A DNA stretch of 40,351 nucleotides from Porphyromonas sp. (lineage in GTDB: Bacteria > Bacteroidota > Bacteroidia > Bacteroidales > Porphyromonadaceae): NCBI GenBank assembly GCA_030529525.1, contig JAUMWS010000003.1, positions 1-40,351 of the forward strand. Reading direction: 5' to 3'. Below are positions 1 through 40,351 of the stretch, piece by piece. Numbering within the stretch: the first letter of the stretch is position 1; the number at the start of each line of letters is the position of its first letter. The translations under genes and the position numbers were made by a program. The notes under the pieces were generated by a model that saw nothing but the letters and a program-made list of their open reading frames with translations, had not been told where the DNA came from and ran no database searches.

Positions 1-299
1 GAAAGAATATGCTTGTTTATCGTTTTTGCTTAACAGCTATCAAAATTAGTGTTAATAAAATAGGCGGGATTTAACAACTCGTTCCTGCTCTGAAAACGAC
101 CTCTCCGATCAAAATAGAGAGCAAGAAAAAAGTGAGCATTTTTCGGGATGGAATATATAAAAATGAGTGCTCGCTGTCTGTCTCTCATACTTTCTCTTTT
201 TTGTTTGTTCTTCGGTATGGTAAAAAGGTCTATCAATAGGGGTATCGGATTGATATTAAAATAAGTTGCCTGATGCTATTAAGGAAGAAAAATTATGTG
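1..299. other. Intergenic region, no gene recognised
   Basis: About 300 bases before the first gene carry no convincing coding sequence. A 68-codon minus-strand frame exists but has no recognisable family, and its 5' part overlaps AT-rich DNA. The stretch contains one copy of a dispersed repeat (110-167) that reappears near 34824-34882. The gene upstream of this gap lies outside the window. Confidence 0.6.
110..167 (+). repeat. Dispersed intergenic repeat, copy 1
   Basis: Two exact blocks are shared with 34824-34882: CAAAATAGAGAGCA (14 bases, here 110-123) and ATGGAATATATAAAAATGA (19 bases, here 148-166). The block-to-block offset is 38 bases here and 39 in the other copy, so the pair is homologous and not two chance matches. 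Upstream flanks also look loosely alike (an ATTTAACA word precedes both). The function is unknown. Confidence 0.6.
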
Positions 300-307
300 T
301 ATTTTTG
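300..307 (+). promoter_or_regulatory. Putative promoter -7 element for folC-coaX
   Basis: TATTTTTG matches the Bacteroidetes -7 consensus TAnnTTTG. No good TTG lies at the -33 spacing. If used, transcription would start near 313, leaving a leader of only about 10 to 15 bases before the ATGATGATG start triplet at 322-330. Confidence 0.4.
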
Positions 308-321
308 CCTCCTGAATAGAA

Positions 322-2448
322 ATGATGATGGACAAAATATCCACATATTCAGAAGCAATCACATATCTCTTCAATAGCTTTCCCATGTTTCAGAACGTGG
401 GCGGGAAGGCTTATAAGCCGGGCTTGGATACGGTCTTAAAGCTTCTTGAAAAGCTTGGTAATCCTCATCAAAAACTGCGTACCATTCATGTGGCAGGTAC
501 CAACGGCAAGGGTTCTACCTCTTCTCTTCTGGCATCTGTACTGCATGAAAGTGGGCTGAAAGTGGGTCTGTTTACCTCTCCTCACCTTGTGGACTTTTCC
601 GAACGAATTCGCGTGGATGGGAAAGTGATAGAAGAGGAGTTTGTTGTAGACTTTTGCAATTTGGTCAGACCTTGGTGCGAAGAGTTGAAATTATCTCCAT
701 CCTTTTTTGAACTAACCACCGCCATGGCTTTTGCCTACTATCTCGATAAAAAGGTGGATATTGCCGTCATAGAGGTTGGAATGGGTGGTCGCTTGGACAG
801 TACCAATGTAATCACTCCGATTTTGAGCATTATCACCAATGTCAGCCTTGATCATACGGCATACTTGGGAGGTACTTTGGCAGAGATAGCAAGCGAAAAA
901 GCAGGTATTATAAAGCCCGGAGTGCCCGTGGTATTGGGAAATTATGAAGAGTCGGATGTACTCAGAGCCGTGGAGAAGAAAGCCAAAGAGGAGAAAGCTC
1001 CGCTTCATCTGTGCAGAAGGGAGGTTGTTTTACGCTCTTATGAAGAGAATGCGGATGGGAGCCATGGCTTGGAAAGCTCTCTCTTCGGACCGCTACATCT
1101 TATATTGAGAGGCCGTCATCAGCTGGAAAATGCCACTACTGTCCTGACAGCTTTAGAGCTACTGAAAACTCGTTTAGAGGGTAAGAGGATAGAGGCGGAA
1201 GCTGTGAGAAGAGGTTTTTTGAACGTCGAAAATATTGGTCTTGCCGGTCGGATGCAGAAGCTGAGCGACATGCCGGATCTCTACATAGATACCGGACACA
1301 ACGTGGGAGCGTGGAATCATCTAAGCCCCTACTTGGAGTCCGTTTTGGATAAAGGAAAAGAGCTTCATATCGTCATCGGGATGGCAGAAGACAAAGATGT
1401 ATCTGCCGTCTTTGAGATGTTGCCCAAACGAGCACGTTATTATATCACTCAAAGCAGGGGAGAGCGGGCTTGTGCAGCAGAAAAATTATCAGCATTGGCA
1501 CACTCCAATGGGCTTAATCATATAGTCGTAAAGCCTGTATGGGAAGCATTGGAGCAGGCATACGCTTCTGCTATGAGAGCTCAGGAGAAGTCCGTAGTGC
1601 TTGTTTGCGGAAGTAACTTTGTGGTTGCGGAAGTGTTGGAAAAGGAGTTATCCCTTCTGACGTCTAAGTGGAAAGCTCCGAACGGAACATCCTTAGCCGG
1701 ACGTTTTTTCGTTACCGTGGATAGTGGAAACAGTGCTTTGAAGGCTACTCTATTCCATGGTCGAGTAGCTCTTTGGCAGCAATCTTTCTCTTCGGTGGAC
1801 GAGCTTTTGTTGCCACTGCAATCTGTTTTAGAAGAACTGGCTATACCGATGGATAAGGTTGTGGGCATGGTCATATCTACATCTGTGCCTTGTTCGGAAT
1901 TGGAAACCAAGCTGAATGGAATAGGACTGAGAACCATCCGTTTCGATCTCGATACCCTCAAACTTCCTTTCGGTATCGCCTACAAGTCGCCTCAGACACT
2001 GGGACAGGATAGGATTGCAGCATGTGTGGGAGCTTCGATTTCTGCCGGAAAGCGAGACTTTTTGGTAGTGGATTGTGGGACAGCTATCACACTCGATTTG
2101 GTACAAGATGGAGCTTACAGGGGAGGCGTTATAGCTCCGGGATTGGATATGAGGCTGAAAGCACTTCATGATTATACGCACAGATTGCCGTTGGTTCCCA
2201 AAAATCTTTCTACTGAAACTTTAATAGGGCAAAATACGGAAGAGTGTGTCTATCATGGTACAGTCTCATCTGCACGCCTCGAAGTGGCAGCATGGATAGA
2301 AGAAATCTCGGAAAAGATCACTCCGGTTTTGGTTTATTTAACGGGAGGAGACCGTATTTATTTTGAAACAATAGCGAAAAATACCATCTTTGCAGATAGT
2401 TGTCTTGTTAGAACAGGACTAAATGAGATATTGATAACGAATGTATAG
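322..2448 (+). CDS. folC-coaX: Bifunctional folylpolyglutamate synthase / type III pantothenate kinase fusion
   Basis: The single 708-residue frame holds two complete enzymes. Residues 1 to about 445 are FolC/MurC-type ligase, which adds glutamate to dihydropteroate or folate. The visible motifs are the P-loop GTNGKGST (59-66), SPHLVDFSERI (86-96) and EVGMGGRLDSTN (151-162). After a short linker, residues 461-708 (248 residues, normal CoaX size) are type III pantothenate kinase, the first step of CoA synthesis. It has the phosphate-binding DSGNS (467-471), PQTLGQDR (557-564), DCGTAITLD (584-592) and GGVIAPG (601-607). No ATG lies at the junction, so both halves are probably made as one chain. 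The start is one of three consecutive ATGs. The 3' end overlaps the next gene by 8 bases. FolC and CoaX are normally separate proteins; the joint function is inferred from intact motifs, not shown. Confidence 0.92.
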   Translation: MMMDKISTYSEAITYLFNSFPMFQNVGGKAYKPGLDTVLKLLEKLGNPHQKLRTIHVAGTNGKGSTSSLLASVLHESGLKVGLFTSPHLVDFSERIRVDGKVIEEEFVVDFCNLVRPWCEELKLSPSFFELTTAMAFAYYLDKKVDIAVIEVGMGGRLDSTNVITPILSIITNVSLDHTAYLGGTLAEIASEKAGIIKPGVPVVLGNYEESDVLRAVEKKAKEEKAPLHLCRREVVLRSYEENADGSHGLESSLFGPLHLILRGRHQLENATTVLTALELLKTRLEGKRIEAEAVRRGFLNVENIGLAGRMQKLSDMPDLYIDTGHNVGAWNHLSPYLESVLDKGKELHIVIGMAEDKDVSAVFEMLPKRARYYITQSRGERACAAEKLSALAHSNGLNHIVVKPVWEALEQAYASAMRAQEKSVVLVCGSNFVVAEVLEKELSLLTSKWKAPNGTSLAGRFFVTVDSGNSALKATLFHGRVALWQQSFSSVDELLLPLQSVLEELAIPMDKVVGMVISTSVPCSELETKLNGIGLRTIRFDLDTLKLPFGIAYKSPQTLGQDRIAACVGASISAGKRDFLVVDCGTAITLDLVQDGAYRGGVIAPGLDMRLKALHDYTHRLPLVPKNLSTETLIGQNTEECVYHGTVSSARLEVAAWIEEISEKITPVLVYLTGGDRIYFETIAKNTIFADSCLVRTGLNEILITNV

Positions 2449-3727
2449 AAAGAGAGCAATAAGATTTATTGCAATATTTGCAGTAACAATAAGTTTTTTC
2501 GTGGGAGTAGCGAACGCTCAAAGCATTGAAACATCGCCCCTCTCTCGGTATGGTTACGGATCTTTGATAGAGGCTTCTCCAATCTCTTATAGAGGTATGG
2601 GAGGTGTCGGTATAGGGTTGCGTCAAAATAATATGATCAACTTTAAAAATCCGGCTGCCTTTTCTGTCGTGGATTCTCTCTCCTTTGTTTTTGATATAGC
2701 ACTTACTTCAAACTATAAGATGCTAAGGGAAAACGAACTGAAGAAGAATACATTGCAGGCGAATATAGACTATCTTGCGTTTCAAATGTCTCTTTTCAAC
2801 TCCGTGGGGTTGAGCTTTGGAGTGATACCCTATTCAAGAGTAGGATATGTAGCACAGTCTTCAAGTGAGATAGAAGGATTCCCCAATGCTGTTTATAAAC
2901 AAACTTTCAAGGGGAGCGGATCTCTTCAGAATGCTTACATGGGAGTGGGCATTAAGCTTTTTGAGAAGTTGTCTTTGGGTGCGAAGGTCAATTATCTTTT
3001 TGGATCTACCATACATGAGGTAACTTCCGTCCCTAATTCTACGCTGATCAATACCCGTTATGTGAGAGAAACATGGCGTACATCTACTTGGTCTGCCACA
3101 TTCGGGGCACAGTTTCATCATCGCACCAAAGATTGGGAGTCTGTGTTGGGTGCAACACTCTCTCCTTCTCTCGTGCATAGACCAAAGATGTCTCTGTTTG
3201 AAGATAGAGACTTCGGAAAGGTGCTCACTCCCGATGTTTATACAAAGGAGGAGACTTATATCGGAAAACTTCCGCTTGAAGTGGGAATTGGAGCAAGCTT
3301 GAACTATCGGAATAAACTTTTGACAGCTTTTGACGTCAAATATACAGACTGGGAAAGCGTTCCCAATCTTTTCGAACGGCAGAATGTATCATATAAAAAT
3401 GCTTGGCATGTTGCACTTGGTGCATCTTACCGGACAAACCCTCTGTCTCGATCCTATTCGGATAATATCGTGTATAGAGCAGGAGTTAACTTTGCAACGC
3501 CACATATAGAGCACCATAAATGGGGACACTCTTCTACTTTGGGCATTTCGCTCGGTCTTGGACTCCCTATCTATGTGAATGATGAGAGGGCTTCTCTACT
3601 TAATCTTAGCTTGGAATATGTAAAGAGCCTGAATGACAAGAGAGCTATCTTAAAGGAAGATGCAATAAAGCTCTCTGTGGGTATAAACTTTAGTGAGACT
3701 TGGTTCCGCAAACTCAAGATATATTAA
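2441..3727 (+). CDS. Outer-membrane beta-barrel protein next to coaX
   Basis: This 428-residue protein has a clear signal peptide (basic MYRKR, a hydrophobic stretch to residue 24, cleavage likely after VANA-Q). The mature part consists of alternating short beta-type segments rich in Gly, Tyr and Ser and ends in an aromatic-rich strand (KLKIY). This is typical of a FadL/OmpP1-like outer-membrane barrel. The N-terminal words SPLSRYGYG and YRGMGGVGIG fit the conserved Bacteroidetes barrel family found beside coaX. The substrate is unknown. The start overlaps the folC-coaX stop by 8 bases, so translation is probably coupled. A shorter start is unlikely because the signal peptide would be lost. 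Confidence 0.8.
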   Translation: MYRKRAIRFIAIFAVTISFFVGVANAQSIETSPLSRYGYGSLIEASPISYRGMGGVGIGLRQNNMINFKNPAAFSVVDSLSFVFDIALTSNYKMLRENELKKNTLQANIDYLAFQMSLFNSVGLSFGVIPYSRVGYVAQSSSEIEGFPNAVYKQTFKGSGSLQNAYMGVGIKLFEKLSLGAKVNYLFGSTIHEVTSVPNSTLINTRYVRETWRTSTWSATFGAQFHHRTKDWESVLGATLSPSLVHRPKMSLFEDRDFGKVLTPDVYTKEETYIGKLPLEVGIGASLNYRNKLLTAFDVKYTDWESVPNLFERQNVSYKNAWHVALGASYRTNPLSRSYSDNIVYRAGVNFATPHIEHHKWGHSSTLGISLGLGLPIYVNDERASLLNLSLEYVKSLNDKRAILKEDAIKLSVGINFSETWFRKLKIY

Positions 3728-3795
3728 CTTAGAACAACGACAAAAGATTTTTGTGATAAATAACAGGAATTGTAAAATAGCAAAAAGAACATAAG

Positions 3796-5172
3796 ATGAA
3801 AAAAACACTACTTTTCACCATTGCCATGATTGCAATGAGTGCATGGACTTCTAAGGCTAATAATATTGTTTCTTCAATTGCTGACTCAGCACCTAATGCA
3901 GCAATTGATACTACAGAATGCCGCAAGAATGTTTCTTACTTTAAGATCCATGCTAAGACGAACAACTTTCAGGATGCTTACGATTTCTGGTTGAAAGTTT
4001 ACAAGAACTGCCCGGACATGACTAAGGACATATACATCGTAGGTCCTCAGATCTTGAAGTGGAAAATAGCAGATGCAAAGACACAGGAAGAGAAGACTAA
4101 GTACATCAACCAACTTATGGAAGTGTACGATACAAGAATGAAGTATTTTGCAAATGATCCACAGTTCGGTCCCGACTATATCTTAGCTTCAAAGGTTATG
4201 GACTACATCGAGACTATGGCTGAGAAGGCAGACTACGAAATGATTTATAATTGGCTCAAGGATATCGTAGCGGAGAAAAAAGAGAAGACAGATTATATGG
4301 CATTGAACTTTTATCTCTATTCTTCAATGGTAAAAGTTATTAAGAATCCTGACCATAAGGAACAATACATAAATGAGTATTTGACTATCTCCAAATATTA
4401 TGAAGATGCTCTTAAAAGAGCTCATGAGAAGGGGGACATGGACAGAGTAAGACTCTATACAGACCTTAAAACAGCCGCTGATACTCAATTTGCATCAAGT
4501 GGTGCTGCAAGCTGCGATATGCTCCAAAAAATATATGGAAGCAAAATAGAGGAGAATAAGGATAACAAGGAGTACTTGGATAACGTTATAGCTCTTCTTC
4601 GTAGAGTGAACTGTTTGGAAAGCGATATCTACTTCCGTGCTTCGGAGTTCGCTTATGCTATATCTCCTTCGGCTGAAGCTGCTTTAGGACTTGCTAAGAG
4701 AGCACACCTGAACAAGGATAGAGCTAGAGCCAACCAGCTGTTTGAAGAAGCAGCAGCTCTTTCTACTTCTTCGGATCAAAGAGCAGACATATATTATATA
4801 ATAGCTCAACTTGCTTACGAACAAGGTCAGTACTCTCGTGCAAGACAGTATGCAAATAAGGCAATGGATGAAAAGTCCGGCTTTGGATCTCCATTGATCT
4901 TGATTGCAAATGCTTATGCTGCTACGGCTAATTCTATTTTCCCTGATGATGCAGTGAAGGCTCGTATCGTTTACTGTCTTGCTGTGGATAAGCTTGAAAG
5001 AGCAAGATCAATAGACCCATCTGTATCAGCAGAAGCAGGAAGACTGATTGCAAGATATAGATCTTACTTCCCAAGTAAGGAAGATGTCTTTATGCACCCT
5101 GACCTAAAGGAAGGACAAAGCATAGCTATCGGTGGATGGATAGGTGAGACTACTACTATCCGTGTCAAGTAA
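3796..5172 (+). CDS. Secreted tetratricopeptide-repeat protein
   Basis: This 458-residue protein has a signal peptide (MKKTLLFTIAMIAMSAWTSKA). The first half is helical with many Lys, Asp and Tyr residues. From about 270 to 400 there are clear TPR-like helix pairs (for example ALGLAKRAHLNKDRARANQL and AQLAYEQGQYSRARQYANKA). TPR arrays bind other proteins, so a periplasmic scaffold role in envelope assembly is inferred. It sits between a barrel gene (68 bases upstream) and lptC (8 bases downstream), an arrangement I recall from other Bacteroidales. No catalytic motif is visible. The ATG follows a purine-rich AAAAAGAACATAAG stretch. Confidence 0.8.
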   Translation: MKKTLLFTIAMIAMSAWTSKANNIVSSIADSAPNAAIDTTECRKNVSYFKIHAKTNNFQDAYDFWLKVYKNCPDMTKDIYIVGPQILKWKIADAKTQEEKTKYINQLMEVYDTRMKYFANDPQFGPDYILASKVMDYIETMAEKADYEMIYNWLKDIVAEKKEKTDYMALNFYLYSSMVKVIKNPDHKEQYINEYLTISKYYEDALKRAHEKGDMDRVRLYTDLKTAADTQFASSGAASCDMLQKIYGSKIEENKDNKEYLDNVIALLRRVNCLESDIYFRASEFAYAISPSAEAALGLAKRAHLNKDRARANQLFEEAAALSTSSDQRADIYYIIAQLAYEQGQYSRARQYANKAMDEKSGFGSPLILIANAYAATANSIFPDDAVKARIVYCLAVDKLERARSIDPSVSAEAGRLIARYRSYFPSKEDVFMHPDLKEGQSIAIGGWIGETTTIRVK

Positions 5173-5180
5173 GAGCGAAC

Positions 5181-5906
5181 GTGTACAACGATAAAGATTA
5201 TAACCAAGGTCGAACGACCGCAATAAATAGAATAACACAACCTCAAACATGGGGTTGTGTTATTGTTGCATTATATCTGCTTTCTGCATTAACTTCGTGC
5301 GGCGGCGTAAAAACCGATGCAATAAAAGACTTTTCCGATAGCATCTCTTATGCAGTTTACACTCGTGGTGTAGAGACTTTAATTTCGGATTCGGGAGTTA
5401 CAAAGTATAAGTTGAAAGCTGACGAGTGGTACATTTTTAGTAATGATACATTGAATCAGTGGAGTTTCCCGAAAGGGATATATCTTGAGCAGTTCGATAC
5501 TTTATTTGTCCCACAAGCGACTGTGCGTTCCGATTCTGCTTTCTATCATGTACCAAGAGAAACTTGGGAATTGATAGGCAATGTGGAGATCATTAATCTT
5601 TTAGGAGATAGATTTACTACCAACAGAATGTTTTGGAATAGGACAAAACAGCTTATCTATTCGGATGAATATGTAAGAGTTGACCTTGCTAATGGGAATC
5701 AGATAGAAGGGCTTGAAGGTTTTGAAAGCAATGAAAATATGACCCGATTTGAGTTTAAAAAATCAATGGCCAACTTCTTGCTTCAAGACGGCGAGATGGT
5801 TAAAAACTCACCAGCTCCATCAAGTGTAGCCCCGACGGACTCAATTCCGAAGAAAGAAGAGCGAAAAATTAAGCACAAGTCCGATATTAATACAACGACT
5901 AACTAA
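5181..5906 (+). CDS. lptC: LPS export periplasmic protein LptC-like lipoprotein
   Basis: This 241-residue protein matches the size and layout of LptC, which receives lipopolysaccharide from the LptBFG ABC transporter and passes it to LptA. After a 25-residue polar N-terminus comes a hydrophobic segment ending in the lipobox SALTSC (Cys40), so it looks like a lipoprotein. The family's beta-jellyroll region follows, with words such as LKADEWYIF, FPKGIYLEQFD and ETWELIGNVEIINLLGDRF. The C-terminal 40 residues are low-complexity and lysine-rich. The only plausible start is GTG at 5181, because no in-frame ATG precedes the membrane segment. It begins 8 bases after the TPR gene and is followed 20 bases later by the CNNM/CBS gene. 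The long n-region before the lipobox is unusual. Confidence 0.8.
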   Translation: MYNDKDYNQGRTTAINRITQPQTWGCVIVALYLLSALTSCGGVKTDAIKDFSDSISYAVYTRGVETLISDSGVTKYKLKADEWYIFSNDTLNQWSFPKGIYLEQFDTLFVPQATVRSDSAFYHVPRETWELIGNVEIINLLGDRFTTNRMFWNRTKQLIYSDEYVRVDLANGNQIEGLEGFESNENMTRFEFKKSMANFLLQDGEMVKNSPAPSSVAPTDSIPKKEERKIKHKSDINTTTN

Positions 5907-5926
5907 GTTAAGACTCGAGAAGAACT

Positions 5927-7195
5927 ATGATTTATCTCTACATCTTTATCTGCGTCTTGTTCTCTGCCTTTTTTTCGGGGATGGAGATTGCTTTTGTCTC
6001 TTCAGACAGGCTACGCATAGAGTTAGACAAGTCTTCTGACAATCGCATAGGAAAGTTGCAAACTCTTTTCTTCAATAATCCGGGACAGTTTATTACCACA
6101 ATGCTTGTGGGAAATAATATCGCCCTGGTTGTTTTTGGGCTTCTCATGGCTCAACTTTTGGAGCCTTCTCTCTCTCTTATTATATCCAACCCGTTCTTGG
6201 TTGTATTGGCGCAGACACTTATTTCTACTGCTATAATTCTTATAACAGCTGAATTTATTCCTAAAGCCATCGCCAAAATCAATCCGAATTGGAGTTTAAG
6301 ATTCTTCTCTTTTCCTCTTACCATAATTTATATTGTTCTCTATCCGATAGCAAAGCTTTCGGCTTTGTTGTCTAATTTGCTTTTATTCCTATTCGGGATA
6401 CGCAAGGATATGAGTGCAGAGGTGAAGCTTGGAAAAATAGACTTGGACAACTACATAGAAGTAAATCAAGGGGAAGTATCTCAGGGTAAAGAGCCTGCAA
6501 TAGGAGGAGTAAAGATCTTGCAGAATGCGATAGACTTTTCCGATGTTCATCTTAGAGACTGCTTAGTCCCGCGCAACGAGATTGTTGCAGTAGAAGAGAG
6601 TGCCACAAGAGAAGAGCTTTTGGAATTATTTATTTCCTCCGGATTCTCAAAGATTATAGTTTACAGAGATACAATAGATGACATCATTGGCTATATACAT
6701 TCGGTCGAAATGTTTGCAGAGCAGCGAGGAGATTGGAGAAAAAGTATTCGTTCCACGCTTTATGCTCCCGAAAGTGTATTGGCGCAGAAGATGATGAAGA
6801 AGCTGATGCAGGAGAAGATGAGTATTGCTGTAGTGGTGGACGAACTTGGAGGAACGGCCGGAATAGTTACACTTGAAGATCTATTGGAGGAGATATTCGG
6901 GGATATAGAGGACGAACACGATACTTTATCCGTTGTAATGAAGCAGACGGGAGATAACGAATATATCTTTTCGGGGCGTGCGGAGATTGATGATATTAAC
7001 GATAAATTTTCTCTTAACCTTCCCACATCTCCGGATTATCTCACGATTGCGGGGTTAATACTGGATCTGCATCAATCTTTACCCAATAGAGGCGACATTA
7101 TCTTATTGGAACCTCACTTTAAGTTTAATATTATAAGGGCAACAAAAAATAAAATAATGTTGGTGCGTCTTACCATAGCTAATTCCCCTGAATAG
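5927..7195 (+). CDS. CNNM/CBS/CorC-domain membrane protein (hemolysin C family)
   Basis: This 422-residue inner-membrane protein has the standard layout of the HlyC/CorC (CNNM) family. Residues 1 to about 145 form the CNNM transmembrane domain with the signature FSGMEIAFVSSDRLR near the start. A CBS-domain pair follows at about 195-315 (LRDCLVPRNEIVAVE, and IAVVVDELGGTAGIVTLEDLLEEIFGDI). The C-terminal CorC_HlyC domain (about 340-420) contains YIFSGRAEIDDIN. Relatives act as divalent-cation, especially Mg2+, transporters or regulators. The related GldE supports gliding and secretion in other Bacteroidetes. Transport activity here is inferred from family only. It is co-directional with lptC, 20 bases apart. 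Confidence 0.9.
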   Translation: MIYLYIFICVLFSAFFSGMEIAFVSSDRLRIELDKSSDNRIGKLQTLFFNNPGQFITTMLVGNNIALVVFGLLMAQLLEPSLSLIISNPFLVVLAQTLISTAIILITAEFIPKAIAKINPNWSLRFFSFPLTIIYIVLYPIAKLSALLSNLLLFLFGIRKDMSAEVKLGKIDLDNYIEVNQGEVSQGKEPAIGGVKILQNAIDFSDVHLRDCLVPRNEIVAVEESATREELLELFISSGFSKIIVYRDTIDDIIGYIHSVEMFAEQRGDWRKSIRSTLYAPESVLAQKMMKKLMQEKMSIAVVVDELGGTAGIVTLEDLLEEIFGDIEDEHDTLSVVMKQTGDNEYIFSGRAEIDDINDKFSLNLPTSPDYLTIAGLILDLHQSLPNRGDIILLEPHFKFNIIRATKNKIMLVRLTIANSPE

Positions 7196-7219
7196 TGTAG
7201 CTATACAGTAAAAAATATG

Positions 7220-7227
7220 TACCTTTG
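7220..7227 (+). promoter_or_regulatory. Putative -7 element for ppiD
   Basis: TACCTTTG matches TAnnTTTG and lies 42 bases before the ppiD ATG. The expected -33 TTG is missing at exact spacing (GTG at 7195-7197). It suggests ppiD can be transcribed separately from the upstream genes. Confidence 0.5.
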
Positions 7228-7268
7228 TTCCTCGTAAATCATGTAAATTAAAACTATAATATCATTAT

Positions 7269-9422
7269 ATGGCAACATTAGAGAAAATCAGAAGTAAGTA
7301 CGCAGTCTTGCTCGTTGTATTATTGGGTTTGGCTATGCTTGCGTTTGTTCTTGGAGACCTTTTTAGAGGAGGTTCTACTTTGTTTCAAGACAGCCAGATG
7401 GTTGTATTGAGTGTAAATGGAGAGAATGTCAAAATTCAAGATTTTGAGAAGCGAGTAGAAGAAACCACTCAGAACTATAAGATGTTCAGTGGAAACAGAG
7501 AACTTGCAGAGGCAGATTACCAACAGATTCGCAACCAAGTTTACTCTACAATTATCATGGAGAGTGTACTCAATGGCGAAGCTGAAAAGATTGGTCTCAC
7601 AATCTCTCCGGAGGAAGTTTATGACCTTGTTCAAGGTGAAAACATCTCTCCTCTTATTCTTCAATCTCCTATGTTCAAGAACGAACAAGGCAATTTTGAC
7701 AGAGAAGGATTCATCGAATTCAGAAAGTCTATCGGAGAGAAGCAAATCAACGAAGCATCTCCGGAAGTTCGTCAACAATTGCTACAGTACCGTGCTTATT
7801 GGCTCTCTATCGAAAATCAGGTAAAGGCATTCCGTATGAACGAAAAGTACGATGCTCTCTTGACCAAAGGAATTGTTGCAAATAAATTGGATATTGCCAC
7901 TGCTGCTACAGAAGAGAAAGAGATGGCAACCATTGCTTACGTGGCACAAAATACTTTTGCAATGCCCGACTCTCTTGTTACTGTTTCTGATTCAGAGATG
8001 AAAGAGTACTATAACACTCATAAGGAGATGTTTAAAGTGCCGGCATATAGAGTTGTAGACGTGATTTACTCAACCCTTGTTCCAAGTGAAAAAGATAAGG
8101 AAGACACAAAGAAAGATGTCGAAGATGCTGCAGCTGAAATGGCTCAGGGAGACAACTACAACGATATTATCTCTTCATATTCAGATATGAAGTATATCGA
8201 CTCTTACTTGTCTGAAGAACTCCTTCGTTCGGAATACTTCTACACCGGAATGATGGATCAGATAAAGTCTGTAGAAGTAGGTACTGTATTGCCGATGCAT
8301 CAAAGTGGTAACACATATGCGGTAGCTAAGTTGGTAGGAAAGAAAGTTGCTCCGGACTCAATATTTATCCGTCACATTCTACAACCTGCTACGGCAGAAG
8401 GAACAAAGACAATCGATAGCCTTTTGACTGTTTTGGGTTCAACTCCAACTGCTTTTGCCGAACTTGCAGCACAATTCTCTCAAGATCCGGGCTCTAAAGA
8501 CAATGCCGGCGAACTTGGTTGGGTTACAGAAATACAAGCTCTACAATCATTCGGAGAGGAGTTCCGCGATGCTCTTTTCTCTGCTCAGATGAACAAGCCA
8601 TTCAAGTTTACTTCTCGTTTTGGCGAACACATCTTGCTTGTAGACAAGGCTACTGCTCCGGTTAATAAGTACAAAGTGGCATACATGGCTAAGGGCGTAG
8701 AACCGGGTACAGAGACTTATACTAAGGCTTATAACGATATCAGCTCATTCAAGGCTGCTTACAACAAGGCTGAAGGTATAGACACAGCTGCTATCAATAA
8801 GGGTTATCAAGTACTTTATAACATGGAAGTGTATCCATCTTCTTCTGCTATCTCTCAAAATATCCAAGGTAGTAGAGAGTTGGTACGCTGGGCATTCAAC
8901 AATCCTAAGGGATCTGTTTCCGACATTAAAGACTACGAAGATAAGTTTGTAATGGCTGTTGTTCGTAAGGAGATACCTCAAGGCTACAAGCCATTCGAAG
9001 AGTCTAAAGAAGAGATACGTCCGGTATTGTCGAATGAAAAGAAAGTAGAGAAGTTGTTTGCTCAGTTGAAGTCTCAAAATCCTCAGTCTTTGGAAGAGTT
9101 TGCAGTAGCCAACTCACTTCCGACAGACACACTAAGACACTTGGGCTTTGCCAGCAACAGAATCGACGGTGTCGGTTTCGAGCCTGTACTTAACGCTGTA
9201 GCGGCTTCTGCTCCTCTGAATACAGTGCTACCTGTAAAGGGTATGAATGGAGTTTATGTCGTGAAGGTTGCAGAGAGAGTTCCTAATACCAATTCTGCTC
9301 TAACCAGTGCAAATGCAGGCGATCTTATTCAGGCAAATCTTCAAGCTAAGGTAAGAATGCAAGCGATAAGACTACTTATGTCCAAAGTAGATGTTGTAGA
9401 CAATAGAGTCCGTTTCTATTAA
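7269..9422 (+). CDS. ppiD: PpiD-type periplasmic peptidyl-prolyl isomerase / foldase
   Basis: This 717-residue membrane-anchored chaperone has one N-terminal transmembrane helix (about residues 12-30, VLLVVLLGLAMLAFVLGDLF). A SurA/PpiD-like chaperone region follows to about 220. A parvulin rotamase domain lies at about 364-463, with IFIRHIL, FAELAAQFSQDPGSKDNAGELGWV and FGEHILLVDKA. A second, degenerate parvulin-like section extends toward the C-terminus (about 600-700). The family helps newly exported outer-membrane proteins fold, which fits the barrel and LPS-transport genes upstream. The length is slightly above E. coli PpiD (623), as is usual in Bacteroidetes. A terminator follows 26 bases after the stop. 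Confidence 0.92.
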   Translation: MATLEKIRSKYAVLLVVLLGLAMLAFVLGDLFRGGSTLFQDSQMVVLSVNGENVKIQDFEKRVEETTQNYKMFSGNRELAEADYQQIRNQVYSTIIMESVLNGEAEKIGLTISPEEVYDLVQGENISPLILQSPMFKNEQGNFDREGFIEFRKSIGEKQINEASPEVRQQLLQYRAYWLSIENQVKAFRMNEKYDALLTKGIVANKLDIATAATEEKEMATIAYVAQNTFAMPDSLVTVSDSEMKEYYNTHKEMFKVPAYRVVDVIYSTLVPSEKDKEDTKKDVEDAAAEMAQGDNYNDIISSYSDMKYIDSYLSEELLRSEYFYTGMMDQIKSVEVGTVLPMHQSGNTYAVAKLVGKKVAPDSIFIRHILQPATAEGTKTIDSLLTVLGSTPTAFAELAAQFSQDPGSKDNAGELGWVTEIQALQSFGEEFRDALFSAQMNKPFKFTSRFGEHILLVDKATAPVNKYKVAYMAKGVEPGTETYTKAYNDISSFKAAYNKAEGIDTAAINKGYQVLYNMEVYPSSSAISQNIQGSRELVRWAFNNPKGSVSDIKDYEDKFVMAVVRKEIPQGYKPFEESKEEIRPVLSNEKKVEKLFAQLKSQNPQSLEEFAVANSLPTDTLRHLGFASNRIDGVGFEPVLNAVAASAPLNTVLPVKGMNGVYVVKVAERVPNTNSALTSANAGDLIQANLQAKVRMQAIRLLMSKVDVVDNRVRFY

Positions 9423-9448
9423 GCAACAGAAAATATAGATAAAAATAG

Positions 9449-9494
9449 AAGAGGAGCTTTTATCAACGTGAGTCGATAAAAACTCCTCTTTTTT
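9449..9494 (+). terminator. Rho-independent terminator after ppiD
   Basis: The left arm AAGAGGAGCTTTTATC (9449-9464) pairs with GATAAAAACTCCTCTT (9475-9490), with one C/A mismatch and a 10-base loop. A run of T continues to 9494. It closes the 322-9422 cluster. Confidence 0.9.
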
Positions 9495-9520
9495 GTTCCA
9501 TACCATATCCTATTTCCGTT

Positions 9521-10165
9521 ATGAACAAGATTTTATTTTTTCTGACTCTTCTCTTTATCCCATGTTTTGCGAATGCACAAAATGATGTAAAGGGCGATAC
9601 TCTTTTCGTTGCGGATGATATCCCGGAAGGAGATATATCGCATTTATTGGACTTTCTGGATGTACAGTTTTACAAGCTGACCATCTCTTCCGCCTCTTCT
9701 ATAGCTCATCCGAAGGCTGTACTTATAGAGAAGGTAGAAGGAGGCAAGATAGCGAGAGATACTGTCTCTTTTGAGGATATTCTTGCTTATGGTCGCGGAG
9801 GAGATGGAGATACTTCTTATCCTCTTTTAGGGCTGGGTCAGGTTTCAAAGATTGGAGATGGAAAAGCTACCCTAAAGGTGAGTTTTCACTTTCCCTCTTT
9901 CAGACAGAACGCCACCCGAGAGCTGAGAGTGGATGTAGAAAAAGCAAAAGATTATGTCTTCTTTTCGGTTGCCCATGCTTATCCGAAGTTTCAGAGAGGT
10001 TCGTTTACGCCCTTATTTGTCTTTATTCCTCCGCTCTATATGGAGAATGGCTTCGGCTCCTATTGTGCCATCAACTATAGCAATATTCCGCCCATTGAGT
10101 GGAAGACAAAGTTTGGGTTGGACAACTATATCATTTACTCTTTCTTGTTCGATCGGGTAGAGTAG
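9521..10165 (+). CDS. Secreted protein of unknown function
   Basis: This 214-residue protein has a strong signal peptide (MNKILFFLTLLFIPCFANA-Q). I do not recognise the mature domain with certainty. It looks beta-rich, with ISSASSIAHPKAVLIEK near residue 60, a DGDTSYPLLGLGQV turn, and a C-terminal part containing AHAYPKFQRGSFTPLFVFIPP. It could belong to one of the small Bacteroidales secreted DUF families (DUF5041-like is a guess from memory). It lies alone between two terminators, 24 bases after the previous T-tract, with no obvious -7 element. No cysteine pair, lipobox or catalytic motif is visible. Confidence 0.75.
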   Translation: MNKILFFLTLLFIPCFANAQNDVKGDTLFVADDIPEGDISHLLDFLDVQFYKLTISSASSIAHPKAVLIEKVEGGKIARDTVSFEDILAYGRGGDGDTSYPLLGLGQVSKIGDGKATLKVSFHFPSFRQNATRELRVDVEKAKDYVFFSVAHAYPKFQRGSFTPLFVFIPPLYMENGFGSYCAINYSNIPPIEWKTKFGLDNYIIYSFLFDRVE

Positions 10166-10189
10166 TAGAGGTAACATCAAAACGATACA

Positions 10190-10245
10190 ATTGGTATTTG
10201 GTGAAAGTGCGATAGTGTCGGGCTCTCACCGAATACCAATTTTTG
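10190..10245 (+). terminator. Terminator after the unknown secreted gene
   Basis: ATTGGTATTTGGTGA (10190-10204) pairs with TCACCGAATACCAAT (10226-10240), with one T/G wobble, and is followed by a T-run to 10245. Confidence 0.85.
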
Positions 10246-10640
10246 TATCTCCTTTTACGGCTTGGTTTTAATGCACTAAATTTTTGTTGCATAGCTGTCT
10301 AAAAAACTTTTTTGTCCTGTTCGCGGTTGTAAATCAAGGCGCAAGTGCTGCAAATCGCATCTTGCTTTGCAGAAATCAATGCTTGACTTTTGCTGTTCAA
10401 GCATTGATTTTCTCCTTTTATCCGGTTCAATGGAGCTTTTATTCACTTTTACCACAACTTTTGGAGCCGTTCGGAAAATAGTGCGATTCAAGACAACTTT
10501 CTATAAGAAAGCTTTATCCTGCTTCTCTCAGTGGTTTTCTTCAAAAGAGAAGAAATCTTCTTTCCCTTTCCGAGCTAAATCGTCTAAGAAGATGGAAGGA
10601 GATTATCCTACTATCTTTTATCATCTCCATTACGAGATGT
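10246..10640. other. Intergenic region with a perfect hairpin, no gene recognised
   Basis: Small frames here lack family resemblance or a normal start context. The only clear structure is a perfect inverted repeat at 10373-10411. The region ends in the promoter of the next gene. Confidence 0.6.
10373..10411. repeat. Perfect 14-bp stem inverted repeat
   Basis: AAATCAATGCTTGA (10373-10386) and TCAAGCATTGATTT (10397-10410) are exact reverse complements around a 10-base loop, with T-rich DNA after the right arm. It lies more than 130 bases past the real terminator of the upstream gene, so it is not simply that gene's terminator. A related AAATCAAG/CTTGATTT hairpin occurs at 26331-26370. Confidence 0.7.
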
Positions 10641-10646
10641 AAATGC

Positions 10647-10654
10647 TATCTTTG
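10647..10654 (+). promoter_or_regulatory. -7 element of the C26-M19 gene, fixing its start
   Basis: TATCTTTG is a perfect TAnnTTTG box. It overlaps the first codons of the longest possible reading frame (from 10643), so that ATG cannot be the normal start. The next in-frame ATG at 10694 lies about 40 bases downstream, a normal leader length. Confidence 0.6.
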
Positions 10655-10693
10655 CAGATAGAGTATAATCAATGCAGATTTCAATCACTCAAT

Positions 10694-12517
10694 ATGAAAA
10701 ACAATAAAGGAATAGAGTTTGGAAATCTTTCCGCTTTGCAAGAAAAAGTAAGAAAGCTCACCATCGGTTCGGAAGATAAAAAACCTCTGATTGGTATCAG
10801 TGCCAATCATGCCGGAGTAGATCAAGAGTTGAGAGATAACTATATTAAAGCCATCATCCGAAGTGGTGGGGCTCCTTATATCATACCTTACTCGAACGAT
10901 ACGGAGGCTACGGTTCAGGCCGTTGAGCGGTGCCATGGTATCCTCGTTACGGGTGGAGCAGATGCTCATCCGCTGTGGTACGGAGAAGAACCACACCCCA
11001 AGCTTGGAGCTGCAGACTGGGTAAAAGATGGGTTTGATATGGCTGTTATCATAACGGCTTTGGAGCGCGGTATCCCTCTGCTCGGAATTTGTAGAGGAAT
11101 GCAGCTGCTGAACGTCGTTCTTGGTGGATCTATAATACAGGATATTCCGTCTGCAAGGAAAGATGAAGAGGGGGTACTTCATATACAAACATCGCATCGG
11201 AGCGAGCCTTGGCACACTGTCAGGATAGAGCGAAACAGCAGGCTTTTCTCCATATTCGGAGAGCAGGAGAACATTTATGTCAATTCGTTTCATCATCAGG
11301 CCGTTTGCAAGCCGGGAAAGAGCGTCTATGTCTCTGCCACGGCAAGTGATGGCATCATAGAAGCGATAGATACCTATCCGGAACATAATGCGATAGGAGT
11401 ACAGTGGCATCCGGAAGCAATGGTCTCGGAAGGAGACTCCGAGCAGCAGTCCGCAATATTTTCACATCTGGTCAAAGAGGCCACTCTCTATGCCGAAGCT
11501 CGTACTTTTCATGGCAAGCACCTTACTCTCGATTCGCATACGGATACACCGATGCTTTTTAAGGATGATGGGCCATACGACCTGACCAAGTTGAGCGATG
11601 AAGCCTTGGTGGATCTGCCCAAAATGAGGGCTGGTAATCTGGACGCCGTGGTTATGGCAGCTTATCTGCCACAAGGAGAAATCTCTCCGGATGCTCACAG
11701 AAAAGCGTACGAATATGCTTTGGAACGCATTCGAAAGTTGCGCACGGCAGTGAAGAGTAGCGGTGGTGCCGCTCGTCTCGCATTCTCGTCCAAAGATCTT
11801 TATGTAAACAAGGAGAACAATCGCAAGAGCATTATTCTTGGGATAGAAAACGGATATGCGCTTGGCGGAGATCCGGATAAGGTGGAAGAGTTTGCAAAGA
11901 TGGGGATTAAGTATATCACACTTTGCCACAATGGGGATAATGCTATCTGCGACAGTGCTTCACGAAGCAGCCAGACGCATAACGGGCTTAGTCCGCTTGG
12001 AAGAGAGATTGTAAGACAGATGAATACTTGGGGTGTTATGGTGGATGTCTCTCATGCCGGTATCCGCACCATAGAAGATGTGTTGGAGGTGAGTGCATCT
12101 CCGATTATTGCATCCCATTCGGGGGCTCGGGCAATCTGTGATCATCCGAGAAACTTGTACGATGAGCAGATTCGTGCCATAGCAGAGAATGGAGGTGTGG
12201 TACAGGTTTGCATGTACAAAGGGTTTGTATATGAGCCATCGGAAGAAGCTTCTCTGCTTCATGTGATAGACCATATCGAACATATTCGAGACCTTGTCGG
12301 GATAGACCATGTAGGTATCGGGTCTGACTTCGATGGAGATGGCGAGGTAATCGGCTGTAGGGATGCTTCTGCAATGAAAAGACTGACCGTGGAGATGCTC
12401 CGTAGAGGCTTCTCCACAGAAGAGCTTATGAAAGTGTGGGGACACAACTTCCTGAGAGTCATGAAAGATGTACAGATGAAAGGATACAAGATCAGACAGG
12501 AGAAAGTGGTAAGATAA
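10694..12517 (+). CDS. Class I amidotransferase-like hydrolase (C26) fused to membrane dipeptidase (M19)
   Basis: From ATG 10694 the product is 607 residues with two hydrolase domains. Residues about 30-265 are peptidase C26, related to gamma-glutamyl-GABA hydrolase PuuD. The triad is Cys133 (in GICRGMQ), His239 and Glu241 (in QWHPEAM). Residues about 275-600 are an M19 renal-type dipeptidase with zinc ligands His282 and Asp284 (SHTDT), the bridging Glu385 (GIENGYA), later His residues (VDVSHAG, IASHSGA) and the GIGSDFDGDG motif. C26 cleaves gamma-glutamyl amides and M19 cleaves dipeptides. Joint breakdown of gamma-glutamyl peptides such as glutathione fragments is an inference. No signal peptide is seen, so it is probably cytoplasmic. 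The longer frame from 10643 is rejected because a promoter box lies inside it. Confidence 0.88.
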   Translation: MKNNKGIEFGNLSALQEKVRKLTIGSEDKKPLIGISANHAGVDQELRDNYIKAIIRSGGAPYIIPYSNDTEATVQAVERCHGILVTGGADAHPLWYGEEPHPKLGAADWVKDGFDMAVIITALERGIPLLGICRGMQLLNVVLGGSIIQDIPSARKDEEGVLHIQTSHRSEPWHTVRIERNSRLFSIFGEQENIYVNSFHHQAVCKPGKSVYVSATASDGIIEAIDTYPEHNAIGVQWHPEAMVSEGDSEQQSAIFSHLVKEATLYAEARTFHGKHLTLDSHTDTPMLFKDDGPYDLTKLSDEALVDLPKMRAGNLDAVVMAAYLPQGEISPDAHRKAYEYALERIRKLRTAVKSSGGAARLAFSSKDLYVNKENNRKSIILGIENGYALGGDPDKVEEFAKMGIKYITLCHNGDNAICDSASRSSQTHNGLSPLGREIVRQMNTWGVMVDVSHAGIRTIEDVLEVSASPIIASHSGARAICDHPRNLYDEQIRAIAENGGVVQVCMYKGFVYEPSEEASLLHVIDHIEHIRDLVGIDHVGIGSDFDGDGEVIGCRDASAMKRLTVEMLRRGFSTEELMKVWGHNFLRVMKDVQMKGYKIRQEKVVR

Positions 12518-12549
12518 ACTCTTCTTGGTCTGTGTATTGATACAATAAA

Positions 12550-12582
12550 AATGCCCTCTTTATCCGAGATAAAGAGGGCATT
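12550..12582. terminator. Bidirectional terminator between convergent genes
   Basis: AATGCCCTCTTTATC (12550-12564) and GATAAAGAGGGCATT (12568-12582) pair perfectly around a 3-base loop. It serves the plus-strand C26-M19 gene (followed by CTGTTTTG) and the minus-strand ompH-like gene (followed by TTTTATTG on that strand). Confidence 0.9.
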
Positions 12583-12625
12583 CTGTTTTGTGTATCAAGC
12601 AAAGGTTTTTCCTTGTTACCTGTTA

Positions 12626-13252
12626 TTATTTCTTTTCAGTAGTGGATGGAGTGTAATTGCTATTGAGATACTCCAAGAACTTAGAAGTGATATCGTACTT
12701 TTTGTCTGAGAGTAGGATATTGTCGTTCATTGTATTTGAAAATATCACTTGTACTCCCAAAGTTTTGTTGAAGACAGCAAGCTGAGACATGATAGTATCT
12801 CTCAAGATTGTGTTAGTCTCCAACTGTTGTTGTTGGATCTCTACCGAAAGTTTTTGTTGCAGCTGTTCCAATTCTGCCTGACGCTTCATCAGATTGTTGC
12901 GTTGCTGTTCGGCACTTTGAGGAGATAAGAAAGCTTGGTTTTGTGCTTTTCTTTGAAATTCTGCTGCTTCTGCTTCAAAAGACTTCAGACGCTGGTTCAA
13001 TGTTGCTTGTGCAGACTCCGCACGACGAACCATCTGCTCGTTTAGTTCCTTAGATAGCTGGTAGTGAACAAGAATAGAGTCCACGTTGATATATGCAATA
13101 GGCATTGTCTCCGCCTGAATAGCTACAGAATCGCCTGCACCTGACTCTTGGACACCATTTTTAGCACCTTTGTTTCCATAGAAATGCAATCCAAAAAGTA
13201 CTACAACCGCTACAGCCAATATCGCTGTCGAAATGTAATTGAAATTCTTCAT
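12626..13252 (-). CDS. ompH: OmpH/Skp-family periplasmic chaperone, membrane-anchored
   Basis: This 208-residue protein has an N-terminal hydrophobic segment (about residues 8-24, ISTAILAVAVVVLFGLH) that could be an anchor or uncleaved signal. A short linker leads into the Skp/OmpH core, which starts with PIAYINVDSILVHYQLSKEL. A long Gln- and Glu-rich coiled coil follows (about 75-150) and the C-terminal strand region contains LGVQVIFSNTMNDNILLSDKKYDIT. Skp holds unfolded outer-membrane proteins in the periplasm. Bacteroidetes commonly carry several OmpH paralogues; this one has a long polar linker after the anchor. The tiny membrane protein gene lies 118 bases upstream on the same strand. 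Confidence 0.88.
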   Translation of the reverse strand: MKNFNYISTAILAVAVVVLFGLHFYGNKGAKNGVQESGAGDSVAIQAETMPIAYINVDSILVHYQLSKELNEQMVRRAESAQATLNQRLKSFEAEAAEFQRKAQNQAFLSPQSAEQQRNNLMKRQAELEQLQQKLSVEIQQQQLETNTILRDTIMSQLAVFNKTLGVQVIFSNTMNDNILLSDKKYDITSKFLEYLNSNYTPSTTEKK

Positions 13253-13370
13253 CGTAAGCGTTTATACGTTATATATCTTAACTCCAGACTCCTTTGCAAT
13301 TATATATAAACCCGATAAGCCAAGGAATCTTCGTGCGAAGATACAACATATCTCTCATATATTATAATAT

Positions 13371-13595
13371 CTAACCCTCATTTTCCTCTTCTTGTATGCG
13401 TTCTTCCAGATTTTTCTTTTCAGAATCATCTGCATGTTGCTCTCTGTGGCAGGAGAGACCTTTTTCTCTCAATGCAGGCTGAGCTCCCACGTGAGAAGAT
13501 GGAAACCGTCTTGTTTTAGTGAAAAAGACATTAATCCCCAGTAAAAGAACTGAAATAAGGACAATAACGAGTGATATAATTAGAAGAGTTGGCAT
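13371..13595 (-). CDS. Small single-helix membrane protein with a conserved post-helix motif
   Basis: This 74-residue protein has one transmembrane helix (about residues 3-24, TLLIISLVIVLISVLLLGIN). It continues with FFTKTRRFPSSHVGAQPALREKGLSC and ends in a short acidic tail. The phrase FFTK-RFP-HVG-ALR-GLSC resembles a family of small Bacteroidetes membrane proteins of unknown function. It is upstream of, and probably co-transcribed with, the OmpH-like gene. The motif contains a Cys-x(4)-His pair (CHREQH) that might bind metal; that is a guess. The divergent pepD promoter lies just upstream. Confidence 0.7.
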   Translation of the reverse strand: MPTLLIISLVIVLISVLLLGINVFFTKTRRFPSSHVGAQPALREKGLSCHREQHADDSEKKNLEERIQEEENEG

Positions 13596-13604
13596 AATTT
13601 TTTG

Positions 13605-13668
13605 TACTTTTGAGATGGAAAAAATCCGACTAATAGTTTAGTTGTCGCATGGCGACACACCAAAATTA
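13605..13668. promoter_or_regulatory. Divergent promoter region between the small membrane gene and pepD
   Basis: On the plus strand TACTTTTG (13605-13612) matches TAnnTTTG and lies 67 bases before the pepD ATG. On the minus strand TAATTTTG (complement of 13661-13668) could drive the small membrane gene. Neither has a convincing TTG at -33. Confidence 0.4.
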
Positions 13669-13679
13669 ATCATTTATTT

Positions 13680-15137
13680 ATGAATACACTGAACCCAAGA
13701 ATCATTTGGCACTACTTTGAAGAGATCACTAAAGTGCCACGTCCATCCAAGAAAGAAGGCAAGATAATAGCATATCTTGAAGCTTTTGCAAAAGAGCACA
13801 ACTTGGAGTATAAGAAAGACCACGTAGGCAATATCGTCATCAAAAAAGCAGCTACTCCCGGTTATGAAGATAGAAAGTCTGTTTGTCTTCAAAGCCACAT
13901 AGATATGGTTTGTGAGAAGAACAGCGACGTAGTATTCGATTTCGAAAACGATGCTATCCAAACAGAGATTGTAGATGGTTGGCTTAAAGCCAAAGGTACA
14001 ACGTTGGGAGCTGATAACGGTATTGGAGTAGCAGCGGAGCTTGCAATACTTGCTTCTGATGATATCGAGCATGGACCTATCGAGTGTCTCTTTACAGTGG
14101 ATGAAGAGACCGGACTTACAGGTGCTATGGAACTTAAGGAGGGCTTTATAGACTCTCATATCCTGCTTAACCTTGATAGTGAGGACGAAGGCGAGCTATT
14201 TATTGGTTGTGCAGGCGGTATGGGACAAATTGCATACTTCGACTATCAGAAGGGTTATGCTTGTCCGAATAAGGTCTATTTGCGTGTAGATGTGAAAGGT
14301 CTTCGTGGAGGACACTCCGGAGGCGATATTCATGTCGGACTTGGAAATGCGAACAAGATATTGGCAAGATATCTCGTGGGTCTTAACGATATTACAGAAG
14401 ATTGGACTTTGGCGGATATCAGAGGAGGAAATCTTCACAACGCTATCCCTCGAGAAGCTCATGCCATCATAGGTGTACCGTCAGAACTCAAAGAACAGGT
14501 TACAGTCTTTGCCAATGAATTCTCTGCAGATGTTCATAACGAACTCAAAGCAGTAGATCCGGGTGTTACTCTTACTGTATCTACTACAGACAAGCCTGAA
14601 TACATCATAGATGAAGATACCAAGTACTACTTGCTGTCTGCTCTTATTGCTTGTCCTCATGGTGTTTTGGGTATGAGTCATGCTATCGAAGGGCTTGTAG
14701 AGACTTCAAATAATCTCGCTTCTATCAAGATTAAAGAGGCAGAGGGTCAGATTCTCGTTGAAACCAGCCAACGCAGTAGCACCGAATCTCTTAAGCGTGC
14801 AGCCGGTCAGACAGTACGTGCGGTATTTGAATTGGCAGGTGCAGAAGTTGTCGAAAGAGACGGATATCCGGGATGGGAACCTAATATTGACTCTGAAATA
14901 CTCAAGGTTGCGAAAGAAACTTATGAGAAATTGTTTGGAAAATCTCCGGAGATAAAGGCTATCCATGCCGGATTGGAGTGCGGTCTCTTCAAAGAAAAAT
15001 ATCCTCACTTGGATATGGTATCTTTTGGCCCGACCATGAGAGATGTTCACTCTCCTAACGAAAGACTTGAAATAGTAACCGTTAAGATGTGGTGGGATCA
15101 CCTTCTTGAAGTGCTAAAGCACGCACCTAAGAAGTAA
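13680..15137 (+). CDS. pepD: Cytosol non-specific dipeptidase (aminoacyl-histidine dipeptidase, M20C)
   Basis: At 485 residues this is exactly PepD size. Zinc-site and catalytic motifs are present: His73 and Asp75 in QSHIDMVCEKN, the bridging Asp112 in LGADNGIGVA, and Glu142-Glu143 in DEETGL. NLDSEDEGELFIGCAGG follows, as in the family, and late metal-site residues lie in AIHAGLECGLF. It hydrolyses many dipeptides, including Xaa-His, and feeds peptide-derived amino acids into metabolism, which suits an asaccharolytic anaerobe. There is no signal peptide, so it is cytoplasmic. The start is the only ATG near the promoter; the next gene follows after 29 bases. Confidence 0.95.
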   Translation: MNTLNPRIIWHYFEEITKVPRPSKKEGKIIAYLEAFAKEHNLEYKKDHVGNIVIKKAATPGYEDRKSVCLQSHIDMVCEKNSDVVFDFENDAIQTEIVDGWLKAKGTTLGADNGIGVAAELAILASDDIEHGPIECLFTVDEETGLTGAMELKEGFIDSHILLNLDSEDEGELFIGCAGGMGQIAYFDYQKGYACPNKVYLRVDVKGLRGGHSGGDIHVGLGNANKILARYLVGLNDITEDWTLADIRGGNLHNAIPREAHAIIGVPSELKEQVTVFANEFSADVHNELKAVDPGVTLTVSTTDKPEYIIDEDTKYYLLSALIACPHGVLGMSHAIEGLVETSNNLASIKIKEAEGQILVETSQRSSTESLKRAAGQTVRAVFELAGAEVVERDGYPGWEPNIDSEILKVAKETYEKLFGKSPEIKAIHAGLECGLFKEKYPHLDMVSFGPTMRDVHSPNERLEIVTVKMWWDHLLEVLKHAPKK

Positions 15138-15166
15138 GATATTTCTACTAATATAGTAGTGATGAT

Positions 15167-16243
15167 ATGAAAAGATCCGAAGGCATATACCGTGCTATCG
15201 TATTGCTTTCGGGTCTTTTCTTTTTTCTTTTTCTTATATCGTGGTCTCCTCCGAAAAGGTTAAGGGTTATCAGCTATAATGTTGAGAACTTATTCGATAC
15301 GATTTCTTCAAATTCGTATTCCGATTCATCTTTTTCACCAAATGGAGATTATCGGTGGAATACGGCTAAGTATCACAGAAAGTTATCCAATATATCCTCT
15401 GTCATAAGTCGTATAAACGAGTGGGAGTATCCTGCTATTATAGCATTAAGTGAAGTAGAAAACAGAACAGTGGTAGAGGATCTTTTGCATCGTATCAACC
15501 ATGATACAGATGGCTCTCCTTACTTTAACTTTGATATAACAAGCGGTAAAGATGCAAGAGGAATTAATGTTGCCGTTGCGTGGAATAGAAGACTATTCAG
15601 AAAAATAGAGAGGCATGAGATCACCAACTATGCGTCCACAGACAGTGGATTATTTCCGGGGCGTCATTCGCTTTATCTTGCTCTCGAAACGCTCTTTTCT
15701 TATAGTATAGATGATCTTACCAAGCAGAAAGATACGCTTCATATCTATGCCATTCATTTACCTTCAAGGCGAGGAGGAGTAAGGGAAACCGAGCAGAAGA
15801 GAGTGATGGCAGCAAAGAATATCCGAAGTCATCTCGACTCTCTGTTACTGCAAAAGCCAAAAGCCAAGGTCATCATTATGGGAGATGCAAATGAAGATCC
15901 ATCGGATCCTGCTGCTCTTATTCTCTCTGAATCTCTTACGCATCTGTGCAAAGACTTTTCCAAGCAAGGGATTTACTCTCACTATTTTCAGGGTAAAGGC
16001 TGGACGCCGGATCATATCATTGTCTCCTCTTCTCTTGAAAAGAACAACGGGCAGAGACTTTTCTTGAATACTCCTGAAGCTAAAGTCTATTCTCCTGCAT
16101 TTGTAAGGGATAAAAGATACGAGGGTATGGCAAGACCTTTTCGCTTTTTGTCCGGAGGATTCTATACCGGAGGTTATTCCGATCATTTTGCCATTTATAT
16201 TGACTTAGAGTATGGTAGCAGAATAAATATATCAGCACAATAA
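15167..16243 (+). CDS. Secreted or anchored endonuclease/exonuclease/phosphatase (EEP) family protein
   Basis: This 358-residue protein has an N-terminal hydrophobic helix (about residues 10-26) acting as a signal or anchor. The EEP fold then starts with RVISYNVENLFD (33-44). The metal-binding Glu lies in ALSEVENR (about 95). Catalytic elements IHLPSRRGG, IMGDANEDPSDP and the final SDHFAIYIDLEY are present. The family includes nucleases, phosphodiesterases and lipid phosphatases, so the exact substrate is open. It could degrade nucleic acids outside the cytoplasm alongside the nuclease at 37486, but the two are far apart here. It follows pepD by 29 bases and precedes the EamA gene by 5 bases, so it is probably co-transcribed. 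Confidence 0.85.
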   Translation: MKRSEGIYRAIVLLSGLFFFLFLISWSPPKRLRVISYNVENLFDTISSNSYSDSSFSPNGDYRWNTAKYHRKLSNISSVISRINEWEYPAIIALSEVENRTVVEDLLHRINHDTDGSPYFNFDITSGKDARGINVAVAWNRRLFRKIERHEITNYASTDSGLFPGRHSLYLALETLFSYSIDDLTKQKDTLHIYAIHLPSRRGGVRETEQKRVMAAKNIRSHLDSLLLQKPKAKVIIMGDANEDPSDPAALILSESLTHLCKDFSKQGIYSHYFQGKGWTPDHIIVSSSLEKNNGQRLFLNTPEAKVYSPAFVRDKRYEGMARPFRFLSGGFYTGGYSDHFAIYIDLEYGSRINISAQ

Positions 16244-16248
16244 ATATC

Positions 16249-17211
16249 ATGAATAGAAACACAGATCACACCAAGCAGGGGATATGGCAAGTTGTAAGAG
16301 GATGGTTTATAGGCATATTTGCCTCTGCTTCTTTCGGACTGATACCTTTCTTTACTCTTCCGGTAATGGAAATCGGAGTCTCTAAAGGTACCATCATATT
16401 TTACAGATTTCTTTTTTCCGCAACCATAATAGGTCTGTTGTCTCTCTTCAGAAAGAAAAGCCTTAAAGTCCCAAAGAATGCAATACCGAGTTTGTTTGTT
16501 CTTGCATTGATGTATGTTGGGTCTGCTATGTTTCTCTTTTGGGGTTTTTACTATATGCCGTCAGGGGTAGCCACAGTGATACACTTCTTGTATCCGGTCT
16601 TCTTGGTCCTTATTTTGGCTGTGTTTTACAGGCAACGTATCTCTCCGGTATCTCTATTGGCCATAGTAATGGCGATATTGGGAGTATCGTTTATTATGGA
16701 TGTATGGGGCGAGGGAAGTGGAGGCATAGAAGCATTCGGGCTTATCATTGTCGCCATATCTGCGCTTGCCTATGCTTTGTATATCGTAATCGTGCAACAC
16801 TCTCCGGTAAAGAGTGTCTCGGGTTCTGTTCTTACCTTTTGGGTGATGCTTCTTGCTGCCGGAATGGTTTGGATTATAGAGAGCTTGACACAAGGAGGAC
16901 TTTCTCACATCCCTCAGCTTAGTGGCTGGCTCAATATTGCAGGATTGGCTCTTATTCCCACGGTCCTTTCCAACTTGGCATTGGTCGTGGCGATACGTTC
17001 CATAGGTTCCACTGCGACATCTGTATTGGGAGCGATGGAACCATTGACGGCTGTGGCTGTCGGTATAGTCGTATTTGGCGAGCCGGTTTATACCCTTACA
17101 TTCTCCGGCATTCTGCTTATCCTTTGTGCCGTTACTCTCATTATCACATCCGGAGCCATAGAGCGTTCTGCATTCTACGGGCGTATTGCAGGATTGGGCA
17201 GAAAGAGATAA
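16249..17211 (+). CDS. EamA/DMT-superfamily transporter
   Basis: This 320-residue integral membrane protein has about ten hydrophobic helices arranged as two EamA repeats (about 16-150 and 160-300). Typical words are ASFGLIPFFTLPVM, YMPSGVATVIHFLYPVFLVLI in the first repeat and GSTATSVLGAMEPLTAVAVG in the second. The last marks the conserved end of DMT transporters. Family members move amino acids, metabolites or drugs; the substrate cannot be told. It starts 5 bases after the EEP gene and ends 16 bases before the convergent zinc-ribbon gene, with no evident terminator between them. Confidence 0.9.
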   Translation: MNRNTDHTKQGIWQVVRGWFIGIFASASFGLIPFFTLPVMEIGVSKGTIIFYRFLFSATIIGLLSLFRKKSLKVPKNAIPSLFVLALMYVGSAMFLFWGFYYMPSGVATVIHFLYPVFLVLILAVFYRQRISPVSLLAIVMAILGVSFIMDVWGEGSGGIEAFGLIIVAISALAYALYIVIVQHSPVKSVSGSVLTFWVMLLAAGMVWIIESLTQGGLSHIPQLSGWLNIAGLALIPTVLSNLALVVAIRSIGSTATSVLGAMEPLTAVAVGIVVFGEPVYTLTFSGILLILCAVTLIITSGAIERSAFYGRIAGLGRKR

Positions 17212-17227
17212 TTATTAAGAAAAAGAG

Positions 17228-18334
17228 CTACGCACCTTTGCTAAGGAAGTAGAAGACAGCTATCAGTAGCAGCATTCCCAGTATAAAAAAGAATATCTTG
17301 ACAAAGCTTTTAGGATAGTTTCCTGCCACTTCTCCTGTGCGTCCGTTTACGACGAACTGATAAAGCTTGCCATTATACCTGAAAGCACTTATCCACAAGG
17401 GCAGAAGCATGAGCTTGAACATGACGTCATTATAATCTATATCCATGGAGTGGATTTGCTGACGATCGCCTCCGATATCTCTCCGAACCAGTTGTTTAAG
17501 CTCGGCCTCCATCTTCATCCTTGCTTCCGGCATGGTTTCTCGGAAATCTTGTTGATAGATCTCTGTGATAAATCCCGCAACATACTCATGGCTATATGGC
17601 AGACAGTTTTTAGTATCCCAATGGGTAAGGTCATTTACCAGACTTTTAGGCAGCGTATGCGAAGCCGGCACCAGAACATCGTCAAAGCTATGGCTGATGT
17701 GTCCGGAAGTGTAATACCAGTCCGTTACGGTTCTGTGTCGTGTCTGTCCTCTTTCATCTGTCTCTACCACCGTACGTGTTATTCCTCTCTCTCCGACGTA
17801 CTGAGTCTCGGTCTCTGCATCGTAGCTCCAGAACGGAAGATAAATCCCTTTGAAGGCATCGACTGCTATATCTCCTCTTTTGACCTTATTGGGCAAAAAC
17901 CAACGAGAGCTTATCCATTTCTTAAAACTCTGTCGGCTCCCTTTTTCTGTAATGTAAAAAGGGAGGACATAGTTTGGAATCCACGTGGATTGAAGGCTTG
18001 CTTCACTTAGAATAAGAGGTGTGCTGCAAAAGGCGCAGCTCATAGCGCTTGTATTTGCAGGCATTGAGGTATTGGCTCCGCACTGTCGGCACTTTACCTG
18101 TCTTACTTTCAGGAGACTTCCCGTACCGTTTTCTTCTTCCTTTTTTCCTGCATCGAAGTGAGTGGCCCAGTATTCAAAATCGTTCTCTACAATTTTTCCC
18201 GGAGAGAGGTTCAGAGCGTGAGTAAAACCGCAATTCAGACATTTGAGAGACTGACTCTCCGGGTCGAAACACGTATAGCTGCCGCAGCTTTCGCATTTTG
18301 TCTGTAGAGCGTCATCTATTTCGAGTTCTACCAT
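17228..18334 (-). CDS. Double zinc-ribbon protein with a C-terminal membrane helix (YdjG-like)
   Basis: This 368-residue protein has two N-terminal zinc ribbons: Cys14/Cys17 with Cys32/Cys35 (CESC and CLNC), and Cys82/Cys85 with Cys100/Cys103 (CRQC and CAFC). A central domain of about 200 residues follows, with YLPFWSYDAETETQYVGERG and a conserved SFDDVLVPASH. A single transmembrane helix (about 345-365, IFFFILGMLLLIAVFYFL) precedes a 3-residue tail. This layout resembles Bacillus YdjG-type proteins, which pair with an SPFH protein in phage-shock-like envelope stress loci. The SPFH gene is directly upstream (39 bases), which supports the pairing. No PspA homologue is in the window. Many databases mislabel such proteins as primosome or replication factors because of the ribbons. 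Confidence 0.75.
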   Translation of the reverse strand: MVELEIDDALQTKCESCGSYTCFDPESQSLKCLNCGFTHALNLSPGKIVENDFEYWATHFDAGKKEEENGTGSLLKVRQVKCRQCGANTSMPANTSAMSCAFCSTPLILSEASLQSTWIPNYVLPFYITEKGSRQSFKKWISSRWFLPNKVKRGDIAVDAFKGIYLPFWSYDAETETQYVGERGITRTVVETDERGQTRHRTVTDWYYTSGHISHSFDDVLVPASHTLPKSLVNDLTHWDTKNCLPYSHEYVAGFITEIYQQDFRETMPEARMKMEAELKQLVRRDIGGDRQQIHSMDIDYNDVMFKLMLLPLWISAFRYNGKLYQFVVNGRTGEVAGNYPKSFVKIFFFILGMLLLIAVFYFLSKGA

Positions 18335-18373
18335 ATTGTTCTTGTTGGTCGTGCGTGATCGGGTAGTGCTTTT

Positions 18374-19498
18374 TTATTCCTTTGGAAGTGGAGGAGGGGT
18401 TGTGCCGAAAAGATCGTTCAGAGCGGGAACGGAAGAAGCCGCCATCCAGTCGGGCATTCCGTTTGTCCAGACCAGACTATCGGGAGAGAAAGAGCCTGCT
18501 TCTCGCATTCGCATGAGTTCTTCTCTTGAAAATGGTCCTTGAGGTTTGCCGTCCAATGCGACATGATACAGCACCGCTCCCGGTATTGGTGGAGGCGTTG
18601 TTCCTGCCGTTTGGTTTCCGGAGAGACCTTGAGCCACTTGGTTTGCCATTTGTGAAGCCATGGCAAAACCCATACCCATTCCCATGGCATCTCCTGCGGG
18701 CGATCCTCCTTTGCCTGCGCTTTTCTCGAGAGAGTCTGCAAACTGCATCTGGGTGTAAGCATTCATGTTGCCTATCACTCCCATGCTTGTACGGCGATCC
18801 AGAGCTTTTTCCACGCTTTCCGGCAGTGATATGTTTTCGACGAGGAATTTTGTCAGATCCAAACCATAGTCCGAAAAATCCATATTCAGCTTATCGAACA
18901 GGCTTTGAGAAAACTCGTTCAGGTTTGCAGCCAAGTCGAGAGCTGCGATTTTCGATTCGCCCAGATAGTCGCTGAACTTAGTGATGACAAAGTTGCGCAG
19001 CTGATCCCGAACGCCTTCCGTTGTGAAGTGTTCGTTCGTGCCCAACACTTTGCGGATGAAAGGTATCGGATCGGACTGGATACGGAAGTTGAAAGAGCCA
19101 AAAGCCCGCAGTCTGATGGGCCCGAATTCGGGGTCTCTCAGCATGATGGGATTGGAAGTTCCCCAGCGTTGGTTCAGAAACTCTTTGGTATTGACGAAGT
19201 AAACATCCACCTTGAATGGTGAGTTGAAGCCATATTTCCAACCTTTCAGAGTGGTCAGGATGGGCATGTTTTGAGTCGTAAGTTCGTATCTTCCCGGCTG
19301 GAACACATCGGCAAACTGACCTTCATTTACCAAAACAGCCACTTGAGTCTCGCGGACAGTGAGCTGCGCTCCGTTTTTTATTTCGGCCTGATAGCGGGGA
19401 AATCGCCAAATCATCGTATCCGAACCGGAATCCGTCCACTCGATGATATCAATAAACTCTTTGAAAACCTTCTCTTTAATTGCTCCAAATAGTGACAT
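18374..19498 (-). CDS. SPFH-domain protein with C-terminal GYF_2 domain (YdjI-like)
   Basis: This 374-residue protein has an SPFH/virion-core-like N-terminal region (about 20-240): DTMIWRFPRYQAEIKNGAQL, VFQPGRYELTTQNMPILTTL, and DYGLDLTKFLVENISLPESV. A Gly/Ala/Met-rich flexible stretch (about 250-300) follows, with AMGMGMGFAMASQMANQVAQ. A GYF_2 module (about 310-365) contains GKPQGPFSREEL and WTNGMPDWMAA. The tail is proline-rich. SPFH proteins form membrane-associated oligomers and GYF domains bind proline-rich peptides, so it probably organises other proteins at the membrane. There is no clear transmembrane helix. It is transcribed with the zinc-ribbon gene. Confidence 0.82.
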   Translation of the reverse strand: MSLFGAIKEKVFKEFIDIIEWTDSGSDTMIWRFPRYQAEIKNGAQLTVRETQVAVLVNEGQFADVFQPGRYELTTQNMPILTTLKGWKYGFNSPFKVDVYFVNTKEFLNQRWGTSNPIMLRDPEFGPIRLRAFGSFNFRIQSDPIPFIRKVLGTNEHFTTEGVRDQLRNFVITKFSDYLGESKIAALDLAANLNEFSQSLFDKLNMDFSDYGLDLTKFLVENISLPESVEKALDRRTSMGVIGNMNAYTQMQFADSLEKSAGKGGSPAGDAMGMGMGFAMASQMANQVAQGLSGNQTAGTTPPPIPGAVLYHVALDGKPQGPFSREELMRMREAGSFSPDSLVWTNGMPDWMAASSVPALNDLFGTTPPPLPKE

Positions 19499-20296
19499 AG
19501 TTGCAGAATAATGTTTTGTTGATCTTAGACATTGACAAACAAGAGGCTTGGCGTTTGCAGAGTCCGCTCGTTATCGGGACTCTCATCGTACCGTTTGCTC
19601 CTTGACAAAGTAACGGAAAAAGAGAACAAAAATCAAGAGCCGGGAAGGAAATATTTAAGATCGGTTGGTCCGAAAATATAGAGACTTTGCACGGAAATCT
19701 ACTTCATGGGAGTCCGATTTTCACTAAACTAAAATCAAAAACCGGCTGATTGAAAATTAAAAAGAAACCGAATAAAAACCTGTTTGATAATGACTGATTC
19801 TATATTTGCAAGTTTGAAACGAATATTTGCAAGTTTGAAATATAGAATTGATTAGTAATAAATCTGTTTTTGTTCACCGGAAAAAGAATTTATATTCAGT
19901 GATAAAAGAACCATTATTCATTACCATTTCTTCTCCCGAAGCCGTATATAAAACCGGATATTCACGTCCGAAAGGCGAAATCGAGGCTTGATTCGCGAAA
20001 ATCTTCATTTGGTTTCGGGCCATCAAAGCACGGGTTTCAAGAATCGGATCCCGACTCCGACCTCCCGACCCGAATAACAAATCTTCGGAACCCGATTAGC
20101 GACACGCCCTAACGCACTTATCCGAACCTCCCGAAAACAGCAAGACGGAACGCCGAAAAGGGCAGGAACAAACAGACACCGGCTCTCGGAACCGTGACGA
20201 GGAACTTAATCGCGAAGCAAAATGCTCCGTATCGCTTTCGGAATCAAGATGCGGTTTTCTCCTTTTTCTGAGATCTTTTGCGGGAAAAGCAAGCAT
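19499..20296. other. Long intergenic region, compositionally mixed
   Basis: About 800 bases between the SPFH gene and the tRNA-Leu terminator carry no gene I can support. The left part is AT-rich with a small GAGTCC/GGACTC hairpin (19560-19582) and a 21-base tandem duplication (19797-19848). From about 19950 to 20290 the DNA becomes GC-rich with repeated CCGAA/TTCGG words. A 68-codon minus-strand frame (19874-20080) ends in the AT-rich part and has no family resemblance. Confidence 0.5.
19797..19848. repeat. 21-base tandem duplication flanked by an 11-base inverted repeat
   Basis: ATATTTGCAAGTTTGAAA occurs at 19802-19819 and again at 19823-19840, a 21-base period. The ends form an exact inverted repeat: ATTCTATATTT (19797-19807) and AAATATAGAAT (19838-19848). 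A TATATTTG promoter-like box lies inside at 19801-19808 on the plus strand. It could be an operator, or a promoter for an unseen RNA. Confidence 0.65.
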
Positions 20297-20343
20297 AAAA
20301 AAAGACTCTTGCAGAGAGCGGAGTCGCTCCTTACAAGAGTCTT
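20297..20343 (-). terminator. Terminator of tRNA-Leu
   Basis: On the minus strand AAGACTCTTG (complement of 20334-20343) pairs with CAAGAGTCTT (complement of 20302-20311), enclosing a small GAGCGACTCCGCTC inner hairpin. A T-run (20297-20303 as A on plus) follows. It begins 7 bases after the tRNA. Confidence 0.85.
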
Positions 20344-20349
20344 CAAAAG

Positions 20350-20434
20350 TGCCCGGAACGGGACTCGAACCCGTACGGCCGCAATGGCCAAAGGATTTTA
20401 AGTCCTTCGTGTCTACCAATTCCACCATCTGGGC
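20350..20434 (-). tRNA. tRNA-Leu (UAA)
   Basis: The reverse strand folds as a class II tRNA. The acceptor begins GCCCAGA, the D-arm contains GGAATTGGTAGACAC, the anticodon stem AAGGA/TCCTT encloses CTTAAAA (anticodon UAA), the long variable arm is GGCCATTGCGGCC, and the T-arm is ACGGGTTCGAGTCCCGT. It ends TCCGGGC plus discriminator A; CCA is not encoded. It closely resembles E. coli tRNA-Leu(UAA). The acceptor stem has an A5-C68 mismatch as read here. Confidence 0.95.
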
Positions 20435-20450
20435 GCCATAAAGTCAGGCA

Positions 20451-20481
20451 CAAAGGTAAAAGAAAAAGTTTACCCGTGCAA
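20451..20481 (-). promoter_or_regulatory. Promoter of tRNA-Leu
   Basis: On the minus strand TTG (complement of 20479-20481), a 20-base spacer and TACCTTTG (complement of 20451-20458) form a perfect Bacteroidetes promoter. The predicted start is about 10 bases before the tRNA 5' end. Confidence 0.75.
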
Positions 20482-20500
20482 GGCCGGCAGCCCGTAATGC

Positions 20501-20986
20501 CTATCTTGCTCCCAACTGGCTGTCCAATGCCATAAGTCCGGCAGGATTCTTATCTATCAGCTTGAGCTTGTTTATAATGTCCGAAACAGTCTCTTCTTCC
20601 TCCACTTGCTCGTCCACAAACGTGCGGAAGAAGTTTTCCGTCGCATAGTCCGTCTCCTTTATGGCGATGGTTACGATGTTGTTTATCGCCTTGGATACGT
20701 TGCATTCGTGCTCGTAACTCTTTTCAAAGGCAGTCAGAACCGACTTGAAATCCGATTCCGGAGCTTCCACGCCTGCAAGAATCGGAGTCTCGCCACGCGA
20801 AAGGACGTATCTGATCATCGTAATGGCGTGCTGATACTCCTCATCAGCCTGCTTCGCAAACCATTTTGCAAAACCGGACCATCCCTCATTGGCAAGGTAA
20901 ATGGACATGGATAGATAGATATGAGAAGCATTAAGCTCGAGCTTGATCTGTTCGTCAATTGCTTGTTTAAGTGTTTTTGGAATCAT
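20501..20986 (-). CDS. ftnA: Non-haem ferritin
   Basis: This 161-residue four-helix protein stores iron in a 24-subunit cytoplasmic shell. The ferroxidase residues align with E. coli FtnA: Glu17, Tyr24, Glu49/Glu50, His53, Glu94, Gln127 and Glu130 are all present. These ligands distinguish it from bacterioferritin, and no haem-binding Met is needed. Ferritin protects anaerobes by binding Fe2+ and limiting peroxide chemistry. It sits just downstream of hemE on the same strand (52-base gap), so iron storage and haem synthesis genes are neighbours here; co-transcription is possible. Confidence 0.95.
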   Translation of the reverse strand: MIPKTLKQAIDEQIKLELNASHIYLSMSIYLANEGWSGFAKWFAKQADEEYQHAITMIRYVLSRGETPILAGVEAPESDFKSVLTAFEKSYEHECNVSKAINNIVTIAIKETDYATENFFRTFVDEQVEEEETVSDIINKLKLIDKNPAGLMALDSQLGAR

Positions 20987-21038
20987 AACGTAACGATTTG
21001 TTTTAAGTCTAAAAAACTATATAGTGATAAATACAATA

Positions 21039-22109
21039 TTATTTCTGTCTCATTCTGCGAGAGTGGTTGTGAACTTCGTCCACCAATAGAGCTACGTGTT
21101 CTACCGGAGTCTCTTTGTCTATGCCGTGCCCTAAGTTGAAGATGTGAGGAGTGCCCGCAGGTACCTGATCCAATATCTCCACGGCTCTTTCCCTTATGGC
21201 CTCGGGATGTCCAAGCAAAAGGAAAGGATCCAAATTCCCCTGCAATGGCATCCGAGGCAAAGCCTCCGCCACGGCAGATAGCTCATGACGCCAATCCACT
21301 CCGATGACAGACGCCCCCGAATCTCTGTAAAGCTTATACCAAGCTATGGGAGCATCTTTGGTGAAGCAGATGATGGGCGGTGCCGAATCTCCCAATATTT
21401 TCTTTACTCCATCCATAATCTTTTGAGTGTATGCCAAGCTAAAAGTCTTGAATGCCGGAGTGGGGAGAGTGCCGCCCCATGTGTCGAAGATTTGAAGCAC
21501 GCTTGCACCTGCTCTTACCTGCTCCACAAGGTAAGAGATGAGAGCTTCCGATAGAACAGACAGCAACCTGTGTAAAAGATCCGGACGGCTGTACATCATC
21601 TGCTTTGTCCGTATGAAGCGTTTGCTTCCGCTTCCTTCTATCATGTAGCAAGCAAGAGTGAAAGGACTTCCGCAAAAGCCAATCAACGGGACTTCTCCTT
21701 TAAGCCTTTTGCTCGTCTCCTTTATGGCTTCCATGACATAGGAAAGCTTCTCCATGGAGAAAGGAGTGTTCCGTTCCAACCGTTCGATATCTCTTTCCGA
21801 GCGAACGGGATTCTCGAACAGAGGACCTTGATTCTCTTCAAAATAGAGTCCCAACCCCATGGCATCGGGAATGGTAAGAATATCGGAGAAGATGATGACG
21901 GCATCCAACGGAAAACGTCTCAATGGCTGTAACGTAATCTCTGCAGCTATATCCGGACGTGTGCACATCCCCATGAAAGAACCTACTTCCTCTCTTATTT
22001 TCATGTACTCCGGAAGATAGCGTCCTGCCTGCCTCATCATCCATATAGGTGTATGAGTGGTGGGTTGGCCTTGAATAGTGTCTATCAGTGTATTGTTCAG
22101 TGCTTTCAT
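21039..22109 (-). CDS. hemE: Uroporphyrinogen decarboxylase
   Basis: This 356-residue enzyme decarboxylates uroporphyrinogen III to coproporphyrinogen III in haem synthesis. The N-terminal signature is PIWMMRQAGRYLPEY (21-35), with the substrate-binding Arg26 and Arg30. The catalytic Asp lies in IIFSDILTIPDAMGLGL (about 75). The GFCGSPFTLACYMIEG and LGHGIDKETPVEHV segments match the family. Length is normal. No other haem gene is visible in the window, so the pathway, if complete, is encoded elsewhere; some relatives only process imported porphyrins. The TATCTTTG box at 22253-22260 may drive it. Confidence 0.95.
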   Translation of the reverse strand: MKALNNTLIDTIQGQPTTHTPIWMMRQAGRYLPEYMKIREEVGSFMGMCTRPDIAAEITLQPLRRFPLDAVIIFSDILTIPDAMGLGLYFEENQGPLFENPVRSERDIERLERNTPFSMEKLSYVMEAIKETSKRLKGEVPLIGFCGSPFTLACYMIEGSGSKRFIRTKQMMYSRPDLLHRLLSVLSEALISYLVEQVRAGASVLQIFDTWGGTLPTPAFKTFSLAYTQKIMDGVKKILGDSAPPIICFTKDAPIAWYKLYRDSGASVIGVDWRHELSAVAEALPRMPLQGNLDPFLLLGHPEAIRERAVEILDQVPAGTPHIFNLGHGIDKETPVEHVALLVDEVHNHSRRMRQK

Positions 22110-22252
22110 CTTTTGTGTCTTGTGCTCGGTCTTACTCTCCCCACGTACGGGAGGATAAGGGTATCTTAAGTAGGGGATACTTGAAATAAAGGTTTCGGGA
22201 ATCTTCTTTTATAGATTTTTACCAGAAAAGAGATTTCGCCGTGTCCTAAACA

Positions 22253-22260
22253 CAAAGATA
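22253..22260 (-). promoter_or_regulatory. Putative -7 element for hemE
   Basis: The complement of CAAAGATA reads TATCTTTG, a perfect TAnnTTTG box, about 144 bases upstream of the hemE start. No TTG lies at the -33 position. The implied leader of about 135 bases is long. Confidence 0.45.
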
Positions 22261-22349
22261 AGAAAATATTTTAACGAATTCGGCTGTGTAATTGCTTGGA
22301 AATGCCTATATTCGCTATCCGTATTTAAGAATAAGAAAAAACAAAATCA

Positions 22350-22940
22350 ATGGATAGATCCGTAGAACAACGTTATGACGCCCAAGATCTGGAGAGGGCT
22401 GTGAAGACCGTACTCGAAGGAGGTTTGATTCTCTATCCGACCGATACCATTTGGGGAATAGGCTGTGATGCTACAAACGATCAGGCAGTCTCAAAGGTGT
22501 TTGAACTGAAGCAAAGAGCAGACTCTAAAGCACTTATCACTTTGATGGAACACAGCGGGTGGTTGGAGAGATACATGCCGGAAGTTCCGGAGATGGCGTA
22601 TGATCTGGTCGATTTGTCTACAGAACCGCTTACCATTATCTATACGAATGTTAACGGAGTAAGCTCTCTTTTGAAAGCAGAAGATGGCAGTGTGGCTGTG
22701 CGTATCCCGAATGATGCTTTTTGCAAGGCTTTATGCAACAGGATTAAACGCCCTCTTGTCTCTACTTCTGCCAATATAAGCGGAGATAAAGCTCCGGCAT
22801 GCTTTGATGACATATCCGATGAGATAAAGACGGGAGTGGATTATGTTGTCAACTTTAGGCAACAAGATCGTAAGCCTTGCTCGGCTTCGAAGATAATCAA
22901 ACTCGATATTGATGGTGCAATACAGATTATTAGAGGCTAA
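22350..22940 (+). CDS. tsaC: L-threonylcarbamoyladenylate synthase (YrdC/Sua5 family)
   Basis: This 196-residue protein makes threonylcarbamoyl-AMP for the universal t6A37 modification of ANN-reading tRNAs. The YrdC core is clear: GGLILYPTDTIWGIGCDA (24-41), KVFELKQRADSKALITLM (49-66, with the conserved K-x-R), and LVSTSANISGD (about 137-147, with the S-x-N ATP-binding motif). It is short like YrdC, without the extra Sua5 domain. The stop codon is immediately followed by the ClC channel ATG, so the two are co-translated. Confidence 0.93.
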   Translation: MDRSVEQRYDAQDLERAVKTVLEGGLILYPTDTIWGIGCDATNDQAVSKVFELKQRADSKALITLMEHSGWLERYMPEVPEMAYDLVDLSTEPLTIIYTNVNGVSSLLKAEDGSVAVRIPNDAFCKALCNRIKRPLVSTSANISGDKAPACFDDISDEIKTGVDYVVNFRQQDRKPCSASKIIKLDIDGAIQIIRG

Positions 22941-24734
22941 ATGAAGTTGGTAAAAGATATAGACTCGCTCTTTCTGAAAATATTGCTTTGGCGGGAAAAG
23001 TATATTAAAGAAGGTCTTTTTGTCCTTATAGTAGCGTTTCTGATAGGAATTTGCAGCTCTTTTGCAGCAGGACTTCTCAAGACTATTATTCATGAGATAC
23101 AGGATTTCGTGATCTATACCACAGCTACTCAGAGGATCAACTACTCCTATCTTATCTTTCCCGTTCTCGGTATACTGCTTTCGGGAATATTTGTAAGGTA
23201 TCTTTTAAAAGATGATATCAGCCATGGTGTAACTAAGATTCTGTACGCTCTGAGCCAAAAGAAAAGTCGCATAAAACCGCATAATATGTGGTCTTCTCTT
23301 GTTGCTTCAAGTGTTACAATCGGCTTTGGAGGTTCTGTTGGAGCCGAATCGCCGATAGTGCTTACAGGAGCTGCCATAGGAAGTAATATCGGTAGGGCTT
23401 TTCGTCTGGAGCAACGCAATCTGATGTTACTTGTGGGTTGTGGAGTGGCAGGAGCCGTTGCGGGTATATTCAAAGCGCCTATAACCGGACTTGTATTCGT
23501 TATAGAGGTGCTTATGTTAGACCTTACACTTTCGTCAGTACTGCCTTTATTGATCTCTTCCGTTACTGCTGCCACACTTTCCTACATAACATTCGGGACA
23601 GAGCCGATGTTCGGATTTTCTCACTCGGAAGTGTTCACGCTTGAGCGCATTCCGTTTGTGATATGTCTGGGCGTGATGTGCGGATTGGTTTCGCTCTATT
23701 TCACAAAGATTTCATTCACGCTTGAGACACGATTGAAGAAGATAGAGAGTTATTGGGCACGTTATGCTTTATGCGCCTCTATACTTAGTGCTCTTATTTT
23801 TCTTATACCTACTCTGTACGGCGAAGGCTATCTGACCATTAATGCTCTTATTAACGGGCAGCCGAATTCCATCTTAAAGAATACCATCTTTGCCGATATG
23901 GACAATATCTTTTGGATACTGCCCATATTTGTTGTACTGAGTATTCTGATGAAAGTATTTGCTACGGTAACAACCAATTCCGGAGGTGGATGTGGAGGTG
24001 TATTTGCTCCAAGTCTTTTTCTCGGCTGTCTGACCGGATTCCTTTTTGCTTATCTGCTCAACTACGCACCTTTTGCTCCATATCTTCCAACCAAGAATTT
24101 TGCTTTGATGGGTATGGCCGGAGTGATGGCCGGAATTATGCATGCTCCTCTTACAGGTGTGTTTCTTATAGCCGAACTTACAGGTGGGTACGATCTCTTT
24201 TTGCCATTGATGGTTGTTTCTATCAGTTCGTATGCCACCAATAAGATATTCTTACCTCACAATATTTACTCTTTGCGCTTGGCAGAAAAAGGCAAGCTTC
24301 TGACTCACAGAAAGGATCAAGCCATCCTTACACTGCTTCATGTGGAAAATGTTATAGAGACAGACTTCAGCGAGCTTAGACCTGATATGACTTTGGGAGA
24401 GATGGTACAAGTATTCGGAGAGAGTAAAAGAAACCTTTTCCCGGTGCTTACAGAGGATAGGAAGTTGGTGGGCATTGTATTGTTGGATAATATCCGTAAC
24501 ATTATGTTCAGACCTGAACTGTACGACCGATTCCTTGTCCAGAAATTCATGGTCTCTCCTCCTGCAAGAATAGATGTCAATTCGACCATGGAGGAAGTAA
24601 TGCATAGATTTGATGAAACAGGGGCATGGAACTTACCGGTTTTGGATGAAGATAAGTGTTATCTGGGGTTTGTCTCCAAGTCTAAGATATTCAACAGCTA
24701 TAGAGATCTCTTAATCACAAACTTCGATGGGTAG
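22941..24734 (+). CDS. ClC-family chloride channel or transporter with CBS pair
   Basis: This 597-residue membrane protein has the ClC fold over residues about 20-440. The selectivity and gating motif is FGGSVGAESPIVLTGAAIG, with the gating Glu136 corresponding to E148 of E. coli ClcA. The inverted repeat motif is GGCGGVFAPSLFLG. A cytoplasmic CBS pair (about 460-590) follows: LRPDMTLGEMVQVFGESKRN and DVNSTMEEVMHRF. Presence of the gating Glu allows either channel or H+/Cl- antiport; the proton-glutamate equivalent needs an alignment. CBS domains usually sense nucleotides. It begins directly at the tsaC stop and ends 30 bases before fmt. Confidence 0.93.
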   Translation: MKLVKDIDSLFLKILLWREKYIKEGLFVLIVAFLIGICSSFAAGLLKTIIHEIQDFVIYTTATQRINYSYLIFPVLGILLSGIFVRYLLKDDISHGVTKILYALSQKKSRIKPHNMWSSLVASSVTIGFGGSVGAESPIVLTGAAIGSNIGRAFRLEQRNLMLLVGCGVAGAVAGIFKAPITGLVFVIEVLMLDLTLSSVLPLLISSVTAATLSYITFGTEPMFGFSHSEVFTLERIPFVICLGVMCGLVSLYFTKISFTLETRLKKIESYWARYALCASILSALIFLIPTLYGEGYLTINALINGQPNSILKNTIFADMDNIFWILPIFVVLSILMKVFATVTTNSGGGCGGVFAPSLFLGCLTGFLFAYLLNYAPFAPYLPTKNFALMGMAGVMAGIMHAPLTGVFLIAELTGGYDLFLPLMVVSISSYATNKIFLPHNIYSLRLAEKGKLLTHRKDQAILTLLHVENVIETDFSELRPDMTLGEMVQVFGESKRNLFPVLTEDRKLVGIVLLDNIRNIMFRPELYDRFLVQKFMVSPPARIDVNSTMEEVMHRFDETGAWNLPVLDEDKCYLGFVSKSKIFNSYRDLLITNFDG

Positions 24735-24764
24735 TCGCTCTATCCGATCGTTCCTATTTGTAAA

Positions 24765-25748
24765 ATGTCTGGAAATAACAAACAAAGACCAATAGTCTTC
24801 TTCGGTACTCCGGAGTTTGCTGCTCATATTTTGGAGCATCTTGTATCCGAACGATACAATATAGTCGGAGTGGTAACCGTCCCTGATAGACCGGCAGGAA
24901 GAGGACACAAGATGCAACCGTCTGCCGTAAAGATTGTGGCAGAGTCTCATGGCTTGCCTTTACTTCAGCCCGATAGCCTTAAAGAAGAAGGTTTTATAAC
25001 CTATCTACAAGCGTGGCAGGCAGAAATCTTTGTCGTGGTGGCATTCCGAATGCTTCCTAAAGTGGTGTGGGGAATGCCTTCGTTGGGTACTTTTAACCTT
25101 CATGCCAGCCTGTTACCGGCGTACAGAGGGGCAGCTCCAATCAATAGAGCCATCCAAAATGGAGAGACACGTACGGGAATTACGACATTTCTACTCGATG
25201 AAGAGATAGATACCGGGCGGATACTGTTGCAGGAAGAGGTGGATATAGAGGCCGGTGATAATGCCGGATCGCTCCATGATAAACTGATGAACAGAGGGAA
25301 ATATCTGGTCGCAAAAACCATTGACGGACTTTTTGATGGCTCTATATCCGAAGGGACACCACAAGATCCGATAGTCGCTGCAAAGGCTCCATCTGCTCCC
25401 AAGATTTTCAAAGAGGATCTGTTGCTCTCTTTTACTTCTTCCACAGCAGAGTCTCTTCTGCTCACAATAAGGGCAATGTCTCCATATCCGGCAGCTTTGG
25501 CCGAGTGTTTTGATGAGGAAGAGGGAAGTACATTACAGTTCAAAGTGTATGAAGCTCGTATCGCAGAGCCGACTTCGGATGCTGCTCCGGGAACTTGCGA
25601 GACAGACGGAAAGAGTTTTCTGAGAGTGGTTGCCGCAGATGGAAAATCTGTAGAGCTGCTTGAGCTGCAACCTCCAAGCAAGAAAAGAATGACGGTGCAA
25701 GCTTTTTTGAATGGAGCACGGAAGAATCTACTTTTAAGATTCAAATAA
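24765..25748 (+). CDS. fmt: Methionyl-tRNA formyltransferase
   Basis: This 327-residue enzyme formylates initiator Met-tRNA using 10-formyl-THF. The N-terminal Rossmann domain has VFFGTPEFAAHIL (11-23), RPAGRGHKMQPSAVK (42-56), and the catalytic Asn111, His113 (NLHASLLPAYRGAAPIN) and Asp149 (EEIDTGRIL). The C-terminal OB-like domain (about 215-315) contains LLLTIRAMSPYPAA. Size is normal. It follows the ClC gene in the same direction, an unusual neighbour; def is not adjacent. Confidence 0.95.
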   Translation: MSGNNKQRPIVFFGTPEFAAHILEHLVSERYNIVGVVTVPDRPAGRGHKMQPSAVKIVAESHGLPLLQPDSLKEEGFITYLQAWQAEIFVVVAFRMLPKVVWGMPSLGTFNLHASLLPAYRGAAPINRAIQNGETRTGITTFLLDEEIDTGRILLQEEVDIEAGDNAGSLHDKLMNRGKYLVAKTIDGLFDGSISEGTPQDPIVAAKAPSAPKIFKEDLLLSFTSSTAESLLLTIRAMSPYPAALAECFDEEEGSTLQFKVYEARIAEPTSDAAPGTCETDGKSFLRVVAADGKSVELLELQPPSKKRMTVQAFLNGARKNLLLRFK

Positions 25749-25789
25749 CTTTACATTTTCTTTAAATCCTCTTTGTAGAGTCGATAAAA

Positions 25790-25870
25790 ATGGCTTTATT
25801 TGCATTGATATCGCCTTTAGAGCGTGAAAGAATCTCAGACAAAGAATATAAACATACTATAATAAAGTAA
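25790..25870 (+). CDS. Possible 26-codon leader ORF
   Basis: An ATG frame encodes MALFALISPLERERISDKEY plus KHTIIK and stops 7 bases before the small membrane protein ATG. A CCTCTTTG box at 25768-25775 resembles a weak -7 element, which would put transcription start only a few bases before it. There is no family resemblance and a chance frame is possible; the neat fit in the 129-base gap is the only support. Confidence 0.25.
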   Translation: MALFALISPLERERISDKEYKHTIIK

Positions 25871-25877
25871 CAGCATT

Positions 25878-26063
25878 ATGGGCATACTTAAATACTTAGG
25901 CATCATCATCGAACTTATAGGTGCTGCAATTTTGATCTTTGTTGGTCTTCAAGGGAACACTCAAAGCAACGTTCTTTTGGTGGTTGGTTTATGTGCCGTA
26001 GTAGGCGGTTTCCTTTTTCATATTATTGCGAATAAGTATCTTGTTCCAATGAGAGAGAAGTAA
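25878..26063 (+). CDS. Two-helix small membrane protein
   Basis: This 61-residue protein consists of two hydrophobic helices (about 8-25, IIIELIGAAILIFVGL, and 32-50, VLLVVGLCAVVGGFLFHII) joined by a GNTQSN turn, with a short basic tail. I do not recognise a named family, though small two-helix proteins are common in Bacteroidales. The helix pair, clean ATG and the strong terminator 36 bases after the stop make it a real gene. It may be its own transcript. Confidence 0.65.
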   Translation: MGILKYLGIIIELIGAAILIFVGLQGNTQSNVLLVVGLCAVVGGFLFHIIANKYLVPMREK

Positions 26064-26099
26064 GAGGTACAACAGATCTTTTGTAATAGAAATAGAAAG

Positions 26100-26132
26100 C
26101 TACTTAAGTTGAAACACTTAAGTAGTTTTTTT
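26100..26132 (+). terminator. Terminator after the small membrane protein gene
   Basis: CTACTTAAGT (26100-26109) pairs exactly with ACTTAAGTAG (26116-26125) around a 6-base loop, followed by seven T. Confidence 0.9.
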
Positions 26133-26559
26133 ATGAGCCATTCTAATGAAAAATTGGTTCAGCGTATTTTCGGCTTCATGCTTCTCCTTGTTTATCTCCA
26201 TAAGAGCGGGTTTAGAGATTTTATTTTTCCGTTTTTGCGGAGAGATAAATCTGTTTGGCTACAAAATGTAAACCCTAATACTATTTTCGGTTATCACTTC
26301 TATTTCTTTTACTCAACGAAGTAAAAAGTCAAAATCAAGCTTTGACCGGAAGAAAACAAGCCTTGATTTTTTCAAATCAGCCTTTGATTTCTGCCATTCC
26401 GCTCTTGAATCTCATCTCTATAAGGATTTAGGATGATAAGGAAACAGGTTCGGACAATATAGTGAAAGTGATTATCGGCACTTATATATCTTTGGTTTTG
26501 GTGAGTTGTTATTGGTCTGAGTCGCAGAGTGGAGAGCTTAGAATTTATGAGAAAAGAGA
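26133..26559. other. Intergenic region, no gene recognised
   Basis: A short 71-codon plus-strand frame begins inside the upstream terminator and is not credible. The region contains the AAATCAAG-type hairpin at 26331-26370 and no clear promoter. Confidence 0.6.
26331..26390. repeat. AAATCAAG/CTTGATTT hairpin, related to 10373-10411
   Basis: AAAATCAAGCTT (26331-26342) pairs with AAGCCTTGATTTT (26358-26370) with one bulged base, and T continues after it. A second small dyad AAATCA...TGATTT follows to 26390. The words match those of the perfect hairpin near 10390, so this may be a small intergenic repeat family. Confidence 0.5.
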
Positions 26560-26591
26560 AAGGCTACCACTTGACACCAAGTAGTAGCCTT
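26560..26591. terminator. Hairpin after the DUF6029-like gene
   Basis: AAGGCTACCACTT (26560-26572) pairs with AAGTAGTAGCCTT (26579-26591), with one G-T wobble on one strand. The minus-strand product ends in a T-rich tail (TTTCTCTTTTC). It lies 34 bases past the stop of the minus-strand barrel gene. Confidence 0.75.
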
Positions 26592-26624
26592 CTTCTTTTC
26601 AAGTATATTCTATTTGTGTACTCC

Positions 26625-28214
26625 TTAGAATGTATAAGATAGCCCCGCCATAAGACCGGTATACTCGGGAACAAATCTACATATACCTCCTACGCACTGA
26701 ACTCCGGCTCTTGAGAGTCCATAGCTTGCCGTAAGCCTTAGACCATTATAGGTGAAAGAGCATCCTGCCATGTAGTAGTGTTCTTTTGTTTCTCCTCCAT
26801 AGTTGTACATATCGCTCACGTAAACCATCCAGTTTGGAGCAAAACCGACTTCGAGAAGACCGAATAACCAGCCTTTCTCTTTCATTTCGGTAGTCATGTG
26901 TTGTAACTCTGTTCTAAGAGAAAGTTTTCTATTTACCCTCCATAGGAAGTCTACTACAGCAGTGTAAGATTCAAAATCTTCCGACTCGTAGAACTTCTTC
27001 TGGTAGTAGAGGCCTACTGTTGTCTTTATCGATCTATTTATCTGTTTTCCTACTTCAAGGGCTACTTCAGAATAGAGATGAGAGCCATCCCGGCCGAAGA
27101 AAGGCATAGTCTTGTTGGTGTTTTCACCCAAAGATCTGTAGTGTGAGGTGTTCAATGCAATCTTTAGTGGGTATTTGCCTAATGCTTCTGCTGAGATATT
27201 CCAGAATAGATCCAGCTGTCCTCCGAGCTCTCCTCCAAGTTCTGCCACGTGTGGGTAAAGACCCGGTAGAGAGTATTTGTGCTGTTTGGTAAGAGCCGGA
27301 ACATAGTTTATAGGGATATAAACTCGCTGAAGTTTGTTATCTACTCGGAAGTCCATGTGCTCTATTCTTCTAAACACGCCTGATATACCAAAGTTAGGGC
27401 GTATGTAGTCTGCATTGATTAGTAGAGCATCTCCCGCTTCCACGGGGTAAGAATCTTCTACCGGGGAATAGGATTGACTCATTCCCTTGTTGGTGTATTC
27501 CAATCCCAAGTTGAAAGTTGAAGAACTAAAACCGGCTCTTGTGCTGAACAGATCTATCCGAGAAGGCTCTTCCGATCCTGTCACGGTAAGAGTATTATGA
27601 CGGGAAACCCAAGACCCTCCGAGCGTTACATCGTATTCGGAATCTTTTTTGAAGAGTTTGACCGCAGACAGTTCTGCATCTCCTCCCCACATTATCGCAT
27701 CTGCATACTCTATGTATCGCCTTGGCTGTCCTCCCATAGCTTTTAGAGTAAGCCAGTTTGATGGCGTATACTTGATATTCAAACCTCGGAGAGAGGTATT
27801 GATACCTAAGGCTCTCTCTTCATAGGCACGGAATATGATACCGCTACCGAACTGCTCATAAAAGCTTCCTAACGTAACATTCAGTTTTTCTCCTCCGTAG
27901 TTTAAGTAGTATTGAGTAAGACCATGTCCTTCCAATTCCGGGGAGAACCCTTTGAGAGGAGGCAGGAAGAGCTCGTACTGTAGCCCCGCATTCAGATTTT
28001 TATAGCTATATCTAAGATTCAGGAAGGTATTATTCCCGTAGTTTTTAGCATCCGGATATTTTTCTTCTTTCTTGTATAAGCCTGTATTAGACTCTATACC
28101 TCCGTTAAGCCTTCCCCAATATTTTTCGTCTTTTTTCTTTTGTGCCAACAGCATGGGAGTTACCATGGCTATGATTCCGAGTCCACAGAAAAAAGATTTG
28201 AGCATTTTTTTCAT
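26625..28214 (-). CDS. DUF6029-like outer-membrane beta-barrel protein
   Basis: This 529-residue protein has a signal peptide ending ...PMLLA-Q. The mature part opens with RLNGGIESNTGLY and consists of repeated amphipathic strands to a final SYTF, which fits a large outer-membrane barrel. Segments such as YYLNYGGEKLNVTLGSFYEQFGSGI and LRGLNIKYTPSNWLTLKAMGGQ resemble the Bacteroidales family I know as DUF6029; the name is from memory. The function is unknown. It is the third gene of a minus-strand run behind a TlpA-like thioredoxin (34-base gap), suggesting a link with secreted redox or folding chemistry. Cysteines are few. Confidence 0.78.
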   Translation of the reverse strand: MKKMLKSFFCGLGIIAMVTPMLLAQKKKDEKYWGRLNGGIESNTGLYKKEEKYPDAKNYGNNTFLNLRYSYKNLNAGLQYELFLPPLKGFSPELEGHGLTQYYLNYGGEKLNVTLGSFYEQFGSGIIFRAYEERALGINTSLRGLNIKYTPSNWLTLKAMGGQPRRYIEYADAIMWGGDAELSAVKLFKKDSEYDVTLGGSWVSRHNTLTVTGSEEPSRIDLFSTRAGFSSSTFNLGLEYTNKGMSQSYSPVEDSYPVEAGDALLINADYIRPNFGISGVFRRIEHMDFRVDNKLQRVYIPINYVPALTKQHKYSLPGLYPHVAELGGELGGQLDLFWNISAEALGKYPLKIALNTSHYRSLGENTNKTMPFFGRDGSHLYSEVALEVGKQINRSIKTTVGLYYQKKFYESEDFESYTAVVDFLWRVNRKLSLRTELQHMTTEMKEKGWLFGLLEVGFAPNWMVYVSDMYNYGGETKEHYYMAGCSFTYNGLRLTASYGLSRAGVQCVGGICRFVPEYTGLMAGLSYTF

Positions 28215-28248
28215 ATCAATTGCTTTTATGTCATCTGAACCTCCAAGA

Positions 28249-28719
28249 TTACTTCACATGTTTCAATGCTTCGTCTACGATATATTCTTCGTCTCCGGGA
28301 TTGTAACCATTATGCTTGTAGACTTGTTTCCCCTTATAAAAGATAAAGATGAAAGGGACAGAAGTGGCATTTAGACTTTTGTACAGCTCCTGATTGCTAT
28401 CCAAATAAAACTCAAAAGGAAGATTGCGCGCTTTTACAAAGGAAGGAACCTTAGATTTGGAGCGAGAATCGTCTATGGAAATGGATACGACTCTTACCTT
28501 CCCTTCCCATCTGTCCCGAATCTCTTTCATGGCTTCCATTTCATTGATACAAGGCTTGCACCAAGTCGCCCAAAAAGAAACGATGACAGGCTTTTCTCCT
28601 TTGATAACATCCGAAAAGCTCTGATGTTCTCCATTGAGCTTTTCAATTTTTACGTTTTGTGCGGAAAGCACGGAGATACAGCAGAATATAAGTATGAAAG
28701 CGGTAAGAAGTTTTTTCAT
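28249..28719 (-). CDS. TlpA-like secreted thioredoxin
   Basis: This 156-residue protein has a signal peptide (MKKLLTAFILIFCCISVLSA-Q) and a compact TlpA/AhpC-type thioredoxin domain. The active site is WATWCKPC (Cys54 and Cys57) after IVSFWATW, and the cis-proline lies in ATSVPFIFIFYKG. The expected substrate is disulphides of exported proteins, either reducing them or passing electrons onward; the direction is not visible. It lies between the Omp28-like gene and the barrel gene. A perfect 15-base hairpin upstream (28762-28804) may separate or modulate expression. Confidence 0.88.
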   Translation of the reverse strand: MKKLLTAFILIFCCISVLSAQNVKIEKLNGEHQSFSDVIKGEKPVIVSFWATWCKPCINEMEAMKEIRDRWEGKVRVVSISIDDSRSKSKVPSFVKARNLPFEFYLDSNQELYKSLNATSVPFIFIFYKGKQVYKHNGYNPGDEEYIVDEALKHVK

Positions 28720-28761
28720 TACAATGATGATTTAGAGAGTTAGAAAATAGTGTATAAACAA

Positions 28762-28804
28762 CTCATCCACCCTTTTCTATGATGAGTGAAAAAGGGTGGA
28801 TGAG
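28762..28804. terminator. Strong hairpin between the Omp28-like and TlpA-like genes
   Basis: CTCATCCACCCTTTT (28762-28776) is the exact complement of AAAAGGGTGGATGAG (28790-28804), with a 13-base loop. On the minus strand only a weak T-tract (TTGTTTA) follows, so it may act as a partial terminator or an mRNA-stabilising structure after the 28815-30554 gene. Confidence 0.7.
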
Positions 28805-28814
28805 AAAACTGTGC

Positions 28815-30554
28815 TTAGAAGCCGCAACCGGCTCCTACATTAGCTCTTTGAGCGTTGATTACTTCGTCATTGGCGTTGGTGATAAGGATAGCTACTCCAC
28901 AGTTCTCTTTCTTCCAATTACCCTTCATGGCAAACTTAAAAGTCTTGGTGAGAGTTGTGTTTGCAGTTAGCTCTATGGCACTTCCAAAAGTATTGCTTTC
29001 ATGACTTGTACGATAAACATGATTGTGTTCGGACTTGAATGGGTTAGGAAGACCATTGCTTGATCCTAATGCATTCTTTTGCCATCCTTCGAGTTTGTTT
29101 TCAAACAAGATTGCAACACACTTTATGTCTTTCATATCTTTTGTTGCCTTAATTTTTACATTTGCTACAACCTCGTTGTCTACGACTTCTGTAGTCATAG
29201 AAATGCCAACATCTGTGGTCGGCTTCCTGTATGAGAGAAGATTATTCACGGTCGCTCCTCCTGAGAAATGCTCTTTTCTATAGATGACAACAGTGGGATA
29301 TCCTTTAACATTCAATTTTTTTCCAATCTTGTTACCTTCGGGTGTGTGCCAGATGTCATCCACGTGTATGGCTAATCCAACTATTTTGGATTCTTTTGTT
29401 GCATCCTCCATCATGAACAGATATCTTGGGCAGTAAGGACACCAAAGACCGGTAAAGTCTTCTGCGTATATTCTGCTTGTCGGAACAAATTCATTTACTC
29501 CGGTAATAGTTACTGGTTGACTGAAGTGCTTTTTAAGCTTTGCCTTTACGATGAAAGTTCCTTTTTGTGTTGACGAGAAATAGTTGCCCTTAATTTCCTT
29601 GCCGTTAACCTCAAAAGTAACTAATTCGGTTATGTCTTTGTCTTTTTGGTCTCTGTCAAAACACATGAAAGAAGCGATGTCTTCGCCATCCGCAGTAAAT
29701 TGCTCTTTGTCTACCTTAATGTAAAAATTGGTGATGGGAGCCAGTACCGTAATGTTTATGATATTTGAGATATTGCCTTGATATTTAGCCTTAAATGTAA
29801 AGAAACCACTGGACGTAGGTAAAAATACATTTCCCTCCAAAGTCTTATCTCCATAGAATATTTGAGAGTCTTTTGTGATATCTTTTCCATCTTTATCGGA
29901 CACTTTAAACGTGACTTTCTGCTCTCCATCAAATGTTATTTGAACAACATCTGCTTCAAGTTTGATATCCTGTGGAATATTGGCTTGGAATACAAGTTCG
30001 TTGGATTCTTCCTCTCCAAAAACTGCTGCAGCCCTGTATTCTTTTGCCGTAATTGCCACATAAGTATTCTGAGACAATTCTATACCATTGACTCTGATTT
30101 TTGTTTTAGGATCGGAGGTAATGTCTGTTCCGTCTTTCTTCTTCACAGTGAAAGTGATCTTATCCTTTCCATCTGCGAGTATGGATGCTTTATCAGCTGT
30201 CAGGACAAGAGTTTTTTCTTTCTGTTCTTCCACATTGGGCTTTTCAGCTGTAATGGATATTTCATTAGAAGTAACGTCTCCTAAAGTAGCAACAACCTTG
30301 TATGTCCCGGGATTTGCCGTTTTAAACGTATTGCCGCTTATCGCTGTGCCATTAACCTTTATAGTTACTTTTGAAGAAACATCTTGGTTTTCTTGATTCA
30401 CAACACTGAAGGTAACAAAATCAGTATTATCTGCTTTAAGTGTTCCTTTGTCTACAGACAAGGCAAGCGTTATTTTCTTCACATCGGGCTTGTTTTTGGA
30501 ACAGCCAACCGATAACAGCATTAAGGCTGCTAAGCAAAAAAGTAATCGTTTCAT
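28815..30554 (-). CDS. Omp28-like lipoprotein with four Ig-like repeats and a CPYC redox domain
   Basis: This 579-residue protein has a lipoprotein signal (LLSVGC, lipid Cys18). Four similar Ig-like repeats of about 75-80 residues follow (27-105, 114-190, 196-271, 275-352), each with a TADG-like turn, VTF, KVNG and GN-F words. The C-terminal half (about 360-579) starts RIYAEDFTGLWCPYCPRYL, an Omp28/thioredoxin-fold domain with active-site Cys372 and Cys375 and a later GYPTVV cis-proline motif. The fold suggests a surface or outer-membrane thiol-disulphide protein, with the repeats as a stalk. There is no T9SS C-terminal domain that I can see. It is first of three minus-strand genes and has a good promoter. 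Confidence 0.82.
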   Translation of the reverse strand: MKRLLFCLAALMLLSVGCSKNKPDVKKITLALSVDKGTLKADNTDFVTFSVVNQENQDVSSKVTIKVNGTAISGNTFKTANPGTYKVVATLGDVTSNEISITAEKPNVEEQKEKTLVLTADKASILADGKDKITFTVKKKDGTDITSDPKTKIRVNGIELSQNTYVAITAKEYRAAAVFGEEESNELVFQANIPQDIKLEADVVQITFDGEQKVTFKVSDKDGKDITKDSQIFYGDKTLEGNVFLPTSSGFFTFKAKYQGNISNIINITVLAPITNFYIKVDKEQFTADGEDIASFMCFDRDQKDKDITELVTFEVNGKEIKGNYFSSTQKGTFIVKAKLKKHFSQPVTITGVNEFVPTSRIYAEDFTGLWCPYCPRYLFMMEDATKESKIVGLAIHVDDIWHTPEGNKIGKKLNVKGYPTVVIYRKEHFSGGATVNNLLSYRKPTTDVGISMTTEVVDNEVVANVKIKATKDMKDIKCVAILFENKLEGWQKNALGSSNGLPNPFKSEHNHVYRTSHESNTFGSAIELTANTTLTKTFKFAMKGNWKKENCGVAILITNANDEVINAQRANVGAGCGF

Positions 30555-30684
30555 AGTTGTTTTTTTAGTAGGATTTAAACGCTACTATTGGAGTCCTTTT
30601 CCAATAAATAGAGTGAGTTAATGTATAGTTTAAAGTCGCTTTTTTCATCAGTTTGTCTTAGATTCTTATTGGAAGTATAGATTG

Positions 30685-30716
30685 CAAATATAATAACAAA
30701 CCTGAATAAACTACAA
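30685..30716 (-). promoter_or_regulatory. Promoter of the Omp28-like operon
   Basis: On the minus strand TTG (complement of 30714-30716), a 21-base spacer and TATATTTG (complement of 30685-30692) fit the Bacteroidetes consensus. The implied leader is about 120 bases. Confidence 0.6.
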
Positions 30717-30860
30717 CTACGCTGTAAATAAATTATTTTTACTTCTCCTTAATCTTGGGTGTATGTTCCTATTAACAGTTCAATTTTTGTACCATATTTC
30801 TTGAAAACAGGCGGGATATGTTTCGGATTTTCTGTGGGAAGAAATCTTACTTAAAATAGC

Positions 30861-30868
30861 TATCTTTA
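30861..30868 (+). promoter_or_regulatory. Weak -7 element for fabK
   Basis: TATCTTTA differs from TAnnTTTG at the last base and lies 39 bases before the fabK start. There is no clear -33. Confidence 0.35.
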
Positions 30869-30906
30869 CCCTCCGGTATTACGAAATTTAGTAAAACAAA
30901 TAAATC

Positions 30907-31851
30907 ATGAAAGAGAATAATAGAGTGTCTCAACTGTTCGGAATAGATTTTCCAATAATATCAGGGGGGATGGTTTGGTGTAGTGGATATAAGCTGGTGA
31001 CTGCTGTATCAAATGCAGGAGGATTGGGATTAATAGGAGCCGGTTCTATGTATCCGGAAATTTTGCGAGAGCATATCCAAAAGGCTAAAAAAGTAACAAC
31101 TCATCCATTTGGAGTGAATGTCCCTCTCATGTATCCGGATATGGAACAGGTCATGAAGATTATCATTGAAGAGCATGTCCCTGTTGTATTTACTTCTGCA
31201 GGTAATCCGAAGACTTGGACCAAAACATTACAAGCAGAGGGCATCAAAGTTGCACACGTCGTAAGCAGTGTTAAGTTTGCACTTAAATGTCAAGACGCAG
31301 GAGTGGATGCTGTGGTAGCTGAAGGTTTTGAAGCCGGGGGGCATAATGGTAGAGAAGAGACAACAACAATGTGTCTTATTCCTGCTGTTGCAGATGCAAT
31401 AGAGATACCTTTGATTGCTGCCGGGGGTATCGGAAGCGGAAGAGCTATGGCTGCGGCAATGTGTTTAGGAGCAGATGGAGTCCAAATCGGAAGTGCATTT
31501 GCTCTTACAAAAGAGAGTTCTGCGCATGACAACTTCAAGCAAAAGTCTATTTCTCTAACCGAAGGAGAGACTATGCTATTGCTGAAAAAACTTTCTCCAA
31601 CTCGTATGATCCTGAATGATTTTGCCCATGAAGTGATCAGCTACGAAGATAGAGGAGCTTCTAAGGAAGAGTTGGCAGCTTTACTGGGAAGAGGGCGCAG
31701 CAAGAAAGGTATATTTGAAGGAGATTTATCTGCAGGAGAGTTAGAAATTGGGCAGGTCGCTTATCAGCTAAACGAGATACCTTCTGCGGCAACACTTTTT
31801 GAGAAAATCAAGCAAGAATACTTCACCACTATACAAAAATTTCAATCATGA
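30907..31851 (+). CDS. fabK: FabK-like enoyl-ACP reductase II / nitronate monooxygenase family
   Basis: This 314-residue FMN TIM-barrel protein has the family's opening FGIDFPIISGGM, NAGGLGLIGAG, and the key AEGFEAGGHNG with His146. The phosphate-binding IAAGGIGSGRA and ADGVQIGSAFALT follow. FabK reduces enoyl-ACP in fatty-acid synthesis; the same fold serves nitronate monooxygenases. The EAGGHNG motif, the size and the use of FabK by Porphyromonas favour FabK, but the two cannot be separated with certainty by motif alone. The stop overlaps the start of the hexosaminidase gene in ATGA, so translation is coupled. Confidence 0.8.
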   Translation: MKENNRVSQLFGIDFPIISGGMVWCSGYKLVTAVSNAGGLGLIGAGSMYPEILREHIQKAKKVTTHPFGVNVPLMYPDMEQVMKIIIEEHVPVVFTSAGNPKTWTKTLQAEGIKVAHVVSSVKFALKCQDAGVDAVVAEGFEAGGHNGREETTTMCLIPAVADAIEIPLIAAGGIGSGRAMAAAMCLGADGVQIGSAFALTKESSAHDNFKQKSISLTEGETMLLLKKLSPTRMILNDFAHEVISYEDRGASKEELAALLGRGRSKKGIFEGDLSAGELEIGQVAYQLNEIPSAATLFEKIKQEYFTTIQKFQS

Positions 31852-34070
31852 GTCTAAAAACGATCTTACTTTCTACATCCATAGTTCTAAGCTCTTTTTC
31901 TGTGGTCTTAGCACAGAAACACAATCCTTCTCCGGTACCTCATTCCATAGTTTGGGGTGATACTCCAATCGCTTTGTCTCAGCGAAATTTGGTGGTAAAA
32001 GGAGAGAAATGGGCAGATAAGAGTGCATACAAGAAACTTTCAGATTTTACCTTGCATCGTCAGATCAAGAGTAAGGCATTTACTATCACCATTGGAGAAG
32101 TGGGGGATAAGGCTGTGGCTCGCTATGCAAAGTTTGTCCCGACCAAGCCCAACGCTTATTATCTTAAAATAGATGGGCAAGGTGCATGGGTTGTAGGAGC
32201 AGATGAAGCGGGTACATTCTATGGGGTTTCCACTTTGTTGGACATCTTGAGTAGAAATGAAGTATATCCGGTGGAGATTAAAGATGCTCCCGATGTGGCA
32301 GATCGTGGTGTCGTGGAAGGATTCTACGGTACTCCTTGGAGTTTTGATGCCCGAGTAAGCATGATAGAAGCCATAGGAGAGTCCAAGATGAACATATATA
32401 TATATGGTCCCAAGGACGATCCGTACCACTCTTCTCCGCACTGGAGAAATCCTTATCCCGCAGATGAAGCGGAAAAGATACGCAGACTCGTGGAGGTGGC
32501 AAACCAAAATAAGGTTCAGTTCGTCTGGGCTATCCATCCCGGAAAGGATATTAAGTGGAACGATGAAGACCGTCAGAATCTGCTGTCAAAGTTTGATGCT
32601 ATGTATCAGAAAGGTGTTCGTGCTTATGCCGTGTTCTTTGACGATATTTCGGGAGAAGGAACAAAGGCTGAAAAACAGGCAGAACTACTCAACTTCCTTC
32701 ATGACAACTTTGTGGCAAAGAAAGGAGATGTTGCTCCTTTGATTATCTGTCCGACAGAGTACAATAAAGGATGGGCTAATGTCAAAGGCGGTTATCTTAG
32801 AACATTGGGACAGAATCTTCATCCCTCTATACGCATTATGTGGACAGGAAATACCGTTGTTGCAGATATTGATGTTCCTACTATGGAGTGGATCAATGAG
32901 CAGATAGGTCGGAAGGCATACATTTGGTGGAACTATCCTGTTACGGACTATGTCAGAGACCATATCTTATTAGGCCCGGTTTATGGCAATAGCAAAGAGA
33001 TCGCCGATAAGGTAAGCGGCTTCGTGTCTAACCCTATGGAGCATGCGGAAGCATCCAAGATAGCGGTCTACTCTGTCGGGGATTATCTTTGGAATATGAA
33101 GGGCTTTGATGAAAATGCTTCATGGAAAGCCTCTCTTAAGAAGGTGATGCCTCGCTCCTACGAAGCCTTGGAAGTTGTCGGAAGACACAATAGCGATTTG
33201 GGAGAGAATGGGCATCGTTACAGAAGAGAAGAGTCTGCACACATCGCTCCGATTATGCAAAAGTGGATTGCAGGAACAGCAACTTCCGACGAGAGAAACA
33301 TGATCAGACAAGAGTACGAAAAGATGGAAGAGAGTGGAGATATCCTACTACACTCGACAGACAATCCTTCGCTACTGAAAGAGATAGGCGTGTGGCTTCC
33401 TATGTTTATCCGTGTAGGCTCTATCGGACAAGAGGTTATAGCACTGCAAGATGCGGCAACAAAAGGGGATAAGGACTCTTTCATGAAGCACTATTATCGT
33501 ATCCGTACACTTCAGCAAGAGATGTACAAGATAGATACCGGCTCGGATCTTCATCCTCATCAACCGGGAGTAAAGAGTGCCGAAAGAGTGATGCTTCCTG
33601 CGGCTACAACCGTTTTTGCTTTTCTTGTCAGTGAGTATAACAAGAAGTATGGTACGGATCTTAAGTCCGATCAGCAGTATCTTCCTCACAAGATTTATAC
33701 CAATAGCCCGGCATTCGAACACCAGCCTCTTGCATTCTCAAAGCGCAATCTGTCTATTACCAAAAAGCTCGAATACACAAAGCTTGCTACCGGAGAGTAT
33801 GTGGGTATATGGCTTGATAATATTTATACTATCGCAGATCTTCACATCAATCTTGGTATAGAGAATTGGGCAGAAGGGTTGAGCTTCTTTGTGGGTGAAT
33901 CTCCGGAGACCGCCCAACCGATAAACTTGCAGCAACATGCAAGAAATAAAAAGCTTTTTGAGGCTAAAAGAGGAGAGATCATCAAGGCTAAAGTTTTGTT
34001 TATCCGCAACAACGGAGCAGAGCCTGTAGAGATTCGTCTTGAGCAATTCTCTTTTGTTCCAAAGAGTTAA
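31848..34070 (+). CDS. Secreted GH84 beta-N-acetylglucosaminidase (O-GlcNAcase-like)
   Basis: This 740-residue protein has a signal peptide (SLKTILLSTSIVLSSFSVVLA-Q), an N-terminal alpha/beta domain (about 30-145), then the GH84 TIM barrel opening DRGVVEGFYGTPWS. The adjacent catalytic acids Asp265-Asp266 (FFDDISG) match the pair used in Bacteroides thetaiotaomicron BtGH84. Further family words are MNIYIYGPKDDPYH, FVWAIHPG, MWTGNTVV and YIWWNYPVTDY. It removes terminal beta-linked GlcNAc, probably from host glycans or hyaluronan-type substrates. No T9SS tail is seen, so it is likely periplasmic. Translational coupling to fabK is unexpected. A perfect palindromic terminator follows. Confidence 0.92.
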   Translation: MSLKTILLSTSIVLSSFSVVLAQKHNPSPVPHSIVWGDTPIALSQRNLVVKGEKWADKSAYKKLSDFTLHRQIKSKAFTITIGEVGDKAVARYAKFVPTKPNAYYLKIDGQGAWVVGADEAGTFYGVSTLLDILSRNEVYPVEIKDAPDVADRGVVEGFYGTPWSFDARVSMIEAIGESKMNIYIYGPKDDPYHSSPHWRNPYPADEAEKIRRLVEVANQNKVQFVWAIHPGKDIKWNDEDRQNLLSKFDAMYQKGVRAYAVFFDDISGEGTKAEKQAELLNFLHDNFVAKKGDVAPLIICPTEYNKGWANVKGGYLRTLGQNLHPSIRIMWTGNTVVADIDVPTMEWINEQIGRKAYIWWNYPVTDYVRDHILLGPVYGNSKEIADKVSGFVSNPMEHAEASKIAVYSVGDYLWNMKGFDENASWKASLKKVMPRSYEALEVVGRHNSDLGENGHRYRREESAHIAPIMQKWIAGTATSDERNMIRQEYEKMEESGDILLHSTDNPSLLKEIGVWLPMFIRVGSIGQEVIALQDAATKGDKDSFMKHYYRIRTLQQEMYKIDTGSDLHPHQPGVKSAERVMLPAATTVFAFLVSEYNKKYGTDLKSDQQYLPHKIYTNSPAFEHQPLAFSKRNLSITKKLEYTKLATGEYVGIWLDNIYTIADLHINLGIENWAEGLSFFVGESPETAQPINLQQHARNKKLFEAKRGEIIKAKVLFIRNNGAEPVEIRLEQFSFVPKS

Positions 34071-34134
34071 TGGCTATACTTCACTTTAAAAGTGTAATAA
34101 TGTAAACCTATATAAGGTTCTATAGCACATATAG

Positions 34135-34166
34135 ACAAAGGGGCTACAAATTTGTAGCCCCTTTGT
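34135..34166. terminator. Terminator after the GH84 gene, perfect 32-base palindrome
   Basis: ACAAAGGGGCTACAAA (34135-34150) and TTTGTAGCCCCTTTGT (34151-34166) are exact complements with no spacer; TGTTTTC follows. Confidence 0.85.
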
Positions 34167-34633
34167 TGTTTTCAAATAGCCAATCAAAATTTGACACAAG
34201 TAAGCTCTTGCCTCAAATTGATAATAAAACGTTAAATATTCTTTCTGTTTCTTGTTTTTCTTTATTCGCATTACGGGTTTTGCAGGTCGGTTATAGCACT
34301 TTTGGAGTCCTTTTTGTCTTGATGCCGCAGGAGCTTTTATATAAAAACAGACTACTCATTTTCGTGCTTTAAGTTCCGTTCTTTACCTCTGATTTTTAAG
34401 AGAAGAGATAAGCAGTATTTTGTAATTTTCTGATTTCTAATGTGATGTGTTAAATCTTGAGTTTAGAAAAAATTTTTTCCTCGTCCATTTCATGGGCTGT
34501 TTTATAGTTAATATAGTTGAATTTTATGCAGATGTATTGTAAACAAATTCTAATGAAAAATAGAGCCAAAAACATTCACCAAAAAGCCTTTATTGCTTAA
34601 TGCTTTGATATTCAATATTATAATTCTATCTGC
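34167..34633. other. AT-rich intergenic region, no gene recognised
   Basis: A 69-codon plus-strand frame (34163-34372) starts in the terminator tail and is not credible. I see no promoter with good spacing. Confidence 0.55.
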
Positions 34634-34635
34634 TA

Positions 34636-34708
34636 AACACGTTTATTGAATTGGGTAAACGTGTTAAATGAAATCATTAAACCCGTTTACTGAAAAATTA
34701 AACAGGTT
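34636..34708. promoter_or_regulatory. Pair of GTTTA dyads upstream of the TonB-dependent receptor
   Basis: AACACGTTTA (34636-34645), 10 bases, TAAACGTGTT (34656-34665) is a perfect dyad. Then AACCCGTTTA (34680-34689), 9 bases, TAAACAGGTT (34699-34708) is a near copy with one mismatch. Further single GTTTAC words lie near 34728-34733 and 34793-34798. This looks like an operator array for a dimeric regulator. Confidence 0.55.
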
Positions 34709-34823
34709 AAGCGGAAAGATAGAGCTTGTTTACTCTTTTTTCTATCCAAGAGTGTAGATAAATGTAAATAAGATATGCTGTATTTAACACTTTGTTTACC
34801 CCCCTTGAAACAGTAACTAAAGA

Positions 34824-34882
34824 CAAAATAGAGAGCAGGCATTTTGAGAAGGGGAGGTCGGTATGGAATATATAAAAATGAA
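34824..34882 (+). repeat. Dispersed intergenic repeat, copy 2
   Basis: It shares the 14-base block CAAAATAGAGAGCA (34824-34837) and the 19-base block ATGGAATATATAAAAATGA (34863-34881) with 110-166. The second block contains the ATG at 34863, which makes that ATG unlikely to be a true gene start. Confidence 0.6.
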
Positions 34883-34918
34883 GTTTGCCATATCGGACAG
34901 ATTAAGCATTATTGGGGC

Positions 34919-34949
34919 TTGCGTATCTATGTTAAAATTGCGTTCTTTG
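34919..34949 (+). promoter_or_regulatory. Putative promoter of the TonB-dependent receptor
   Basis: TTG (34919-34921), a 20-base spacer, then GTTCTTTG (34942-34949), which matches TAnnTTTG except at its first two bases. It lies 36 bases before ATG 34986 and inside the longest possible frame. Confidence 0.45.
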
Positions 34950-34985
34950 CACTATAGCAAAGGTCTAAAAAGACCGGATATTGAA

Positions 34986-37439
34986 ATGAACAGATCTATG
35001 AAATATATTCTGGGTGTTGTTGCTTTGCTTTTTTGCTTTCAGCCACTATTGTCACAAGAGGGTAAAAGTAGGGTGAAGATACCTAAAGAGACGAAAGACA
35101 CAGGCTTCAAAAATCCTCTTTCCATGATGGAGGTTCCTTCTTTACTATCGGCATCTCCGGATTCATTCGCGTTGGGGTCTTCGCGTATTATGAAGTCGTT
35201 TTCGTTTCAGGCGAGGCAGTACAGTGTCGCAAATATTCCTCTTCTCTTTAATGGAGTGGAAGTCAATGATGCTTGTAGCGGAGAACAACCCTGGTATCTT
35301 TGGGCTGGAATGAACGATGCCACCGGTAACGAACGCACAGGATGGGGGCTATCTTCCACACACGATACTATGGGAGCTCTTGGCGGAAGTAGAAGCCTTA
35401 CGGTGAAAGCATCAGCACTGCGGAAATCTAAACGTTTAAGCTACTCTTTTAGTAACGATCTGCATACGCATCGTATAATGGGACACTATTCGTCCGGAAA
35501 GCTTAGCAATGGTTGCTATCTCTCTTTTACCGGTAGCGTGAGAGGAGGAGAAGAGGGATATGTCAGGGGAACTCACTCTCTCGGAGAGAGTTTTTTGCTT
35601 GCACTTTCTAAAGATATCAATAGCAGACACACTCTTTCGCTTACAGGGTTTGCTGCCCCGGTAGAGCAGGGCATCGCCTCTATCTCTTCCGAAATGGCTT
35701 ATCAGGCAGCCGGAAATCATTACTTCAACAGAGGTGTGGGAACGGATGGCGGAAAGTTACGGAATGCTCATATTCTTAGGCGAATGGAACCTGTGGTAAC
35801 ATTAAGCCATGATTGGAAGATTTCGCCCACATCCGCTCTATCCTCTACTCTTTGGTATAGAGATGGTGGAAGCACTGTTTCAGAATTGAAATGGAGGACA
35901 GATAATCCTTATCCCGACTTTTTCGGTCTCTTTCCTCCCTTTTCGGCAAATCCTCCGGATAAGCATAGAATGTTCGTAAATTTCGATGAAATGAGACATC
36001 GGAATATGAATCCTGTCGGAGAGACGCCGAAAGATGAAGCAGGAAATCCTGTAGCTTCTGGAAACAGAGCCGAGTATATCGTAGCCGGAAGGAGTAGAAC
36101 ACAGAGAGAGCTTGCCTTGAGTTCGGTCATAAATACCTCTCTGTCCAATACGCTGAGGCTGGATGGAGGTGTCTCCGTTTCCGGTAACAGAAGCAGATAT
36201 TATAATCGAATTTTAGACCTTTTAGGGGGCGACTATTGGTATGATGTAGATAGCCATTTAAGCGGGAGGGAGGCTTTTAGTGATTTGGATAATCCTTATC
36301 GTATCGCTCGAAAAGGGGATAAGTTTGGTTATTTTTATGCTACACAACGTGTCCGGACTGCGCTTTGGGGACAACTCAGACACTCATCTCGAAGGTGGGA
36401 AAGTTTTGTTGCCGTAGAGATTGGTAGCAATCACCTTTTCAGAGAAGGCTTCATGAAAAATGGAGTACACGCTTCGGAAAGTAAGGGTAAGTCGGCTAAG
36501 TTGGATTACTTGACCTATAAAGTGAAAGGAGGTACGCAGTATAAAATAAATGGTCGTCACTACTTGGCTGCAAATTTCTATACTTCTCGTAAAGCCCCTC
36601 ACTCCGATATTGCCTTTGCATTGCCCGAAAATAGCAATAGGCTTACACCCGGTTTGGAAGCAGAAAAGAGCCTGTCCGGAGAGTTCTCTTATCTTCTTCG
36701 AAACGCTTTTGTAAAAGCGCGTGTAACCGGCTATTTTACTTGTATATGGGATAAAGGAAATAGGATCTCCTTTTACAATGCATCCCGAAATACGATAAAC
36801 CATTACCTCTTATCCGGCGTTTCCGAACAGTACATAGGAGTAGAAGCCGGTATAGAGCTTAAACTCTCTCCTACTGTAAGAGCTGTTTTGGTAGGAGCAG
36901 TCTCTGATAACAGCTATGCCGGTACTGCAACCTTATCTCATTTCTCTGATAATGTATTCGGAGTGATAGATAGCGATATAGTGGAGTGGCAGGGAAGAAA
37001 AATAGCAGGAGGACCTACCGAAATGGCTTCCGTTACTCTCTCCTATAACTCTCCTAAACAATGGTATGTTGAACTTTCAGCAAATTATGCAGGAAGAGCC
37101 TACACTCAGATCAATCCTACATTTTATACCGAAAGGCTCCGAACAACTCCGGGATTCAAGTCCGACTATGCTCTGCAAGAAGATTTAGGCAGGCATATTA
37201 CGCTTGATGCCAGAGTGGGATCCTCTTGGACAGTGGCAAAGAAGCATACATTATCTGTCAACTTGAGCGCATCCAATCTGCTTAATAATACCAATATCAG
37301 ACTGAGGGGATGGGAGCAGATGCCAAACAGAATGGATACATCGGGAGGCGGAAACGCTTCTCTGACCAAACCGGTAGAACAACGCTACTTGTATATGTAT
37401 GGTCTTACGTACTTTATTAACGCATCTTGGCGTTGGTAG
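34986..37439 (+). CDS. TonB-dependent receptor-like outer-membrane protein
   Basis: From ATG 34986 the product is 817 residues with a normal signal peptide (MNRSMKYILGVVALLFCFQPLLS-Q). The plug-like region (about 30-160) has NIPLLFNGVEVND, NERTGWGLSSTHDTMGALGGSRSLTVKAS, and a large barrel ends with a TYFINASWRW strand (aromatic last residue). There is no N-terminal carboxypeptidase-like domain and the usual plug motif for TonB receptors is degenerate. The upstream start at 34863 would add 41 residues that cover a dispersed repeat and a promoter-like box, so it is rejected. A BACON-nuclease gene follows after 46 bases. Transport of nuclease products is a plausible role, not demonstrated. Confidence 0.82.
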   Translation: MNRSMKYILGVVALLFCFQPLLSQEGKSRVKIPKETKDTGFKNPLSMMEVPSLLSASPDSFALGSSRIMKSFSFQARQYSVANIPLLFNGVEVNDACSGEQPWYLWAGMNDATGNERTGWGLSSTHDTMGALGGSRSLTVKASALRKSKRLSYSFSNDLHTHRIMGHYSSGKLSNGCYLSFTGSVRGGEEGYVRGTHSLGESFLLALSKDINSRHTLSLTGFAAPVEQGIASISSEMAYQAAGNHYFNRGVGTDGGKLRNAHILRRMEPVVTLSHDWKISPTSALSSTLWYRDGGSTVSELKWRTDNPYPDFFGLFPPFSANPPDKHRMFVNFDEMRHRNMNPVGETPKDEAGNPVASGNRAEYIVAGRSRTQRELALSSVINTSLSNTLRLDGGVSVSGNRSRYYNRILDLLGGDYWYDVDSHLSGREAFSDLDNPYRIARKGDKFGYFYATQRVRTALWGQLRHSSRRWESFVAVEIGSNHLFREGFMKNGVHASESKGKSAKLDYLTYKVKGGTQYKINGRHYLAANFYTSRKAPHSDIAFALPENSNRLTPGLEAEKSLSGEFSYLLRNAFVKARVTGYFTCIWDKGNRISFYNASRNTINHYLLSGVSEQYIGVEAGIELKLSPTVRAVLVGAVSDNSYAGTATLSHFSDNVFGVIDSDIVEWQGRKIAGGPTEMASVTLSYNSPKQWYVELSANYAGRAYTQINPTFYTERLRTTPGFKSDYALQEDLGRHITLDARVGSSWTVAKKHTLSVNLSASNLLNNTNIRLRGWEQMPNRMDTSGGGNASLTKPVEQRYLYMYGLTYFINASWRW

Positions 37440-37485
37440 GTATACGTGGTCAGATTAGTAAGAACGAATAAAATTGAAAGTCAAA

Positions 37486-38637
37486 ATGAAAAGAGTATCA
37501 ATAACATTGGCATTGATAGTTGGTATGATCTTCTTCTTTACGGGATACGATCTACCTCAAATAGAGCAACAGAAGCCCCAAGAAGATAAAGCTTACATTC
37601 AGAACAGTGAAGATCTTCCTGTTTCAGAGGTAGGCGGACAGCTTATACTTCGCATAGAGAGTAGTAAAAAATGGAAGGTCAAAATGCCCAGAAACATGCG
37701 AAAATGGGTACAAACAGATCAACGTCTTAAGGGTAAAGGTAATGGTGTGATCACTTTCTTTGTACAGCCTAATGACTCTTCAAGAGAGCGCTCCGGAGAG
37801 CTTACGGTTTTTTTAAAGAATAATCGCAGCAAAATAACTATTCAACAAAGAGGTAAATTATCCCCGGTTGAGCCTACTCCTATTCCCGTAACAAGATTAG
37901 AACTACCCTTGTTGTCTACTGATAAGAACCATAAGTACATAGAGTACACAGTTTCTTTAAAAGGAAAGACAATCGTGAACTATTCTCAGGAATTTGACCT
38001 TAAGGAGAAACACAGCAGGTGGGTCGCTTTCAGATTTGATGCTGAAACATCGGAAAAGAAAGAGCGTAGATCCGATGCTTGGGAGTGCGATCCCAATCTT
38101 CCTCAAGATGTTTGTATCGGAGGAACTTTCCCTGATGGGACAGACAGAGGACACCTTGTAGCTTCCAGCGATAGGGCTTACTGTAAAGAGGCGAATATGC
38201 AAACCTTTTACTATTCTAATATCAGCCCACAGAAAGGATATTTTAATCAAGGCATCTGGCAAAAGTTGGAAAATAAAGTTCAAGAGTGGGGGCGTAATAG
38301 GAGCAACTGTGATACGCTTTACGTTGTAAAGGGTGGTACTATTTACAATGGGGATATATTAGGCTATATGAGCCCGAGAAACAATAAAAGTTTATCTGTC
38401 CCTGTTCCGAAGTATTACTTTATGGCTCTTTTGAAGATTAAGGATGGAAGATACTACTCTATAGGCTTTCTCATGAAGCATGAGAAGATTCCGGTATCTA
38501 ACAGACTCGGTCTTTATACCATAACGATAGATGAATTGGAACAGCGTACCGGTTACGACTTCTTCCATGCTCTGCCCGATGAAAAAGAGACAGAGGTTGA
38601 GAGTAAGATAGACGTATCTTACTGGGATGGTTTATAG
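37486..38637 (+). CDS. Secreted BACON-domain DNA/RNA non-specific endonuclease
   Basis: From ATG 37486 the product is 383 residues with an N-terminal hydrophobic signal or anchor (about 4-20). A BACON-like beta domain follows (about 45-120, GGQLILRIESSKKWKV and NNRSKITIQQRGK). The nuclease domain (about 140-365) has the core DRGHL (Asp220, catalytic His223) and the metal Asn in FNQGIWQKLE after SNISPQ. TTG at 37474 could add 4 residues but ATG is better. NUC1-type enzymes cut single- and double-stranded DNA and RNA without sequence preference. Secretion suggests digestion of extracellular nucleic acid for nutrients. It lies 46 bases after the receptor and 16 before the flippase. Confidence 0.9.
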   Translation: MKRVSITLALIVGMIFFFTGYDLPQIEQQKPQEDKAYIQNSEDLPVSEVGGQLILRIESSKKWKVKMPRNMRKWVQTDQRLKGKGNGVITFFVQPNDSSRERSGELTVFLKNNRSKITIQQRGKLSPVEPTPIPVTRLELPLLSTDKNHKYIEYTVSLKGKTIVNYSQEFDLKEKHSRWVAFRFDAETSEKKERRSDAWECDPNLPQDVCIGGTFPDGTDRGHLVASSDRAYCKEANMQTFYYSNISPQKGYFNQGIWQKLENKVQEWGRNRSNCDTLYVVKGGTIYNGDILGYMSPRNNKSLSVPVPKYYFMALLKIKDGRYYSIGFLMKHEKIPVSNRLGLYTITIDELEQRTGYDFFHALPDEKETEVESKIDVSYWDGL

Positions 38638-38653
38638 GTAGCTTTATCTCAGA

Positions 38654-40150
38654 ATGAGCGTTATACTCAAACAGAGTCTGCGGGGTACTGTTGTAACCTA
38701 TTTGGGAGCTTTCATCGGTTTCCTTACGACGTTCTTCATTACCGTTACCTATCTTACCGCCGAGGAGATAGGTCTCACTCGTGTTCTGTTTGAGGCTGCT
38801 CTATTGCTGAGTACATTTGCCATACTTGGAGTACATACCTCCTCCATAAGGTATTATCCCTACTTTAAAAGAGGAGATGGGTCAGAGAGGGGCTTTCTGC
38901 CTTTAATGCTACTGTTCCCTATATTGGGCGTAGCGATCTTCGGTTTCCTTTACTTCCTGTTGGAAACGCCCATCTCCTCCTATTTTTCCAAGAATTCTTC
39001 TCTATTTGTGCAGTATTACTACATGGTACTGCCCTTGATGCTCTTTTTGCTTTATCAGAATCTACTCGAAGTATATGCTTCCATAAAGCAAAAGATTGTA
39101 GTACCACGCTTTCATAAGGAGGTTACCCAACGCCTGCTGTTGATAGGTGTTTATGTTGGTTATGCCACATTCAATCTGACACTTGATGCCTTCATTTGGA
39201 TTTTTGTTGGTAGCTATGGGCTTGTGGCTCTGCTGCAATTCGGGTATGTTTTAAAGCTCTCTCCTCATGCTTTGAAAGAGAAGATTTCGTTTCCTGTAGA
39301 GCAAAAAAAAGATTTTTTCAACTACACGGCATTGGTTGTCCTCTCGGCATTGGGCGGAAGTATAGTCAGTCGTTTGGATATCTTTATGGTATCTGCCAAA
39401 ATGGGGCTGAACTATGCAGGGATATATACGATTGCTTTTTTCATCGTGGCGATAATAGAGATTCCGTCCCGTTCACTGCTTGCCATAACAGCCCCAATAG
39501 CATCCGAAGCGTTAAAGAATAAGGATATACAGAAGCTGCAAGACCTCTATAAGAAGGTCTCACTCTATCAACTTTTTGTCGGAGGATTTATATTTCTGTT
39601 GATTTGGGTCAATATAGACTTTATCTTTACCATCATTCCCAATTCCGAAATCTATTCGCAAGGAAAGTGGGTTGTCTTCTACTTAGGATTATCAAAGATT
39701 GTAGAGATCACTTTCAACTTTGGAAATTCCGTCATTCGATACTCTCGTTACTACTACTATACGATACTAATCACCTTTCTGCTCACGATACTTACGATCC
39801 TTACCAATAATTACTTCATTCCTCTCTTGGGGATGAAGGGGGCTTCCATAGCTACTCTCATTACCTGTCTTATCAGTTATACTATTTCTCAGATTATCAT
39901 AAAAATAAAGCTTCAAGTCTCTCCTTTCAGCAAGCGTTTCTATTTCTTGTTTGCCGTCATCTCTCTACTTCTTTTCTTGCAGATGCTATGGCCGGAGAAA
40001 AGACTAATTGCAGGTATTTGGTTCGATGCTATCCTTAAAAGTTTTATTTTTGTTGCTGTACCTATAGTTGCGTTACTCCGACTAAAAATGCTACCGGAAC
40101 TGTCTCAGTATATATCCGGTCTGTACAAAAAAATTAAGAATAGAGTATGA
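38654..40150 (+). CDS. Oligosaccharide flippase (Wzx-like, MOP superfamily)
   Basis: This 498-residue protein has about 12-14 transmembrane helices and the layout of polysaccharide flippases: an opening SLRGTVVTYLGAFIGFLTTFF, a mid-protein SRLDIFMVSAKMGLNYAGIYTIAFF, then LLAITAPIASEAL. It should move undecaprenyl-linked glycan units across the inner membrane for O-antigen, capsule or similar. It starts 16 bases after the nuclease and overlaps the next gene in ATGA, so it belongs to the same run or begins a glycan cluster that continues outside the window. Confidence 0.88.
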   Translation: MSVILKQSLRGTVVTYLGAFIGFLTTFFITVTYLTAEEIGLTRVLFEAALLLSTFAILGVHTSSIRYYPYFKRGDGSERGFLPLMLLFPILGVAIFGFLYFLLETPISSYFSKNSSLFVQYYYMVLPLMLFLLYQNLLEVYASIKQKIVVPRFHKEVTQRLLLIGVYVGYATFNLTLDAFIWIFVGSYGLVALLQFGYVLKLSPHALKEKISFPVEQKKDFFNYTALVVLSALGGSIVSRLDIFMVSAKMGLNYAGIYTIAFFIVAIIEIPSRSLLAITAPIASEALKNKDIQKLQDLYKKVSLYQLFVGGFIFLLIWVNIDFIFTIIPNSEIYSQGKWVVFYLGLSKIVEITFNFGNSVIRYSRYYYYTILITFLLTILTILTNNYFIPLLGMKGASIATLITCLISYTISQIIIKIKLQVSPFSKRFYFLFAVISLLLFLQMLWPEKRLIAGIWFDAILKSFIFVAVPIVALLRLKMLPELSQYISGLYKKIKNRV

Positions 40151-40351
40151 CACATGATGCAGAAGAACAAGGTGTTGTAACCCTGATACCTTTTGGAAAT
40201 ATTGCTAACAGACTTCTGGCTGTTAGTTCGGCAATCTCTTACTTTTCGAGTATAGAGAAGCCGATAGAGATAGTTTGGTTCAAAACACCGGAGCTATGTT
40301 CAGAATACGAACGCCTTTTCCAGCCGGATGTTAGCTTCGATAAGGAGTATG
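40147..40351 (+). CDS. 5' part of a probable glycan-related gene, cut by the window end
   Basis: An ATG overlapping the flippase stop (ATGA) opens a frame of 68 codons to the end of the window. It reads MTHDAEEQGVVTLIPFGN, then IANRLLAVSSAISYF and IEIVWFKTPELCSEYERLF. The GNIANRLLAVSSAI phrase resembles the start of some fucosyltransferase-like or other glycosyltransferase proteins of polysaccharide loci. The position after a flippase supports that. The identity is open because most of the protein is missing. Confidence 0.7.
   Translation, partial: MTHDAEEQGVVTLIPFGNIANRLLAVSSAISYFSSIEKPIEIVWFKTPELCSEYERLFQPDVSFDKEY

Follow-up and report, generated by a model that had tools for sequence, protein, structure and literature searches.

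The type I (CoaA) and type III (CoaX) pantothenate kinases carry out the same reaction; CoaX enzymes are dimers whose active site lies at the interface, and they are not known to undergo feedback inhibition by CoA. Where CoaX is fused to a biotin ligase, the type III pantothenate kinase is C-terminal and the ligase lies in front. Free-standing forms of both enzymes considered here are found in Bacteroidales: FolC (TIGR01499) as proteins of 431–442 aa that lack CoaX, and CoaX (PF03309/TIGR00671) as proteins of about 245 aa with their own start codon and no FolC in front. CoaX fusions as such are already known; NMB2075 of Neisseria meningitidis is annotated as a "Bifunctional biotin-[acetyl-CoA-carboxylase] ligase/pantothenate kinase" (PMC5383966).

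Here, we describe a gene of Porphyromonas sp. in which FolC and CoaX are joined in a single chain. The arrangement resembles NMB2075 in placing a C-terminal type III pantothenate kinase behind an unrelated ATP-dependent ligase; however, the partner is FolC rather than biotin ligase, the phylum is different, and the fusion is an independent one. It is FolC as a fusion partner of CoaX that appears to be new. Residues 1–440 match the free-standing FolC of Bacteroidales in domain content, motifs, and C-terminal end, and are 46–55% identical to those of the genus and family; the C-terminal half shares its family, its motifs, and bamG as a neighbor with free-standing CoaX. A search of open-access papers, including those on pantothenate kinase, folC, or coaX of Porphyromonas gingivalis, returned no report of a FolC-CoaX fusion, although this is weak evidence.

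Domain structure of the FolC-CoaX chain

Within the window (the whole stretch of DNA analyzed, 40,351 nucleotides), the fusion gene and the gene cluster that follows it are arranged as below.

322–2448, plus strand: folC::coaX fusion gene; 708 codons in a single open frame, ATG start, TAG stop
322–1641, plus strand: FolC half, dihydrofolate/folylpolyglutamate synthase; residues 1–440; TIGR01499; end placed at the end of lone FolC in relatives
1642–1704, plus strand: linker; residues about 441–461, without ATG; part of neither FolC nor CoaX
1705–2445, plus strand: CoaX half, type III pantothenate kinase; residues about 462–708; PF03309, TIGR00671; start placed at the Met of lone CoaX in the alignment
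2441–3727, plus strand: bamG, beta-barrel assembly component; NF053685, 297.7 bits (cut-off 250); first bases shared with the 3' end of the fusion gene
3796–5172, plus strand: conserved tetratricopeptide (TPR)-like protein of the same gene cluster; profile match and gene order
5181–5906, plus strand: lptC; PF06835, TIGR04409
5927–7195, plus strand: CNNM/CorC-type membrane protein (GldE-like); profile matches and gene order
7269–9422, plus strand: SurA/PpiD-like peptidyl-prolyl isomerase, last of the conserved cluster; profile match and gene order

In profile searches, TIGR01499 (folC) matched residues 35–440 at 379.8 bits (cut-off 162.65), while the CoaX half was matched by PF03309 over residues 465–652 (122.9 bits; cut-off 24.7) and by TIGR00671 over residues 464–702 (109.7 bits; cut-off 58.2). 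No biotin ligase family matched the chain in these searches; its N-terminal half is FolC. The motifs listed here, which we take to be those catalytic in the two families, are all intact. In the FolC half these are GTNGKGS at 59, TSPHLVDFSERIR at 85, EVGMGGRLDSTN at 151, SLDHT at 175, SEKAGIIKPG at 191, and DTGHN at 323, and they include the family's P-loop GTNGKGS, omega-loop TSPHL, EVGxGGRLDxTN, carbamylated-lysine region, and C-terminal DxGHN/DxAHN; lone FolC proteins carrying DTGHN are found in other Bacteroidales as well. The CoaX half carries DSGN at 467, GQDR at 561, DCGTA at 584, and THRLP at 619, corresponding to the DxGN, GxDR (with the catalytic Asp), DxGTA, and Thr of T-x-x-L-P of its family. 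The FolC half aligns to solved chains 1o5z, 1fgs, and 1w78, and the CoaX half to 2gtd, 3bex, and 3djc; none of these solved chains contains FolC and CoaX together. The frame, the profile matches, and the motif positions thus confirm the original prediction of two complete enzymes sharing one 708-residue frame, with their motifs intact and no ATG at the joint.

Conservation and distribution of the fusion

The same FolC-CoaX chain occurs in a second species of the genus (G008:C5:584940–587060), where it is 78% identical to the chain of the source genome (G000) and continuous through the linker, so that an in-frame stop, for which relatives were to be checked, is not present there. Identity is 81% for the FolC half and 74% for the CoaX half. 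With dS at about 1, dN/dS between the two species (NG86) is 0.10 for the FolC half and 0.19 for the CoaX half, showing purifying selection on both halves. That the fusion is an artefact of sequencing or assembly has a probability next to nil: nothing favors it beyond the fragmentation of the source assembly (137 contigs, 89% complete), and it is excluded by the presence of the same chain in the independent assembly of the second species (10 contigs, 99% complete).

No further FolC-CoaX chain was found among 61 relatives. Wider sampling, with 393 genomes drawn from the order and 395 from the phylum, likewise yielded none beyond these two species among the matches listed; the results cover the best ~150 matches each, in which a colinear fusion would be expected high in the ranking but a weak or split one may be missed. 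The best ~160 CoaX matches of the order all lie in open frames of 356 codons or fewer. Among the matches listed, FolC-CoaX is confined to two species of one genus. The fusion is thus real but modest, a lineage-specific feature limited to a small clade.

Several long FolC frames (G454, G623, G665, G381, G104, and G198) were considered as candidate fusions and rejected; none of them shows CoaX, and they resemble read-through or frames that happen to be open upstream or elsewhere. The long FolC frame of G552, another Bacteroidota genome, was also rejected as FolC-CoaX and reads instead as a FolC-RadC chain of 714 residues (UPF0758_N plus RadC JAB domain; L113, G552:C29, 2554–4695, plus strand). 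Because FolC is joined there to the unrelated RadC, this chain suggests that the C-terminus of FolC tolerates fusion.

Gene order and origin of the two halves

The fusion gene occupies the ancestral place of coaX before the bamG-TPR-lptC-gldE-surA cluster. In the sister genus (8 loci, L071–L078) and in three other families (L079–L081), bamG is immediately preceded by a lone coaX, and the TPR-like, lptC, gldE-like, and surA-like genes follow coaX-bamG in most of these loci. Since a lone coaX precedes bamG in all of these groups, the CoaX half appears to be in its ancestral position, with folC as a newcomer joined ahead of it. Elsewhere in the genus, the bamG-TPR-lptC-gldE block is kept without coaX, and a lone folC lies at another place.

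In no genome examined does an unfused folC lie directly before coaX, so the relocation of folC would have to come before any loss of its stop codon. The frames may have been joined by stop loss after relocation, or relocation itself may have created the fusion. The suggestion of a lineage-specific stop-codon loss that became fixed accordingly holds in part: the arrangement is lineage-specific, with two species among the matches listed, whereas stop loss is one possible route, for which no folC-coaX intermediate was seen among the genomes examined.

Pantothenate kinases across the genus

The genus was sampled by 12 genomes, comprising the two with the fusion, nine others that are well covered (G001–G007, G009, and G011), and G010, which is 53% complete. 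Neither a second PF03309 match nor a free-standing coaX was found in either fusion genome (G000, 89% complete; G008, 99% complete), and profile searches found no second folC in G000, leaving the N-terminal half of the fusion as the only FolC found. None of the ten non-fusion genomes, the 53% complete G010 among them, has a PF03309 match. A check of relatives for a separate coaX, proposed alongside the original prediction, thus found none in these ten genomes and a lone coaX before bamG in the sister genus; every sister-genus genome searched has a CoaX match, and none has a type I kinase over the cut-off.

The type I kinase profile TIGR00554 is matched in 9 of 9 well-covered non-fusion genomes of the genus (423–443 bits; cut-off 235). 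In the fusion genomes nothing exceeds this cut-off, the best scores being 53.5 bits (G000) and 55.8 bits (G008); the latter match is a uridine kinase, as is its PF00485 counterpart, and the former lies at the uridine-kinase-sized frame of G000. A search for the type II kinase (PF03630), run without a positive control, found no match in the genus. CoaBC, the downstream enzyme, is present in G000 (PF04127, 218.5 bits). CoaA takes the place of CoaX in the other members of the genus, but it has an unrelated fold (P-loop PRK family) and is encoded by a separate gene at a different locus. From these searches, the genus appears to be divided between two species with a FolC-fused type III kinase and others with a free-standing type I kinase. 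In a tree of BamG, TPR, and GldE proteins, the fusion pair falls apart from the other ten genomes, the clade of those ten having a support of 78; a single CoaX-to-CoaA swap within the genus would be the simplest reading, though not a proven one at this clade support.

The second fusion species also retains a broken piece of CoaA at a contig end (L108, G008:C1, about 109–470), with frame breaks; 32 residues of it are 72% identical to G011 CoaA, and 38 residues are 61% identical. The adjoining DNA (L108, 559–3703) is 81–86% identical to the neighborhood of CoaA in G011 (L064), whereas housekeeping proteins of the two genomes are only about 40–60% identical. Because this block is far closer to G011 than the housekeeping genes are, the remnant likely reflects arrival by (recent) transfer followed by decay, as would be expected were the fused CoaX sufficient. 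The remnant has no DNA match in G000.

Elsewhere in the order, one member of family f20 (G055:C56:73773–74690, L096) has CoaA and no PF03309 match among the matches listed. This genome suggests that type III kinases may have been exchanged for type I more than once, or that the exchange was spread by transfer.

Proposed function and alternative explanations

The best explanation for these data, to which we assign a rough probability of 0.82, is that the fusion encodes one bifunctional enzyme, that it is the only pantothenate kinase of its lineage, and that both activities are needed. The chain would consist of an N-terminal FolC adding glutamate to dihydropteroate and folates, a short linker, and a C-terminal type III pantothenate kinase phosphorylating pantothenate in the first step of CoA synthesis. 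In the ancestor of the species pair, folC would have been placed directly before the old coaX-bamG cluster and the frames joined; other species of the genus would have taken up the unrelated type I CoaA and lost CoaX. The fusion would have been kept since both activities are needed in a lineage without another pantothenate kinase. The two catalytic sites are probably independent; expression would be shared, as probably would the oligomeric state, given the dimeric nature of CoaX enzymes. Because no other kinase was found and CoaBC is present, the CoaX half most likely performs the first CoA step, and the fusion is most likely active and the sole pantothenate kinase of its genomes. A second kinase might still lie in the part missing from G000 (89% complete), although G008, at 99%, has none. 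We infer that the product stays uncleaved, has both activities, and is indispensable, and likewise in what order the evolutionary steps took place. The economical view is of a co-translated bifunctional enzyme that would have become fixed as both of its parts became indispensable.

The CoaX half might also, or only, be produced as a separate protein, through an internal GTG or TTG start or by cleavage in the linker. Residues 425–475 contain no Met codon, and the joint offers four weak start codons; GTG434 and GTG438 are common to both fusion species and could serve such a start in each, but the second species lacks TTG439 and GTG466. The linker, moreover, is 70% identical between the two species over residues 441–463, and its residues appear constrained (dN/dS of 0.22, from a small sample of 23 codons); together, these features make a separate CoaX product quite unlikely. 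Very improbable, too, is a CoaX half that is a decaying or non-catalytic appendage, with phosphopantothenate coming from another enzyme. Its dN/dS is about twice that of the FolC half, as decay might produce, yet the value points to purifying selection, the catalytic motifs are all intact in both species, and no other pantothenate kinase was found in either genome (89% and 99% complete).

A different reading is that the fusion exists for the sake of coupling, with folate polyglutamylation and CoA synthesis co-regulated or allosterically linked, as had been proposed from the sequence at the outset; no test lent this support. Conservation of the fusion over appreciable divergence and of the linker would be consistent with coupling. 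However, we know of no intermediate common to the folate and CoA pathways, so channelling is not expected; the arrangement is found in two species only, among the matches listed; FolC is fused to the unrelated RadC in G552; and the coaX of relatives adjoins bamG, not folate genes. Coupling as the reason for the fusion is therefore unlikely. It is doubtful that the previously undescribed FolC-CoaX chain is both the sole, essential pantothenate kinase of its clade and a physical link between folate and CoA supply, such as CoaX-driven dimerization that alters FolC.

The original prediction missed that searches of the genome yield no pantothenate kinase besides the fusion, and that the fusion marks a split within the genus. 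A single genus appears divided over which of two non-homologous enzymes starts CoA synthesis. If the bifunctional chain favored here is uncleaved and essential, two essential cofactor steps would depend on one gene; this would bear on gene-essentiality data, on automated annotation, where a gene name can easily omit one of the halves, and on the choice of pantothenate-kinase inhibitors in the genus.

Other features of the window

Three further frames of the window, at 34863–37439, 38654–40150, and 17228–18334 (858, 498, and 368 aa, respectively), have no Pfam match, and the 858-aa and 368-aa frames have no solved relative either. A second two-enzyme chain of 624 residues is encoded at 10643–12517 (plus strand), in which a class-I glutamine-amidotransferase/Peptidase_C26 domain (residues 49–258), of a family that includes gamma-glutamyl hydrolases, is followed by a Peptidase_M19 dipeptidase domain (residues 290–608).
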